From positions 1 to 43,555 of the IMG/VR virus record IMGVR_UViG_3300023174_000291: 43,555 bases of DNA. One strand, written 5' to 3'. The notes beneath the pieces were generated by a model, which saw nothing but the letters and a program-made list of their open reading frames with translations, did not search any database and was not told where the DNA came from. A program made the position numbers and the translations under genes. Below, piece by piece: positions 1 through 43,555 of this stretch (within the stretch, counting starts at the first letter, position 1; each line of letters opens with the position of its first letter). The stretch is from a virus.

Positions 1-240
1 ATTTGCGAGCAGATTTACAAGCAGACAAATCTTTACCAAGGTCCACTTTGGGAGACAATTGAGCCTAAGTTATCTGCAACTCGCACTCACACATCTATCT
101 CAGTCGGTGATGAAATCGAGATTGACGGTCAGGTTTACATCTGCGCTGATTTCGGATTTGAGAAGATTGAGGATGTGGAAATCAAGAAAATCGGAGATGT
201 AGTTTTCTCTGTAACCGCAAAAGAAAAGGTAGATAACTAA
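1..240 (+). CDS. C-terminal part of a hypothetical protein (5' end outside window)
   Basis: Frame 1 is open from the first base to a TAA at 238-240, giving 79 residues that start ICEQIYKQTN and end AKEKVDN. No start codon need lie in the window, so this is the 3' end of a gene. The C-terminal half alternates charged and hydrophobic residues like a small beta-rich domain (EIEIDGQVYICADFGFEKIED). I do not recognise the family. It is followed within a few bases by a promoter-like element, so it ends one transcription unit of the rightward arm. Codon use resembles the neighbouring genes. Confidence 0.7.
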   Translation: MCEQIYKQTNLYQGPLWETIEPKLSATRTHTSISVGDEIEIDGQVYICADFGFEKIEDVEIKKIGDVVFSVTAKEKVDN

Positions 241-258
241 CCCCAGTTATGCTAGAAT
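239..258 (+). promoter_or_regulatory. Extended -10 promoter with AACCCCAGTT element, copy 1
   Basis: AACCCCAGTT at 239-248 is followed by ATGC and then TAGAAT at 253-258. TG one base before the hexamer makes an extended -10. The same layout recurs at 4150-4169 and 4774-4793. It lies 30 bases before the start codon at 288, just after the previous gene ends. No good -35 box is visible. The conserved decamer may replace it or be an operator. Confidence 0.6.
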
Positions 259-287
259 CAGATTGTAACCAAGAGAGAGGATACAAA

Positions 288-629
288 ATGTCAGAAGTAA
301 CTTACGAAAAGTATCGCCCATTCAATGAGGATGAACTCCTCGGTCAAATAGGTCGCATGAATATCTTTGCTATCTCGGGTGGTCGCGTTCAAGTTTGGCG
401 GACCAATGATGGCAAGGCAACTCGAACAATAACTCTTCCAGTATCCAACGGATACAGCGTTGAGGTTTACCTTGCTTGGGATGACACTTGGACAGTAACT
501 CGTCAATTCAAGCGCAAGGGCGTAGTTTTTGATAAGGGAACTGTCGAAGGTGTCTATCCAGAAAATGTTGGCGAGGTTGCTTACCAAGCATCTTGCTTTA
601 GGAATGTTAAATTCGGAGAGGCGGCATAA
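288..629 (+). CDS. Hypothetical phage protein, 113 aa
   Basis: The start at 288 is chosen over an upstream in-frame ATG at 249 because AGAGAGG lies at the right distance before it and 249 falls inside the promoter element. The protein begins MSEVTYEKYRPF. It has a beta-rich middle with ISGGRVQVWR, LPVSNGYSVEVYLAWDDTW and a C-terminal EVAYQASCFRN. Similar small proteins occur in other actinobacteriophage genomes, but no function is known to me. Its stop overlaps the next start (TAATG), so the two genes are probably translationally coupled. Confidence 0.75.
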   Translation: MSEVTYEKYRPFNEDELLGQIGRMNIFAISGGRVQVWRTNDGKATRTITLPVSNGYSVEVYLAWDDTWTVTRQFKRKGVVFDKGTVEGVYPENVGEVAYQASCFRNVKFGEAA

Positions 630-871
630 TGAAATTTCTTACATACATCAAGGCTCCAAACACAACAAACGGGAATCCTCAGCGTGGATGGATTCTCTGT
701 GACCAATGGGGCAACTTCGAAAAGTTTATAGACGAAGGATACGAAGGTCGCGGAGCCATTTCAAAAGAATTATGGGATGGCGCTCAGGAGATACATAACG
801 GTTATGGAATCTTAGTTTCATCAACCGAATACAAGCGCTGGAAAAAAATGAAGTCGGAGGTGAGTGCATGA
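629..871 (+). CDS. Hypothetical protein, 80 aa
   Basis: Starts on the ATG that overlaps the previous stop codon by one base. The 80 residues are rich in Trp, Tyr and Gly ([19 protein letters not shown]) with a basic end ([11 protein letters not shown]). It has no signal peptide, membrane segment or metal motif. Its stop overlaps the next start codon (ATGA), placing it in a cotranslated string of four genes from 288 to 1274. Family not recognised. Confidence 0.7.
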
Positions 872-1029
872 ACTTAATTGAAGCAAAAAAGATTGTTGGC
901 AATCAGCCAACTTGGGCTTTGAAAAATATGGTCAAGGCTCTTAATATGTTGCCTTGGCTAAACACAGCCGAGGATAAGGAAAGACTTGTCGCCGCAAAGA
1001 TTGTGCTTAAAGAGAGGAACAAAAAATGA
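868..1029 (+). CDS. Small conserved actinophage-type protein, 53 aa
   Basis: An ATG at 868 overlaps the previous stop as ATGA, and the frame ends in TGA at 1027-1029. The 53-residue product begins [14 protein letters not shown] and contains [19 protein letters not shown] followed by a charged helix. This pattern (GNQP, WAL-NMV-AL, WLNT) is familiar from short genes in actinobacteriophage early regions. The function is unknown. Coupling on both sides and the helical, basic composition suggest a small host-takeover or nucleic-acid-associated protein, which is only an inference. Confidence 0.75.
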
Positions 1030-1274
1030 CTCAAAATAACGAAGTCGTTAATAAGTGTTGGTTAAGACGCCGAGGTGATATGCGTGTTTCTAATTGGCAT
1101 ATAAAGGACCTAACATTCAAAGATATTTTTTATGTGACTCTTTGTGGAGAATCATTTTCTTTGGATGTAGATACAAAATGGGAAAACGATGATGACTATA
1201 AATGGCAATTTGGTCATTATTTTGTTCCTGAAAAGGTATGCAAAAAGTGTGAAAAAATAGAAAGTAAAGTATAA
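1026..1274 (+). CDS. Hypothetical protein with C-terminal CxxC, 82 aa
   Basis: The start ATG at 1026 overlaps the preceding stop (ATGA), and GAGAGG lies upstream. The 82-residue protein has a Trp/Asp-rich middle ([15 protein letters not shown]) and ends with [11 protein letters not shown]. Two further Cys residues at about 12 and 40 could complete a zinc site, though the spacing fits no family I know. The last codons overlap the -10 box of the next promoter. Confidence 0.65.
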
Positions 1275-1275
1275 T
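1247..1275 (+). promoter_or_regulatory. Promoter of the deacetylase / Ntn hydrolase pair
   Basis: A perfect TATAAT lies at 1270-1275, with a weak -35 (TGTGAA) 17 bases upstream. It sits in the end of the previous gene, 30 bases before the start codon at 1305. It lacks the AACCCTAGTT element found at other promoters of this arm, so this pair may be regulated separately. Confidence 0.5.
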
Positions 1276-1304
1276 GGGGGTTTAATAAAGAGAGAGAAGG
1301 AAAA

Positions 1305-2198
1305 ATGGAACACGCGATTATTGTTCATTCACCCGATTATGCTAATTGGGTATTTGACCCAAGCCATCCAACTCAAGGGCGGCGTTTTTTGCATGGGCGA
1401 AATCAAATCATGCTTGAGGCGCAACGGCGTCATCTTAATGTAGATGAATATGAGCCAGAGATGCCACACACCGATGACCTTTTGCTTATCCATGACCCTG
1501 TTTATATCCACGATGTAACTATCCGTGGAGAATCTAATGAGTGGGGTGGGCAACGCCATGACCTCGGAGATTTAGCAAAACTTTTTGTTGGTGGGACTTT
1601 GACTGCCTTAAATTTATTGCTAGAAGGCAAAACAAAATTAGCAATTCATCTCCCAGGCGCAAAGCATCATGCGATGTATGACTACTCCAGCGGATTTTGT
1701 GTATTCAATGATTTAGCGATTGCATCTACAAAGGCAACTTTGGCTGGTCATAAGGTTGCTATCTTTGATTGCGATGCTCACCATGGTGACGGCACCGAGG
1801 AACTTTTGCGAAGTAATCAGAATGTCCTGACATTTTCTGTTCATCAATATGGAATTTTTCCAGGAACGGGATTAGTTTCAAATTTTGATGAGTGGGCTTT
1901 GAATTTTCCTCTTGTTGCTGGAACTGGCAATGAAGGATTAGAATTCGCCACGGATTCATTTCTTGAAGCGGCTGTTGTCTTTGAGCCAACTCTTATCTTT
2001 ATTGCTTGTGGGGCTGATGCCTTAGATAATGACCTTTTATCGGAATTAAATTACACCGTGGGTGGTTATTCAAGCGCTATGCGTAGGATTCGTGAGACTT
2101 TCCCCCACACTCCAATTTTATTCGGTGGCGCGGGCGGTTACTTGCCCGACACGGGAACTCCCGCCGTTTGGTCAGAGGCGAGCCTAGCCCTAATCTAA
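1305..2198 (+). CDS. Histone deacetylase superfamily hydrolase (AcuC / acetylpolyamine amidohydrolase-like)
   Basis: A 297-residue zinc hydrolase of the arginase/deacetylase fold that removes acyl groups from an amine, typically acetyl-lysine or acetyl-polyamine. The active site looks complete: the paired histidines H121-H122 in GAKHHAMYDYSSGFCVFND, the zinc ligands D157 and H159 in FDCDAHHGDGTEE, the third ligand D238 in ACGADAL, and the transition-state Tyr Y279 in GGAGGYL. The length is slightly below the usual 310-370 residues of bacterial members, but no core motif is lost. AGAAGGAAAA precedes the ATG. It has its own TATAAT promoter and is followed 24 bases later by the Ntn hydrolase. 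A cytoplasmic role in deacylating a host protein or small amine is inferred; the substrate is unknown. Confidence 0.9.
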   Translation: MEHAIIVHSPDYANWVFDPSHPTQGRRFLHGRNQIMLEAQRRHLNVDEYEPEMPHTDDLLLIHDPVYIHDVTIRGESNEWGGQRHDLGDLAKLFVGGTLTALNLLLEGKTKLAIHLPGAKHHAMYDYSSGFCVFNDLAIASTKATLAGHKVAIFDCDAHHGDGTEELLRSNQNVLTFSVHQYGIFPGTGLVSNFDEWALNFPLVAGTGNEGLEFATDSFLEAAVVFEPTLIFIACGADALDNDLLSELNYTVGGYSSAMRRIRETFPHTPILFGGAGGYLPDTGTPAVWSEASLALI

Positions 2199-2222
2199 AA
2201 AAGGGCGGGTACGCTTCTCCCC

Positions 2223-2786
2223 ATGACCACAATAATCGCTGTCCAGCACTTAGATAAGGTGGTGATGGGCGCAGATTCACAAACGACTGGCGCAAGTGGT
2301 CGTCGGGCTTCTCATCCACAAATGGTAAAAATTAGCGAGCGCGGAGATTACATAATTGCTGGTAGCGGCGAATGTGCGCCTTGCGATATTGCCCAGCATA
2401 TTTGGATTCCTCCAACTCCAACAACAAAAGATTGGAATGACCTTTATCATTTTATGATTGCAAAGGTTGTTCCCTCATTAAAAGCCTGTTTCAAAGAACA
2501 AGAATACAAATGGGACGCTGATGACGATGAAACTAAATTTGCCTTCTTAATCTCAATTGGCGGTGAGGTATTCGAACTCGCTGATGATTTTTCCATCAGC
2601 CTAGATTCAAAAGGATTCTATGGTGTTGGCTCAGGCTCTAGTTATGGGATAGGGGCTTTATCGGCTGGTGCCTCTTTGTCAAAGGCTCTCAAGATTGCCG
2701 CTGAAAATGACGCCTATACATCTGCGCCTTTTATTTATTTTACCCAACTCAAGCGGAAGAAAGTTGCACTATCGCCCAAGAAGTAG
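2223..2786 (+). CDS. HslV / proteasome beta-like Ntn hydrolase
   Basis: A 187-residue protein whose start, MTTIIAVQHLDKVVMGADSQTT, is typical of HslV and proteasome beta-type peptidases. After Met removal Thr1 would be the nucleophile. Asp17 in GADSQTT and Lys35 in QMVKI fill the usual catalytic roles, and HslV itself begins TTI. A later GSGSSYGIGALSAGASLSKAL matches the GSG helix region of these enzymes. Size is in the HslV range. No ATPase partner (HslU-like) is visible in the window. It follows the deacetylase gene by 24 bases and probably shares its transcript. Whether it assembles into a ring and what it cleaves cannot be told. Proteasome-like proteins are known in some actinobacteriophages. 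Confidence 0.8.
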   Translation: MTTIIAVQHLDKVVMGADSQTTGASGRRASHPQMVKISERGDYIIAGSGECAPCDIAQHIWIPPTPTTKDWNDLYHFMIAKVVPSLKACFKEQEYKWDADDDETKFAFLISIGGEVFELADDFSISLDSKGFYGVGSGSSYGIGALSAGASLSKALKIAAENDAYTSAPFIYFTQLKRKKVALSPKK

Positions 2787-2793
2787 TATCCTA

Positions 2794-2818
2794 ACCCTAG
2801 TTGTATATCCGTACAACA
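2794..2818 (+). promoter_or_regulatory. AACCCTAGTT element with adjoining inverted repeat
   Basis: AACCCTAGTT at 2794-2803 is the same decamer seen at other promoters, but here TATATC follows after one base rather than four. GTTGTA at 2801-2806 and TACAAC at 2813-2818 form a perfect 6-bp inverted repeat with a 6-base gap over the presumed promoter, so this copy also looks like an operator. It precedes the small membrane protein at 2831. Confidence 0.45.
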
Positions 2819-2830
2819 GGAGAGGAATAC

Positions 2831-3019
2831 ATGAACGAGCAAGAAGTAAATGAAAAGTTTGGAGACATCATTCAACCAAAAATTATCAATCAAGTAATTA
2901 AGCAAAAGCGTCCGCCAGCAAAGTTTCCTGAACTGCGCTATCTCTGGGGCATAGCCCTGTTGGGTTCTTTTGTTCTGATGGTTGTGTCTGCAACTATTCA
3001 AACATTGCTTGGTCTTTAA
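2831..3019 (+). CDS. Small single-pass membrane protein, 62 aa
   Basis: The start at 2831 is set by AGGAGAGG just upstream. A start at 2801 would lie inside the promoter element. The first 37 residues are polar and charged (MNEQEVNEKFGDII), followed by one transmembrane segment near residues 38-60 (YLWGIALLGSFVLMVVSATI) and a very short tail. The N-terminus is probably cytoplasmic. It ends tail to tail against the leftward gene that stops at 3020. Function unknown; it could be a membrane-anchored takeover or exclusion protein. Confidence 0.7.
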   Translation: MNEQEVNEKFGDIIQPKIINQVIKQKRPPAKFPELRYLWGIALLGSFVLMVVSATIQTLLGL

Positions 3020-3220
3020 CTAAAAAGAAGAAATTAGCACCGCTTCTGGGTCGTAAATCGTCAATGCTTGGCGAACCAGTTGTGGTGCTATTTCTTTTGC
3101 ATGATGAGCGCAAAAATATAAATCGCCGTTTACAAAAGCGCCGATTACAAAGGCTTGTGCGTTACATCTATCGCAACGAGCATTTACCAAGGTTGGAGCG
3201 CAAACTCCAATATCGGACAT
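3020..3220 (-). CDS. DUF7455-like zinc-binding protein, 66 aa
   Basis: A 66-residue protein with ARCDRCNAQAFVIGAFVNGD followed by LYFCAHHAKE, a Cys-x2-Cys plus Cys-x-His-His arrangement that should bind one zinc. This matches the short DUF7455 family common in Actinobacteria and their phages. Its start overlaps the stop of the 43-residue gene upstream (TAATG), and it is the last gene of a three-gene leftward operon starting at 4001. Its stop abuts the convergent membrane-protein gene. Role unknown. A LexA-type site upstream of the operon suggests expression linked to DNA damage. Confidence 0.8.
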   Translation of the reverse strand: MSDIGVCAPTLVNARCDRCNAQAFVIGAFVNGDLYFCAHHAKEIAPQLVRQALTIYDPEAVLISSF

Positions 3221-3351
3221 TATTTAACCTTCGGAAGTTTAGGTGTGTATCTTTCAATCTTGGCAAGGATGCGCCCGTCTTTAGCCATGCGAACTATCCA
3301 ACCATCTTTAATTAACATCTGGTTGAATGAACCTGCTTTTCTCTTAGGCAT
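3220..3351 (-). CDS. Small basic hypothetical protein, 43 aa
   Basis: The ATG at 3351 overlaps the stop of the 216-residue gene (TAATG) and the TAA at 3222-3220 overlaps the next start in the same way. The product begins MPKRKAGSFNQML and contains two short beta-like segments (KDGWIVRMAKDGRILAKIERY) with a basic tail (PKLPKVK). Double coupling and sensible composition support a real gene despite its size. It could bind nucleic acid, but no family is recognised. Confidence 0.65.
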   Translation of the reverse strand: MPKRKAGSFNQMLIKDGWIVRMAKDGRILAKIERYTPKLPKVK

Positions 3352-4001
3352 TACTTGTCCTTTTTCAAATCGGTAATTGTAATATCGTAATTATAGCGGT
3401 TTGAATCTTCCCCTATCCATTTACTTGCATCCTCAACATCCCATGTATAGGTATTGATTAACCTATCAATCACCAATTTATCTTTTGTAGTAAACGATGG
3501 CTCGTAAAGCAATACGCGGTTGTTTGGTTGGACTGCATAATTGCCATCTTCGCGTTCAATCACATGACCGCATTTATGTTGTCCTGGGTTTTCTGAATAG
3601 CCGTGGTCCAAAATATTAGATTCAGGATTGTGCCAGTCGAGGGTAAAGAGATACTTGCCTAAAACTTTTTCTTTCTTTCTGTCTCTGTAAGAAATCTTCA
3701 TATTGGCTAGATTGGCAAACTTAGTTACAGTCACATAAGGGCTGAAAGAATTCCAGAGAACTAGATTATGTATGTCCTCTTCTGGCACACCAGGCTTGGT
3801 GCAAAAAGCGTTAATCGGCATACGCCACCAGATGCCGCCATCTTCCATCAAGAAGTGAAACAAAGGGCTTCGGTTTTGAACCGTTGCCACCCCAAAAATG
3901 ACAACAGGAAAATACTGGTCGTGGCTGTCCAACTGATTGCGTAGGAAGTTTCCTCTTACATAGCACTCTATGGGCGGGATATTGGCGTTTAACTCAGGCA
4001 A
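3351..4001 (-). CDS. Conserved phage hypothetical protein, 216 aa
   Basis: First gene of the leftward operon. The 216 residues include PPIECYVRGNFL near the start, LFHFLMEDGGIWWRMPINAF around 48-67, LVLWNSFSPYVTV, a YLFTLDWHN segment and PGQHKCGHVIEREDGN. These blocks resemble a conserved protein of unknown function found in marine and freshwater podo- and siphoviruses. The HKCGH motif could bind metal. No signal peptide or membrane segment is present. Upstream lies an intergenic region of about 200 bases with a LexA-type palindrome about 93 bases from the start codon. Confidence 0.75.
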   Translation of the reverse strand: MPELNANIPPIECYVRGNFLRNQLDSHDQYFPVVIFGVATVQNRSPLFHFLMEDGGIWWRMPINAFCTKPGVPEEDIHNLVLWNSFSPYVTVTKFANLANMKISYRDRKKEKVLGKYLFTLDWHNPESNILDHGYSENPGQHKCGHVIEREDGNYAVQPNNRVLLYEPSFTTKDKLVIDRLINTYTWDVEDASKWIGEDSNRYNYDITITDLKKDK

Positions 4002-4093
4002 AGGTAGCCCCTACAACCCAGTCGTAACTTGGCTCGGAGCCTTAAATTGAACGAGACTTGATGATGTAGGAGACATGGCGCAAGCGTATCAAA

Positions 4094-4107
4094 CGAACAG
4101 GTGTTCG
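4094..4107. promoter_or_regulatory. LexA-type (SOS) box
   Basis: CGAACAGGTGTTCG is a perfect palindromic-arm match to the CGAAC-N4-GTTCG LexA operator used by Actinobacteria and Bacillus. It lies between the leftward operon starting at 4001 and the rightward promoter at 4150, the only divergent region of the left arm. On the leftward strand a CATAAT hexamer lies immediately upstream of it, so LexA binding could block that promoter. The rest of 4002-4149 shows no gene that I would support. Confidence 0.65.
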
Positions 4108-4149
4108 AATTATGTAGTACAAAATTCTTTGTGTTTTGGGATGATTTCT

Positions 4150-4169
4150 AACCCTAGTTGTGTTATACT
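4150..4169 (+). promoter_or_regulatory. Extended -10 promoter with AACCCTAGTT element, copy 3
   Basis: AACCCTAGTT at 4150-4159, then GTGT, then TATACT at 4164-4169, with TG one base before the hexamer. The start codon at 4199 follows after a normal leader with AGAGAGG. Spacing between decamer and hexamer is identical to the copies at 239 and 4774. Confidence 0.7.
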
Positions 4170-4198
4170 TAGTGTACGAGGTCGAGAGAGGATATGAC

Positions 4199-4360
4199 AT
4201 GGCTAAGAAAGTCTATGAAGTAGAAATCAAGGGTCAAAAAGAAAAGTATTACTTTGCGACTAAGGGTGAGGCTGAGGCTTACGCGATAACTGCAACTGCA
4301 TGGGTCGGCGGTCAATACAGAATCCAAGCAATCTTTGTCCAAGAAGAGGCGGTCAAATAA
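4199..4360 (+). CDS. Hypothetical protein, 53 aa
   Basis: The start at 4199 has AGAGAGGATATGAC before it. An ATG further up at 4160 lies inside the promoter. The product begins MAKKVYEVEIKGQKEKYYFATKGEAEAYA, a strand-strand-helix pattern as in small ferredoxin-like or DUF-type domains, with a second strand pair at the end (YRIQAIFVQEE). It overlaps the next gene at TAATG. Family not recognised. Confidence 0.7.
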   Translation: MAKKVYEVEIKGQKEKYYFATKGEAEAYAITATAWVGGQYRIQAIFVQEEAVK

Positions 4361-4677
4361 TGGCGCTTGATTACAAAGGTTTTAAGTGGGGAGAAAGAAT
4401 CTCCGCTGATGAAGATTCTGTTGATAAATTTCTTCACGAAGGCTTAGTTCCTCAATCACCATCCACGGGAGATTTGTGGAGCGCCGCTGAGTGGATAGCA
4501 ACATACGGCTCTGAAAATGCTGAAGAGGCTCAGGGCTGGGCTAATGTGGTTGCTTTCTTGATTTTGACTGCCGAATCAAAGCAAAAGCGGTCAATCACCG
4601 CTGAAGCAAAGCGTAAATATGCCAAGGAAAACGGCTTAAAAGTTTCCCAGGTTAGAATCAAAAAGGAGCAGAAATGA
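4360..4677 (+). CDS. Hypothetical protein, 105 aa
   Basis: Start ATG at 4360 overlaps the previous stop by one base, with GAGGCGG upstream. The protein contains a WSAAEWIATYGSENAEEAQGWANVVAFLI helical block and a basic C-terminal helix (KRSITAEAKRKYAKENGLKVSQVRIKK). The last part resembles the small basic tails of DNA-binding phage proteins. It overlaps the next short gene by ATGA. Function unknown. Confidence 0.7.
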   Translation: MALDYKGFKWGERISADEDSVDKFLHEGLVPQSPSTGDLWSAAEWIATYGSENAEEAQGWANVVAFLILTAESKQKRSITAEAKRKYAKENGLKVSQVRIKKEQK

Positions 4678-4781
4678 GCAACTGGTCAGACAAAATCGTG
4701 GTAATTGGTGTTGGAGTCTCAAAAGAGGACACCGATAAAATCAAGGAAATCATTGTTGAAAAGGTAAATAACCAACCCTAG
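4674..4781 (+). CDS. Very small protein, 35 aa
   Basis: ATG at 4674 overlaps the previous stop as ATGA, with AAGGAG a few bases before, and the frame runs to TAG at 4779-4781. The product begins MSNWSDKIVVIGVGV and has a single strand and an amphipathic helix. Its last codons and stop lie inside the next AACCCTAGTT element (4774-4783). The ribosome-binding site is good and the gene is coupled, but the short length leaves doubt. Confidence 0.5.
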   Translation: MSNWSDKIVVIGVGVSKEDTDKIKEIIVEKVNNQP

Positions 4782-4793
4782 TTATGATATACT
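4774..4793 (+). promoter_or_regulatory. Extended -10 promoter with AACCCTAGTT element, copy 4
   Basis: AACCCTAGTT at 4774-4783, then ATGA, then TATACT at 4788-4793 with TG one base before it. It drives the group starting at 4821. The decamer overlaps the stop codon of the 35-residue gene. Confidence 0.7.
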
Positions 4794-4820
4794 TAGATTG
4801 TTCTCAGAGAGGGGAATAAA

Positions 4821-5033
4821 ATGAGTCAGAAAGCAATCAAGAAGATTGGTCAGTATCGCCTTTACAAAGTAGAGGGATATGGGATTTACGAAATCTACTA
4901 CGGCACAAAGGCAACAGGTGTTCATGTAGAAAACATCGCTGATAAAGAAAACTTCGCTTGGGCTGTTGATGAAATTAAGCAAGGCGTTCAACAGGCTGTC
5001 AGAGAAGGCTACGGAATAGGGGTAAGCAACTGA
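4821..5033 (+). CDS. Hypothetical protein, 70 aa
   Basis: AGAGAGGGG precedes the ATG. The 70 residues start MSQKAIKKIGQYRLYKVEGYGIYEIYYGTKATGVHV, a run of short beta strands, and end with a helix (AVDEIKQGVQQAVREGYG). The protein is compact and soluble. It is the first gene of the group 4821-5765 and overlaps the next start by one base (TGATG). No family recognised. Confidence 0.7.
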   Translation: MSQKAIKKIGQYRLYKVEGYGIYEIYYGTKATGVHVENIADKENFAWAVDEIKQGVQQAVREGYGIGVSN

Positions 5034-5203
5034 TGGCTCTTACATTTGAAATCGAATACTTTCGCTGGACTTGCGATTGTGGTAAACGCGGTAATTTCTT
5101 GGTGTTCAATAAGGCTTGCCAAGCATCCGATAGGCACATTAAAGAACACGAAAGAAAACTTGAGTGGGGCTTTTCAACTGATTTACTAAGAGAGGTTAAA
5201 TAA
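5033..5203 (+). CDS. Small putative zinc-binding protein, 56 aa
   Basis: The start ATG at 5033 overlaps the previous stop, and the frame ends at 5203 directly before the next ATG. The product contains TCDCGKRGNFLVFNKAC followed by SDRHIKEHERK, so two Cys in CxC, a later Cys and two His spaced as HxxxH could form a zinc finger of C2H2-like spacing. Small single-finger proteins of this type are common in phage early regions and often act on transcription. That role is inferred here. Confidence 0.65.
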   Translation: MALTFEIEYFRWTCDCGKRGNFLVFNKACQASDRHIKEHERKLEWGFSTDLLREVK

Positions 5204-5602
5204 ATGGGATACACACATTACTGGACATTAGAAAATGGGATTGAGCAATCCGACTGGAATAAATTCTTAGAAGGCGCTCGCCTGATTATTGAAACTGCTA
5301 AAGATGCAGGAATTCCTATTGAAGATAACTCAGCAGGTGCTTCTATCTACTTTAATGGCGTAGGTTCTGGCGCTCACGAAACTTTTGTAATTACTTCGGA
5401 AGATACTGGTTTTAGTTTTTGCAAAACTGCTGAGAAACCTTACGATACCGCGGTAACTGCAATCCTTATTCATCTAAAGCAATCGCTTGGCTCAAAGGTG
5501 GTCGTTACTTCAGATGGGGAATGGGAAGATTGGTCTGCTGGGCGTTTGCTTTACGAAACTGTCTACGACAAAAATATTGAAGTGGACTTTTTAGGTGTCT
5601 GA
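5204..5602 (+). CDS. Conserved phage hypothetical protein (MGYTHYW family), 132 aa
   Basis: It begins MGYTHYWTLENG, a start seen in a recurring protein of unknown function in phages and bacteria. Conserved-looking blocks follow: ASIYFNGVGSGAHETFVI at about 46-63, a Phe/Cys segment (FSFCKTAEKPYDTAVTAIL) and a WSAGRLLYETVY end. GAGAGG precedes the ATG, which directly follows the previous stop. The size is as expected for the family. It probably folds as a small alpha/beta domain; no catalytic motif is evident. Confidence 0.75.
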   Translation: MGYTHYWTLENGIEQSDWNKFLEGARLIIETAKDAGIPIEDNSAGASIYFNGVGSGAHETFVITSEDTGFSFCKTAEKPYDTAVTAILIHLKQSLGSKVVVTSDGEWEDWSAGRLLYETVYDKNIEVDFLGV

Positions 5603-5765
5603 CGAGATACTCGCTGAATTGGTGGATGAGTTTGGGACGGGGATTCTGTCCTCATCTCATCCACACACGGGTCTAACTTTGAGGCAATGTCAAAAGTTAT
5701 TAAACAAATATGGGCTAGATGAGGCTAAAGTAATTGTCCAAAGGTGGAAAAAGATTTTCACATAG
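5595..5765 (+). CDS. Small protein with GTG start, 56 aa, overlapping the terminase end
   Basis: A GTG at 5595 overlaps the previous stop by eight bases and the frame runs to TAG at 5763-5765. The product begins MSDEILAELVDEFGTG and is mostly helical (LRQCQKLLNKYGLDEAKVIVQRWKK), with spacing like a short helix-turn-helix or bundle. It is convergent with the large terminase gene and overlaps its last eight bases. The start has only a weak Shine-Dalgarno (TTAGG), so translation would rely on coupling. Confidence 0.5.
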   Translation: MSDEILAELVDEFGTGILSSSHPHTGLTLRQCQKLLNKYGLDEAKVIVQRWKKIFT

Positions 5766-7356
5766 TCCAAGGATTTGACTGGGTAAAAGATAAAGGCGAT
5801 AAGGGCGCGTGAATAGTTTTATTTTCATACAGCGCTAGAAGAATTGCTTCTGCTCTGTCAGGTGAATGAACTCCCCGCTTTTTCATGTCTGCCTTAGCCT
5901 CAATTTGAATACGCCCTGAAGAATCACTCTTATAGGACGGACCCGCTAATTGGGCTAGAACTTGTCTATCGACATCTAGTTTTAGTTCTTGTTGCCCGTC
6001 TCTGGGTTGCAATAATTGGCGGGTATTCCACCACATCTCTGCTCTTTGATTCTTAAACTTATTGGCATCTTTGGGACGCTCTGCAACATTGACCCCAACA
6101 ATATCGGCGCGAACTTGTTGCTCTTTGCACCATCTATCCAATAAAGACACAACTCCCCAGCCGACGCCGATGGTATCTATCTTGACCCGTACCCGCTCAG
6201 TTATACCTCTAGCGGTATGAACCTCAACGGCTTTCTCAATCTCTCGCATGACAACGCCCGCGACATCTACCGCGTTTGCATTTATCTTGCCTGATGAACG
6301 ATGAACCAATTTAACCGTGTATCCATCTGCGAGCGCTATAACAAATTCATCCCCACCATCGGATGCAATATCCACCCCTAATCGAATAATGTTAGATTCA
6401 AGTGGAGTTTCATTTTCCAAGGATTGCTCAGCCCACGCGTAAGGGATAACTTTGCCCGTACTGGATTTTGGAAACCTTGCATGGATGCGGGCTTCAGCAA
6501 AAGCAGAATCTTCCCCGAATTCAGAAACAACATCATTTACCCAAGATTTATCTATCAAGTGAGTTGCAACGCTGTGAGGCTCTACATGGTTGGGGCAACT
6601 CTTACACATTCCCGTTGGCTCACCCGTAAAGTTTGGCGTGTCGTAGGCAGATATAGGCAAGATATTGTAAATAGGCGATGAACAGATTCTTTCAAACCAA
6701 GTCTGTTCTGCATCCGTTGGAGGATTCCCTAAAACCAAAAGCCGTGTATGTCCACCCGTCATCAGGGCTTCAAGGGCATTGCCAATCATGTCCGAGATTC
6801 CGCCCGCTTCGTCTACAACAACGAGCATGTGAGGAGCGTGGATACCTTGAACTGCCGCCTCGTCATTATTAGATGCGGAGAATCCGTAGGCAACTACCGT
6901 GCCATCCATTTTCCATTCCGTAGTTAAGATTTCACCTGCGAGATTATTGGCTGTGTGAACTCTTCGCACATTCGCCCACATGATGTTTCGCACTTGCCTA
7001 AAAGTTGTGGCTGTTGTGATAGCAATTGCCGTCCCAGGCGGGTGAACTGAAATCCACCATGCAATTGCTCGCGCCGCCAAGTGAGATTTTCCAGGCGCGT
7101 GACAAGCGGGAACTACCGTTCTTTTATTATCTACAAGGGATTGTAAAATCTCTTTTTGTTTGCTCCATAGAACTTCGCCTAAGCCTTCTTCAACAAAACC
7201 AATAGGGTCATGTTCGTATCTAGCCCAAGGGTTTTTAATTTCTGCGTCTAAGATAATCGAGAGCGCATATTTCTCATCTTGGGTCAGGGATAGATAAATT
7301 TCATTTCGTTCTTCAATACTCGCCCCGAGAACTCTGTCTACTAGGCGCTCGTTCAT
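5758..7356 (-). CDS. terL: Terminase large subunit
   Basis: A 532-residue packaging motor that cuts concatemeric DNA and pumps it into the prohead. The ATPase domain has a Walker A-like ACHAPGKS at 84-91, a Walker B HMLVVVDEAGG at about 176-186 and a coupling motif near LLVLGNPP at 207-213. The C-terminal RNase H-like nuclease begins at LGVDIASDGGDEFVI near 326-340, with a second acidic site in KIDTIGVGWG and a last one in SPDRAEAILL. A CKSCPNH insert at 251-257 may bind zinc. The start overlaps the end of the small subunit gene by four bases. Unusually for a tailed phage, the gene closes the leftward replication operon instead of preceding the portal gene, which must lie beyond the right edge. 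Confidence 0.92.
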   Translation of the reverse strand: MNERLVDRVLGASIEERNEIYLSLTQDEKYALSIILDAEIKNPWARYEHDPIGFVEEGLGEVLWSKQKEILQSLVDNKRTVVPACHAPGKSHLAARAIAWWISVHPPGTAIAITTATTFRQVRNIMWANVRRVHTANNLAGEILTTEWKMDGTVVAYGFSASNNDEAAVQGIHAPHMLVVVDEAGGISDMIGNALEALMTGGHTRLLVLGNPPTDAEQTWFERICSSPIYNILPISAYDTPNFTGEPTGMCKSCPNHVEPHSVATHLIDKSWVNDVVSEFGEDSAFAEARIHARFPKSSTGKVIPYAWAEQSLENETPLESNIIRLGVDIASDGGDEFVIALADGYTVKLVHRSSGKINANAVDVAGVVMREIEKAVEVHTARGITERVRVKIDTIGVGWGVVSLLDRWCKEQQVRADIVGVNVAERPKDANKFKNQRAEMWWNTRQLLQPRDGQQELKLDVDRQVLAQLAGPSYKSDSSGRIQIEAKADMKKRGVHSPDRAEAILLALYENKTIHAPLSPLSFTQSNPWTM

Positions 7357-7904
7357 TCTTCTATTTCTAAATGCTTTCGCCTAATCGCAATGACTTGAGC
7401 AATTTTTTCTTCCAACTCACCCATATCAACGCTAATCTTCATGGCTTCCCCATCTTGACCCGTTACCTCTAGGCGCTCTTTACGCCCATAGGTATTTTGA
7501 CGGGTGCGCTCTAACCACCATGCCGCCGCTTGCCAAGTCCCATCATGTCCTGCCCTTTGGATGATTGAGACATTGCGAACCGTTGCTTCATCCCTTGCTT
7601 TTTCTACTGCGTCCAAAAATTCTAAATACTTAACCTCATTAGGAAGTAATTTAGCATCGGGTAATAATCGTCTACGCTCGGCTTCGTCTTTACCGCGAGC
7701 GCACCAACCAAAAAAGGTTGCCTTGCTGATGCCACAAGCGCCAGCCGCGTCGGAGGCATAGTTACCTAGACGAATCAACTCAACAATCTTGTCTTGCAAT
7801 TCAGGAGTTAGCATTGTTGGCTTTCCAACAGGTCGAGACTCAACAGCCTTTTTCTTCTTTACTGCCTTCTTTGCAACCGCTGTTGTCACTTTCTTTTCTG
7901 CCAT
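7353..7904 (-). CDS. terS: Terminase small subunit-like DNA-binding protein
   Basis: A protein of about 183 residues directly upstream of and overlapping terL. After a basic Lys/Ala-rich N-terminus comes a helix-turn-helix region with DKIVELIRLGNYASDAAGA, CGISKATFFGWCARGKDEA, then a long helical part (VKYLEFLDAVEKARDEATVRN) and WWLERTRQNTYGRKE. This helix-turn-helix plus helical oligomerisation layout is typical of small terminase subunits that recognise packaging sites. The start at 7904 has GGGAG eight bases upstream; in-frame ATGs at 7919 and 7946 lie within the preceding membrane-protein gene. The function rests mainly on position and fold pattern. Confidence 0.8.
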   Translation of the reverse strand: MAEKKVTTAVAKKAVKKKKAVESRPVGKPTMLTPELQDKIVELIRLGNYASDAAGACGISKATFFGWCARGKDEAERRRLLPDAKLLPNEVKYLEFLDAVEKARDEATVRNVSIIQRAGHDGTWQAAAWWLERTRQNTYGRKERLEVTGQDGEAMKISVDMGELEEKIAQVIAIRRKHLEIEE

Positions 7905-8005
7905 TCTCGAATCTCCCATGCAACTGCCCAAGTAATTACTACCCAAGCAAATATAGCCGTAAAAACTACGGTGTAATAAAAAAGATAAGCAATAACATTA
8001 CTCAT
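7886..8005 (-). CDS. Small membrane protein, 39 aa
   Basis: ATG at 8005 (overlapping the upstream stop as TGATG), with AGGA seven bases before it, runs to TGA at 7888-7886, overlapping the start of the small terminase by 19 bases. Nearly all of it is one hydrophobic helix (YLFYYTVVFTAIFAWVVIT), followed by a charged end (REWQKRK). Short membrane proteins of this kind are frequent in actinobacteriophages. Function unknown. Confidence 0.65.
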   Translation of the reverse strand: MSNVIAYLFYYTVVFTAIFAWVVITWAVAWEIREWQKRK

Positions 8006-8133
8006 CAAAATTCCTGCCCAATGTACCAAAATCCTAGTTCGATACCCCAGTTATATTTAGAGATGTTAAAGCCTAAAGCGAATCCGCTTGTTCGTCCCCA
8101 ACAAAACCAATACTTACCTATCTTTTTCTCCAT
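8005..8133 (-). CDS. Small aromatic-rich protein, 42 aa
   Basis: ATG at 8133 to TGA at 8007-8005. The product begins MEKKIGKYWFCWGRTSG and is rich in Trp, Phe, Tyr and Gly (FALGFNISKYNWGIELGFWYIG), as in a small beta hairpin protein. A GAAAGGG lies upstream at a slightly long distance. It overlaps the next gene by one base. The composition is coherent, so I treat it as a gene of unknown role. Confidence 0.55.
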   Translation of the reverse strand: MEKKIGKYWFCWGRTSGFALGFNISKYNWGIELGFWYIGQEF

Positions 8134-8142
8134 GGGTTTATT

Positions 8143-8829
8143 CTACCCTTTCATAACTTGTAGGCTGGCAAAAGTTTCTTGACCTTGCTTCTTTTTTAAG
8201 TGAGGTATGTTATTAACCACAATACCAATTTTGTTTGTGGAAAGCGTCGCGGCTAAAAGGTCAGAGCGTTCTTGGTCTGTATATCCCGCCTCTTCAAGCG
8301 CCTCCAAGGATGGAAATACATCAGCGTGGCGGTCATTTTCTTTGTCTACCAAGTGGTCTTGGGTTCCGCCCATGGAAAAGATGATGACAAAATTTGATGG
8401 CAACTCATGGCGCTTAACCATCTCTACTTCTTTGGTGTAAGCGTAGAAAAATACATGAGGATTCTCCATAGCAATATCCATCCAAAGTAAGAAATACGCT
8501 TCAGAATAGAAATCACCCGCATCATGGATTCTTACCGATTTACCCCCTTGGTAACGCTTTGCCTTCAACTCATCACTCACCCTAGTTTTCCACTCTAGGG
8601 GATTATCAAGAGTCAATTCAAGGTTGCGTACATGAGCCGCTTTTACATTTGAAAAGTTATAGGTGCCTGAGCGGGCATAACATAAATTGGCACACACCCC
8701 CGCGTTTGGACAGGTAAGAAAATTCTTGCCGTTGGATAGTTTTGCCGCGAGCGCTGGAATCGACCAAGTGAAGATTCCATCCACTTTAAGTTCTCTGTTG
8801 CCGTTTGTAAGTAGGTATTTAATTGGCAT
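8143..8829 (-). CDS. GP88-family protein (PF17338-like)
   Basis: The start at 8829 is chosen because it overlaps the upstream stop (TAATG) and has GAGGAG in front. About 228 residues. Its signature is a Cys-rich block CPNAGVCANLCYARSGTYNF at about 41-60 (after this start), then VRIHDAGDFYSEAYFLLWMDIA and VFFYAYTKE. This matches the Gene product 88 family of mycobacteriophages and other actinophages, which has no established function. The four Cys may bind metal and the HD-GDFY block looks like an active site. It lies between the ParB-like gene and the terminase operon. Confidence 0.8.
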   Translation of the reverse strand: MPIKYLLTNGNRELKVDGIFTWSIPALAAKLSNGKNFLTCPNAGVCANLCYARSGTYNFSNVKAAHVRNLELTLDNPLEWKTRVSDELKAKRYQGGKSVRIHDAGDFYSEAYFLLWMDIAMENPHVFFYAYTKEVEMVKRHELPSNFVIIFSMGGTQDHLVDKENDRHADVFPSLEALEEAGYTDQERSDLLAATLSTNKIGIVVNNIPHLKKKQGQETFASLQVMKG

Positions 8830-10016
8830 TATTGCTCCTCTGTTGTACAAGCATCTAGCGGAATCCTAAGCAACTCAGCAATATCGTTCCAGCCATAGAT
8901 TGCGTTAGCCCATGTATTTACATCTTCAGTATGAACCCTCATATTAAATTCGCCAACTCGGATAGTGCTACGACCCACAGGAATATGCCCAGGCTTTGAC
9001 TTTCCCCCAGAAAGTATCTCGGCGACCTCTTCAGCACTAAACCCTGTCCCAACAAGATTTGTGGAGGTGAGCAATGTGTTTAATTCCTGTGAGTCGTAAG
9101 TTGCTAAATCAGATGTTCGGTTGTCCACAATCAAAATCTTTATTTCTTCAACATCATCAACATCAATCCAATGAACTGCAATCTTCTCCCAGCCTAATTG
9201 GAGCGCCGCTTGAAATGTGTGGTTTCCTGATACGCAATGCTTGGTTGCCCGATTTACCACAATTGGTCGGTATTGCCCCATTTGTGAAAGGGACTCAATA
9301 ATTGCCCCAATATCGCCTTCTCGCGGGTTTAGAGGATGAGCCGATATGTCTTTAACCGATACAGTCTCTACATCGCTAGGGAGGCTATCTGGCGGCTCTG
9401 GTAGGCGTTCTAAAGTTTCAGATTTACGCTCTGGGAATCCAAGGCGTTCTTTAATTCCGTTGATGGCTTTTGAGCGCGTCTTGCCGAACTCTTCGAACAG
9501 TTGTTCGACCCATGCTTTATAGGCATCTGCATCTATCGTGAAGCGCCAAGCGCCAATCTTTACTTCAGGGTCAGACTTTGCCTTACTTCCACCCATAGGC
9601 TCTTTTTGATTTCCTTTTATCAATCTATCAAGAGTCTCAACCTCGGAGGCGGTAAAGCCTGTTCCATCCAACTCAGGTAAAGCGCTGAGAAGGGATTTAA
9701 GAAGTGGCTCGTTGTATCCTGCTAAATCTGTTAATCGGTTATCAGCCAAGACAATTTTGCGAGCGCTTGATTCATTTACATCAATGCGCGTTATCTTGAT
9801 TTTTTTCCAGCCAAGTTTCTTCGCCGCTTTGAGTGTGTGATTACCAGCAAGTACAAAGTTTGTTCCCTCTTGAACTACGATAGGTCTGTATTGACCATGA
9901 GCCTTGAGGGAAGAAGCAATCGCATCTATATCACCACGACGGGGATTAGATGGATATGCAATCAGGGTTGAAATAGAAACAGATTCAACTCCGCTTACTT
10001 TAATGTTGGCTTTCAT
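8829..10016 (-). CDS. Tandem ParB-like nuclease-domain protein
   Basis: A 395-residue protein made of two copies of one unit. Each has a ParB/sulfiredoxin-like domain: YPSNPRRGDIDAIASSL, HGQYRPIVVQ, LAGNHTLKAAKKLGW in the first, and HPLNPREGDIGAIIESL, MGQYRPIVVN, SGNHTFQAALQLGW in the second. Each is followed by a D-NR-DLA segment and a small C-terminal module (IGAWRFTIDADAYKAWVEQL against VGEFNMRVHTEDVNTWANAI). A Gly-Asn-His replaces the more usual GHHR. The proteins may bind DNA or support a modification enzyme; ParB domains are often coupled to methyltransferases, but none is adjacent. A LexA-type palindrome lies inside the coding region. Confidence 0.82.
   Translation of the reverse strand: MKANIKVSGVESVSISTLIAYPSNPRRGDIDAIASSLKAHGQYRPIVVQEGTNFVLAGNHTLKAAKKLGWKKIKITRIDVNESSARKIVLADNRLTDLAGYNEPLLKSLLSALPELDGTGFTASEVETLDRLIKGNQKEPMGGSKAKSDPEVKIGAWRFTIDADAYKAWVEQLFEEFGKTRSKAINGIKERLGFPERKSETLERLPEPPDSLPSDVETVSVKDISAHPLNPREGDIGAIIESLSQMGQYRPIVVNRATKHCVSGNHTFQAALQLGWEKIAVHWIDVDDVEEIKILIVDNRTSDLATYDSQELNTLLTSTNLVGTGFSAEEVAEILSGGKSKPGHIPVGRSTIRVGEFNMRVHTEDVNTWANAIYGWNDIAELLRIPLDACTTEEQ
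9494..9507. promoter_or_regulatory. Second LexA-type palindrome, intragenic
   Basis: CGAACAGTTGTTCG fits CGAAC-N4-GTTCG and extends to a 16-bp palindrome (9493-9508). It lies in the linker between the two repeats of the ParB-like gene, where it encodes VEQLFEEF. Intragenic LexA sites occur in bacteria, but its coding position makes a regulatory role uncertain. Confidence 0.35.
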
Positions 10017-10048
10017 TAACCTTTACCTAACTCTCGCTAAGTAAAGGC

Positions 10049-10348
10049 TTAGACGGATGGACGGGGAGGGCGACCTCTACGGCGAATTAAGTTTCCTTGC
10101 GCGTCGTATTCTGGCTCACGGTCAATATCGTTGCGGATGATTTTGTAAATCAACTGCTCGGACACTCCCATTGCTTCAGCAATCTCTCGGTAGGTAATTC
10201 GCTGTTTGCGAAGTCGAAGAATTGTTTGTTTTCTTCGTTTGCCTAAGTCTTGAATCTGATTTTGGTGTTCTCTGATTGCGTCTGTAAGAACTTTTACATC
10301 ATTCAATCCGCGACCATCCAGTTCTGTTGCTTCTAGTATGTTACCCAT
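10049..10348 (-). CDS. Helix-turn-helix DNA-binding protein, 99 aa
   Basis: Starts at 10348 with GAGGGAACT upstream. An N-terminal helix is followed by a basic coiled segment (LGKRRKQTILRLRKQ) and a classic helix-turn-helix, ITYREIAEAMGVSEQLIYKII at about 51-71, then a basic Arg/Pro-rich tail (RRRGRPPRP) that could act as an AT-hook. The family resembles sigma-factor region 4 or small resolvase-type domains. It is probably a transcription regulator, or an accessory factor of the ParB-like protein just downstream. Confidence 0.75.
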   Translation of the reverse strand: MGNILEATELDGRGLNDVKVLTDAIREHQNQIQDLGKRRKQTILRLRKQRITYREIAEAMGVSEQLIYKIIRNDIDREPEYDAQGNLIRRRGRPPRPSV

Positions 10349-10350
10349 TT

Positions 10351-10548
10351 TTAGTTCCCTCCGAATATCTTGTCTAGTGCTTCATCAACATTATCTTCAG
10401 GGTATTCTCTGTGGATAGTCTTGAAAGTTTCTAAATCATTTTTAAGTTTTGCTTTGTGATAGGCGATTGCAATTGCAATATAAAACGGTGCCAAGAAAAG
10501 AAGCGCCACTCCCGTTCCAAAAACCGTGAATATTAAATCCCAGTTCAT
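10351..10548 (-). CDS. Small membrane protein, 65 aa
   Basis: The start overlaps the RusA-like gene end by four bases (ATGA), with GAGGAAG upstream. One transmembrane segment at about residues 6-30 (FTVFGTGVALLFLAPFYIAIA) is followed by a charged cytoplasmic-type tail with acidic residues (EYPEDNVDEALDKIF). There is no signal peptidase site. Function unknown; its place among replication genes is typical of small actinophage membrane genes. Confidence 0.7.
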   Translation of the reverse strand: MNWDLIFTVFGTGVALLFLAPFYIAIAIAYHKAKLKNDLETFKTIHREYPEDNVDEALDKIFGGN

Positions 10549-10952
10549 ATCTTCCTCTCTTTCTTTGCTCCTCGTATGTAAAGCACTAATGAATTTTTAT
10601 CATTTTGTGGTGGTAAAAATATTAACGATTTCATATACTGCGGTGAGTCATCTGGTAACACACCCGCATCTACGATTCCGTCAATTGCCGCTTTGACTGC
10701 TGGGTTACACGCCCCTACATCTTGTAACCGTCCGCCCTTTTGGTGAGGTTCGGCAGTCACACTTATCCACGACATAGGAGGTATCCTCTCAGATTTAGCC
10801 AGAAGTTCAAAAGCCGTGCGCCAAGTCTTGACCAACTCAGCCCTTGCCCATCGGTTCCCCGCTCGCTCCGCGTTTGTTGTCCACGGTCTTTGTTCCAACT
10901 CAAGGCGGTAAACCAATTGTTCTTCTTCGTCTGTTCGGCATAAGCAATACAT
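10545..10952 (-). CDS. RusA-like Holliday junction resolvase
   Basis: Residues after position 13 match the RusA pattern: YRLELEQRPWTTNAERAGNRW at the start, then a core with GRLQDVGACNPAVKAAIDGIVDAGVLPDDSPQY, which holds the acidic residues (D in LQDVGA, D in AIDG, DD in LPDDS) and the Lys expected of RusA dimers. It cuts four-way junctions, useful for debranching DNA before packaging. The start is uncertain: the ATG at 10952 lacks a clear Shine-Dalgarno, and a TTG at codon 13 in front of VYRLELE would give a more usual N-terminus. Confidence 0.75.
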   Translation of the reverse strand: MYCLCRTDEEEQLVYRLELEQRPWTTNAERAGNRWARAELVKTWRTAFELLAKSERIPPMSWISVTAEPHQKGGRLQDVGACNPAVKAAIDGIVDAGVLPDDSPQYMKSLIFLPPQNDKNSLVLYIRGAKKERKI

Positions 10953-10962
10953 AAAGTGAACA

Positions 10963-11343
10963 TTAGGCTAATGTCCATTTTGTGTCGAATCGCCGTTTTT
11001 CTCCATCATTGGTGATAATCCAAATTTTCCCTGAATTATCAATAAATGGAATTTCTTCCGCGTTTTGTATTTTGAAAAGTAGGTAGCCGTGTTGTCTGGC
11101 TAAATCCCGATTGGACTCAACCCAGCCATGACAGCCATCAACCCCAGACCCGCATAAAACAATGAGATTGGCGGGTAAATGTAGGTTTGCATCGCGACTG
11201 CCGCCCATTTGTCGAGGCGCTCTGTGATGAACTGAGAACCCAAATTGAGTGGCTCCACCATCACAACGCTCGCACTTATAGTAGGCGCGAGCCAAAACTG
11301 TAAAGCGAACTTCATCCTCAACCTTTAGTTTAGGCTTTGCCAT
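10963..11343 (-). CDS. HNH endonuclease
   Basis: A protein of about 126 residues with an HNH (beta-beta-alpha metal) core: YYKCERCDGG, then FSVHHRAPRQMGGSRD, NLIVLCGSGVDGCHGWVESN. The paired His, Asn and final His with the two Cys pairs fit a zinc-stabilised HNH nuclease. The start at 11343 (MAKPKLKVEDE) has GAGAG just before it and gives a typical short basic N-terminus. An in-frame ATG at 11430 has no Shine-Dalgarno. Phage HNH proteins may act in packaging with terminase or as mobile nucleases. Here it sits between replication genes and not beside terL. Confidence 0.85.
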   Translation of the reverse strand: MAKPKLKVEDEVRFTVLARAYYKCERCDGGATQFGFSVHHRAPRQMGGSRDANLHLPANLIVLCGSGVDGCHGWVESNRDLARQHGYLLFKIQNAEEIPFIDNSGKIWIITNDGEKRRFDTKWTLA

Positions 11344-11423
11344 TGGACTCTCGCATCCGCGAGGGCGTCCATGCAAGCAGGGCATATCTTTGCTTGGCTC
11401 TGACTCGCCAGTAAAAAAGCCAA
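11325..11423 (-). CDS. Possible small Cys protein, start uncertain
   Basis: The gap between the genes ending at 11443 and starting at 11343 is open in one frame ending at 11325 with a gene-like tail: AKICPACMDALADARVQW. The CPACMDALADA pattern resembles small zinc proteins of actinophages. A TTG at 11423 is the only conventional start; translation may instead begin upstream at a non-standard codon. It overlaps the nuclease start by 19 bases. Confidence 0.3.
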   Translation of the reverse strand: MAFLLASQSQAKICPACMDALADARVQWQSLN

Positions 11424-11442
11424 ACGACATATTGGAATATTT

Positions 11443-11838
11443 TCATAGGTCAGATGCCACCTCTCCTGTATTTTTTTCCAAAGGAGCATCAACATCCACC
11501 TTTCTAAAATGCGTTCTAATTTCAGCCAAATACTTTTCAACTACCTCTGGTGAAGCAGACTTTGAACGAATATCTTCCAACTCCAACATAAACGATTTTG
11601 TTTCCTCTCGTTCTCTTTCATTGCGTTTTTGTCTTGCCCACTCGTTATTAAAATAACTAGGTTGAATCACCGTGTCTTTTTGGCTGTAATGAACACCTAC
11701 ATAAAACTTAGCGAACTCAAATGTCATTGGTTCATACAATGTCGTAAACCAAGCCATAATTTTTCCTTCATCGGCTTGGAGCCGTCCATCAAAAAGACAA
11801 CAATAAGCAAACAACTGGGCAACTTCAGAACGGGTCAT
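11443..11838 (-). CDS. Actinophage replication-region protein, 131 aa
   Basis: The start at 11838 overlaps the end of the replication organizer by 14 bases. The frame is open further up, but that part shadows the upstream gene. The protein begins MTRSEVAQLFAYCCLFDGRLQADEGKIMAWFTTL, then MTFEFAKFYVGVHYS, VIQPSYFNNEWARQK and a long charged helix. This arrangement (helical domain, HY, ..P..F/I) is common next to replication genes in actinobacteriophages. A helicase-loader-like or scaffold role in replication is inferred from position only. Confidence 0.75.
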   Translation of the reverse strand: MTRSEVAQLFAYCCLFDGRLQADEGKIMAWFTTLYEPMTFEFAKFYVGVHYSQKDTVIQPSYFNNEWARQKRNEREREETKSFMLELEDIRSKSASPEVVEKYLAEIRTHFRKVDVDAPLEKNTGEVASDL

Positions 11839-12577
11839 TTTCCAAAGCCTTTCCATCCTCAGTAATAAATCTTTCCGCAATTTCAAGCGCTCGCATGACT
11901 GAACTCTCTGTTCTCGTTTGATTGCCACTTTTAACTGGCAATGCCTCATCGCCCCATCTTTCTTGATTGAGCCAAGTTGTCGCATGAGGCGTGAACTCAG
12001 GATTGCGGTTTGGGTCAGAAGAAAATCTAACTGCGCCATCAATTATTGTTTGAGCGCTTGCTTTTTTCAGCGCTTTTTTCCACGCAACTAAAGCCGCCCC
12101 TTTTGCTTGACGCCTTGGGTAAACCTGCCAAAAAGAATCGAACTCAATCTCCGAAGGAGATTTAGGTATATCTTTATCTTTATTGGGTATGGGTATGGGT
12201 ATGGGTATGGGACGCAATTTCACATCAGTTTGTAACGGCGTTACATCAGCGTTACTTGACAACTTGGAACGATGTTTTTCTAGCCTTTTCCTATCGGTTT
12301 CACGCTTAGTTAGCACCCTTTCCTTGGTAAATTGATACTCGTCATAACTTAATATTTTGATAAAATTTTCAGAAAGTTCCCACAAGTTTGAAGCAACTAA
12401 GGACGAAATATGACGCGAGTTTGCAAACGATTTGACCGTTTTTAGGGGCAAAATTCCGTCAGTTAAATAACGGTTGGAATAACAAAGCGCGGTTATGTAT
12501 AACCTAAAAGCCTTATCACTCAACCCAATAACTTTTGGATGGTCTGGAAAACTGTCGTCGATTCTTACCCAAGCCAT
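11825..12577 (-). CDS. Replication initiation / replisome organizer protein
   Basis: A 250-residue protein with an N-terminal winged-helix-like domain (MAWVRIDDSFPDHPKVIGLSD, then helical AFRLYITALCYSNRYLTDG), a charged low-complexity linker containing PIPIPIPIP, and a C-terminal domain with FDSFWQVYPRRQAKGAALVAW and TPHATTWLNQERW. Both ends fit phage replication organizers that recruit DnaB-type helicase to an origin. The linker is encoded by four GGGTAT units (complement strand), a possible length-variable tract. The start at 12577 follows GAGGGAG. It lies downstream of the ERF and winged-helix genes in the early operon. Confidence 0.8.
   Translation of the reverse strand: MAWVRIDDSFPDHPKVIGLSDKAFRLYITALCYSNRYLTDGILPLKTVKSFANSRHISSLVASNLWELSENFIKILSYDEYQFTKERVLTKRETDRKRLEKHRSKLSSNADVTPLQTDVKLRPIPIPIPIPNKDKDIPKSPSEIEFDSFWQVYPRRQAKGAALVAWKKALKKASAQTIIDGAVRFSSDPNRNPEFTPHATTWLNQERWGDEALPVKSGNQTRTESSVMRALEIAERFITEDGKALENDPF
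12185..12208. repeat. GGGTAT x4 microsatellite inside the replication gene
   Basis: Four perfect GGGTAT hexamers in a row on the + strand. They encode alternating Pro-Ile in the linker of the replication organizer. Loss or gain of a unit would change linker length without shifting the frame. Confidence 0.8.
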
Positions 12578-12589
12578 TACTTCTCCCTC

Positions 12590-12949
12590 TTACAAATGAT
12601 GACCGCAATTTGGACATTGCTTTTTGTTTCCTTGTTTTTCAATGGTTCGCCCGAAAACATGGCGAACATCTACATAAATCTTGCAATGGTCACGGGTTTC
12701 TTTTAGCCGCGCAATTCTTCCAGTCTTATGAAGAACGGACAATACACCCGATGCTGAACCATGATGCAAACCAGTAACCTCAGCAAACTCTTTCCAAGTT
12801 AATCCGTTATGCCCGTATTGATATAAAAGAGATAACGCTTGCGCTTGACGCAATGCAGTTTTCCCAGACCTATCAGAATGGCGAGCGCGTTCCTCCGAGG
12901 TATCCGTTCCCGAATACCCCGAAGTACCAGCATAAGGCAACTCAGGCAT
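12590..12949 (-). CDS. Winged-helix DNA-binding protein with zinc tail
   Basis: About 119 residues from the ATG at 12949, which overlaps the end of the ERF gene. The middle is a MarR/LexA-like winged helix: LRQAQALSLLYQYGHNGLTW, KEFAEVTGLHHGSASGVLSVL, then a wing (GRIARLKETRDHCKIYV). It ends QCPNCGHHL, a knuckle that could bind zinc together with upstream Cys/His. Proteins of this type are common beside recombination genes in actinobacteriophages and may regulate the operon or act in replication. Confidence 0.75.
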   Translation of the reverse strand: MPELPYAGTSGYSGTDTSEERARHSDRSGKTALRQAQALSLLYQYGHNGLTWKEFAEVTGLHHGSASGVLSVLHKTGRIARLKETRDHCKIYVDVRHVFGRTIEKQGNKKQCPNCGHHL

Positions 12950-13583
12950 CAACTGTGACACTTGGAGCCTCCGCAACTGTTATAGCAACGCGTGATTGAG
13001 CCTCCTTGAACGCCAGTCTTAATGTTTCAAGAATGGACGGTTCAATTGCGTCTTTGTGAACTGTTATGTATTGACCAATCTGAGCCAATGAATCTATGTC
13101 CTTGGCTTCAGCGATTGCTTTTGATACCGCTTTGGTATCAACCACAACTTTTTCTGACCTCTCATAACTATGACTATCAGGGTCGGCATCATCTGTTGGT
13201 AAACAAAGCGACTGAAGCAGGGCTGTACGAAAAGCAACTGACATAGCCTTGGTTGTTGCTTTATCTCCAGCATCCATGGCTTCAGCAACTACCGTCGCTT
13301 TAATGGCATCTCCCAATGGACCAACAAATGTGTAAGTAACTTTCACTTTCACATGACCCATGACGGTTCTGTTTTTTCCAATCTCAACTGATTGATATTC
13401 GTAATCTTCAACTGAAGGCACGACAACTACGCCATATTTTTGCAGTTGTGGGGATACCGCGTTTACTACGGAATCAATGCCGCGGAAGTTAAATCCTTGA
13501 GCCGCATTTCTGTCTGATTTTGATATAGCCCCAACTGCTTTCATAATTTCATTAAGGGATTGAACTATTGTTTTTGTCTCCAT
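12942..13583 (-). CDS. erf: ERF-family single-strand annealing protein
   Basis: A 213-residue recombinase of the ERF superfamily. The N-terminal 140 residues show the signature: LNEIMKAVGAISKSDRN, FNFRGIDSVVNAVSPQLQKYGVVVVPSV, a beta region VMGHVKVKVTYTFVGP, then VVAEAMDAGDKATTKAMSVAF and ALLQSLCLPTDDADPDSH. It pairs complementary single strands during recombination-dependent replication. The C-terminal third is a less conserved helical tail. It lies directly downstream of the Gam-like gene, a pairing typical of phage recombination systems. GAGAGAG precedes the ATG. Confidence 0.9.
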   Translation of the reverse strand: METKTIVQSLNEIMKAVGAISKSDRNAAQGFNFRGIDSVVNAVSPQLQKYGVVVVPSVEDYEYQSVEIGKNRTVMGHVKVKVTYTFVGPLGDAIKATVVAEAMDAGDKATTKAMSVAFRTALLQSLCLPTDDADPDSHSYERSEKVVVDTKAVSKAIAEAKDIDSLAQIGQYITVHKDAIEPSILETLRLAFKEAQSRVAITVAEAPSVTVDA

Positions 13584-13595
13584 TGTCTGCTCTCT

Positions 13596-14123
13596 CTACT
13601 CGGTAACGAATGAAACTTTAGTTTCGGCAGGTAAAACTTTTACTGCGGGGATAATTTCACCTTGGGTTGATATTACTTGATTATCTTCAGTAATCAACTC
13701 ATTGAGTGTTTTTTTATCAATCTCGGTTTTGATTCGAAGCAAGGCTGGGTCATTGACCTTTGCCCATTCGATAAACCCGTCCTCAGATTCGAACTCAATC
13801 TTTGGGCGACCCGCGGTTGTTTTGACCGTGCCGTGGGGTAAAACTAGGGATTTACGACCATTGGAGCGCTCTGTGAGGGCGTATGGCGTTAAGACTGCCT
13901 CAAAGTACAGGGCATCCTTGTCAAGGCTTGTATTGACCGCTGAGAGCCATTCTGTAACTCGGATAATTTCTTTGTCAAAGATGGCTTTGTTGATTGATTG
14001 TTGTTTACGAATCTTTGAAAGTTTACGAATCGCCCAGTCTGCCTTTTGGTCGTCATCAACACAAAAGCCTTCTACTACGGGTGATTCTTCAACTTCAAAT
14101 TCGTCGATTTGTTGCTGTGTCAT
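13596..14123 (-). CDS. Mu Gam-like host-nuclease inhibitor
   Basis: First gene of the leftward early operon. The 175 residues fit Gam-type DNA-end binding proteins: ADWAIRKLSKIRKQQ, a helix with EIIRVTEWLSAVN, then a beta part with FEAVLTPYAL, RKSLVLPHGTVKTT, FIEWAKVNDPALLRIKTEIDKKTLNELI and a closing IPAVKVLP. Gam proteins coat linear DNA ends and block RecBCD/AddAB-type nucleases, which suits its place before ERF. GAGGAGGAAG precedes the ATG and a good promoter lies about 25 bases further up. Confidence 0.85.
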   Translation of the reverse strand: MTQQQIDEFEVEESPVVEGFCVDDDQKADWAIRKLSKIRKQQSINKAIFDKEIIRVTEWLSAVNTSLDKDALYFEAVLTPYALTERSNGRKSLVLPHGTVKTTAGRPKIEFESEDGFIEWAKVNDPALLRIKTEIDKKTLNELITEDNQVISTQGEIIPAVKVLPAETKVSFVTE

Positions 14124-14148
14124 TCTTCCTCCTCTTATTAAAACAGAG

Positions 14149-14176
14149 GATATAACACCCTAGTTAGTTATGTCAA
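14149..14176 (-). promoter_or_regulatory. Early leftward promoter with inverted CCCTAGTT element
   Basis: On the - strand TTGACA (14176-14171), a 16-base spacer and TATATC (14154-14149), with TG one base before the -10. This is the best -35/-10 pair in the window and faces the Gam-ERF operon. The spacer contains AACTAGGGT, the inverse of the decamer found at the rightward promoters, so the same factor may bind both. Confidence 0.75.
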
Positions 14177-14186
14177 ATCTGACTTG

Positions 14187-14384
14187 CTAATCTTTCTCGG
14201 CAATCAATTTGAACAGGTCATCCACCCTAATTTCAAGTCTTGAAATGGAGTCTTTTATCGAACTGCCTCCATTTGGGCGAAGTTCATTAAGATAGTGCTT
14301 GACCATCCAACGCATACTTCCAGCAAAAGCCGTAATAATGGCTATAACGGCAACTGCCATGGTCAAATAATCTTTGAATTCCAT
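14187..14384 (-). CDS. Holin-like small membrane protein, 65 aa
   Basis: The start at 14384 has GGAAG upstream and directly follows the endolysin gene. One transmembrane segment (YLTMAVAVIAIITAFAGSM) near residues 5-24 is followed by a basic, then amphipathic coiled segment (SISRLEIRVDDLFKLIAEKD). This fits small phage lysis proteins of the class with one helix and a coiled tail. As a putative holin already precedes the endolysin, this may be a second holin, an antiholin or a spanin-like accessory. Confidence 0.7.
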   Translation of the reverse strand: MEFKDYLTMAVAVIAIITAFAGSMRWMVKHYLNELRPNGGSSIKDSISRLEIRVDDLFKLIAEKD

Positions 14385-14385
14385 T

Positions 14386-14862
14386 TTACTTCCAAGCGGG
14401 GCGAGCAACGCCCATGATTAGGGAGTACGGGCGCTTTTTAAGAAAAACCCCATCTCCGTTGGATTGGCTTCCTTTTGAATCTCCGCTGGTGTTTCCTTCA
14501 TAGACATAAAGAACACCCTTGCCATCGTTCCCTTTGACAATTCCTACATGGTCTGGCTGAGCATCGTCATCAAACTGAAAGAAAACAATGTCTCCCGCTT
14601 GAGCCTTTCCGACTGGAACTACTTGACCTTTTTTAGAAAACCATTTCAAACCAGCATCGCAACTAGCAAAGCCTTTTTTGGTAGAAGCCGCCACTAAATC
14701 AGCGTGTCCTGCGTCGGCAAAACATTTTGAAACGAACATAGCGCACCATGGCTGGTGATTCATTCCGTACCAAGCACCAAAAATTGTGTCGTTATTGACA
14801 CCTTCGGTGTATTTATCCTCAGCGTGTTTCTTGGCAATCGCCAAGACCTCTGGGGCTGGCAT
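14386..14862 (-). CDS. Endolysin with CHAP domain
   Basis: A 158-residue peptidoglycan amidase/endopeptidase. CHAP catalytic elements are all visible: Cys40 in QPWCAMFVSKCFADAG, His105 in DHVGIVKG, and the acidic/Asn partner in YEGNTSGD at 121-128. AQAGDIVFFQ is the usual strand before the His. No separate cell-wall-binding domain and no signal peptide are present, so release depends on a holin. The ATG overlaps the holin stop (TAATG). The short single-domain form suits a thin-walled aquatic actinobacterium, which is an inference. Confidence 0.9.
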   Translation of the reverse strand: MPAPEVLAIAKKHAEDKYTEGVNNDTIFGAWYGMNHQPWCAMFVSKCFADAGHADLVAASTKKGFASCDAGLKWFSKKGQVVPVGKAQAGDIVFFQFDDDAQPDHVGIVKGNDGKGVLYVYEGNTSGDSKGSQSNGDGVFLKKRPYSLIMGVARPAWK

Positions 14863-15143
14863 TATGCCTTCTTGGTGGGTTTTTTAAGAGTTGTTTTTTT
14901 GGTCAGTTTTCTCATTGCTTCTTCAGCAACAACATCTGCGACCTTGCCAAAAGCGGGGTCTTGCTTATTGATGTATCGAAGTGCCACGGGGAGAACAGAT
15001 GCAATACCAGCGGCTAAAATCCCTTTGGCACTATCGCCATCTAAATTAAATAAATCTCCGCCTGTCGCCATAAATGCCGTTACCATTGAGGCAAGGAATG
15101 AGCGTCCGTATGAAGCGAGCATTGCTTTTTGTACTTTTGTCAT
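14862..15143 (-). CDS. Putative holin, 93 aa
   Basis: The start at 15143 is fixed by AGGAG seven bases upstream; the frame continues upstream into the previous gene without a ribosome site. The protein has two hydrophobic stretches, about 10-26 (YGRSFLASMVTAFMA) and 39-55 (GILAAGIASVLPVALRY), and a strongly basic end (KLTKKTTLKKPTKK). Two helices plus a basic tail directly before the endolysin are typical of actinophage holins, which form membrane lesions at a set time. Confidence 0.8.
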   Translation of the reverse strand: MTKVQKAMLASYGRSFLASMVTAFMATGGDLFNLDGDSAKGILAAGIASVLPVALRYINKQDPAFGKVADVVAEEAMRKLTKKTTLKKPTKKA

Positions 15144-15175
15144 TTTTTCTCCTAAGTGGGTAGGTAAATAATAGC

Positions 15176-15415
15176 CTATGCCTGTTGGCTTCCAATTACT
15201 ACAAGGTCTGAGCCATTTACAAGAATCCAAACAATGTCATTTGCAACTGGGGTTAAACTTTTTAGATATTTAACTGACGGCAAAGTATTTGTGTCCCCAG
15301 CAATTTGTATATCCACGCTTGCTGGACTCGCATTAACGGTAATAACTTTTGCTTGCCGCAATCTTAATCCAGAAGAAGGCTCTTTAATTTGTTTTACTAA
15401 ATAACTTAAATCCAT
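15176..15415 (-). CDS. Small tail/baseplate-associated protein, 79 aa
   Basis: Start ATG at 15415 overlaps the stop of the DUF5047 gene (TGATG), with GAGGAG upstream. The 79 residues form beta strands (AKVITVNASPASVDIQIAG, DIVWILVNGSDLVVIGSQ), like an OB-fold tail-tip component. Small OB proteins after the hub protein are common at siphovirus tail tips. Function inferred from position. Confidence 0.65.
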   Translation of the reverse strand: MDLSYLVKQIKEPSSGLRLRQAKVITVNASPASVDIQIAGDTNTLPSVKYLKSLTPVANDIVWILVNGSDLVVIGSQQA

Positions 15416-16533
15416 CAAAATCTCCTCAATCTGCCAATGGCGTTCATTGTGGAAGTCGCCGCCAAAGGAATAGTGATTGAATCTAGCATTAAAACGGAAT
15501 CAATCCCAGACGGACTCCGAACTATTTTTACAAGGTCAAAAACATCGTGAGCAGGATTAACAATTGCATCCCAAGTAATTTTTTCTGATGCCCCAACTAC
15601 TTTTCTCAACTCAGCAATCGCGGCGGTTTTGGCTTCTCCAACGGTTAGGATGTTTGGGGAGGATTTGAAAAGGGGAACAATTCCATAGGTATAGATATAA
15701 GTAGGTGAACTCGGGTTATTGTCAAAGGCTGTACCAAGAACGCCAATAGATAAATTAGTGCCTTCTCCCGTATACACGACATAATTATATGTTTCATCGC
15801 TTGATAAATTACGGCTGAGTTGAGTAATCACGGATTCGGCGTTATCTTCATAAGTCACAAGCGGGTTTCCCACATCTGGGTCTGGAATCAAACGCATACG
15901 GGCAACACCTACTTCGTCAAAATACAAATCCATACCAGCGGACTCAGCAATTTTTAGTGCTTCTTTCCAAGGGTCAGAAGATTGGTCCAAAGTTGGATAG
16001 GTTAATTTTACTGTTTGGTTGGTGGCAGGAAATTGTGTTTTAACTGCTGGGTATCTATTGGTCAAAATGTTTTTAATTGCCGTTTCTTTTGCAACTCCAT
16101 CAGAGATATAAAAATCATGGGTTGTAAATTTTGCCCTTGCTATACGCAAACTTCTATCAGAACCCGCAACTGCGATTTTAATTCCCTGTGGGGTGTCTGT
16201 GACATCCACGCTCGTAATAATAAATACTCCCAATGGAACAAGTTCTTCCGTGCCGTCTGCAAAGACAACCCCACGGTAAATTCTAATTTCTCGGTTGTAT
16301 GGGAGCAAGATAGCCGAAAGATTGTTGTTTGGGATTAGTGTTCCATCGGAATCAATGAACTCAAGGGAGCATTGACGGCGAATGGAACGCCGCGAATCAA
16401 TAGTAACTTCTCCGCTAATAGGCGAGGCTGTGCTAATAATGGTGCCGTTTGCTACATCGTAAATCTCAACTTTTATTTTACTAACATGAGATTTACGAAC
16501 GGAGGCTAAAAAATCTTCCGAGACTGGATACAT
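15415..16533 (-). CDS. Minor tail protein (DUF5047-like, tail hub)
   Basis: A 372-residue protein whose start, MYPVSEDFLASVRKSHVSKIKVEIYD, and blocks such as SGEVTIDSRRSIRRQCSLEFID, LLPYNREIRIYRG and VPLGVFIITSVDVTDTPQG fit DUF5047, found in actinobacteriophage tail operons after the tape measure. It probably forms the tail-tip hub (gpI/gp27-like beta domains). The C-terminal part, EKITWDAIVNPAHDVFDLVKIVR, is the usual end. The ATG lies at the stop of the preceding gene. Confidence 0.8.
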   Translation of the reverse strand: MYPVSEDFLASVRKSHVSKIKVEIYDVANGTIISTASPISGEVTIDSRRSIRRQCSLEFIDSDGTLIPNNNLSAILLPYNREIRIYRGVVFADGTEELVPLGVFIITSVDVTDTPQGIKIAVAGSDRSLRIARAKFTTHDFYISDGVAKETAIKNILTNRYPAVKTQFPATNQTVKLTYPTLDQSSDPWKEALKIAESAGMDLYFDEVGVARMRLIPDPDVGNPLVTYEDNAESVITQLSRNLSSDETYNYVVYTGEGTNLSIGVLGTAFDNNPSSPTYIYTYGIVPLFKSSPNILTVGEAKTAAIAELRKVVGASEKITWDAIVNPAHDVFDLVKIVRSPSGIDSVLMLDSITIPLAATSTMNAIGRLRRF

Positions 16534-16961
16534 TATGGAGCGCCAACCTCAAAGTAATTTACTTTAGCGTCTCTTATCAAACTCCCGATTGGACCTGATT
16601 CCACCCAAGTTCTGTCTACAAATCTTACATATTTAGCACGACCCAATGGGTCTTGAACATATAAAATACCCTGATAGATAAGGACGGGATACAGGGCATC
16701 CCATTCCGTTTCACCTTGAGTGGTGAACTGATAACTTCCATCCACGCCATAAATGCTAGAAGCCACAACCACAGTTTTAGATGCACCCAATGGCTTGAAC
16801 ACGCCATAAGATTCAACGATTGATGAATTTAAGGGTTGTTGAACTCGCAACGAAGTTACGCGAATTGAAGGCGATTCTGGCGCAGTAAATGACCAGATAC
16901 CTGTTGCCGCAATTTGAATTGGTTCGGTAGTTGTATATCCCGAGGAGCGTGTGTCAGCCAT
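16533..16961 (-). CDS. Minor tail protein, 142 aa
   Basis: A beta-rich 142-residue protein between two tail genes, overlapping both by one base. It has SSGYTTTEPIQIAATGIWSFTAPESPSIR, then strands with VVVASSIYGVDGSYQF and QGILYVQDPLGRAKYVRFVDR. No enzymatic motif is present. Position after the FnIII-type tail protein and before the hub suggests a baseplate or tail-tip component. Family not recognised. Confidence 0.65.
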   Translation of the reverse strand: MADTRSSGYTTTEPIQIAATGIWSFTAPESPSIRVTSLRVQQPLNSSIVESYGVFKPLGASKTVVVASSIYGVDGSYQFTTQGETEWDALYPVLIYQGILYVQDPLGRAKYVRFVDRTWVESGPIGSLIRDAKVNYFEVGAP

Positions 16962-18529
16962 TAAATAACCGCCTTTGCTTTAGCACGATATAAAACTGTT
17001 GTATCTACTGGCAACTCATAATCATCAACTGTGCCAATTTGAGCCGTTGAAGCGGTAACTGGGCTATTGCGGATTGCTGTGTAAGTGGTTCCTCCATCGT
17101 CAGAACGCTCAACATCAAAAGTAAATGTTCCAAAACCTCCGCTGGTAAAGGTGGGGCTATCTCCAGCATGAAAAGCAATCTTGTCAATGTAATGAACTTC
17201 AGAAGCAACTGGTGTTACAACTTTAATAAAAACTTGAGCCTTTGTTGCCGTGACAGGGGCGGTGGCGGTTACTACGGCGGCAGTCCAAACACTAGCCGAA
17301 TCTGTAACGGCAGTTCCATAAGATGTAGAAATTGTTGTATTAGAACTGGTTAAAAAACGAATTCCAACGGCGCACGAACGAGCAGTCACGGCGCTTTTGA
17401 ACTCAGCCGTAGCCGAAAACTTGCGAGAGGCTGTAACGGCAAACGCTGTACCGCTTGTGGTCGAGGCAGTCATATCCCCAGTTGCCGTTGCCGTTAAAGA
17501 TAATGATTTACTTCCAGAGGAATACTGAGCGCCGCTTTGAGCAATGGCACAGTTTGTAACAGCATCCCACCCAGTTGTATTTGTCTCTAAAGATGCTTGG
17601 TTAGCCGATAGCACATTGGTTCTTCCAAAAATTGTAACCGTCACGGCTCCAGTCGTGGAATTGTACGAAGCGGAAAGCGTTGGCTCGGCTGGCGCATCAA
17701 TACTCAATGCGAACTGAGAATAAGCCCAATCGCTGAAATAGTTTTCGGCTCCAGCAATTGAAGCAACCCGCACATAAGCCCGATAGGTGGTGTTGTTTGC
17801 AAGACTTACATCTAAAGTTTGACCATTGTTTGATGATGTAATAACACCAGTTTCAACGGTAGCCGTAGAGGTATCCGCGCTAAAGCCTGTTGCTAAATAA
17901 GTTGCCGAGTCAAAGATTTTAATTTCATAGGCTGTTTGGTCATCACCATCTGCATCTGCGTATGTCCAGTTCACAGCAACAAAAGATGTATCGGTTATTG
18001 TTCCCGAAGGCGCGGTTACAGTCACCGTTGGTTGATTTGTGACAGTTACATCTATGTATAACTCGTATAGTGATGCTCTATCGCCCGATGCCGCTCCCCC
18101 ATCTGTAAATTTGACCACTAAATTATCTATGTGGGTTTGTGTCCAAGCGGTTCCATCTGGGGCAGTTGTCAGATTTAAGGCTGTATCAACTGTGGTAAGG
18201 CTAAGCGTATTTTGATAAACAACGGGAACTGAATAACTTACCCCTCTACCGTTTCTATCTGTAATAGTTCCAAGGCTTAATTGAACATATCCGTTTGTTC
18301 CAATTGCTAACCTTGCCCGCACATTCACGGATATAACTTTGGTAGTGGCGCTAATTGTCGTAGTTCCGAACTCAGCATAATAACTTGCGGGAACCGTGGC
18401 ACTTGAGCGCTTTATGTATGTTGAATCGCTGTCATCCGAGAGTGCGGCGTGAACTGTTGCAGAGCCACCGTTAATAGTAAAAGAAGAGGCGTAGTCCCAG
18501 TTAGCATTAGGGCGTAATACCGTAGCCAT
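16961..18529 (-). CDS. Minor tail protein with Ig/fibronectin-like and carbohydrate-binding-like domains
   Basis: A 522-residue structural protein directly downstream of the tape measure. The first 150 residues form a beta domain (WDYASSFTINGGSATVHAAL). A fibronectin-III-like region follows at about 168-280 (TVTAPSGTITDTSFVAVNW, NTTYRAYVRVAS). A jelly-roll-like segment at about 300-460 has LETNTTGWDAVTNCAIAQSG and SSGSKSLSLTAT, resembling carbohydrate-binding modules, and the end is another FnIII-like piece (FDVERSDDGGTTYTAI). It is probably a distal-tail or adhesion component that contacts cell-surface glycans. Very Thr/Ala/Ser-rich composition is usual for such genes. Confidence 0.78.
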   Translation of the reverse strand: MATVLRPNANWDYASSFTINGGSATVHAALSDDSDSTYIKRSSATVPASYYAEFGTTTISATTKVISVNVRARLAIGTNGYVQLSLGTITDRNGRGVSYSVPVVYQNTLSLTTVDTALNLTTAPDGTAWTQTHIDNLVVKFTDGGAASGDRASLYELYIDVTVTNQPTVTVTAPSGTITDTSFVAVNWTYADADGDDQTAYEIKIFDSATYLATGFSADTSTATVETGVITSSNNGQTLDVSLANNTTYRAYVRVASIAGAENYFSDWAYSQFALSIDAPAEPTLSASYNSTTGAVTVTIFGRTNVLSANQASLETNTTGWDAVTNCAIAQSGAQYSSGSKSLSLTATATGDMTASTTSGTAFAVTASRKFSATAEFKSAVTARSCAVGIRFLTSSNTTISTSYGTAVTDSASVWTAAVVTATAPVTATKAQVFIKVVTPVASEVHYIDKIAFHAGDSPTFTSGGFGTFTFDVERSDDGGTTYTAIRNSPVTASTAQIGTVDDYELPVDTTVLYRAKAKAVI

Positions 18530-21500
18530 TATTTAGCCGCCAATTCTTTAGCAAGAACTTGGAACTGTGCGTCAATTGCTTTTGTGATTGCATCAACTTG
18601 GTCTTGACCAGTTAAACCTGCAACATTGATTGCAACCTTGAAGGCACCTTCTTGGATTAACACATTCTTACCTTGGGATTGCATTAGTTGGGCATCGGTT
18701 GTTCCTGCTAACTGATTGATACTTGCGTACTTATCTTTTGCGTTAGCAATTAAATCGCTATACGCCGCATCTGCCCCGAATTGACCGATTGCCGCACCTG
18801 TAAAAGAAATAGCCTTTTGAAGTGCGTTGATTTGTTGAATATTTTCAGCCGCATTGCCACCAAGAATAGATGCCGCTAATTGAGCGCCCTTGATTGGACC
18901 CTCTTCAATAATTGATTTCAATGCTCCAGCGTCAAGACCGTAAGCCTGAAGTTGAGCAATTTGTGTGGCGAACTGCTGGCTTTTATCCAGACGCATACGC
19001 ATATTTTCAATAAGAGATTTAGCCTGTGGGATGAATCCATCGGGCAACTCAACGCCCTTTAGACCAGCAAATCCAATGATTGTGTCTTTAAGGCTATCCG
19101 CAAAGTCTTTTGCCGCTTGCTGAAGGTCGTCTAAGACTCCCTTGATTGCATCAATTCCCTGTTGCAAAGCGCCTCTAATTGCTTTCATTCTATCTACGCT
19201 GGATACCGCGTCCTCAACTGCTTTATTATCAAATTTACTTGGGTCAAATATGGATTTAATAAATTTTTCCATATCGCCCGTAACATCGCCAAAACCAAGA
19301 CCAGTCTTGAGTCCGCTAAACATATCGCCAAGACCATCAGTTATTTTTCCTAAAACATCTCCAGAAGTAAATGACTCAATGGATGTAGCAAGACCTAGTA
19401 GAAAATTACCAGCCTTGATAGCCGCGTCGGAGGCTTTACTAACAATGAACTCACCAACATTGACATCTTTCATTTGTTCCATTTTGTCAATCACGGCGCC
19501 TAAACCATCAGAGGCTAATTTTGCTCCAGCCACCAAAGTATCAACGATTGCCGCCCCAAAATTGATTTGTTCTGCATCTTTAATTTTATCAATCAATCCA
19601 CCAACAAAAGTTGAAGCAGTTTTGGCTCCAGCAATCAAACCTGACATAACAATTGCGCCGTTATCCTTAGCCGCAAAATCTACAACGGTTTGTGAGAAAC
19701 CAAGCATTTTATTAGCGATTGTGCTTAAAGCACCCGAAACTCCGCTTGAATAATTTCCCCATGATTTTGAACTGTCAATGAGGGATTGCGAAACACCCGT
19801 AATGGCATCAACTGATTTTTGAGCAGGGTCGCTTGTCCCAGTAAATACATTAGATATTACTCCACCTAATTTACGAAGTGCATCTGTGGCAAAATCAGTT
19901 GCCGCGGACATGCCACTAAATGCAAGATTTACTAGAGCGGAAACACCAGGAAGTTTCATTAAAAGACCGAGGAAGTTTGTTACCCACCCTTTAACCGTCG
20001 CCAGAGACTCTTTAAGAAAGTCAGCAATGTTTCCAGCAATTTTACCAAGTCCGCCAAGAATAGATTTTCCCAACCAAAAGAAAGCGTAAATAATTCCACC
20101 AACAATATCTTTTGCTACTTCTAAGAAAGTCTCAAAGAAATGAATTACTGTGGCAATTCCTTTAATTATATTAGCCAAAGACACAATAATGCTAGTAACT
20201 GCATAAGCAACAATCCTCATAATTACATTAAATACGGTTTCTACAATTTTTCTCAGGGTTTCGTGACCTTCAAATAAACTTACAAAAGCATCTAAAACAT
20301 TTTTAATCACGGTTAAAACAGTTTTATAGAATAACAAATAGGCTTTAATAATAAAATTGATAACCGTTTCAATTATTTTTCCAAGGATTCCTTGGTTCTC
20401 CATCAAGGAAATAAAGGCGTCAATAACAAATTTAATCATTTTTACAATACCAATAAATACTGTTAAAACGGCGCTATAAACAAACTGAAATACCGTCGCT
20501 ACAACTTTACCAAAAGCGTTGTGAGTATCAATCAAATTACCAAATGCCAAAAGAGTATAACCAAAAGCCCGTAAAACAAAGGCTATAACTTTTCCAACTA
20601 TTTTAGCAACTGTATTAAATGCCGTTGTCACTACATTTCTAAATGTTTCGCTGTTTTGCCACGCTAAAACAAAAGCCGCAATAAGCAGGACTGTTCCAGC
20701 GACAACAGCGCCAATCATGGCGGCGGGACCAGCCAAGGTTGCCTCAAGAGCCAACATAGAGGCGGCAAGACCATTTGTAGAAGCAATCGTGGCTAACTCG
20801 GTGCCAGACATGAGAGCCATTGCAACTTCCATTAAGGCTGAAGTTCCTGCAATTGCGCTCTGAATTAAAGGCAACATAATAATTGCGGCTTTGTATGCAA
20901 GGAATCCAGCGGCAACTGCAAAAACAACAACAGCAAGACCCTTCATTATTCCGACATGTGTTGTGACTAGATTGGTAACTATTCTAATTAAAGATGCTAT
21001 TCCGTTGAGCGCTTTAGCAAACAAAGCAACTGCGTATCCAGCGACAGTAGCAATAACCCCGCCTAATTTAGCAAGCAGAGACAAAAGAGGTTTAAGTGCA
21101 ATTGCAATATTGCCAAAGGCATTTCTTACTTGAGTAGATGTTAAAGCCATTGCTACAAATGCAGTTACAACAACTCCAATAGGTCCGCCAAGCCCTCTAA
21201 GAAGAGAACCTAAAATTGGAACTTGTGTAAAAATTTTTCCTCCCGCAAATGCGGATAATCCCGCTACCAACGCCGCTATGGGTGGTAACAAGAATTCAAT
21301 CTTGCCAGCAAGTTCAGTAATGGTTTTACCACCTTTACCTAACTTATCGGTAAACCCTCCAACTATTTCGTTTCCTTGCAACATGCCGTCAAAAAATGCT
21401 TTTAACTTGTCCATAATGTTTACAAGCGGAGTAGTAAGTTTTACTAATACCATTTGAACTGCCTTGATAACATTCTTGAAGGCTTCGCTACCATAAATTG

Positions 21501-22299
21501 CGGCAATAAATGATTTTTGTAGATGATAACCAGAGTAAATAAGAGGACCAAAAGCCTTGACCAACACTCCGCCAACGGCAACCTGTAATTCATTGTTCAA
21601 ACGGGCAAAAGAACGCAAAAGTTTTCCAGGCGCCCTCATGGCTTCAGCGTATGTTCCAGCAACCTTGGCACCTTCAGCAATAGCGCCATTGGCAACTGCC
21701 TGTTGTTTTTCCTGATAAGTAAGAGCGCTTGCCGCTTTACCAATCGTGCGTCCGTATTCCTGATACATCTGTCCAGCAGATTTTTGAATACCAACTGTTT
21801 TTAGAATTTCACTTCGTCCAGTAATAACAGCCGTCGTCAAACGGTTCAAAGTCTCCGTTGAGTTCTCTCCTGCAATAACAGCAAGGTCTTGGGCTACGGT
21901 TGCTAATTGAGTGGCATAAGCCAAATCAAGATTATTTTGTGCAAACTTTAATGTGGTTTTTTGAGCAATTTCCATCTCAATACCAGTTGCGCGAACAGCC
22001 ATGGCTGTTTCATTTAACTTGTCGTATCCCAGACCCGTTGATTTACCAACGGCGTTCATTGCGTAATCCAACTCGTCTACGCGAGCCGCCGCCATAAATG
22101 CTTTAGTTCCAAAAGCAATAAGACCTGTTGCAAACCCAGCCGCCGCTATTCCAGCGCCAACCATACCTGCTTGGAATTTAGATGTTTGGGCAATCATGCC
22201 ATTCATCGCTGAACTGGCTTGAGCCATTCCTTTTGTAAACTGAGCCGTGTCAGCGGTGAGGCGAGCGCGGACTTCCATGGTTGCGTTACCTTCAGCCAT
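18529..22299 (-). CDS. Tail tape measure protein
   Basis: At 1256 residues this is the longest gene. The N-terminal 240 residues carry the typical tape-measure start (ADTAQFTKGMAQASSAMNGM, KAFMAAARVDELDYAMNAVG, LNETAMAVRATGIEMEIAQK). The middle, about 330-780, holds many hydrophobic segments thought to insert in the host membrane during DNA entry. The C-terminal part has long helices and an AKELAAK end. Using the rule of about 0.15 nm per residue, the tail would be near 190 nm. No peptidase motif is obvious. AAGAGG precedes the ATG, and the start is two bases after the frameshifted chaperone stop. Confidence 0.93.
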   Translation of the reverse strand: MAEGNATMEVRARLTADTAQFTKGMAQASSAMNGMIAQTSKFQAGMVGAGIAAAGFATGLIAFGTKAFMAAARVDELDYAMNAVGKSTGLGYDKLNETAMAVRATGIEMEIAQKTTLKFAQNNLDLAYATQLATVAQDLAVIAGENSTETLNRLTTAVITGRSEILKTVGIQKSAGQMYQEYGRTIGKAASALTYQEKQQAVANGAIAEGAKVAGTYAEAMRAPGKLLRSFARLNNELQVAVGGVLVKAFGPLIYSGYHLQKSFIAAIYGSEAFKNVIKAVQMVLVKLTTPLVNIMDKLKAFFDGMLQGNEIVGGFTDKLGKGGKTITELAGKIEFLLPPIAALVAGLSAFAGGKIFTQVPILGSLLRGLGGPIGVVVTAFVAMALTSTQVRNAFGNIAIALKPLLSLLAKLGGVIATVAGYAVALFAKALNGIASLIRIVTNLVTTHVGIMKGLAVVVFAVAAGFLAYKAAIIMLPLIQSAIAGTSALMEVAMALMSGTELATIASTNGLAASMLALEATLAGPAAMIGAVVAGTVLLIAAFVLAWQNSETFRNVVTTAFNTVAKIVGKVIAFVLRAFGYTLLAFGNLIDTHNAFGKVVATVFQFVYSAVLTVFIGIVKMIKFVIDAFISLMENQGILGKIIETVINFIIKAYLLFYKTVLTVIKNVLDAFVSLFEGHETLRKIVETVFNVIMRIVAYAVTSIIVSLANIIKGIATVIHFFETFLEVAKDIVGGIIYAFFWLGKSILGGLGKIAGNIADFLKESLATVKGWVTNFLGLLMKLPGVSALVNLAFSGMSAATDFATDALRKLGGVISNVFTGTSDPAQKSVDAITGVSQSLIDSSKSWGNYSSGVSGALSTIANKMLGFSQTVVDFAAKDNGAIVMSGLIAGAKTASTFVGGLIDKIKDAEQINFGAAIVDTLVAGAKLASDGLGAVIDKMEQMKDVNVGEFIVSKASDAAIKAGNFLLGLATSIESFTSGDVLGKITDGLGDMFSGLKTGLGFGDVTGDMEKFIKSIFDPSKFDNKAVEDAVSSVDRMKAIRGALQQGIDAIKGVLDDLQQAAKDFADSLKDTIIGFAGLKGVELPDGFIPQAKSLIENMRMRLDKSQQFATQIAQLQAYGLDAGALKSIIEEGPIKGAQLAASILGGNAAENIQQINALQKAISFTGAAIGQFGADAAYSDLIANAKDKYASINQLAGTTDAQLMQSQGKNVLIQEGAFKVAINVAGLTGQDQVDAITKAIDAQFQVLAKELAAK

Positions 22300-22301
22300 G
22301 G

Positions 22302-22836
22302 CTACCTCTTATTCTTTCGGTTTGCTTCTTCTTGTTCGATAGCACGAACATTCCAGATAGCCGCCCATTCGGTTAATTCTTTTGAACTCAAAGGGCGGTG
22401 ACTTGGGCTTCCGTAAAGAAGTTCAGCCACCGTCCTTCCAAGTTTTTCTGCTAATTCAAAAAGAAACCTACGCTCAGGATTCTTCAGGAAATCGGGCTGA
22501 TGCTTCGTCTACCGCCTTCTCAGCAAGACCTGATGCCCCCATTGCCTTCGTAGCAAGACGCTCAATAACTGCGCCACTCTTAGACAAGATTGCTTCTTTA
22601 TCATTCGCTGTAAAAATTGGTAGACCCGTTTCTGGGTCATAGACAGTTGCTATAACGCAAAGTGCATACATCAAAGAGATATTGATTTTATCTCCTTTTG
22701 AGGATGCCGCTTCAGTCATTCCTGCTCGCTCTGCCGCTGTCATTGAACGAAGTTGAACTGTGACGCCCCATTCTGGGACTTCTATCAATTCTTTCGAAAT
22801 GTCATCAGCACTAAAAATTGCTTGGCGTAAATCCAT
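22302..22836 (-). CDS. Tail assembly chaperone, +1 frameshift fusion product
   Basis: Downstream of the chaperone stop, a second frame without its own start reads LKNPERRFLFELAEKLGRTV, AELLYGSPSHRPLSSKELTE, WAAIWNVRAIEQEEANRKNK and ends at TAG 22304-22302. The AEKLGRTVAELL and SSKELTEWAA blocks match the second half of gpG-gpT-type chaperones. It lies +1 relative to the first frame, and the frames overlap across UUU-C (22491-22488), where tRNA-Phe could slip to UUC. The fusion would be about 177 residues. Both forms normally coat the tape measure during tail assembly. The product is predicted, not observed. Confidence 0.75.
22474..22836 (-). CDS. Tail assembly chaperone, unshifted form
   Basis: The start at 22836 has a perfect AAGGAG six bases upstream; an in-frame ATG at 22866 lacks one. 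The 120-residue product begins MDLRQAIFSADDISKELIEVPEWGV and contains VQLRSMTAAERAGM, INISLMYALCVIATVYDPETG and FTANDKEAILSKSGAVIERLA. This is the typical first-frame chaperone (TAC family), located between the tail tube and tape measure genes. It is the more abundant form, with the +1 extension made by a minority of ribosomes. Confidence 0.85.
   Translation of the reverse strand: MDLRQAIFSADDISKELIEVPEWGVTVQLRSMTAAERAGMTEAASSKGDKINISLMYALCVIATVYDPETGLPIFTANDKEAILSKSGAVIERLATKAMGASGLAEKAVDEASARFPEES
22488..22491 (-). other. Probable +1 frameshift site UUU-C
   Basis: The first frame reads CGA UUU CCU GAA GAA UCC UGA. Slipping of tRNA-Phe from UUU to UUC moves the ribosome +1 into the open downstream frame (CUG AAG AAU). 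The first-frame stop lies four codons later. This is the best slip candidate in the short overlap, but GCC-C four bases earlier is an alternative. Confidence 0.5.
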
Positions 22837-22883
22837 TTTATTCTCCTTGGACACTAGGTTGGTCACGATACTTTAATTGGAGT

Positions 22884-23300
22884 TTAAGCGTAAGTGCCGA
22901 GAGTAATCGCGCCAGTTACCTGAAACTCTGCGCTGAACTTTACTACATCTCCGACGGCACCGCTCTTTTCATAGGAGGTCAAGAAACACTCTCCTGTGTA
23001 TTTTGCGTATGTAGCGGTGCTACCTTCAGGACCATATTCAAATGAAACTGAATCGGTTTTGCCGACGATTGCCGCTAAATGAATATCTACTGTTTTGTCA
23101 AAATTTCCTGAAATTGAAATCGTTCCGTCAGTCAAACCTACGATGTAGGTCTTTGCAGAACTTCCGAAAGCGGTTGTTTCGGCGGTTTCAACTGATTGCG
23201 GGAATGAAACATCTGTTAATACTGTACTAATATCTGTTAATGAACCCGCATTGTTATCAACCTTGAATACTGATGCTTTACCGTGTCTAAATGATGGCAT
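22884..23300 (-). CDS. Tail tube protein paralogue (short form)
   Basis: A 138-residue protein beginning MPSFRHGKASVFKVD with ETTAFGSSAKTYIVGLTDG, TISISGNFDKTVDIH and a closing GDVVKFSAEFQVTG. It matches the N-terminal 140 residues of the next-upstream gene (MPTFRHGKS, SAFGSSAKTYIAGLKDG, TISLSGMFEG, GDLVKTSAEFQAS). It is therefore a tail tube protein, or a tube-like component such as the initiator/terminator ring, from a tandem duplication. It lies right before the chaperone gene. GAGATAAAAAATG gives its ribosome site. Confidence 0.82.
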   Translation of the reverse strand: MPSFRHGKASVFKVDNNAGSLTDISTVLTDVSFPQSVETAETTAFGSSAKTYIVGLTDGTISISGNFDKTVDIHLAAIVGKTDSVSFEYGPEGSTATYAKYTGECFLTSYEKSGAVGDVVKFSAEFQVTGAITLGTYA

Positions 23301-23303
23301 TTT

Positions 23304-24032
23304 TTATCTCCTAACGAAAGCAACTACGGGTGTAGATGCGCCTGTGCCAGCCGCGTATGTTAATTTCAAACGCAGGTACCGATTTACTGTTGTTCCACTT
23401 GCTACTTCCACTCTTTCTGAGGTGAGCGTGGTTGCGTTTACTGTCGTAAAAGTAACCAAATCCGTGAATGTGGAGTTATCCGCGGAATGTTGAATGACCG
23501 CGATAATGGTTCCAGTTCGCGTATTTATTGGGAGCGAGAAAAATCCAACCCCACCATTTGCTGATGAGGCTGTGTTATCTACGCTTGTTCCGTTTGTTGT
23601 TGCTGTGATTGAAGCACCTGAAGAAAGAAGCAAGCCACTTTCAACGCCCGTGCTTGCTTGGAACTCAGCACTTGTTTTGACTAAATCCCCAACTGAGCCT
23701 GAAACCTCATAAGAGGTATCGTCTGAGTTTGCGACAGTTGCGACATACCCTAAAGCGTGACCTTCTGGGGCAACAATGATATTTTGCTTTGTGGCTGAAC
23801 CCATAACCGTGTCAAAAAAGACATCCGTTCCCGTGGTTGTTCCTTCAAACATACCGCTCAATGAGATGGTGCCATCTTTTAATCCCGCAATATAAGTCTT
23901 TGCAGAACTTCCAAAGGCGCTGGTTTCAACTGGCTCTTGCATGGCTGATGCTGTCATGTCATTGAAATAAGTGCTGAAATCATATTTATCAATAAAAACA
24001 TTAACTGATTTACCGTGTCTAAATGTTGGCAT
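23304..24032 (-). CDS. Major tail tube protein with C-terminal Ig-like extension
   Basis: A 242-residue protein. Residues 1-140 form the tube domain shared with the downstream paralogue. Residues about 143-242 are a separate beta sandwich (LLLSSGASITATTNGTSV, GTIIAVIQHSADNSTFTDLVTF, VNRYLRLKLTYAAG) of the kind often added to major tail proteins as a surface-exposed Ig-like decoration. It probably forms the tail tube stack. The ATG overlaps the stop of the acidic small gene upstream by one base. Confidence 0.82.
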   Translation of the reverse strand: MPTFRHGKSVNVFIDKYDFSTYFNDMTASAMQEPVETSAFGSSAKTYIAGLKDGTISLSGMFEGTTTGTDVFFDTVMGSATKQNIIVAPEGHALGYVATVANSDDTSYEVSGSVGDLVKTSAEFQASTGVESGLLLSSGASITATTNGTSVDNTASSANGGVGFFSLPINTRTGTIIAVIQHSADNSTFTDLVTFTTVNATTLTSERVEVASGTTVNRYLRLKLTYAAGTGASTPVVAFVRR

Positions 24033-24394
24033 TATTCTTCCTCAACTTTTTGTGGTTCGGAATCATTGTCTGCTTCAGCATCGGCTACTTCTGGTGTCGG
24101 TTCAACTGCTGGAGTTTCAATTTCTGGCTCTGGTGTTGCCTCTTCAATCACAACTGGTTCTTCAATAATTTCTGGCTCTGCAATTACTTCTGGAGTTGGC
24201 TCTTGAAGCACGACTGGCTCTGGAGTTGCCTCTGGTTCTTTTTCAACGGCTTTAGGTGACTTTGAATTATCTTCAATAATGCCAGCACTAAGTAACCATT
24301 TAATTGACTGGGGTGCTAAATCATCTACAATATCGCCCGCTTCGGCGCGTTTGTTTGGCGGATAATCAATTCCCGCTAATACTCTATAACCCAT
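24032..24394 (-). CDS. Small structural-region protein with acidic Pro/Glu tail, 120 aa
   Basis: The first 45 residues form a small domain (MGYRVLAGIDYPPNKRAEAG, DIVDDLAPQSIKWLLSAGII), and the remaining 75 are a disordered, highly acidic Glu-Pro-Val repeat (EPTPEVIAEPEIIEEPVVIE). Pro-Glu repeats often form extended linkers. The domain resembles the 53-residue protein encoded at 37162-37323 (both have GDIVD followed by a K-x2-L helix). It precedes the tail tube gene, with AGGAGG upstream. It may be a head-tail or tube-assembly accessory. Confidence 0.7.
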   Translation of the reverse strand: MGYRVLAGIDYPPNKRAEAGDIVDDLAPQSIKWLLSAGIIEDNSKSPKAVEKEPEATPEPVVLQEPTPEVIAEPEIIEEPVVIEEATPEPEIETPAVEPTPEVADAEADNDSEPQKVEEE

Positions 24395-24423
24395 CTAAAC
24401 CTCCTAGTAACGGTGCATGGGTA

Positions 24424-24476
24424 GCCCAAGTCACCGTCTAGGTCACACGGACACGGAGGTAAGACGAAACTCGGGC
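24424..24476 (-). other. Leader hairpin upstream of the tail operon
   Basis: In the 120-base gap before the acidic gene, GCCCGAGT (24476-24469) pairs with ACTTGGGC (24431-24424) over eight pairs with one G-U, and inside it CGTCT (24466-24462) pairs with AGACG (24439-24435). The apical part holds the direct repeat CCGTGT-CCGTGT. A TACAAT (24502-24497) just upstream could be a -10. It may be a structured 5' leader or processing site of the tail genes. It lacks a U tract, so it is not a simple terminator. Confidence 0.45.
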
Positions 24477-24515
24477 GACTAGCGCACAGTAGGTTTATTG
24501 TATCAGTTTAGTTTT

Positions 24516-24800
24516 TTACAAAGATTCTCTGCGAGCGCGTTCTTCTCTAATCATCGCCAAAGTGAGAAAGTATCCAACTCCATCTACAACTGTATCGGGC
24601 TTGGTCAGATGGGCTTCTCGGGCAATCTTCATACCAACCATACATAGGCTTACCTGCTCAGCGCTTACGGGAACTCCAAGGATGGCTTCCCATATAAGTC
24701 CTGCTCTAGCAAAATTATCTAAAGGGTGTCCATAAGCCTTCTGACGCTCTCCTGAGACGAGTTCAGCCGCATGGAGGGCAATGTCCCTAGGGTCGTTCAT
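24516..24800 (-). CDS. DUF6378-like phage protein, 94 aa
   Basis: Start ATG at 24800 overlaps the phosphoesterase stop (ATGA); the frame continues upstream only as a shadow of that gene. The protein contains SGERQKAYGHPLDNFARAG, then LIWEAILGVPVSAEQVSLCM and MIREERARRE. The ERQ-x2-YG, N and W pattern fits DUF6378, common in phages and sometimes linked to nucleotide or nucleic acid functions by fold, though unproven. Its place in the tail region with a phosphoesterase is unusual but recurs in some actinophages. Confidence 0.7.
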   Translation of the reverse strand: MNDPRDIALHAAELVSGERQKAYGHPLDNFARAGLIWEAILGVPVSAEQVSLCMVGMKIAREAHLTKPDTVVDGVGYFLTLAMIREERARRESL

Positions 24801-26011
24801 TTGAGCAACTGGAGGTCGCTGATGCCCTCCTGCGACACTACAAATGTTAGGACTCCCACATCCGCAATCTCCCCCGTTGATTGTCTCCACCATACGCTCC
24901 CCCCGTCTAGTGCTGGTGCTTGAATCCATTTGACTCCTCCCCAATCTGCTAGTTTGAATGAGTGGTAATGACCCGATACTAAAATATCGCAATCTCCAAT
25001 TGCTTGACGCCCTAGAGTCTGGTCAGCAATCCAGCGACGCAATTTTGCCTCTGGACCTGCTCCAGCACGGGCAAGATGACCATGAGTTATGCCGATAATT
25101 TTTCCCTTGACTTCAAGGGTAAGGCTCAACTCATCGGTTGGGATAGCAAACTTGATATGGCTGTAAACATCTGGATTAGCACCAAAAATTTCAGCAACGG
25201 ACTCAACGAGAGCGACATCATCGTTATCGCCAAGGGTTGTAAAGGCTTTACCGTTCTTTCGGTTCTCTCCGTGGTTTCCACCAATCGCGGCTACTGTAAT
25301 TTCTGGCACTATCTTTGACCATCGAATTAAAGCATCCCTGAGCAATCGGCGGGCAATTTTTACTTGGTCGCGTCTATCCACTTCAACTGTAAAAGTTTGA
25401 ATATCGTAATGACCATCGCATCCTTCAACTAAATCCCCTAAACACAGGACGGTAATTGAATCAATAGGTCGCCCCATTTTACGCAATTCTTTTAATCTCA
25501 ACTCAACATCGTCAATAGCCTGAAGCCAGCGTCCCACTAATCCCTTGAGTCCATCACCATCTCTTTTACCCACCTGCCAGTCAGAAGCGCATACAACAAG
25601 ACTTGCGCTACCAATAAAAGGTTTTGGGGGTCTTGGTTTATGTTTTCTTATTTCTTGAATCAAGGCTTCTATATCGGCGTTTTCTTTGGCGCCCTTTCTG
25701 ACAACTTTGCCTTTCCATTGACGGTTGAGAATCCCCATAGTGTCGCCCCATACATTGAAAAGAACGGGTTCAACAACAGCAAAATTCTCAGGGTCAAGCC
25801 CCCACATCCGCAAAACACCTGACCAATCTGGGTGTGAATCGCCTTCAATTGGGGCAGTTGTAATAGAACCTTCATCACCATTCCAAGTGACCCCAGGTTG
25901 CCATTCGGCTTGTCTTTGCCGTGGCTCACTCTTTTGAACTGAAGCAATCTCTGTCGTTTTGAGAAGATTGTCTAAGGCATCATCAAGACTCACGCGGACA
26001 CTTACACCCAT
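24797..26011 (-). CDS. Metallophosphoesterase
   Basis: About 404 residues from the ATG at 26011 (MGVSVRVSLDDALDNLLKTT); an in-frame ATG at 26050 also exists, and neither has a strong Shine-Dalgarno. After a 150-residue N-terminal part with a helix-turn-helix-like start, the calcineurin-type core shows ASDWQVGKRDGDG (D-x-Q in place of D-x-H), LCLGDLVEGCDGHYD, IGGNHGENR, ITHGHLARAG and VSGHYHSF, which bind two metals. The enzyme should cleave phosphodiesters or monoesters, possibly nucleic acid. Relatives occur near tail genes of actinobacteriophages. It overlaps the genes on both sides. Confidence 0.85.
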   Translation of the reverse strand: MGVSVRVSLDDALDNLLKTTEIASVQKSEPRQRQAEWQPGVTWNGDEGSITTAPIEGDSHPDWSGVLRMWGLDPENFAVVEPVLFNVWGDTMGILNRQWKGKVVRKGAKENADIEALIQEIRKHKPRPPKPFIGSASLVVCASDWQVGKRDGDGLKGLVGRWLQAIDDVELRLKELRKMGRPIDSITVLCLGDLVEGCDGHYDIQTFTVEVDRRDQVKIARRLLRDALIRWSKIVPEITVAAIGGNHGENRKNGKAFTTLGDNDDVALVESVAEIFGANPDVYSHIKFAIPTDELSLTLEVKGKIIGITHGHLARAGAGPEAKLRRWIADQTLGRQAIGDCDILVSGHYHSFKLADWGGVKWIQAPALDGGSVWWRQSTGEIADVGVLTFVVSQEGISDLQLLK

Positions 26012-26372
26012 CTTTACCAAGTAGCCGTCTGCGGTGACGGCGCATAACATCAGAGCCTACCGTAATGTCAAAAGTTGCTAACACCTCCACTAAGCGAGCA
26101 GAGTTTACTTTTTCATTCAACAAGGCTTCTTTGAATTTTGTTTGTGATGGTTCGGGAAGTTCTCTTGTAATTCTTCCGACTGAGCATCCATCATTGATTC
26201 GCCCTAAACCAATAAGGTCATCTAAAGCGTGGGTGAACTCATCCTGATTTATTTTTGGATTTACAGCGGGGACATCTGATACTCCATGGGCGCGTCGCAC
26301 TTTCGAAGAGGAGCCTGTCACATTTCCAGCATCGTTGGAACTCATCGGTTGTTGCGTTCCTGCCATAAGCAT
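25983..26372 (-). CDS. Small helical DNA-binding-like protein, 129 aa
   Basis: Begins MLMAGTQQPMSS with AGAGAG upstream. After a disordered Ser/Asn-rich stretch comes a helical domain: EFTHALDDLIGLGRINDGCS, VGRITRELPEPSQTKFKEAL, ARLVEVLATFDITVGSDVMRRH, then RRRLLGKDGCKCPR. The last part (a helix with repeated Arg/His and a terminal Cys pair) is typical of small actinophage proteins annotated as helix-turn-helix or terminase-like. It overlaps both the Com-like zinc gene and the phosphoesterase gene. Confidence 0.7.
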   Translation of the reverse strand: MLMAGTQQPMSSNDAGNVTGSSSKVRRAHGVSDVPAVNPKINQDEFTHALDDLIGLGRINDGCSVGRITRELPEPSQTKFKEALLNEKVNSARLVEVLATFDITVGSDVMRRHRRRLLGKDGCKCPRES

Positions 26373-26427
26373 CAGCCACTCTCTCTAGGGGAGCCGACGG
26401 CTCCGTAACTATGTCCTCACTAGACAT
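26239..26427 (-). CDS. Com-like zinc-finger protein, 62 aa
   Basis: The C-terminal part reads RCWKCDRLLFESATRPWSIR then CPRCKSKNKSG: two CxxC knuckles separated by a short strand pair, ending in the K-x-N typical of Mu Com. Mu Com binds mRNA and activates translation of the mom DNA-modification gene. Here no mom-like gene is adjacent, so the target is open. The gene overlaps the tail terminator gene by 19 bases and the downstream helical protein by over 130 bases in another frame. Confidence 0.65.
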   Translation of the reverse strand: MSSEDIVTEPSAPLERVADAYGRNATTDEFQRCWKCDRLLFESATRPWSIRCPRCKSKNKSG

Positions 26428-26810
26428 CGGAAATTCACCGACACTAATGGACGATATTTACCATCAACTCCAAGCGGGTTCACAGAACCCATTGGTTCGA
26501 TACGCATAATTTTGACAGAAGAAATTGTAGTGTCAAGCACCGACGCCAATAAAACACGGATTGATTCTGCCTTATCTCGGGCAGTTGGGTAGTCCTCACG
26601 ACCTGCCCGAGCGATAATTTGAATCATTGGATAGTCAATAACAATGCCACCAGTTCCCATGGTGAAGGCGGATGGAGAGCCAGCATTTTCATAAACAGCC
26701 ACACACTCATCTGGGGTTTCTGGCAAAGTCCCTAAGAACAAAGTTGTGCCTAAAGTTCCAAGACTATTGGTGACTAAGTAATCCCCAATGGACTCAAGGA
26801 TTGTTGCCAT
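26409..26810 (-). CDS. Tail terminator-like / minor capsid protein
   Basis: A 133-residue protein fitting the tail-terminator family (PF12691-like): ILESIGDYLVTNSLGTLGTT, then CVAVYENAGSPSAFTMGTGG, IVIDYPMIQIIARAGREDYP and a closing IEPMGSVNPLGVDGKYRPLV, SVNFRCLVR. These proteins cap the growing tail tube and join it to the head. The place after the HK97 gp10-like gene and before the tail tube agrees. ATG overlaps the previous stop by one base. Confidence 0.82.
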   Translation of the reverse strand: MATILESIGDYLVTNSLGTLGTTLFLGTLPETPDECVAVYENAGSPSAFTMGTGGIVIDYPMIQIIARAGREDYPTARDKAESIRVLLASVLDTTISSVKIMRIEPMGSVNPLGVDGKYRPLVSVNFRCLVRT

Positions 26811-27214
26811 TATTGACCCGCCTTTTGTTGGATGAGGTTGATAATTCTACTTGCCATATTTTTCTGGATATTTGGCAAAGCCTCCATGAATGGTTGTTCC
26901 AGATATTTAGCCTGTGTTGGTGGGTTGTGATAATACTCTTGTATTTCGTGGACTATGAGGGCATACGAGGCGGCAGGTCCACCGTAAAAGACATCAACTG
27001 CCACGCCGCCCCCTGAATAAATAGGTGCTGAAACGCCACCCGAACCGCGAAGTGCGCCCGTATCAACTGGAACCAAAATTTGAGATTTATTAAAAATATT
27101 TGTTGCTTCTTCAAGAATTGCCTGTCCTACAACTTGCGCGGCTTCGGGCGGGACGGTTTTGAGCATGTTGAGCAACTCATCGCCACCTTCTAAAGTAAAA
27201 GTATAATCAGCCAT
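26810..27214 (-). CDS. HK97 gp10-like head-tail/tail-completion protein
   Basis: A 134-residue protein with an N-terminal helix, QILVPVDTGALRGSGGVSAP, then VAVDVFYGGPAASYALIVHE and LEQPFMEALPNI. The VDTG-LR-S and Y-x5-HE blocks are the hallmark of the HK97 gp10 family, which takes part in tail completion and neck assembly. It starts two bases after the head-closure gene. Length is typical. Confidence 0.87.
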   Translation of the reverse strand: MADYTFTLEGGDELLNMLKTVPPEAAQVVGQAILEEATNIFNKSQILVPVDTGALRGSGGVSAPIYSGGGVAVDVFYGGPAASYALIVHEIQEYYHNPPTQAKYLEQPFMEALPNIQKNMASRIINLIQQKAGQ

Positions 27215-27216
27215 GG

Positions 27217-27549
27217 TTAATGCCCAAAACGAATGACTGTGTGATGCGCTCCGTTTTCATCTGAAATGTTATCGACGCCATTGATTGTAAATGTTTTTGC
27301 GCCAAAAACCATCTTATGACCAGCAGTTAGTGTTATTTGAGGACCATAAGTAATAAAATATCCAATATCGGTTACTTCAATTCCTTGGACATCATAAGTT
27401 TTTGATGCGCCATAAACAAGACGCCCGACGGCAGAAGTCACGGTTCCAGCAAAAGTTGGTTTGTTGTATTTATCAACCGAACTCTTACCCGTAAATGTGA
27501 CCGTATCGGTCATAAATTCTAAAACTTTTGAGTAGATAGCGTCTGCCAT
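27217..27549 (-). CDS. Head closure (stopper) protein
   Basis: A 110-residue beta-barrel protein: FMTDTVTFTGKSSVDKYNKP, TFAGTVTSAVGRLVYGA, then VTDIGYFITYGPQITLTAGH, KMVFGAKTFTINGVDNISDE and HHTVIRFGH. This order of strands, with a loop-rich middle, matches SPP1 gp16-type head closure proteins. Its place between the connector and gp10-like genes supports this. GAGTA-type ribosome site is weak. Confidence 0.78.
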   Translation of the reverse strand: MADAIYSKVLEFMTDTVTFTGKSSVDKYNKPTFAGTVTSAVGRLVYGASKTYDVQGIEVTDIGYFITYGPQITLTAGHKMVFGAKTFTINGVDNISDENGAHHTVIRFGH

Positions 27550-27559
27550 GACTACCGAC

Positions 27560-28006
27560 CTAACTATTAACTGGTTTATCTAAATAATTGCTATTTGGAT
27601 TATCGTGAATTCCAGCAAAGAAGTCTGTGTTGTAATCATCAACCATTCTGTCGTTAGTTGAAAGAAGGGAATCAGCGTTAGCCCACATAGTAGGAGGTGT
27701 TTTACGCATACGGCGCTGAAGGAAGTTATTAGCAAGGTCTTGATATTGCTTTGACTTAGCGGTGTAAGACTCAGATACCGAAATGTCTCCTACGCTTTTT
27801 GAAGTTGAATCGGCTAGACGACTAAAACGAGCAACAAGAGTTTCACACGCGGCACGACAAGTTTCATACACATTGCTCCACTCAGCAATTAAATAATCCA
27901 ACTCAGCATCATTGAACAAAGGGTCGTTAGAATCAACATCGTTGATGAGAAACCTCACCTTGTTACGGGTTGAGGTAGATGGGTCATTCGAGTAAGTAAA
28001 AGTCAT
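27560..28006 (-). CDS. Head-tail connector (gp6 / adaptor-like) protein
   Basis: A 148-residue helical protein: MTFTYSNDPSTSTRNKVRFL, INDVDSNDPLFNDAELDYLI then YETCRAACETLVARFSRLAD, YQDLANNFLQRR. The start (ST-RN-VRFLI-D-D) is the standard signature of phage adaptor proteins that dock under the portal. The C-terminal 40 residues are loop-like. It is the first head-tail gene after the fibre/enzyme island, over 9 kb away from the capsid gene. Confidence 0.85.
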   Translation of the reverse strand: MTFTYSNDPSTSTRNKVRFLINDVDSNDPLFNDAELDYLIAEWSNVYETCRAACETLVARFSRLADSTSKSVGDISVSESYTAKSKQYQDLANNFLQRRMRKTPPTMWANADSLLSTNDRMVDDYNTDFFAGIHDNPNSNYLDKPVNS

Positions 28007-28488
28007 TACATACCGCCAAGCAAAAATCCAACTGTTCGGGCATCATTTTGGGAAGTAAGCACATTTACTGCATCTGTGTCTGTTGCTTGGCTTGCATTAG
28101 CAAGTCCAGTAATCTTAAAACCACCCGCCGCTAAAGCGTTACCCAAAGTGCCTGAAGTAATTGTTGCGCTAGTTAAGGTTCCGCCTGTAATTACTGGGGA
28201 GGTTAGAGTCTTATTTGTAAGGGTTTGAGTAGCGGTGAGCAGGGTAACTGTTCCAGTAGCATCGGGAAAAGTAATTGTGCGGTCTGCTGTTGGGTCTACA
28301 ACTGTGAGTGTAGTTTCAAAAGCATCCGCTGTTGAACCCTCAAAGGTTAAATTAACAAGGTTTGTTGTGCCTATGTAGGAGTCTAAAAGGGTATCAATAT
28401 CACCCGCAAGATTAAGAAAATCTGTGTGAACGGCAGGGTTATCACCCGCGGTTGGGTATCTTAGACCTTTACTTGTTGTACCTGCCAT
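28006..28488 (-). CDS. Short fibre-like protein with TLTNKTL repeat, 160 aa
   Basis: Contains the phage-fibre motif TATQTLTNKTLTSPVITGGT found in many aquatic phage tail and head fibres, and a beta-helix-like Thr/Ser-rich region (TLTSATITSGTLGNALAAGG). The C-terminus is hydrophobic (GFLLGGM), like those of three island genes (LFFLVGA, LLLIGG, MMLMGV). It is probably a fibre or decoration subunit. Upstream 60 bases hold the direct repeat TTAGGGGT / CTAGGGGT. Confidence 0.75.
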   Translation of the reverse strand: MAGTTSKGLRYPTAGDNPAVHTDFLNLAGDIDTLLDSYIGTTNLVNLTFEGSTADAFETTLTVVDPTADRTITFPDATGTVTLLTATQTLTNKTLTSPVITGGTLTSATITSGTLGNALAAGGFKITGLANASQATDTDAVNVLTSQNDARTVGFLLGGM

Positions 28489-28549
28489 TAAATACCCCTA
28501 GCGCTTAAAGTAAACCCCTAATGATACCAAACAACTAAATATGGGATAA

Positions 28550-28759
28550 TTACGATTTACTCCTGCCCCATTTGATTTTATCCCACGCTCTTTCGTGGAA
28601 GTAGTAGAGAGTAATTTTTGTCATTACCTCCACCCCCGCTATAAGTCCAGCGGTAGAGGGTTTGCCAGTAACTAACCAACTTATTAGAAATGTGTCAATA
28701 GTTCCCGTGGTTCTCCAAGTTACGGCTTTGGCAAATGAGCGTGAACGAGCAGATTTCAC
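28550..28759 (-). CDS. DUF2061 membrane protein, 69 aa
   Basis: GTG start at 28759, overlapping the upstream stop as GTGA, with AAAGGAAA upstream. The protein reads SRSFAKAVTWRTTGTIDTFL then ISWLVTGKPSTAGLIAGVEV, MTKITLYYFHERAWDKIKWG. This matches DUF2061: two short hydrophobic helices with a conserved TWR and a YY-HERAW-KI-WG end. In bacteria DUF2061 genes often lie next to CysC-type (APS kinase) and sulfate-activation genes, and here it directly follows such a gene. It may be a membrane partner in sulfate handling; its biochemical role is not established. Confidence 0.82.
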   Translation of the reverse strand: MKSARSRSFAKAVTWRTTGTIDTFLISWLVTGKPSTAGLIAGVEVMTKITLYYFHERAWDKIKWGRSKS

Positions 28760-29511
28760 AAGCCCATTTCCTTTCTTTTTTGAGTAGCCGAGATTGCCTC
28801 AATTTCATCATCAAGTTTCACCTGTTCAATTTTGTAACCTACATCTCTACCGTAGACAATATGGGTAATGTTTGGAAACTTGACCACCATAGCGTTTCTC
28901 ATCTTAGGGTCGGCTTCAATAAAGGTTTTGACTTCCGAATAAGTGAGCGGGTCTTTCTCGCTAGTCTTGTAAGTATTGCGAACCCCAAGAACGACTTGCT
29001 CTGTTCTCTTACCTGCCTCATCATACAAAGCATGGTGTCCTTCGTGCCAAGGTTGGTAACGCCCAAGCATTAGGGTGGTTGGTTTCCTCCAGTCATACAG
29101 TCCACAATGAAAGATAACCAACTCGGCTTCTTCGGTTATGGACATTCCTGTTGGAATCTCAACATCAAAATTAGTTGGGTTTTCCCACATCTTGTTTGTA
29201 TCTACAAATCGTCCTTCTTTGATTCTGTTCACCCAAACAACGAAGTCGGCAACTCCAAAAGCATCTCTTGTTTCTTTTGTCGGACAAATAAAATCCACAA
29301 CAACTATTTGACCTTGCTCGTCAAGTAATCTTGCAAGCGCACCCAAACGGCGAGCGTTTTCTATTCTATCTGCTAACTCAAATCCTAAGTCTTGGTTTAG
29401 GTCGGCTCTTACTTTATCGGCATTGATGTGAGTAGCATTTATCCTATCGGCTAACTCAATAGCCAAACTTGTTTTACCACTTCCCGCTTGTCCTATTATT
29501 TGTATTATCAC
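28756..29511 (-). CDS. APS kinase-like / nucleotidyltransferase fusion
   Basis: A GTG start with AAGGAG at 5-base spacing. Residues 1-130 are a CysC-type kinase: P-loop GQAGSGKTS (7-15), INADKVRADLNQDLGFELAD (29-48, close to the DGDNVR-LGF signature) and ENARRLGALARLL. Residues 145-251 are an HxGH nucleotidyltransferase of the NMNAT/cytidylyltransferase type: LGRYQPWHEGHHALYDEAG (149-167), YGRDVGYKI and ISATQKRKEMG (240-250, like ISxTxxR). The kinase half could make PAPS from APS. The second half could make an adenylated or cytidylated product and is not a typical ATP sulfurylase. The pair recalls fusions seen in cyanophages. With the sulfotransferase nearby, PAPS supply is an attractive inference. 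Confidence 0.83.
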   Translation of the reverse strand: MIIQIIGQAGSGKTSLAIELADRINATHINADKVRADLNQDLGFELADRIENARRLGALARLLDEQGQIVVVDFICPTKETRDAFGVADFVVWVNRIKEGRFVDTNKMWENPTNFDVEIPTGMSITEEAELVIFHCGLYDWRKPTTLMLGRYQPWHEGHHALYDEAGKRTEQVVLGVRNTYKTSEKDPLTYSEVKTFIEADPKMRNAMVVKFPNITHIVYGRDVGYKIEQVKLDDEIEAISATQKRKEMGL

Positions 29512-30188
29512 GACTTCTCCTTAGTTATATTGACTGCTCTGCCATACCTATCAATTCCAAAATACTTTATGTCAGAAATAATTCCTTTTGTAAAAATTAC
29601 TTTAGGCATATAAAGACATTTATTTCTTTTTACTTCCTCATTTATGTAATTGCAATTTGCAGGTATATCAATGGCGTACTCCTTACAACTCCAATCTACA
29701 AAATTATTGACAACCCAATAAATAGGATTGCCACAATACCAAGACATTTTACTCATAATGTTTACATGAGAGGATGCTATTTTGCCAAAGACTACAAAGT
29801 TTGATGTACCCTCGGGGTCGGGATATTGAGCATTAGGGGCATCATCTAAAAAGATACAGTCAAAAGTTCCAAGCGAGCCTAACTTATCTTGCCAAGAACC
29901 CTCAATTATATTTACAGGGTATTTTTGCGCCTTTGCCCAAGTCCTAAGTTTTTCACAAACAGCCGCGTCCATCTCAATAATTGTATGACTTTTTATTTTA
30001 TACTTTTGTATCTGACTGGCAGAGTAACCCATACCAAAACCAATTTCAAGCACATCGCCATACGGTTCTAAGTTATCTATCAACGCTTCCATATATGGTT
30101 TTTCCCACGCCATCATAGTTTGGTAGTTTATGGTTTTATCAAAAAGCATATCTGCGTTTAATGAATCTTTTGTGTAAATAAGACTCAT
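29508..30188 (-). CDS. Guanidinoacetate-methyltransferase-like SAM methyltransferase
   Basis: A 226-residue class I methyltransferase. Its core reads MMAWEKPYMEALIDNLEP (25-42), GDVLEIGFGMGYSASQIQKY (44-63, SAM loop), HTIIEMDAAVCEKLRTWA (68-85) and TFDCIFLDDAP (108-118). WEKPYM, GFGMG and the IIE-M...LR-WA pattern closely follow eukaryotic GAMT and yeast-type RMT2, which methylate guanidino groups. It could therefore modify an arginine or other guanidinium compound, though the target is unknown. The C-terminus (GKIASSHVNIMSKMSWY, KVIFTKGI) is normal for the fold. It lies between the DUF6065-like and APS-kinase genes. Confidence 0.82.
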   Translation of the reverse strand: MSLIYTKDSLNADMLFDKTINYQTMMAWEKPYMEALIDNLEPYGDVLEIGFGMGYSASQIQKYKIKSHTIIEMDAAVCEKLRTWAKAQKYPVNIIEGSWQDKLGSLGTFDCIFLDDAPNAQYPDPEGTSNFVVFGKIASSHVNIMSKMSWYCGNPIYWVVNNFVDWSCKEYAIDIPANCNYINEEVKRNKCLYMPKVIFTKGIISDIKYFGIDRYGRAVNITKEKS

Positions 30189-30893
30189 TTATTTATATCT
30201 CTTTTTAGTGTGAAATAACTTACCGTATGACCCACTAATTTTTTTCATAAGCAATTCTTGATTTAATCTGTGGTCTTTTTCGATACCCCTTTCGCAGTTC
30301 ATCTCCCAGTCTTTTCTTTCAAAAGGAATTATTTGAACGATTGGTGTGCCAGCCTCAATTATTCCCTCCCACCTCTTTTTTAGAACAAATGGTTGATTGA
30401 TGTCTGTTTTTAATTTATCAGTATCAACAATTCCCGTAATTGCCCTAAAGGGCAAATTAGAATACCCAATAGGGTGCGTAAACAAACAAGACCAGTTTTT
30501 AGGAGTTTGAACTAACCAAGGGTTTATTAGTTTGAATATCTGCTTGTTAAAACCATCGGGTATTTCAAAGCCCGCAGACTGGTCTAGTTGCCAAGTTTCA
30601 ACCCAATTTATATTAAAGGAGTTCCAAGTAATAGTAGGAATGTCATCGTTACCAACATACCTGACCAGTAAATCTACTGGGGCTGGAATAATATAACCGC
30701 TCGTCAAACTATCTAAAATTGGAAAACATTTCTTTACGGTTGCTAACTGTCCCTTTGGTTCGTTATTTCTATGCTCGGAAGAAGTAGAGGGTTTTATATT
30801 TTTGAACCACTCGGGTATTGCCGCAACTGCTGGATAGGGTTTTTCGGCAATATCATAATGATTTTCAGTTATGGATTTGAAGGTGATTTTCAT
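30189..30893 (-). CDS. DUF6065-like hypothetical protein
   Basis: About 234 residues from the second ATG (MKITFKSITENHYDIAEKPY), preferred because GGGA lies before it; the first ATG at 30902 has no site. It contains AAIPEWFKNIKPS, then LATVKKCFPILDSLTSGYII, PAPVDLLVRYV, and later WLVQTPKNWSCLFTHPIGY and DINQPFVLKKRWEG, IIEAGTPIVQIIPFERKDWE. These blocks recur in a protein of unknown function in marine and freshwater phages (DUF6065). The C-terminal part resembles a cupin-type jelly roll. Its place between sulfotransferase and methyltransferase suggests a part in the same surface-modification route. Confidence 0.75.
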   Translation of the reverse strand: MKITFKSITENHYDIAEKPYPAVAAIPEWFKNIKPSTSSEHRNNEPKGQLATVKKCFPILDSLTSGYIIPAPVDLLVRYVGNDDIPTITWNSFNINWVETWQLDQSAGFEIPDGFNKQIFKLINPWLVQTPKNWSCLFTHPIGYSNLPFRAITGIVDTDKLKTDINQPFVLKKRWEGIIEAGTPIVQIIPFERKDWEMNCERGIEKDHRLNQELLMKKISGSYGKLFHTKKRYK

Positions 30894-31690
30894 TTTTCCC
30901 ATATTTCGTAGTTTTTATATTTTTGTATAACATAATCTGAAAGTACATCTTGATATGGTTTTGAGGTTTTAGAAATCGTTTTTCTTATTTCGTGAAATCC
31001 ATTTAAGCCAAACATTTTGTCATCCTCGGGGTATTTATTTTGGATGTTTGAAAAATCATATTTGAAGTCGGGGATTTCCATAAAATCACAAACCGCTTTT
31101 GTAGTTGCTTCGGGCGACTCTATCAACTCATCATAGGTTATTAAGATAAAATTGCTTTTTTCCATGACATTTTTTATTGACCAAAGCGACCTATCTATTA
31201 AGCCGTCGGGCTTCATTAGAAAATCACATCTTGCATCATTTAATTCCCGATAGTAATAAGGAATCTCGTTATCGTAGTAGGAAGTGTTTTGATGAGGCTT
31301 ATTTAGCAAGGTAACGAAAGACGCTAAAATATCAAGTATGTCTCTCACCAGTAGGACAAATTTTGGTTCTTGCGTTATATGTCTTTTTATCATATCTAAG
31401 TTATACGGGTTTCCCCAATCGCGGCACTTGTCAAAAATGTATGTTTCTGTTTTATTTTCGTAGGCAGATTTAGAAATACCTTTCATAACTCTGTCTAAAT
31501 AAGGCAAATCTGCGAATACTTGAAACTGCTCTGTTTGTAAAATGTTTTGGTATGTATCCCACATTATTTGACACAATGGGGAGTTCGGAGTGGCGCAAAT
31601 ATCAGGGTTTTGATTTAGTATAGAACTAAACAAAGTTGTACCCGACCTAGGTAAGCCTGATAAAAAATATATCTTTTTACTGTCCATCAT
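30890..31690 (-). CDS. PAPS-dependent sulfotransferase-like protein
   Basis: A 266-residue protein with the P-loop-like PAPS 5'-phosphosulfate binding motif FLSGLPRSGTTLFSSIL at 9-25 and the 3'-phosphate motif FVLLVRDILDILASF, with Arg116 and Ser124 eight residues apart as in sulfotransferases. A Trp/His-rich end (GLNGFHEIRKTISK) is typical. It would transfer sulfate from PAPS to a sugar, lipid or Tyr hydroxyl. The start is an ATGATG pair at 31690/31687 that overlaps the oxygenase gene end. The APS-kinase-like gene, which could supply PAPS, lies two genes further on. Confidence 0.85.
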   Translation of the reverse strand: MMDSKKIYFLSGLPRSGTTLFSSILNQNPDICATPNSPLCQIMWDTYQNILQTEQFQVFADLPYLDRVMKGISKSAYENKTETYIFDKCRDWGNPYNLDMIKRHITQEPKFVLLVRDILDILASFVTLLNKPHQNTSYYDNEIPYYYRELNDARCDFLMKPDGLIDRSLWSIKNVMEKSNFILITYDELIESPEATTKAVCDFMEIPDFKYDFSNIQNKYPEDDKMFGLNGFHEIRKTISKTSKPYQDVLSDYVIQKYKNYEIWEK

Positions 31691-32282
31691 GTAGCCAAGA
31701 AACTATTGCGTACTTTGTACCTTTAGTGACGGGGTGAGCAATGTGAGCATAAGGGAAACTAGAAGGAAAAATGTATAAACTTCCCGCACGGGGTTTTATC
31801 TTGAGGTCAAAATTAACAAACTCTAACTCGCCGCCCTCGTAATCATCGTTTAGGTACAAAATAGGGGAGACCGCCCTGCGAGTTACAGTATCACCGTCGT
31901 AGTGGGCTTTGTATTCGTTGCCAGTCCGATAGCGCAAAAGGTTATACGGCTCATGGTAAAGAGCGGAAATGTCGGGTAAAAACCGTCTACGATAAACTTC
32001 CGTAGCCGCTAAAACTGTTTCATAAAAAGAGTTATTTAATCTTCTAAAAAAATCGTTGTGTCTAGCCGCTTCAGTAATGCCCAAATGTGCATTAGTTCTG
32101 TATCCAGCAATGTCACCGTTTAGGATATTTGCTGGTACAAAACCGAACAAATTGTTTACATCGCCAACTTCATTTTCAATTTCTTTTATGAGCGCTTCGC
32201 TGTTTTCCCATATATTTACATATTCATAAATACAGCCAGCATATACATTGGTTGGGTAGATGAGATTGGGTGGTACAAACAT
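31677..32282 (-). CDS. 2-oxoglutarate/Fe(II) dioxygenase (prolyl hydroxylase-like)
   Basis: A 201-residue oxygenase with the iron triad His127 and Asp129 in YKAHYDGDTV and His183 in YAHIAHPVTKG, plus Lys190 before YAIVSWLHDG as the likely 2-oxoglutarate carboxylate binder. LYLNDDYEGGELEF and RAGSLYIFPSSF are the usual strand motifs of P4H-type enzymes found in cyanophages. It hydroxylates a substrate, possibly a protein side chain or surface sugar. AGAGGAGAG precedes the ATG. It is the first gene of the oxygenase, sulfotransferase, methyltransferase, kinase string. Confidence 0.87.
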   Translation of the reverse strand: MFVPPNLIYPTNVYAGCIYEYVNIWENSEALIKEIENEVGDVNNLFGFVPANILNGDIAGYRTNAHLGITEAARHNDFFRRLNNSFYETVLAATEVYRRRFLPDISALYHEPYNLLRYRTGNEYKAHYDGDTVTRRAVSPILYLNDDYEGGELEFVNFDLKIKPRAGSLYIFPSSFPYAHIAHPVTKGTKYAIVSWLHDGQ

Positions 32283-32311
32283 ATTCTCTCCTCTTGTTTG
32301 TTTGAATTACC

Positions 32312-32680
32312 CTACCCCACAGCCTCCCAATTAACAAGCGTTTCATTCCAAATATAGCCAGCGTTATCGGTAGGCATAGGTACTGGGGCTACAAATGAGG
32401 CAACCTCATCACTAAAAACCCAAGATGGGTATGGTTTTGGTTGAAAGAAAATATCTTTAATAGGGTCATAATGCCAACCTCTACCAGCGTAGTTTCCTCG
32501 CAGGGGCGTACCGCCCAATTTATGTTCATTACGGAAAGTATTGTATGAAGTCTGTATCCAAGTACCGCCCTTACCCATATCTACGGCTAAATACTCTTGA
32601 CCTCTGTGTTCTTGTTCGTCTGCAACGACAAGTACGCGCAACACAATGTTGTTTTCATCTACTTCTGCAAAGTGCGCCAT
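32312..32680 (-). CDS. Conserved aquatic-phage virion protein, 122 aa
   Basis: The protein begins MAHFAEVDENNIVLRVLVVA and contains TWIQTSYNTFRNEHKLGGTP, LRGNYAGRGWHYDPIKDIFF and PKPYPSWVFSDE, then PVPMPTDNAGYIWNE. This order is typical of a structural protein seen in many cyanophages and other aquatic phages, usually near fibre genes. TGATG overlap with the Gly-rich fibre stop. It is probably part of a fibre or receptor-binding complex. Confidence 0.78.
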   Translation of the reverse strand: MAHFAEVDENNIVLRVLVVADEQEHRGQEYLAVDMGKGGTWIQTSYNTFRNEHKLGGTPLRGNYAGRGWHYDPIKDIFFQPKPYPSWVFSDEVASFVAPVPMPTDNAGYIWNETLVNWEAVG

Positions 32681-33585
32681 CAGGTTGTGTAACTCACAAT
32701 CACTACGCCAGACCCTCCAGCGGCTCCAGGATGGTACGCTCCAGGACCTCCCGAACCCCCGCCCCCTCCGCCGCCGCCTGATGTTGCTACTCCCGCAGTT
32801 GCCTGTGGACCTACCGCTTGGTCGGAACGACGACCTCCTTGACCACCACCACCAACAGTTGCGGCGGCAGGTGAGTTACCTCCAGGACCAGTACATCCGC
32901 TTGAACCACCACCACCAAAATAATATGTGCCGAGTTGATTGTAATTATGACCACTAGAAGTTACAGAACCATAAGTGCTGTACTGACTTACTCCAGCGCC
33001 TCCAGGACCACCTGAGCCTGTTTGACCAGCGGCGGCGGCACCACCACCGCCACCTGCGTTGCTTGCACCCGAGTTTGATGCACCAGCATTTCCTAATCCA
33101 TTACCTGAAGCCGAACCTCCAGTTGTAGTGTTGTAACTACCACCGCCCCCGCCCGAACCTCCCGATGGTGCAGTTCCACCGCTACCTGCTCCACCGCCAC
33201 CTTCGGCAAATTGAGTAGCGGTTGTATTATTATTTACATCGCTATCTGTTCCATTACTGGCATCACCAGTTCCAGCCGCACCACCAGCGCCGACATTTAT
33301 AGGGATAGCACCTGAAGGAATTGAAAGACTACTGCGAAGTAAAACTCCACCCGCGCCTCCTCCGCCCCCGCCATAAGCGCCTCCTCCGCCCCCGCCGCCA
33401 ACAAGTAATACATTGGCTGTTAGAGGACCATTGGAAACTTGCAGAGTGCTAGTTGAGGTAAATAATCTATAACTTGTTCCACCTGAAGTATAAAGAGTAC
33501 CCCCAGTAACCGTTAGAGGACCACCGCCCTTGCCTCGCCCAAAACCTTGAGCAGAGCCGCTGGCAAAAGAACCTATAATTGGCAT
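32680..33585 (-). CDS. Glycine-rich fibre protein, 301 aa
   Basis: More than a third Gly, with repeated Gly tracts (NVLLVGGGGGGGAYGGGGGG) and a typical end GGSGVVIVSY. This fits the glycine-rich adhesin domain (polyglycine sandwich, as in T4-type adhesins) at the tips of tail fibres. The first 60 residues form a small beta domain (MPIIGSFASGSAQGFGRGKG). Loops between the Gly helices (for example YFGGGGSSGCTGPGGN) are where receptor contacts usually lie. The DNA is rich in GGN tracts, a likely source of slippage. GGGAGA precedes the ATG. Confidence 0.8.
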   Translation of the reverse strand: MPIIGSFASGSAQGFGRGKGGGPLTVTGGTLYTSGGTSYRLFTSTSTLQVSNGPLTANVLLVGGGGGGGAYGGGGGGAGGVLLRSSLSIPSGAIPINVGAGGAAGTGDASNGTDSDVNNNTTATQFAEGGGGAGSGGTAPSGGSGGGGGSYNTTTGGSASGNGLGNAGASNSGASNAGGGGGAAAAGQTGSGGPGGAGVSQYSTYGSVTSSGHNYNQLGTYYFGGGGSSGCTGPGGNSPAAATVGGGGQGGRRSDQAVGPQATAGVATSGGGGGGGGSGGPGAYHPGAAGGSGVVIVSYTT

Positions 33586-33602
33586 ATAAAATCTCCCCTA
33601 AA

Positions 33603-34799
33603 TTATGCGAACTTTTGTTGTGTTTCTAAAACGGTAAATGTAGCAGAAGCGGTTTTAATAATTGTAAACGCGTAAACATCGATAGCCGAAGTGTTACCGC
33701 CAGTAATAGCGGCGGGAACTTTAGGAGTTACCGAAGTTCCATCAATTTGAAATGCGCTTGGATAGTAAGCAGTTGTACCATTTGTATTCATCCAAACAAC
33801 AGTAAGTGAATCACCTGTATTCATAAAAGTATTCAGAGAAACGGTGCTTGAGTATCTAAAGTTTAGTGTGTGGTTGGCTGTCGCGTTTGTGGTGTAGTAC
33901 CAAATTGACGCAGTTGCAACCTCAAAGTTAATTGTTCCAGTTGCCGCAGAAGCAACAACATTGACATCTTCGTTCAAACCTCTAACTATGTTGTCGGTAA
34001 GAGTTCCAGTTGCAATATTAGAAGCGTTAATACCTGCGATAGTCGCGGTGTTAATAGTTGGGCTTGTAAGGGTTTTATTTGTGAAAGTATCTGTTGTTGC
34101 TTTGCCAACTAAAGTATCAGTTGCATCAGGCAAAGTCAGAGTTTTGGCGGTAGTAAAGGCGGTAGCAATAGTTCCTGTTATTGCCGTAGTTCCACCCACA
34201 TCAAATTTGACTACCTTGGTTGCATCGGTAGCATCTACAATGCTAGTCGTTGAATCAGATAATGATTTATTTGTTAGCACATCTGTTGTTGCTTTTCCTA
34301 CGAGAGTATCGGTAGCATCTGGAAGGGTCAAAGTTTTAGCCGAAGTAAATGCTGTTGCAATGGTTCCCGTAACAGCGGTTGTTCCAGCCACATCAAATTT
34401 AATTGCTTTCGTTGCATCAGCAACATCTACAATCGAAGTAGTAGAGTCGGATAATTTTTTATTTGTAAGAGTGTTTGCCGCTGAAACAGTATCTATGGTG
34501 ACACCTTCAATAGATACAACGCCAGCAGAAACTCTAGCAAGGGTAGTGTCAGTTGCGTGACCTAACTCAACACTTCCAACACCTAAAGCCGCAGAAGTTG
34601 ATGCAGTAATTCCGCTAACTGGTAAACCAGTAGCGCTGGTTAAAGTTAGGGCGCTTGGAGTTCCAAGATTGGGCGTTGTAAGGGTTGGGCTATTATTAAA
34701 TACAACTACGCCTGTTCCCGACTCATCGGAAATTGCGGCGGCTAAATCTGCCGATACTGATAATACTTGTCCTGCCGAACCATTGGTTGTTATTGCCAT
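33603..34799 (-). CDS. Repeat-containing fibre protein, 398 aa
   Basis: An N-terminal attachment part (MAITTNGSAGQVLSVSADLA) is followed by VVFNNSPTLTTPNLGTPSAL-type fibre motifs, then two near-identical 64-residue repeats at residues 111-174 and 175-238 (LTNK-LSDSTTSIVD, ATAFT-AKTLTLPDATDTLVG), then FTNKTLTSPTINTATIAGIN and a C-terminal domain at about 280-398 (NFRYSSTVSLNTFMNTGD, SLTVVWMNTNGTTAY) with an ETQQKFA end. This is the layout of a trimeric fibre with a tip domain. It overlaps the 109-residue gene by one base. Confidence 0.82.
   Translation of the reverse strand: MAITTNGSAGQVLSVSADLAAAISDESGTGVVVFNNSPTLTTPNLGTPSALTLTSATGLPVSGITASTSAALGVGSVELGHATDTTLARVSAGVVSIEGVTIDTVSAANTLTNKKLSDSTTSIVDVADATKAIKFDVAGTTAVTGTIATAFTSAKTLTLPDATDTLVGKATTDVLTNKSLSDSTTSIVDATDATKVVKFDVGGTTAITGTIATAFTTAKTLTLPDATDTLVGKATTDTFTNKTLTSPTINTATIAGINASNIATGTLTDNIVRGLNEDVNVVASAATGTINFEVATASIWYYTTNATANHTLNFRYSSTVSLNTFMNTGDSLTVVWMNTNGTTAYYPSAFQIDGTSVTPKVPAAITGGNTSAIDVYAFTIIKTASATFTVLETQQKFA
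34086..34469 (-). repeat. Two 192-bp tandem repeats in the fibre gene
   Basis: Units 34469-34278 and 34277-34086 encode 64-residue repeats that differ in only about a dozen residues (for example DVADATKAIKFDVAGTT against DATDATKVVKFDVGGTT). Their in-frame size lets the fibre shaft lengthen or shorten by recombination. Confidence 0.85.
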
Positions 34800-35128
34800 T
34801 ATGCAATCTCACTTCCGAAGGCTGTAAAGGACATTGTTGCAGTTGAGGCATAAACTGTAATAAGGTCAGAGGCATCAACTGTAATTCCAAGGGTGTAGGA
34901 AACTGTTGTGTTTGCGGCAATTGCGGCGTCGTAAACAATATACATAGAGGCATCTAGCGTCGCGGCGTTTTTGCGGACTGCCAAGCGGTAGGTGGCACTT
35001 GAGCCGCCTTGATTACAAACTACTAGGCTTGAAACCACGGTTTGAGTTGAAGCGGGGCAGGTATAAAGAGTTGTTTGTGTGGTAGCGGCGGGGTTTGATT
35101 GCCCCAGCGTTGAATAAGTAGTTGCCAT
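34799..35128 (-). CDS. Small virion-associated beta protein, 109 aa
   Basis: The protein begins MATTYSTLGQSNPAATTQTT and has LYTCPASTQTVVSSLVVCNQ, GGSSATYRLAVRKNAATLDA and TVDASDLITVYASTATMSFT. This pattern (a beta sandwich with two Cys and a closing SFTAFGSE) recurs in small virion or neck-fibre proteins of aquatic phages. It overlaps the repeat fibre start by one base and lies in the fibre island, so a decoration or fibre-base role is likely. Confidence 0.7.
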   Translation of the reverse strand: MATTYSTLGQSNPAATTQTTLYTCPASTQTVVSSLVVCNQGGSSATYRLAVRKNAATLDASMYIVYDAAIAANTTVSYTLGITVDASDLITVYASTATMSFTAFGSEIA

Positions 35129-35131
35129 GGA

Positions 35132-35809
35132 TTATCCTCCTATTAAAAGCAATGGGTTTATTGTAGCGGATGCGTTTGTTGTGGCTGTGGAAGCACTTGC
35201 GGTTGCCGCTGTTGCGGATGCTTGCGCGGTTGTAACAAAGGAGGAAATATCTGCTCCTTGCAGGTAGTAATTTGAAGCCGTTAGTGCTGTATAGGTAGCA
35301 AAAGCGGTGTCTAACGCTGTGTAAGTAGCGTAAGTAGATGGGATATACCAATACTTACCTGATGCAATTATTGACGCAGTTGGTTGGTCAATCTTTACAT
35401 CAAGGGCATCAATGAGAACTTCTAGCGTTGTCCAAGTTGTATCATCAACCAATTGAACATAAGTAGTAGCAATTGTTGGCAAAGGACTTATATCTGCCAA
35501 ATCTAAAGAGCCTACGGTGTCATAAGGAATACTGATTGTGTAAGTTCGCCCACCAGTAAATGATTCAACAACAGTATATGTATAGGGGTTAGGAATTACA
35601 TCTGGGTCATTTGTAGCAGGGAGAGTAACTGAAAAAGCGCCATTGACTAGAGAGACAACTACGGTAGACGGCGCGACCATGACATTATCAATTCCAGAAC
35701 GCAAAACATCTCCTAGGGTAAAAGTCACCTGCCCCTTTATTGCTGTCCCTGAGTAATCAACATAGGCACCAGTTATCGTTACGCTTGTTAAATTTGTTGG
35801 CAAAGCCAT
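35132..35809 (-). CDS. Ig-like domain structural protein, long paralogue
   Basis: Starts at the second of two ATGs, which gives the same MALP start as its paralogue at 36008-36553. Residues 1-115 form an Ig/carboxypeptidase-regulatory-like domain (VTITGAYVDYSGTAIKGQVT, FTLGDVL, FSVTLPATNDPDVIPNPYTY, TVVESFTGGRTYTISIP), a family frequent in actinophage virions. The rest is a helical, Ala/Thr-rich stalk (TAQASATAATASASTATTNA) with a hydrophobic end INPLLLIGG. It is probably a fibre with an adhesive head and a trimeric stalk. Confidence 0.75.
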   Translation of the reverse strand: MALPTNLTSVTITGAYVDYSGTAIKGQVTFTLGDVLRSGIDNVMVAPSTVVVSLVNGAFSVTLPATNDPDVIPNPYTYTVVESFTGGRTYTISIPYDTVGSLDLADISPLPTIATTYVQLVDDTTWTTLEVLIDALDVKIDQPTASIIASGKYWYIPSTYATYTALDTAFATYTALTASNYYLQGADISSFVTTAQASATAATASASTATTNASATINPLLLIGG

Positions 35810-36006
35810 CATGCACCAACTAAAAAGAATAAATCAAACTTTTGCGCGACAAGAGCCAAAGCCGCTGTTTTGGAGGCTAAGGCGGAAGTCTCTGCCGCGG
35901 CTAAAGCCGTAGCATTTGAACTTGCGGCATTAGTTGTTATTTCAATACTGGTCGCAAGAGAGGCGTAAGTTGTGTGGTCGGCGATAGGGACATACGGTTC
36001 TGCCAT
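35809..36006 (-). CDS. Small helical stalk-like protein, 65 aa
   Basis: Mostly an Ala/Ser/Thr-rich helix (TNAASSNATALAAAETSALA) with a hydrophobic end QKFDLFFLVGA. It overlaps the next gene by ATGATG. Its shape resembles the stalk and tail of its neighbours without the Ig-like head. It may be a fibre-stalk subunit or assembly partner. No family recognised. Confidence 0.65.
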   Translation of the reverse strand: MAEPYVPIADHTTYASLATSIEITTNAASSNATALAAAETSALASKTAALALVAQKFDLFFLVGA

Positions 36007-36007
36007 T

Positions 36008-36553
36008 TCAGACCCCCATCAACATCATCTGTTTAGCCGTAAAATTTACAAGTTCTGTTGCCGCTGTTGCCGTGGCTGTTGCATAAGTGGCTGAGTTTTC
36101 AACATAATCTTCGCCATTGACCACAATTAAACGCACCAACTCATCGGCTGTATAACGCGCTAGAAGCACCTGATACTGGTCAAGGCTGACATAAGAGGCG
36201 GCAACTGCGGTTGAAACGGCAGGGAGTAAGTCAGCAAGGTTTTGAGTGGTGTTTGCAACTGATAAAGGCAAGGCAATTTGAGTAGTTCTACCACCAGTAA
36301 AGTTTTCAACGATGGTGTAAATAAAAGGTTGTGGTGTTACATCTGTATCGCTAGTGCAAGGCAAAGTTAAACTCAAAGAACCAGAAGCATCAAGTGTTTT
36401 TACAATTGCTGTGGGCATCAAAATAACATTGAGAGTTGTTTCTTTAAGAATGGTTTGTGGGGTAAAAGTAACTGACCCGCTTACAGGATTGCCAATTAAA
36501 TCAACATAGGTGGCTTCAACTGTGCAAGTAGAAAGGGAGGCTGGCAACGCCAT
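36008..36553 (-). CDS. Ig-like domain structural protein, short paralogue
   Basis: A 181-residue protein whose first 115 residues match the long paralogue (VEATYVDLIGNPVSGSVTFT, LSLTLPCTSDTDVTPQPFIY, TIVENFTGGRTTQIALP). The C-terminal 60 residues are helical (YQVLLARYTADELVRLIVVN), ending TAKQMMLMGV. It probably arose by duplication and is another fibre or decoration subunit. The start follows closely after the tandem beta-protein genes. Confidence 0.75.
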   Translation of the reverse strand: MALPASLSTCTVEATYVDLIGNPVSGSVTFTPQTILKETTLNVILMPTAIVKTLDASGSLSLTLPCTSDTDVTPQPFIYTIVENFTGGRTTQIALPLSVANTTQNLADLLPAVSTAVAASYVSLDQYQVLLARYTADELVRLIVVNGEDYVENSATYATATATAATELVNFTAKQMMLMGV

Positions 36554-36556
36554 GGG

Positions 36557-36823
36557 TTAAACCCCTATGCGAAGGACATTTAGATTAACGCTAGAACCAG
36601 CAATAGCGTAAAGAGATTCTCCGTACTCAAGTTCAACTGTTAATGTTCCGCTTGTTGCTGGCAAAGCCCAACCAAAAACGCTAGTTGTAACATCAGAGCC
36701 TCCGAGATAAATAACAGCGGCGCTTGTATTTTGAATATACAACTTTTGCCCACGACTTCCGCCCCCGAGTGAGATTACACTTCGGGCTGTGGTAATTGGC
36801 ATAACTGCTCCTGAAACTGCCAT
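36557..36823 (-). CDS. Small beta-sandwich virion protein, 88 aa (paralogue B)
   Basis: Contains SRGQKLYIQNTSAAVIYLGG then SDVTTSVFGWALPATSGTLT and VELEYGESLYAIAGSSVNLN. Blocks match the adjacent 92-residue gene (GKSVCIQNPSGGATVYLGDA, SVTTSVYGYALAGGSDFVIE). Both fit small beta-sandwich proteins that decorate capsids or form fibre bases. The end VLRIGV parallels VMRQGV in the other copy. Tandem duplication is the simplest explanation. Confidence 0.75.
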   Translation of the reverse strand: MAVSGAVMPITTARSVISLGGGSRGQKLYIQNTSAAVIYLGGSDVTTSVFGWALPATSGTLTVELEYGESLYAIAGSSVNLNVLRIGV

Positions 36824-36826
36824 TTT

Positions 36827-37105
36827 TTATACTCCTTGTCGCATTACATTGACTGTCTGAGTAGAAGAGGCAACAACGCCATAAATATCTTCTTGTTTTG
36901 TTAATTCAATAACAAAATCAGAACCACCCGCTAGGGCATATCCATAAACAGATGTAGTCACGCTTGCATCACCAAGATAAACAGTTGCCCCGCCTGATGG
37001 ATTTTGGATACAAACTGACTTACCGCTTCTTCCACCATCAAGTGCGGCGATAGTTAAAATAGTGGGCGATGTTGTAACAGAGACTCTTGTATAACTTAAA
37101 CCCAT
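36827..37105 (-). CDS. Small beta-sandwich virion protein, 92 aa (paralogue A)
   Basis: First gene after the terminator at 37120-37155. It begins MGLSYTRVSVTTSPTILTIA and holds IQNPSGGATVYLGDASVTTS with a closing IYGVVASSTQTVNVMRQGV. Its partner is the 88-residue gene three bases downstream. A strong GAGGAG lies right after the terminator U tract, so expression depends on read-through. It is probably a capsid decoration or head-fibre protein. Confidence 0.75.
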   Translation of the reverse strand: MGLSYTRVSVTTSPTILTIAALDGGRSGKSVCIQNPSGGATVYLGDASVTTSVYGYALAGGSDFVIELTKQEDIYGVVASSTQTVNVMRQGV

Positions 37106-37119
37106 TTTAACTCCTCATT

Positions 37120-37155
37120 AAAAAAGGGTGGCAACTCATCTCTGAATTGCCACCC
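37120..37155 (-). terminator. Intrinsic terminator between capsid and fibre genes
   Basis: On the - strand GGGTGGCAA (37155-37147) pairs perfectly with TTGCCACCC (37134-37126) around a 12-base loop, followed by six Ts (37125-37120). This is a strong rho-independent terminator. It directly precedes the ribosome site of the next gene, so it likely reduces, not ends, transcription into the island. Confidence 0.85.
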
Positions 37156-37161
37156 CCATAA

Positions 37162-37323
37162 TTATTTGGTGGCTTTTTCTTTAATTTTGACTTCAGGGGC
37201 GTCAGTTAAATAACGCTGTTCTACCAACTTATCAACATACTTCCAACCTGATACATCTACTATATCTCCGTGATTGAGTTGCTTTCCGTCAGCAATCATC
37301 TTCTTGAGAACAAGTTTTTGCAT
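37162..37323 (-). CDS. Small protein of the capsid module, 53 aa
   Basis: Start ATG at 37323 overlaps the stop of the previous gene by one base (TAATG); the frame extends upstream only as a shadow. The sequence includes ADGKQLNHGDIVDVSGWKYV then DKLVEQRYLTDAPEVK. GDIVD followed by a K-x2-L helix is shared with the acidic protein at 24032-24394, suggesting a common small fold. The function is unknown. It ends just before the terminator. Confidence 0.7.
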   Translation of the reverse strand: MQKLVLKKMIADGKQLNHGDIVDVSGWKYVDKLVEQRYLTDAPEVKIKEKATK

Positions 37324-37721
37324 TATGCTATTCGGTAAATTGAGACTGTTGTTGGAGCAGTCACAACTACTTGCCAACGAGATGCTTGTCCAGCAGTCGC
37401 GGCTGTTGTTGCAAGTCCTACGATTGTTACACCAGTTCCACCAGCCAAAGTAGCAACATAAGCCGCTAAGTTGATGTAACTAAACTTAAAACTTGTCCCT
37501 ACAACAGAACCCGTTGCGGCAATAATAGCGGCGGCGGTTGGAGTAGTGATAGTTCTTGCCGTTGTAAGGGTCGCAGTAGTAATACCACCTTGCATACCCG
37601 CTACCGTATGTACCATTGAGGCACCATCAGCAATGTTTGTTACTGAACGAATCTGTTGCAAATTACCAGTTACGGTAAGTGCGCCAACTCGCGCATTTCC
37701 TCGCGTAATTTGATTAAACAT
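37323..37721 (-). CDS. Beta-rich capsid-module protein, 132 aa
   Basis: The protein begins MFNQITRGNARVGALTVTGN with a Thr/Ala-rich beta region (GITTATLTTARTITTPTAAA) and a closing beta part (GTSFKFSYINLAAYVATLAG, SRWQVVVTAPTTVSIYRIA). This resembles virion proteins sometimes annotated as head fibre or decoration. AAGGAG stands just upstream (TTGTTTTGG loop after the hairpin). Function inferred from position after the capsid gene. Confidence 0.7.
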   Translation of the reverse strand: MFNQITRGNARVGALTVTGNLQQIRSVTNIADGASMVHTVAGMQGGITTATLTTARTITTPTAAAIIAATGSVVGTSFKFSYINLAAYVATLAGGTGVTIVGLATTAATAGQASRWQVVVTAPTTVSIYRIA

Positions 37722-37741
37722 ATTTCTCCTTGTTTTGGAGA

Positions 37742-37767
37742 GGGAGAGGGTTTCTAGTCCCCCTCCC
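37742..37767 (-). other. GC-rich hairpin after the major capsid gene
   Basis: On the - strand GGGAGGGGG (37767-37759) pairs with CCCTCTCCC (37750-37742), nine pairs with one G-U, around an eight-base loop. No U tract follows, so it looks like an RNA 3'-end stabiliser or weak attenuator for the very abundant capsid mRNA. Confidence 0.65.
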
Positions 37768-37779
37768 TACTCAATTTAA

Positions 37780-38757
37780 TTAAGCGACGACTGTATCCCA
37801 GAACCAACCGAGGTCAGAAGCGATGACTTTATTATCAAAAGCCATTTCTGCTTCAATTCGGTCAGCCTTGAGGTGTTCCATACGGAACTGTGAAGTACCA
37901 ACTGTTGCTCCGAGTCCGCCTGATACACCTGTCCATGCGAACGAGTATCCAGCAGAAGGAGTTAGCAAGCCTGGGTTTGGTGCAACATGGCAAAGAAGGG
38001 CTTTCTTACCTGATGTAAATGAATACGCGGCAGTAGCACCTTCGTTGTTTGTTGCCTTGACACCCTTGGAAACGATAACGCGAGGAATATCAAACATCGC
38101 GGCTAACATATCGGCAGTAACAGTCTGTGAAGATGTGTACTTGATACGGTCTACAATGTCAGGGTGATTCTTTAGTGCGCGGAATACATCGTATCCCAAT
38201 ACTAAAGTGTTTGCTTCCATGCCAGTTGTTGAAAGAATACCTGATTTGGCATCTTCAATATCATCAATTGGGTCTGAAGCGGCGTAATCTGACCATTGCT
38301 TTACTTCGTTTGTTGAAGGAGTTCCTGAAACACCATCATAGTCGTTAGCCCAAACAGAGCCAGCGAAGAAATCTGTGTTCCATTGTACTTCTTTGCGAAG
38401 CATTAAACGACGAGTTACGAACTCTGTTGCCTCGCGTAGTGGGTTTAATGGTGTGTCTGAGTTGTAAAGAGTCTGGTCATCTACATCCTTATGGAAAGCA
38501 AATACATCTGCGCTATAAGAACCAGTTGAAAGACCGTAACCTCCACCAGCAGACTCAGTTCCACCTGCGCGGCGTTGAGCCTCGTCACGGAACCAGTCAT
38601 TTTTGGTGTAAGTAAAGAATTTGTTAGACTTTTTATCCACAGGAATTACTGGGAATACTTTGTCTGCAATAAAATTATCTTGATTTTGAAGATACGCTAC
38701 TGAAATGTTTGTCAGAATCGCATCAATATGGACTTGACCGCCCGTTGGTTGTGGCAT
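37780..38757 (-). CDS. Major capsid protein
   Basis: A 325-residue protein in the expected place after scaffold and decoration genes. It contains VHIDAILTNISVAYLQNQDN, FIADKVFPVIPVDKKSNKFF, then DEAQRRAGGTESAGGGYGLS, EFVTRRLMLRKEVQWNTDFF and ANTLVLGYDVFRALKNHPDI, with a closing FRMEHLKADRIEAEMAFDNK. These blocks match phage coat proteins of the lambda E / HK97-fold class (N-arm, P-domain, A-domain). No protease site is obvious near the N-terminus, consistent with a separate scaffold protein. A GGAGATATAACTC leader precedes the ATG. Confidence 0.88.
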   Translation of the reverse strand: MPQPTGGQVHIDAILTNISVAYLQNQDNFIADKVFPVIPVDKKSNKFFTYTKNDWFRDEAQRRAGGTESAGGGYGLSTGSYSADVFAFHKDVDDQTLYNSDTPLNPLREATEFVTRRLMLRKEVQWNTDFFAGSVWANDYDGVSGTPSTNEVKQWSDYAASDPIDDIEDAKSGILSTTGMEANTLVLGYDVFRALKNHPDIVDRIKYTSSQTVTADMLAAMFDIPRVIVSKGVKATNNEGATAAYSFTSGKKALLCHVAPNPGLLTPSAGYSFAWTGVSGGLGATVGTSQFRMEHLKADRIEAEMAFDNKVIASDLGWFWDTVVA

Positions 38758-38770
38758 GAGTTATATCTCC

Positions 38771-39160
38771 TTAGTTCGCTCTAGTTGGGTTAGCACAGTT
38801 GATGACTGCGGTAATTACATCAGAACTTGCGCCACCTGTAATGGCACTACCAAGAACATACTTAGTTGTATCTGTTGTTGTAACAACGCTTGCTTTTGCG
38901 GCGGATGTTACGCCTAATAGGTCGCCAATAGCGACGGTTGCGCCAGCGACTAACTTAGTTCCACCGACGATTAGAACTTCGGCTTCCTGTCCTGATGTTG
39001 GTGCGTTCTGCAATACACCGATTGGAATATCAGTTGCGGCTGAACAAGTAACAACTGTGTCAGTTGTACTTAATTTAACAAAAGTGTACTGAAGTGCAGA
39101 TAAATCGGCACCAGCCACTCTTGAAATTTTTACTGCATAATTATTAAATTCAAATGCCAT
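38771..39160 (-). CDS. Capsid decoration protein (DUF2190-like)
   Basis: A 129-residue protein beginning MAFEFNNYAVKISRVAGADL, with IPIGVLQNAPTSGQEAEVLI, VGGTKLVAGATVAIGDLLGV and KYVLGSAITGGASSDVITAV. PIGVLQNAP-GQEAEV and VAIGDLLGV are diagnostic of DUF2190 head-decoration proteins, which cement the capsid surface. It sits directly before the coat gene, as usual. RGTGCC-type leader with AAAGGTG. Confidence 0.87.
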   Translation of the reverse strand: MAFEFNNYAVKISRVAGADLSALQYTFVKLSTTDTVVTCSAATDIPIGVLQNAPTSGQEAEVLIVGGTKLVAGATVAIGDLLGVTSAAKASVVTTTDTTKYVLGSAITGGASSDVITAVINCANPTRAN

Positions 39161-39163
39161 GGT

Positions 39164-39946
39164 TTAGGCACCTTTCTCGGATAGGTATTGGCTGTAAAGT
39201 TCTGGATTTTTAATTGCTACATCTGCGAGCGCTTGCTCAAAAGACTTTGCAACTCCATCTTCAACAGCCGACTTTGCCATAGCGGTCATACGACCATAAG
39301 CATTGCCTTCTTTGAAGTCCGCAGATTTGCCGATTTCTGCAAAGATATTTGCTGACTCAGCCTGAGCGTTGATTGATGTAAGAACATCTTCAACTGCTTT
39401 AGCAAGGTCTGAATCAATTGAGGACAAACGACGAAGCGCTGGTCCAACTTTTTCTGCATCAAGGTTGATGTTTGCCCAACCCTTTGCTTTTTCAATGGCT
39501 TCAACATCTGCGCGAGAATCGCGCTCTGCCTGAAGTGCGGCTGTTGCCGTTTCTGCTTGCTTACGCAAATCTTCAATCATTTTGACGACTGGCTCAGGAG
39601 CGGACTTCAAGAATTCCTCTGAGGCATCTACTGACTTACCCATCATTTTAGGTTCGCCAACTTCTTCCTTAGCGGCTTCTGCCAATTTAGCCTCAAGTTC
39701 AGCAATCTTTTTCATTGCATCCTCCATGGTCATTTCAGCCTTCTCCACCTGCGCTTCAGTAGCCGTGGTTGTTGTTTCCTCCATATTGGAGTCCTCCTCG
39801 GTGAGCGTTTCGTCTAAAACCCTCTGAACTTCAGATTCGTCGGCTGATTTCATAACCAGCCAGCCTTCGTGTAGATGAGCAGGATGGTCTACCCCGCTGG
39901 TTTCTTCGATTGCAAGATTTACCATCTTACGAGTACGAGATGCCAA
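39164..39946 (-). CDS. Scaffold protein
   Basis: A 260-residue, highly charged, mostly helical protein with long coiled-coil stretches (AQVEKAEMTMEDAMKKIAEL, EAKLAEAAKEEV, RKQAETATAALQAERDSRAD). It starts with NLAIEETSGVDHPAHLHEGW, a conserved segment of phage scaffold/prohead proteins of this class. It should template capsid assembly and be removed by the XkdF-like protease. Its place right before decoration and coat genes agrees. GAGGAG precedes the ATG. Confidence 0.82.
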   Translation of the reverse strand: MASRTRKMVNLAIEETSGVDHPAHLHEGWLVMKSADESEVQRVLDETLTEEDSNMEETTTTATEAQVEKAEMTMEDAMKKIAELEAKLAEAAKEEVGEPKMMGKSVDASEEFLKSAPEPVVKMIEDLRKQAETATAALQAERDSRADVEAIEKAKGWANINLDAEKVGPALRRLSSIDSDLAKAVEDVLTSINAQAESANIFAEIGKSADFKEGNAYGRMTAMAKSAVEDGVAKSFEQALADVAIKNPELYSQYLSEKGA

Positions 39947-39964
39947 AATAACTCCTCACGAAAA

Positions 39965-40002
39965 GAGATTCCCACGACAGTATGGACTGCATGATAAATC
40001 TC
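39965..40002 (-). other. Weak two-part hairpin in the 100-base gap before the scaffold gene
   Basis: GAGATT (40002-39997) pairs with AATCTC (39970-39965), and inside it CAGT pairs with ACTG around a CCAT loop. The gap also contains TTGACA on the + strand at about 40008-40013, with nothing to drive in that direction. It may be a leader or processing element; evidence is modest. Confidence 0.3.
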
Positions 40003-40046
40003 GGGTCTTGACAGGCTCAGAATACCATACGCCCGTTTTGTGCCTT

Positions 40047-40316
40047 TTATTGATTTAGCAATACCCGAGTCTTGGCAATGGCTTGGACTAAATCAGGACA
40101 AGCCCACATAGAAAAAGGATTATCGCTCTCCCAAAAACGCGCTAATCTAAAATGAAAATCGCCTTCGTCCATTTTGCTCCAGATATAAAATGCTTGTGAA
40201 TCATGTGGCAATAAAACTGTTATACCAGCATACCCAGGCGGTGTTGTAACTCTGGATGCTTCTAAACCCATATTGGAAAGAATTTCAATAGTTACATCAA
40301 TGATTGAAGAACTCAC
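40047..40316 (-). CDS. Hypothetical protein, 89 aa
   Basis: The best start is GTG at 40316, overlapping the upstream stop as GTGA. The protein reads IIDVTIEILSNMGLEASRVT, TPPGYAGITVLLPHDSQAFY, IWSKMDEGDFHFRLARFWES. It has a small alpha/beta shape and a WACPDLVQAIAKTR end. Located in the head module between a HGNHDQ paralogue and the scaffold gene. No family recognised. Confidence 0.6.
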   Translation of the reverse strand: MSSSIIDVTIEILSNMGLEASRVTTPPGYAGITVLLPHDSQAFYIWSKMDEGDFHFRLARFWESDNPFSMWACPDLVQAIAKTRVLLNQ

Positions 40317-40792
40317 GATGGATTTTCACTTGGGTTAGGAACATATCCTGTAATTTTACCCGCGTTTTGATAAGTTCTGCCGAAATCTGGTTGTGGGCTA
40401 TACCCACCTCTTTGAGCGCGACGGGCATAATTTGTTGCGGGAGATGCTATGCGAGCAATCAACATTCTTTCAGCCATACTTAACTTACGCTGTTTCTTTG
40501 GACGACCTAAACCCATATCCATTGAGTCCATGTGTCTTGGATTATCTGCATTGTGTGGGTTATCAGACCAAGAACCATGACTTGACTGGTCATGGTCGCC
40601 ATGCTTTGCAACTTCTAAATTTGATTTTATTTCTTCAACTGCTCCATAAACAATCATCGCCGCAACGCCACTTAAATTTTGAATTCCTTTTTTATCAATT
40701 TCTAATTCAATGACTTTGAACTCTGAATCCAAAGTATCCCAAAGCGGACCTTCTCTTAATAGGTCAAGAACTTCACGCTCGGCTGATTTCAT
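40313..40792 (-). CDS. HGNHDQ-motif head-module protein, short paralogue
   Basis: Start at 40792 (AAGAAGG upstream) makes a 159-residue protein; the frame extends further up only as a shadow. Residues 1-63 match the N-terminal domain of the upstream gene (VLDLLREGPLWDTLDSEFKV, IDKKGIQNLSGVAAM), followed at exactly the same position (64-75) by HGDHDQSSHGSW. The C-terminal part is short and polar (MGLGRPKKQRKLSMAERMLI, ARRAQRGGYSPQPDFGRTYQ). The KHG-HDQ-HG-W motif is known from phage head proteins, often at a domain boundary. It is perhaps a packaging or injected protein. Confidence 0.72.
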   Translation of the reverse strand: MKSAEREVLDLLREGPLWDTLDSEFKVIELEIDKKGIQNLSGVAAMIVYGAVEEIKSNLEVAKHGDHDQSSHGSWSDNPHNADNPRHMDSMDMGLGRPKKQRKLSMAERMLIARIASPATNYARRAQRGGYSPQPDFGRTYQNAGKITGYVPNPSENPS

Positions 40793-40808
40793 GTACTGCC
40801 TTCTTGGT

Positions 40809-41684
40809 TTAGAGAGATGCGTTTTTATTGAGCGTGGACATCTTATGTCCAACTAAAGTTTCTGTCTCTTTGCCATTTTTGTAAATACGAATAAGAACTG
40901 CTGGGTCATCTTTTTCAGCCTTAATACTAAATGATGACTTTGGAATACCCAAAACGCCTTCGCGCATGATGTGTTCAACTCTGCCTCGGGCTGTTCCCCC
41001 TGATGCTTGCCAAGAAACCATGTCTCCGTTTTTAAGTGAAGTTGCTTTATTTACGCCAGAAGTTTGATTAGAAGTAATATAATCACTTACAATTTGTGCT
41101 TGTTCTTTTGAGTCTGCGCCAATATGAAAACTATGTGATTCATTTCTGCCAAGCAAGGGTATTTTTTGACCTTGCTCTGCGGTCATTCCCTTGTCGTCGT
41201 ACCGCATCCAATCGTAAACAGAAGCAACAAAAGATTTCCCAGTCGCTTTGTCCGTAAATTTAGCAGTCCATTGTTCGGTTACTTTTCTCTCATATTCATC
41301 GCCCAACATTTCCTTGCCTTTACCAAATAATTTATCTAAATTAGAAGGGGTTGTAGTTGCATCAACTCTGTGATAACTACCACCTGCGGAATCGGTTGTG
41401 CTTTTTACAGAATACTCTCCGCTTGTATTGCTTTCAGCGCTACCCGCGGCGTCGCCAGCCCATGAGCCGTGGCTTGACTGGTCATGGTTGCCGTGTTTTT
41501 TAACTTTATCTTTCATTGAATAAGCCATGTCTCGCATAGCCTTTTCAACTGTATATTTAGCGTAACCCGTGATGCCTGAGATTCCCTTTTGACTGACCTC
41601 TTCTTCAATCATCGCGTATTCGTCATCTTTCATGGTTTTCATAGGACCTTGGCGAAGTTCTTTGAGGATTTTTATATCTTTCAT
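40809..41684 (-). CDS. HGNHDQ-motif head-module protein with C-terminal HVA1/TUDOR-like domain
   Basis: A 291-residue protein in three parts: an N-terminal helical domain (1-63, ILKELRQGPMKTMKDDEYAM, VSQKGISGITGYAKYTVEK) shared with the downstream paralogue; HGNHDQSSHGSW at 64-75; a middle beta region (WTAKFTDKATGKSFVASVYD) of unknown type; and a C-terminal DUF2945/HVA1-TUDOR domain at about 216-286 (LKNGDMVSWQASGGTARGRV, DDPAVLIRIYKNGKET, LVGHKMSTL). The variable C-terminus behind a shared head recalls modular effector proteins. AAGGAAAACAAA precedes the ATG. Confidence 0.75.
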   Translation of the reverse strand: MKDIKILKELRQGPMKTMKDDEYAMIEEEVSQKGISGITGYAKYTVEKAMRDMAYSMKDKVKKHGNHDQSSHGSWAGDAAGSAESNTSGEYSVKSTTDSAGGSYHRVDATTTPSNLDKLFGKGKEMLGDEYERKVTEQWTAKFTDKATGKSFVASVYDWMRYDDKGMTAEQGQKIPLLGRNESHSFHIGADSKEQAQIVSDYITSNQTSGVNKATSLKNGDMVSWQASGGTARGRVEHIMREGVLGIPKSSFSIKAEKDDPAVLIRIYKNGKETETLVGHKMSTLNKNASL

Positions 41685-41697
41685 TTTGTTTTCCTTT

Positions 41698-42477
41698 TCA
41701 ACTTGTTTGCGCTCCGCCAGTTTCGTCTATCAATACGCCATCTTTGGTGTACTTTGGTTTTTTTTTCTTTGGATTCATTATTGTATCAACATGGACAGAA
41801 TTGACTGTGGGACCATCATCTTTTTCAACTGGTTCCATATCTACATATAGACGCTCTGCTTTACCGCCTATTGAATAACCGAGAATCTCACCGTTTTGAA
41901 TCTTCTCCCAAGCCCAAGGTTCCCAGATAACTCCAAGAAAAACGGTGTTGGCTGGATAAGTATGATTGGTTGGAATTCCAGAAATAGATGTAATCGGAAC
42001 TGTTAGTTCGTATGGGAAAGCCATAACTTCTACCCATTCGCCAGCAACAACTTCTCTATCGTGTTGTAATCGGATACGACGGTCATTAGTGCGAACATAA
42101 TCCCAAACTGCTCTTTGCAACTCATCGGCACTTGTCCATTCGCCATGAGCATCTAGGCGGTCAGGGATATACATAGCGCCAAGGGTGTAGCGCTTATCGC
42201 CTTCAGCCTTGGACATCTCATAGGTACCGATACTTTTGGTTACTTCTTTGAAAGCAGAAGGGAAGAATTTTCGAGCGCTGATGGCATCAACTTCTTCTAA
42301 GTCTGTATCTCCTAGTACCAAGACAGGCATGATTCTATCTGTTGGAATCCAGACGCCGTTGGTATCGTCCCATTCCTCTTCGGTGAAAGTCTCTTCTAAG
42401 TCATTTATGGCAAGGCGGAACAACAAGTGCGCGACGGGCATCAAATTTTGATAATAGAATCTTACAAAATAACGCAT
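41698..42477 (-). CDS. XkdF-like prohead protease
   Basis: A 259-residue protein fitting the PBSX XkdF serine-protease family: YTLGAMYIPDRLDAHGEWTS, ADELQRAVWDYVRTNDRRIR, LQHDREVVAGEWVEVMAFPY, VFLGVIWEPWAWEKIQNGEI and LGYSIGGKAERLYVDME. Likely catalytic residues are His139 in LQHD and Ser202 in GYSIGG. It would cleave the scaffold within the prohead. GAGGGGAG precedes the ATG and overlaps the end of the RelA-like gene. Its place before scaffold and coat genes is standard. Confidence 0.85.
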   Translation of the reverse strand: MRYFVRFYYQNLMPVAHLLFRLAINDLEETFTEEEWDDTNGVWIPTDRIMPVLVLGDTDLEEVDAISARKFFPSAFKEVTKSIGTYEMSKAEGDKRYTLGAMYIPDRLDAHGEWTSADELQRAVWDYVRTNDRRIRLQHDREVVAGEWVEVMAFPYELTVPITSISGIPTNHTYPANTVFLGVIWEPWAWEKIQNGEILGYSIGGKAERLYVDMEPVEKDDGPTVNSVHVDTIMNPKKKKPKYTKDGVLIDETGGAQTS

Positions 42478-42484
42478 TTGTATA

Positions 42485-43555
42485 TCACTCCCCTCTAATC
42501 GTTTCCATTATATCAACCCCAGTTGTTTTTATCAATCCCGCTTCCCGTGGAGTCTGGAAAGGCTGGAATGATTGAACTCCAATTGTCGATAATAACTGCC
42601 TATCTTCTGGGAAAGGTATGCGTCTAGCGTATCGAACCTCGCGCATATAGAGTTTGTACTTAGTCCGAGGGTCTGCCGTTTTGCTCTCAACCTTGTAAAT
42701 AGGGTGAATCTCTTTCTTAATCTCTAAAGACTTTGGCGTGTGAAGTTGTAGTTCTGCCGTCACACCGTTCTTTGTAGCCTTGATATTGATGCCTTGGTAC
42801 GGGTCGCCTTCTTTCCAAAAATTCTTTGTGCGTGGCTCAAACCCATCGGCTCTAAGTTGAGCATCTATTCTTTGCGCCGCGCTTGCATAGTCTTGTTCTG
42901 AGAAAACCATTGTGTAACGAACTGCATCGGAGACTTGTCCAGCGGCTTGTTCAAAAGTAACACCGTCTTTCATGGAGTCATCTTGAATTTTACGAGTCAA
43001 AGAGTCTGTGGACTTTATTCGGTCTTGCAATCCATCCATTGTTCCGCCAACTTTAGCGGCTAAACCAATCATTGTTTTTGTAATCTCTGGTTCAATTTTA
43101 ATGAACTGATTACGCAATGCTGTTGCTACTGCAACGGCTTGTGGGTCACGCCCTGCTTCTGGTGCAACATCGGGCGCCCTATCTGGAATAGCGCTACCGC
43201 CGCCGCCAGTAGCCCAGTTTCCGTGAGTGGACTGGTCATGGTTTCCGTGCTTCAACAAATCGCTCTTCTTTATTTCTTTGCCATTATTGCCATACTTGGC
43301 GCTATCGCTCATGGCTTTACTCTCGTAACCCTTTGCTTTTGCGTAATCCCTACTGACCTTTAGGGCTTCATCTGCATTTACCGATAAGCGATAAACGGGC
43401 AACTCTGTTCCTGGGTTATCAAAACTAAAGGCAACTGACGCCGCCCATGTGTGGTGTCCATCTACAACAAAACCATCTTTAGAAATTAAAATTCGTTCGT
43501 CTTTAGGAATTTTACCCTTCTCTGCAAACTTTTCATAAATTGCCCCTGCGCGTGA
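42485..43555 (-). CDS. ParB-like + HGNHDQ linker + RelA/SpoT-like synthetase fusion (5' end outside window)
   Basis: The frame is open from the window edge, so the N-terminus is missing; a TTG at 43402 need not be the start. The 356 visible residues begin with the end of a ParB-like domain (ILISKDGFVVDGHHTWAASV, LPVYRLSVNADEALKVSRDY). A linker with HGNHDQSTHGNW at about 103-114 follows. Then comes a RelA/SpoT-like nucleotidyltransferase: DRIKSTDSLTRKI (like RxKSxxSxxxK), SDAVRYTMVF with Asp210, YQGINIKATKNG and AELQLHT with Glu268. Asp and Glu match the catalytic pair of (p)ppGpp synthetases. Located just before the protease, where minor-head (MuF-type) proteins usually lie. Polymorphic toxins fused to MuF proteins are known; this domain order is not one I recall. 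Confidence 0.82.
   Translation of the reverse strand, partial: SRAGAIYEKFAEKGKIPKDERILISKDGFVVDGHHTWAASVAFSFDNPGTELPVYRLSVNADEALKVSRDYAKAKGYESKAMSDSAKYGNNGKEIKKSDLLKHGNHDQSTHGNWATGGGGSAIPDRAPDVAPEAGRDPQAVAVATALRNQFIKIEPEITKTMIGLAAKVGGTMDGLQDRIKSTDSLTRKIQDDSMKDGVTFEQAAGQVSDAVRYTMVFSEQDYASAAQRIDAQLRADGFEPRTKNFWKEGDPYQGINIKATKNGVTAELQLHTPKSLEIKKEIHPIYKVESKTADPRTKYKLYMREVRYARRIPFPEDRQLLSTIGVQSFQPFQTPREAGLIKTTGVDIMETIRGE

Follow-up and report, generated by a model that had tools for sequence, protein, structure and literature searches.

Why would a phage encode a sulfotransferase (ST) in one operon with an APS-kinase fusion, and where would the sulfate go? The question arises at positions 28550–32282 of IMG/VR virus record IMGVR_UViG_3300023174_000291, whose full 43,555 nucleotides are referred to here as the window. 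Six minus-strand ORFs at this locus encode a 2OG oxygenase, an ST, a DUF6065-like protein, a methyltransferase, a fusion of an APS-kinase domain with a nucleotidylyltransferase (NT) domain (KIN-NT), and a DUF2061 protein (Table 1). Neighboring ORFs overlap or abut (28756–28759, 29508–29511, 30188/30189, 30890–30902, and 31677–31690), an arrangement as in a translationally coupled operon. An ORF check recovered all six at the place and strand reported in a first-pass annotation of this DNA. The placement of the cassette between structural genes and among fibers was likewise borne out: the window carries a major tail protein (23304–24032) and a major head protein (37780–38757), and Pfam and PHROG matches identify fiber-like and glycine-rich genes flanking the cassette.

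We consider it fairly probable that KIN-NT, DUF2061, and ST constitute a phage-encoded sulfation module, with NT, APS-kinase, and ST steps leading to a surface acceptor, and that the remaining genes are separable cargo. The C-terminal HxGH domain of KIN-NT may join sulfate and ATP to form APS; homology strongly predicts that the N-terminal APS-kinase domain would convert APS to PAPS, and that ST would transfer the sulfuryl moiety of PAPS onto an acceptor. DUF2061 might, as a guess, anchor the enzyme or aid sulfate supply.

Table 1. Features of the cassette and its flanks (positions in the window)
Feature	Position	Strand	Basis
Conserved anchor gene of matched-site control (phrog_1732)	27560–28006	−	PHROG
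Fiber-like protein, other flank	28006–28488	−	PHROG tail matches
DUF2061 small membrane protein, 69 aa, GTG start	28550–28759	−	PF09834
KIN-NT fusion, candidate minimal PAPS synthase, 251 aa, GTG start	28756–29511	−	PF01583 + PF01467; phrog_10255 full length
KIN-NT domains: APS kinase, residues 1 to ~138; HxGH nucleotidylyltransferase, ~139–251	28756–29511	−	
NT domain, 113 aa; motifs GRYQPWHEGH, YGRDVGY, ISATxKR	28756–29097	−	54-row alignment
Class I methyltransferase, 226 aa, probable cargo	29508–30188	−	RrnaAD E 1.1e-5; Methyltransf_25 E 4.7e-5
DUF6065-like protein (phrog_7084), 237 aa, probable independent cargo	30189–30902	−	phrog_7084 E 5.8e-47
Sulfotransferase, 266 aa; GLPRSGTT (12–19), R116/S124	30890–31690	−	PF13469, PF00685
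2OG-Fe(II) oxygenase, 201 aa, probable cargo	31677–32282	−	PF13640
Conserved flank of hypervariable site (phrog_7759)	32312–32680	−	Present in 29/40 matched-site loci

The first-pass annotation had described KIN-NT as a CysC-like kinase. The APS-kinase domain stands, with a match to PF01583 well above the family cut-off (E 8.5e-18; 65.3 vs. 21.1 bits); the reading of the fusion as an APS kinase only does not, as the second domain probably makes APS. The protein misses the TIGR00455 APS-kinase equivalog cut-off (64.5 vs. 138.7 bits), with a match that stops at residue 84. The PF01583 match ends at profile position 91 of 152, and in sequence KIN-NT does not resemble APS kinases over their second half (the lid and C-terminal part). 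The AF2 model of the protein has a mean pLDDT of 92.8, and its kinase half (residues 1–140) aligns to APS kinases with Z ~18.9 and an rmsd of 1.6–2.0 Å. Four residues, D32, R35, F44, and R49, are invariant across 54 phage rows and align with D63, R66, F75, and R80 of the Penicillium APS kinase, which we take to be its APS-contact residues.

Assignment of the second domain is less direct. KIN-NT matches PF01467 (CTP_transf_like; E 1.8e-4, 22.2 bits), and no match to PF01747, the Sat-type ATP sulfurylase family, was found in it by Pfam search. The NT model (pLDDT 92.5) has PPAT, GCT, and NMNAT as its nearest folds among the matches listed (Z 9–10.5), and a profile search of the PDB places NMN adenylyltransferases on top (2qjt, E 1.5e-8). 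Identification of NT as an ATP sulfurylase by fold was therefore not supported, the Foldseek/VIA-align rows listed being PPAT, NMNAT, and GCT; as neither fold nor sequence searches match an ATP sulfurylase, we base the functional claim exclusively on gene context. These same solved relatives would suit a nucleotide-cofactor enzyme, either a NadR-like kinase joined to an NMN adenylyltransferase or the maker of another 3′-phosphorylated donor, with ST drawing on host PAPS. In Stenotrophomonas phage Bhz60, the kinase lies next to a NADAR-annotated gene, and the Campylobacter phosphoramidate pathway, in which an APS-kinase-like enzyme has a different substrate, provides a precedent. However, the kinase half is APS-kinase-like in both sequence and fold, and the curated NCBIfam cut-off for NMNAT is missed by a wide margin, both by phage KIN-NT (29.2 vs. 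127 bits) and by a bacterial NT homolog from genome G162 (34.5 vs. 127 bits). The genomic settings described below also fit sulfate, and we regard a cofactor role as unlikely.

Beyond the first-pass annotation, NT, kinase, and DUF2061 genes occur in a bacterial cysI–cysH operon. In four streamlined alphaproteobacterial genomes (G029, G121, G162, and G260), the three genes lie downstream of cysI and cysH, whose identity was assigned on the G162 copy; the phage NT domain shares 51% identity with its counterpart in one such operon. Searches of G121, G162, and G260, in a set where some bacterial genomes are in many contigs, found no PF01747 protein, no CysN above cut-off, and no second full-length PF01507 protein; NT would fill the resulting sulfate-adenylyltransferase gap (cysH and cysI present; Sat, CysD, and CysN not) in these three genomes. 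G029 was set aside as a missing-sulfurylase genome, since a canonical Sat (PF01747) is present on a separate contig (C19), where its neighbors resemble, by eye, surface-polysaccharide genes (NeuB-like). Fusions of DUF2061 to CysN-CysC (L195) and to CysN (L194) occur elsewhere.

The placement in cys operons, the sulfurylase-lacking genomes, and the DUF2061 fusions with CysN/CysC together suggest that NT is probably an unrecognized sulfate adenylyltransferase and that the 251-residue phage KIN-NT is probably a minimal PAPS synthase; certain bacteria with small genomes seem to depend on NT-type sulfate activation as well. With slightly better than even confidence, we propose that sulfate adenylyltransferases have evolved independently a third time, with NT, derived from the PPAT/NMNAT branch, joining Sat and CysDN; that phages fuse it to a shortened APS kinase, yielding a PAPS synthase that feeds interchangeable STs; and that a family of streamlined Alphaproteobacteria assimilates sulfate via a version in which the two domains are separate proteins and DUF2061 acts as a dedicated membrane partner. 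DUF2061 matches occur in 21 of 115 alphaproteobacterial genomes, and sulfate genes were recognized adjoining or fused to DUF2061 in three of these (G029, G062, and G087), the neighbors being partly annotated. Other alphaproteobacterial DUF2061 genes adjoin gyrase, P450, or aminotransferase genes. This short membrane protein is linked to sulfate activation in bacteria as well.

KIN-NT resembles the human PAPS synthetases PAPSS1/2 in domain order, the APS kinase preceding an HxGH-type adenylyltransferase, and its kinase half aligns to PAPSS1 with Z 17.0–18.6. However, it has 251 residues, as compared with 630 in a PAPS synthetase construct (1x6v), and its second domain differs in being 113 residues long, lacking PF01747, and having a fold closest to PPAT/NMNAT. 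CysN-CysC and CysDN occupy the same pathway position as NT plus kinase in the alphaproteobacterial cys operons, and two genomes carry DUF2061 fused to CysN-CysC or CysN; unlike these systems, the NT route would proceed without a GTPase (CysN) or a CysD-type PP-loop enzyme.

The window ST passes the Pfam cut-offs for both Sulfotransfer_3 (PF13469; E 1.7e-16, 61.6 vs. 27 bits) and Sulfotransfer_1 (PF00685; E 1.9e-12, 47.6 vs. 22 bits). The PAPS-binding loops claimed for it are present, in the GLPRSGTT motif beginning at residue 12, presumably the 5′-PSB loop, and in an Arg116…Ser124 motif from residue 116, which we take to be the 3′-PB pair. A search of the viral collection with ST alone returned no relative, as single-protein patterns are too strict for so fast-changing a gene; STs of related loci were located via KIN loci instead. 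The annotation of DUF2061 as a membrane protein also held (PF09834; E 1.5e-22, 80.2 bits vs. a cut-off of 23.1); the gene is found in 74 of 81 KIN records, with a median start 793 bp beyond that of KIN.

KIN loci were taken as the nearest 80 from each of two scans, of at least 598 and at least 594; L001 is the window itself, and L161 was omitted from the viral rows because it shares a contig with L028. ST families lie near KIN in 42/80 and 15/79 loci (57/159 in total), as compared with 0/78 random viral loci; the underlying HMMs derive from the first 80 KIN loci, so that these counts are partly in-sample, the second and random sets falling outside training. One family bearing a KVGGSS motif (c75), for which no Pfam or PDB support was found, is left out of the first count, which becomes 45/80 if it is included. 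Several unlike ST families recur in these neighborhoods. Because the random set is not habitat-matched, we also compared 38 copies of the same hypervariable site, where ST is present in 4/4 copies with KIN and 2/34 without (p 0.0002; de-duplicated KIN-ST counts 3/0/1/22, p 0.0015). DUF2061 follows the same pattern (4/4 vs. 0/34). The comparison of gene neighborhoods in relatives proposed in the first-pass annotation thus finds co-occurrence, and it is very likely, as that annotation held, that the phage builds its own sulfate donor. Three isolate phages with KIN-NT (L082–L084) have neither DUF2061 nor ST nearby, and one has a NADAR-annotated gene. At the matched site, STs are 27–36% identical and often swapped, as compared with 86–91% for KIN-NT; this fast turnover against a constant donor enzyme, together with the position among fiber genes, makes a surface structure the most likely candidate acceptor for ST.

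Lake and ocean surveys report viral cysC, annotated as adenylylsulfate kinase and probably of the same family as KIN-NT, as a gene of assimilatory sulfate reduction, a classification left unvalidated in the portions of these reports available (PMC11053968, PMC12713726, PMC9611531). KIN-NT could accordingly be a metabolic gene steering host sulfate toward cysteine, with ST as coincidental cargo, and its bacterial homologs do sit in an assimilation operon. However, no gene resembling CysH, the PAPS reductase, was found within the fetched flanks of any of the 159 KIN loci or in the window, which suggests that phage-made PAPS probably goes to sulfation; moreover, PAPS-using STs are the recurrent neighbor, including at the matched site. 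We regard the assimilatory reading as quite unlikely. Among cellular genomes with KIN-NT, all those without a PAPS reductase (G101, G122, and G214) contain a PF13469 ST, and in G193 such a gene lies ~2.8 kb from KIN-NT.

The STs of cyanophages S-SKS1 and S-SRM01 and of OM43 phages are of the same PF13469 type, and the window ST is 29–35% identical to those of the two cyanophages; no KIN-NT was observed near the ST of S-SKS1. What phage sulfotransferases do was termed unclear in the available part of a 2023 report (PMC10580990), and the accessible portions of the reports consulted mention no NT domain, DUF2061, or ST link for viral cysC. If our reading is correct, a common viral gene usually filed as cysC under sulfur assimilation would be a self-contained PAPS synthase for sulfation, and phage STs would acquire a source of donor and, as modifiers of virions or host surfaces, a role open to experiment. 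A missing enzyme would be named, giving a sulfate route to bacteria with cysH and cysI and no known ATP sulfurylase, and DUF2061, whose family has no known function, would be placed in a pathway.

The first-pass annotation had drawn all six genes into one sulfation cassette; this did not survive for the 2OG enzyme, the methyltransferase, and the DUF6065-like protein, which look like separable cargo of the hypervariable site. None of the three is associated with KIN among the 38 matched-site copies; DUF6065-like genes occur without KIN-NT in 12 of the 34 copies lacking it, and the methyltransferase is found in 1 of 81 KIN records. That the entire set might be independently working cargo, co-located without functional meaning, is very unlikely given the KIN-ST association at the matched site, the confinement of DUF2061 to KIN-bearing copies there, and the recurrence of unlike ST families, even though the cargo is very diverse, DUF6065-like, 2OG, and Asp/Asn hydroxylase genes are common in KIN loci, and Asp/Asn hydroxylase is itself KIN-associated at the site (2/4 vs. 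0/34, p 0.0085). The methyltransferase had been called GAMT-like; the guanidinoacetate methyltransferase family is absent among the matches listed at E ≤ 0.1, there is no PHROG match, and the protein is a generic class I enzyme with RrnaAD and Methyltransf_25 as best matches. The DUF6065-like label holds in part: the protein falls under the cut-off for PF19541 (24.3 vs. 26.6 bits) but is a member of phrog_7084. The 2OG oxygenase was correctly named, matching 2OG-FeII_Oxy_3 (PF13640; E 2.7e-17) at 63.9 bits against a cut-off of 27.

The six-gene content proposed for the operon by the first-pass annotation is confirmed: all six genes lie contiguously on the minus strand, overlapping or abutting, in a run with a gene for a fibre-like protein at one end and a small conserved gene at the other. 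The 43,555 bases of the window are the full length of the virus record, and because of the positions of its head gene and major tail gene the cassette site is assigned to the structural region. Window positions 28490-32680 and loci L263-L302 represent a hypervariable cargo site, with a phrog_7759 gene on one side and a phrog_1732 gene on the other; in related phages this site is empty or holds DUF6065-like, c67 (a protein cluster), 2OG oxygenase, sulfotransferase (ST), and APS-kinase (KIN) modules in many combinations. The window methyltransferase is an orphan cargo gene, seen in one of 81 KIN records.

Genes of the cassette and structural landmarks in the window
Feature	Coordinates	Strand	Basis
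2OG oxygenase	31677-32282	-	Pfam
Sulfotransferase	30890-31690	-	Pfam
DUF6065-like protein	30189-30902	-	PHROG
Methyltransferase	29508-30188	-	no PHROG match
KIN-NT	28756-29511	-	Pfam/PHROG
DUF2061	28550-28759	-	Pfam
Head gene	37780-38757		
Major tail gene	23304-24032		

Residues 1-84 of KIN-NT, the kinase–nucleotidylyltransferase fusion, match APS kinases (PF01583, 65.3 bits against a cut-off of 21.1), and APS kinases and human PAPSS are the best solved relatives. Residues D32, R35, F44, and R49 of KIN-NT, invariant across 54 aligned phage rows, correspond to D63, R66, F75, and R80 of Penicillium APS kinase, which bind APS in that enzyme. An AlphaFold2 model of the protein has a pLDDT of 92.8, and its kinase half matches APS kinases with Z scores up to 18.9. 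The PF01583 match stops at profile position 91 of 152, the second kinase half being diverged, and KIN-NT misses the TIGR00455 equivalog cut-off for APS kinase. That the phage builds its own sulfate donor, as had been claimed, is strongly suggested. The C-terminal 113 residues (NT) contain the motifs GRYQPWHEGH, YGRDVGY, and ISATxKR; modelled by itself (pLDDT 92.5), NT groups with PPAT, GCT, and NMNAT in fold comparison, and NMN adenylyltransferases are the best PDB relatives of its profile. NT is a likely candidate for a new sulfate adenylyltransferase.

When 289 genomes were searched with the alignment of phage KIN-NT sequences, kinase and NT turned up as separate genes in five genomes of small size (G029, G121, G162, G260, and G214). 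In the first four, the order is sirohydrochlorin chelatase-like, uroporphyrinogen-III methyltransferase, CysI, CysH, DUF2061, kinase, and NT (in G029: sulfite reductase, PAPS reductase-family protein, DUF2061, APS-kinase-like, and HxGH protein); product names follow NCBIfam on the G162 copy (CysI, 709 bits vs. 457; CysH, 254 vs. 154). Window and G162 sequences are 51% identical over 114 residues of NT and 35% identical in the kinase. In G214, the split genes follow a Rieske oxygenase-like gene (L252:8260-10267; glycine betaine monooxygenase-like, 125 bits against a cut-off of 670) on a 1.2 Mb contig without cysH. Of 115 genomes sampled from an alphaproteobacterial class, 21 have a DUF2061 match; one of them encodes DUF2061 as the last part of a CysN-CysC-DUF2061 protein (L195), a second as the last part of a CysN-DUF2061 protein (L194), and a third is G029, with the gene order given above.

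The Sat-type ATP sulfurylase domain PF01747 is present in G029 and was not found in G121, G162, G214, or G260, genomes of unstated completeness; no CysN match above cut-off occurs in any of the five. PF01507, a family that takes in both CysD and CysH, has one full-length match each in G029, G121, G162, and G260, namely the operon CysH; G260 has a second, partial match below cut-off, and G214 only a partial match in a 523-residue frame. Together, these results leave three genomes with cysH and cysI without a known ATP sulfurylase and with NT in the operon. Within the G162 family, NT occurs in five of six genomes (the sixth is 0.6 Mb, completeness not given); the fifth NT-holding member, G296, has NT and one PF01507 protein. 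The canonical Sat-type gene of G029 (L221:1793-2857) lies apart from its cys operon, and its neighbors resemble surface-polysaccharide genes, NeuB among them.

A tree of 65 proteins, rooted only at its midpoint, unites the four cys-operon copies (support 100/99) and, across the midpoint from them, the three fused cellular copies (100/99).

Among the matches listed, the nine closest relatives (L002-L010) encode KIN-NT 86-91% identical to that of the window; eight contain an ST, only 27-36% identical to the window ST. In these sequences, the predicted donor enzyme is constant and the transferase exchanged. Counting the window ST family, c34 (PF03567, E 3.4e-8), and c45 (PF03567 in 3/7 members), ST families occur in 42 of 80 KIN loci in a first set (the nearest 80 of at least 598 viral relatives), 15 of 79 in a second (from the nearest 80 of at least 594), 5 of 40 matched-site loci, and none of 78 random viral loci. 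The matched site is the stronger control: 40 related contigs were retrieved at this site through the anchor gene that adjoins the cassette (27560-28006), whether or not KIN was there, and 38 copies, window included, span it. All four KIN-positive copies contain an ST, as compared with two of 34 KIN-negative copies (p 0.0002), two of the former (L289, L291) being the contigs of L006 and L007, both used in training the ST model; collapsed to 26 clusters, the counts with and without ST are 3/0 and 1/22 (p 0.0015). An Asp/Asn hydroxylase family is also associated with KIN (2/4 vs. 0/34, p 0.0085). The expected co-occurrence in relatives holds for KIN-NT with ST but not for DUF6065-like genes (3/4 KIN-positive vs. 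12/34 KIN-negative), the 2OG enzyme, or the methyltransferase, none associated with KIN across the 38 copies; these three are best seen as independent cargo.

Other cargo was also observed. The KIN-associated Asp/Asn hydroxylase family, cluster c14 (e.g., L038:5441-6004; PF05118, E 4.3e-12), is Asp/Asn beta-hydroxylase-like and often lies directly upstream of KIN-NT. Many phage contigs have, downstream of KIN-DUF2061, a gene resembling a flavin-dependent tryptophan halogenase (c20, 15 loci; e.g., L030:1741-3300; PF04820, E 2.4e-101). On two larger phage contigs (L095:6989-9358, L096:3902-7347), KIN-NT is flanked by QueC-like PP-loop proteins and by ORFs with sulfotransferase-like N-terminal motifs; three of these ORFs were scanned, and one exceeds the PF03567 cut-off (22.6 vs. 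22 bits).

Neither the window nor any of the 159 viral KIN loci yielded a CysH-like gene. Three cellular genomes with KIN-NT (G101, G122, G214) lack any full-length PF01507 protein, and all three encode a PF13469 sulfotransferase, in G122 about 9 kb from KIN-NT on the same contig; G193 combines PF01507 proteins with an ST that lies about 2.8 kb away from KIN-NT. These data fit PAPS that serves sulfation in phages and in certain cells, and assimilation in the cys-operon genomes; donor-making and sulfation by the predicted phage module are strongly suggested, with the virion a possible substrate. Judged by title, none of the open-licence papers listed on DUF2061, PAPS synthetase, viral adenylylsulfate kinase, phage or cyanophage sulfotransferases (PAPS, tail fibres), new or missing sulfurylases, or SAR11 sulfate assimilation describes a KIN-NT/DUF2061/ST module. 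In passages of published work, phage sulfotransferases are described as still unclear in function (PMC10580990), viral cysC is filed under sulfur assimilation (other papers), and a cysC gene is listed for SAR11 strains in which cysH is missing along with most of the other cys genes (PMC5069961).

In the first set plus the window (81 records), DUF2061 accompanies KIN in 74, its start lying a median 793 bp past that of KIN; in the second set it does so in 63 of 79 loci. Among 50,697 phage records only 5 contain KIN-NT, and of 82 pattern matches from a genome-contig collection 9 encode a relative, several partial; KIN-NT is thus mainly an uncultivated-phage family. Close inspection of three isolate phages (L082-L084) showed neither DUF2061 nor ST near KIN-NT. 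In one of these, Stenotrophomonas phage vB_SmaS_Bhz60 (L082, Casjensviridae; 5553-6729), the KIN-NT relative adjoins a NADAR-annotated gene and a DNA methyltransferase.

What the first reader, a model, noticed from the sequence alone, without database searches (positions are those of the whole stretch)
42485..43555. RelA/SpoT-like synthetase domain in a phage head-module protein, joined to a ParB-like domain
Seen: an open frame with DGFVVDGHHTWAAS (ParB-like), an HGNHDQSTHGNW linker, and a nucleotidyltransferase whose RxKSxxS, D-VRY and ELQLHT motifs match alarmone synthetases with their catalytic Asp and Glu. Established: RelA-fold enzymes act as (p)ppGpp, (p)ppApp or tRNA-pyrophosphate toxins, and MuF-class head proteins can carry toxin domains. 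Inference: the protein is packaged in the virion and delivered with DNA to stop host growth or translation, or to exclude rivals. The domain order ParB, linker, Rel and the place beside the prohead protease look new to me.
Basis: partly seen in the sequence, partly recalled or inferred. Interest (0 to 1): 0.88.

Follow-up and report, generated by a model that had tools for sequence, protein, structure and literature searches.

The report
Phage head-cassette alarmone synthetase with shared tag
Phages that probably infect aquatic actinobacteria carry, among their head genes, an enzyme that very likely makes the growth-stopping nucleotide alarmone, in a slot where related phages carry a zeta-type toxin kinase instead; it is tied to a short peptide tag shared by a whole set of other enzymes, which suggests an unrecognised kit of proteins delivered with the phage DNA.

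Summary
Window 42485-43555 (minus strand, N-terminus off the contig) encodes ParB-like domain, HDQxxHGxW motif, RelA/SpoT synthetase. The synthetase is closest to exported alarmone synthetases (SaEAS, PDB 8vx3) and the phage toxin Apk2. All catalytic residues are invariant in over 40 diverged relatives, and dN/dS is mostly about 0.1.

The interpretation needs changing. The protein is not MuF-class: in a relative 99% identical over a 168-bp overlap, MuF is a separate gene. No immunity hydrolase accompanies Rel in the records searched, and nearly all lack an integrase. RelA/SpoT plus ParB in one phage polyvalent protein, and RelA/SpoT-MuF fusions, are published.

What appears new: (1) The HDQxxHGxW motif recurs (458 copies, 313 ORFs, 125 loci), joining or heading ADP-ribosyltransferases, zeta-toxin kinases, acetyltransferases, metallopeptidases and Rel domains, between portal/MuF and protease/capsid genes of actinophages. 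(2) The gene just upstream of the XkdF-type protease is an exchangeable slot: of 54 loci, 41 carry Rel, 9 a zeta-type kinase, 3 neither, 1 truncated, none both.

Best reading: tagged, polymorphic, virion-delivered effectors, Rel making (p)ppApp/(p)ppGpp early in infection. Enzyme identity is well supported; packaging, injection and the tag's role are inferred.

The parts
42485..43555 (-). 3' part of the ParB-tag-Rel gene (356 aa seen; full length about 736 aa in relative L002), phrog_2859 family
   Evidence: (phrog_2859 E 4.1e-81)
43316..43555 (-). ParB/sulfiredoxin-like domain (DGFVVDGHHTWAAS), residues 1-80 of the visible ORF
   Evidence: solo homologue in phage LIMEstone1 recorded as 'confirmed structural protein'
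43205..43252 (-). HDQ tag KHGNHDQSTHGNWATG, residues 102-117; low-confidence (pLDDT < 50) in the structure model
42590..43144 (-). RelA/SpoT-type pyrophosphokinase domain, residues 138-322
42926..42928 (-). catalytic Asp210 (syn2, D-x-x-RYT); aligns with SaEAS D121, which is changed to Ala in crystal 8vx3
   Evidence: D121A construct in PMC12691689
42752..42754 (-). catalytic Glu268 (ELQLHT)
41698..42477 (-). XkdF-type prohead protease (Peptidase_S78_2); in 3 loci fused to the ParB part of the upstream protein
40809..41684 (-). tagged protein with Hva1_TUDOR (DUF2945) domain
41460..41498 (-). HDQ tag KHGNHDQSSHGSW
40313..40852 (-). tagged small protein of unknown function
40568..40606 (-). HDQ tag KHGDHDQSSHGSW
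39164..39946 (-). scaffold-like protein (phrog_13547, E 9.3e-87, function unknown); function inferred from position
38771..39160 (-). decoration / head-fibre-like protein (by position and by analogy with Arthrobacter phage Ottawa gene 99)
37780..38757 (-). major capsid protein (phrog_1005, E 7.4e-99); 53-60% identical to Arthrobacter and Microbacterium phages

Best explanation
The gene encodes the exchangeable last member of a set of HDQ-tagged effector proteins that these actinophages encode between portal/MuF and the XkdF protease. The conserved N-terminal head-associated region and the tags bring the protein into the prohead (inferred). The neighbouring protease may cut at or near the tags (inferred), and the effectors enter the new host with the DNA (inferred). 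There the Rel domain transfers pyrophosphate from ATP to the 3'-OH of an adenine and/or guanine nucleotide ((p)ppApp and/or (p)ppGpp; activity inferred from fold, invariant active site and homologues of tested activity). This drains ATP/GTP and stops host growth so the phage can take over. The ParB/sulfiredoxin-like part is a second, possibly nucleotide-hydrolysing or DNA-nicking module (inferred). Shown: fold, invariant catalytic set, purifying selection, position, tag sharing, Rel/zeta exchange. Not shown: activity, packaging, injection, cleavage.
For: Fold. Active site: R179, K181, K189, D210, R213-Y214-T215, K244, N245, W247, Y253, G255, E268, Q270, H272, T273, H284, Y287 unchanged in every homologue covering them (47 rows, 33-48% identity for most). 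Purifying selection: dN/dS 0.06-0.15 for the pairs with enough divergence. Position: Rel gene directly upstream of the XkdF protease in 41 of 42 loci holding both. Exchange: protease-proximal slot = Rel 41, zeta-type kinase 9 (3 of them called by eye from the C-terminal sequence), neither 3, truncated 1; among 21 records scanned for both families, 12 have Rel, 6 zeta, none both, Fisher p 0.0015. Tag: 458 copies in 313 ORFs, against 0-2 for each permuted motif in all held ORFs; one strand, clustered in the well-tagged records; fused domains include 12 ART, 9 SprT-like, 5 GNAT, 4 Zeta_toxin, 2 MuF, 2 prohead protease among 105 non-redundant ORFs. Virion link: the ~75-aa N-domain also occurs in a Synechococcus phage major capsid protein, a Pontimonas phage prohead protease and a lake actinophage capsid protease; the ParB domain has a solo homologue recorded as a confirmed structural protein. 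Actinobacterial host: whiB in 14 of 21 records, including the window's closest relative; capsid protein closest to Arthrobacter phages.
Against: No virion proteomics and no enzyme assay of any tagged protein was found. The tag could be a structural or assembly motif with no delivery role. Head-gene position alone does not prove packaging. The close Arthrobacter relatives have the head module without tags. The specificity residues are mixed (RYT and GxN as in Apk2, but QLHT where Apk2 has QYHT), so the product is uncertain. Tag loci were found by searching for the tag, so their counts are not a census, and related records are not independent.
Confidence: 0.6

Rival explanations
1. The protein is made late in the infected cell and acts there (host shut-off or lysis timing) without being packaged; the tag serves assembly or regulation of the head proteins.
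For: No experimental virion evidence; these look mostly like lytic phages (no integrase in 21 of 23 records), so self-toxicity late in infection would be tolerable.
Against: The N-terminal domain is shared with capsid proteins and proteases, a ParB-like solo homologue is recorded as a virion protein, and tags also occur in MuF and prohead-protease ORFs. A set of unrelated toxin-like folds sharing one tag is hard to explain by late cytoplasmic action.
Confidence: 0.2
2. MuF-type polymorphic toxin of prophages (Apk2), used for competition between lysogens, with immunity genes.
For: Rel domain homologous to Apk2; polymorphic C-termini at a head-gene slot resemble MuF toxins (PMC5576092).
Against: No MuF domain in the full-length relative; MuF is a separate gene. 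No HD_4 (Aph1-type) hydrolase in any Rel-bearing record. Downstream small genes occur with Rel and with zeta alike, so no Rel-specific partner was seen. Integrase in 2 of 23 records only, both without a Rel hit and with a single tag.
Confidence: 0.06
3. The Rel domain modifies tRNA 3' ends (FaRel2/PhRel2-like toxSAS) rather than free nucleotides.
For: Same superfamily; FaRel2 appears among the Foldseek hits.
Against: FaRel2 hits are far weaker (E 0.011) than SaEAS (6e-11); closest sequences are nucleotide-specific enzymes (SaEAS, Apk2), and RYT/GxN of Apk2 are kept (PMC12226406).
Confidence: 0.08
4. A catalytically dead or purely structural head protein that happens to keep the fold.
For: None beyond its place in the head module.
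Against: Invariant active site at 33-48% identity, low dN/dS, and replacement by an unrelated enzyme (zeta-type kinase) at the same slot.
Confidence: 0.04

Closest known systems
Apk2 (MuF-linked adenosine 3'-pyrophosphokinase toxins of Streptococcus, Mannheimia and Pasteurella prophages; PMC12226406)
   Same: Homologous catalytic domain (about 30-35% identity), C-terminal in a large phage head-cassette protein, same RYT and GxN signatures
   Different: N-terminal part is not MuF; ParB and tags present; no IapK/Aph1-type immunity seen; QLHT instead of QYHT; apparently lytic actinophages
Exported alarmone synthetases (SaEAS/SaSAS 8vx3; also the XopAD C-terminus; PMC12691689)
   Same: Best structural and profile match; synthetase domain exported from its maker in both cases if packaging is real
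   Different: Carrier is a phage head protein instead of a Sec, T7SS or T3SS signal
Polyvalent proteins of phages and conjugative elements (PMC5512222)
   Same: Several effector domains in one chain, including RelA/SpoT with DdrB-like ParB, ART, GNAT and peptidases, thought to enter with DNA
   Different: Here each domain is headed or joined by one conserved short tag, spread over many adjacent ORFs, with a fixed exchangeable slot next to the XkdF protease; the tag motif is not in that paper
T4 internal proteins / Alt with capsid targeting sequence (general knowledge; literature list)
   Same: Proposed logic: short portable peptide, diverse cargo including ADP-ribosyltransferase, prohead protease nearby
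   Different: Different sequence, 15-18 residues, often internal between domains; loading and cleavage unproven here

Membership tests
RelA/SpoT synthetase superfamily | SYNTH fold | tested here: met
   Foldseek PDB E 6e-11 to 8vx3, also Rel, SpoT, RelP and SAS1; profile E 3.3e-31
RelA/SpoT synthetase superfamily | Catalytic Asp and Glu plus ATP-binding R/K/S residues | tested here: met
   Invariant in all homologues covering these positions, S182 being T in three
RelA/SpoT synthetase superfamily | Pfam PF04607 above curated cut-off | tested here: not met
   13 bits against 27; a divergent member. This is a database threshold, not a biochemical feature
Apk2 (MuF adenosine 3'-pyrophosphokinase) | N-terminal MuF domain in the same protein | tested here: not met
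   No MuF in the full-length relative L002; separate MuF gene in L199
Apk2 (MuF adenosine 3'-pyrophosphokinase) | syn2 RYT, syn3 GxN, syn4 YH | tested here: inconclusive
   RYT and GxN kept; syn4 is LH (PMC12226406)
Apk2 (MuF adenosine 3'-pyrophosphokinase) | Downstream IapK and Aph1 immunity genes | tested here: not met
   Protease directly downstream; no HD_4 family in Rel-bearing records; IapK homology itself was not searched
Apk2 (MuF adenosine 3'-pyrophosphokinase) | Makes (p)ppApp only | not testable with these tools
   needs assay
Polyvalent protein | Two or more effector domains in one polypeptide of an invasive element | tested here: met
   ParB-like plus Rel in one frame
Polyvalent protein | Transferred into the recipient with the DNA | not testable with these tools
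   needs virion proteomics or delivery assay
ParB/sulfiredoxin | ParB/Srx fold | tested here: met
   BFVD ParB/Sulfiredoxin hits, prob 1.00, rmsd 2.1-3.1 A, E 0.06-0.08; no Pfam hit
Toxin-antitoxin toxSAS | Adjacent cognate antitoxin | tested here: inconclusive
   No PADLOC hit; no Rel-specific neighbour among the seven downstream genes compared; unknown antitoxin types not excluded
Polymorphic toxin (constant N-terminus, variable toxic C-terminus) | Exchange of C-terminal toxin domain behind a conserved N-terminus | tested here: met
   N-domain (61-66% identity) carries Rel or a zeta-type kinase
Capsid-targeting-sequence cargo (T4-like) | Tag directs protein into prohead and is cut by prohead protease | not testable with these tools
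   only position and sharing are known

The most novel reading that the evidence does not exclude
The KH-G-HDQxxHGxW tag is a portable loading (and perhaps cleavage) signal that defines a previously undescribed family of virion-delivered polymorphic effectors in actinophages, with alarmone synthetase and zeta-type kinase as two interchangeable payloads of a dedicated slot.
Probability: 0.4. Interest if true: 0.9.

Novelty: new variant of a known kind. Interest (0 to 1): 0.74.

Why it matters
If right, one short motif lets anyone pick out injected effectors of abundant but hard-to-grow actinophages from sequence alone, including many proteins with no recognisable domain. It predicts that alarmone synthesis and zeta-type kinase activity are alternative ways to hit the host at the start of infection. 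It also offers another reading of ADP-ribosyltransferases in freshwater phages, which have been read as toxins against eukaryotic grazers (PMC6802176): those that carry the tag in this cassette would act on the bacterial host.

Tried and rejected
Pfam on the Rel domain alone: sub-threshold. tblastn of the bare tag against isolated phages: no match, and no true tags in Arthrobacter, Microbacterium, Pontimonas, Synechococcus or lake actinophage head regions. Genome-contig search with the Rel alignment returned only three MuF-type prophage loci (Streptococcus, Haemophilus), no tagged ones. Foldseek of the N-terminal 320 aa (mean pLDDT 69): nothing credible. A related-looking FNPxHDExGRFT motif seen in L111 and L169 occurs only twice here, so it was not pursued. 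Literature searches for the tag sequence: none. MuF membership, prophage immunity pair and PADLOC defence identity were considered and dropped.

Full report
Observation. The open frame at 42485-43555 (minus strand) is real, 356 codons, and runs off the contig at its 5' end. Order: ParB-like domain, HDQ motif, RelA/SpoT-like domain, stop, then directly the XkdF-type protease (Peptidase_S78_2, E 3.8e-13), a tagged Hva1_TUDOR protein, small genes, a scaffold-like protein, a decoration-like protein and the major capsid protein.

The missing N-terminus. Two relatives supply it: L002 (full length, 736 aa; Rel part 73% identical) and L003, whose end overlaps the window at 166/168 nucleotides. The N-terminal 270 aa hold a conserved ~75-aa domain that tblastn also finds in Synechococcus phage S-CBS3 gp04 (annotated major capsid protein), Pontimonas phage phiPsal1 prohead protease and Actinomycetia phage DSL-LC01 capsid maturation protease. 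In the L003 record the order is SSB, portal (PF06074), MuF (PF04233, separate, untagged), then tagged proteins including an ADP-ribosyltransferase (PF03496, 5e-10), then the ParB-Rel gene.

The enzyme. Pfam RelA_SpoT is sub-threshold, but the nearest solved protein is SaEAS, an exported alarmone synthetase (8vx3; E 2.9e-10 by single sequence, 3.3e-31 by profile, Foldseek 6e-11). NCBIfam aligns it to the synthetase part of XopAD (8e-28, far below that model's full-length cut-off). In isolated phages the relatives are Apk2-type MuF proteins. The catalytic Asp210 aligns with SaEAS D121, replaced by Ala in the crystallised protein. A tag-based scan (below) brought in over 40 further Rel domains, mostly 38-48% identical to the window (33% at the lowest), all keeping the catalytic set. 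dN/dS is 0.06-0.15 for the pairs with enough divergence; the near-identical pairs give unreliable values up to 0.5. Apk2 signatures RYT and GxN are kept; the third (QYHT) is QLHT here. So the product is (p)ppApp, (p)ppGpp or both; this cannot be settled by sequence (PMC12226406, PMC12691689).

The tag. A pattern scan of IMG/VR for G-x-HDQ-xx-HG-x-W reached its limit at 120 stretches. With the other loci this gives 458 motifs in 313 ORFs of 125 loci; outside the searched letters, K-H upstream, A at +9 and G at +11 are also conserved. Permuted motifs occur 0-2 times in all held ORFs; loci were chosen by the motif, so this shows multiplicity, not a genome-wide rate. The tag lies near the N-terminus or between domains: of 353 positions in complete ORFs, 5 fall in the last fifth. 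It is low-confidence (pLDDT < 50) in the model, like a short linear motif. In the well-tagged records all tags are on one strand and mostly in one region. Among 105 non-redundant tagged ORFs Pfam finds ADP-ribosyltransferases (12), SprT-like peptidases (9), DUF3626 (8), GNATs (5), zeta toxins (4), MuF (2) and prohead protease (2). No paper held here contains the motif; Pfam has no model for it; PHROG family phrog_2859 includes it without a function.

The exchangeable slot. In 41 of 42 loci holding both, the Rel frame abuts the XkdF protease frame, with an overlap of at most 54 bases or a 4-base gap. Of 54 protease loci the upstream protein ends in Rel in 41, in a zeta-type kinase in 9 (six by P-loop motif, three more called by eye from the C-terminal sequence; Pfam Zeta_toxin 1.2e-23 and 2.9e-24 for two tested), in neither in 3 (ParB part fused to the protease), one truncated. 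In 21 records scanned for both families, 12 have Rel, 6 zeta above cut-off, none both (Fisher one-sided p 0.0015; records are related and partly fragments; the L003 fragment was counted as lacking both). The same N-domain (about 61-66% identity) precedes either payload.

Host and lifestyle. whiB in 14 of 21 records, including the window's close relative; of 14 control genomes only Corynebacterium rings. Major capsid protein up to 60% identical to Arthrobacter phages. Integrase in 2 of 23, both records without a Rel hit. No HD_4 alarmone hydrolase beside Rel. 'Aquatic' or 'freshwater' rests on recalled dataset identity and on literature, not on a tool result.

How it probably works, and what is known. 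See best explanation. Known already: RelA-like MuF toxins (PMC5576092, PMC12226406), RelA/SpoT plus DdrB-ParB polyvalent proteins in Helicobacter prophages (PMC5512222), exported alarmone synthetases (PMC12691689), ADP-ribosyltransferases in freshwater phages (PMC6802176). Apparently new: the tag as a shared module, the Rel/zeta slot, and Rel as the commonest slot payload in a group of actinophages. Packaging, cleavage and activity are inferences.

Noticed in passing
window 40809-41684 vs L002:7132-8175: The tagged TUDOR protein has its domains in swapped order: Hva1_TUDOR is C-terminal in the window and N-terminal in L002, with the tag between or before; suggests shuffling at tags.
   Followed up: no
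L089:6238-8898 and 9597-11108: Here Rel is fused behind ART-like modules in another tagged protein, while the N-domain and ParB are fused to the XkdF protease; the tag before Rel is degenerate (HFSHEQRDHGNW).
   Followed up: partly
L111:1596-3884, L169: The tag before Rel in L111 is replaced by KFNPHHDEIGRFTT, a motif that looks like a cousin (HD-x-x-G-x-aromatic) of the HDQ tag.
   Followed up: partly
L192 (Arthrobacter phage Ottawa) and L193 (Salgado): The XkdF slot of these isolates carries a gene annotated RNA ligase; the window protease matches the C-terminal part of PHROG families named RNA ligase and DNA methyltransferase, so the protease itself seems to be fused to different enzymes in different phages.
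   Followed up: no
window 2223-2786 and 8829-10016: HslV-family peptidase homologue (phrog_1040, 1.8e-26) and a separate ParB-like partition protein (phrog_8071, 5.4e-145) elsewhere in the phage.
   Followed up: no
literature PMC10202952: Cultured Nanopelagicales phages E7 and F5 differ by an 8-kb island of unrelated hypothetical proteins; it could be this tagged effector island (not tested, genomes not at hand).
   Followed up: no
L198 (LIMEstone1 ORF101): A solo ParB-like homologue of 149 aa is annotated 'confirmed structural protein', hinting that this ParB type is a virion protein in Ackermannviridae too; several hundred further records match the L002 protein, many of enterobacterial and Vibrio phages.
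   Followed up: partly
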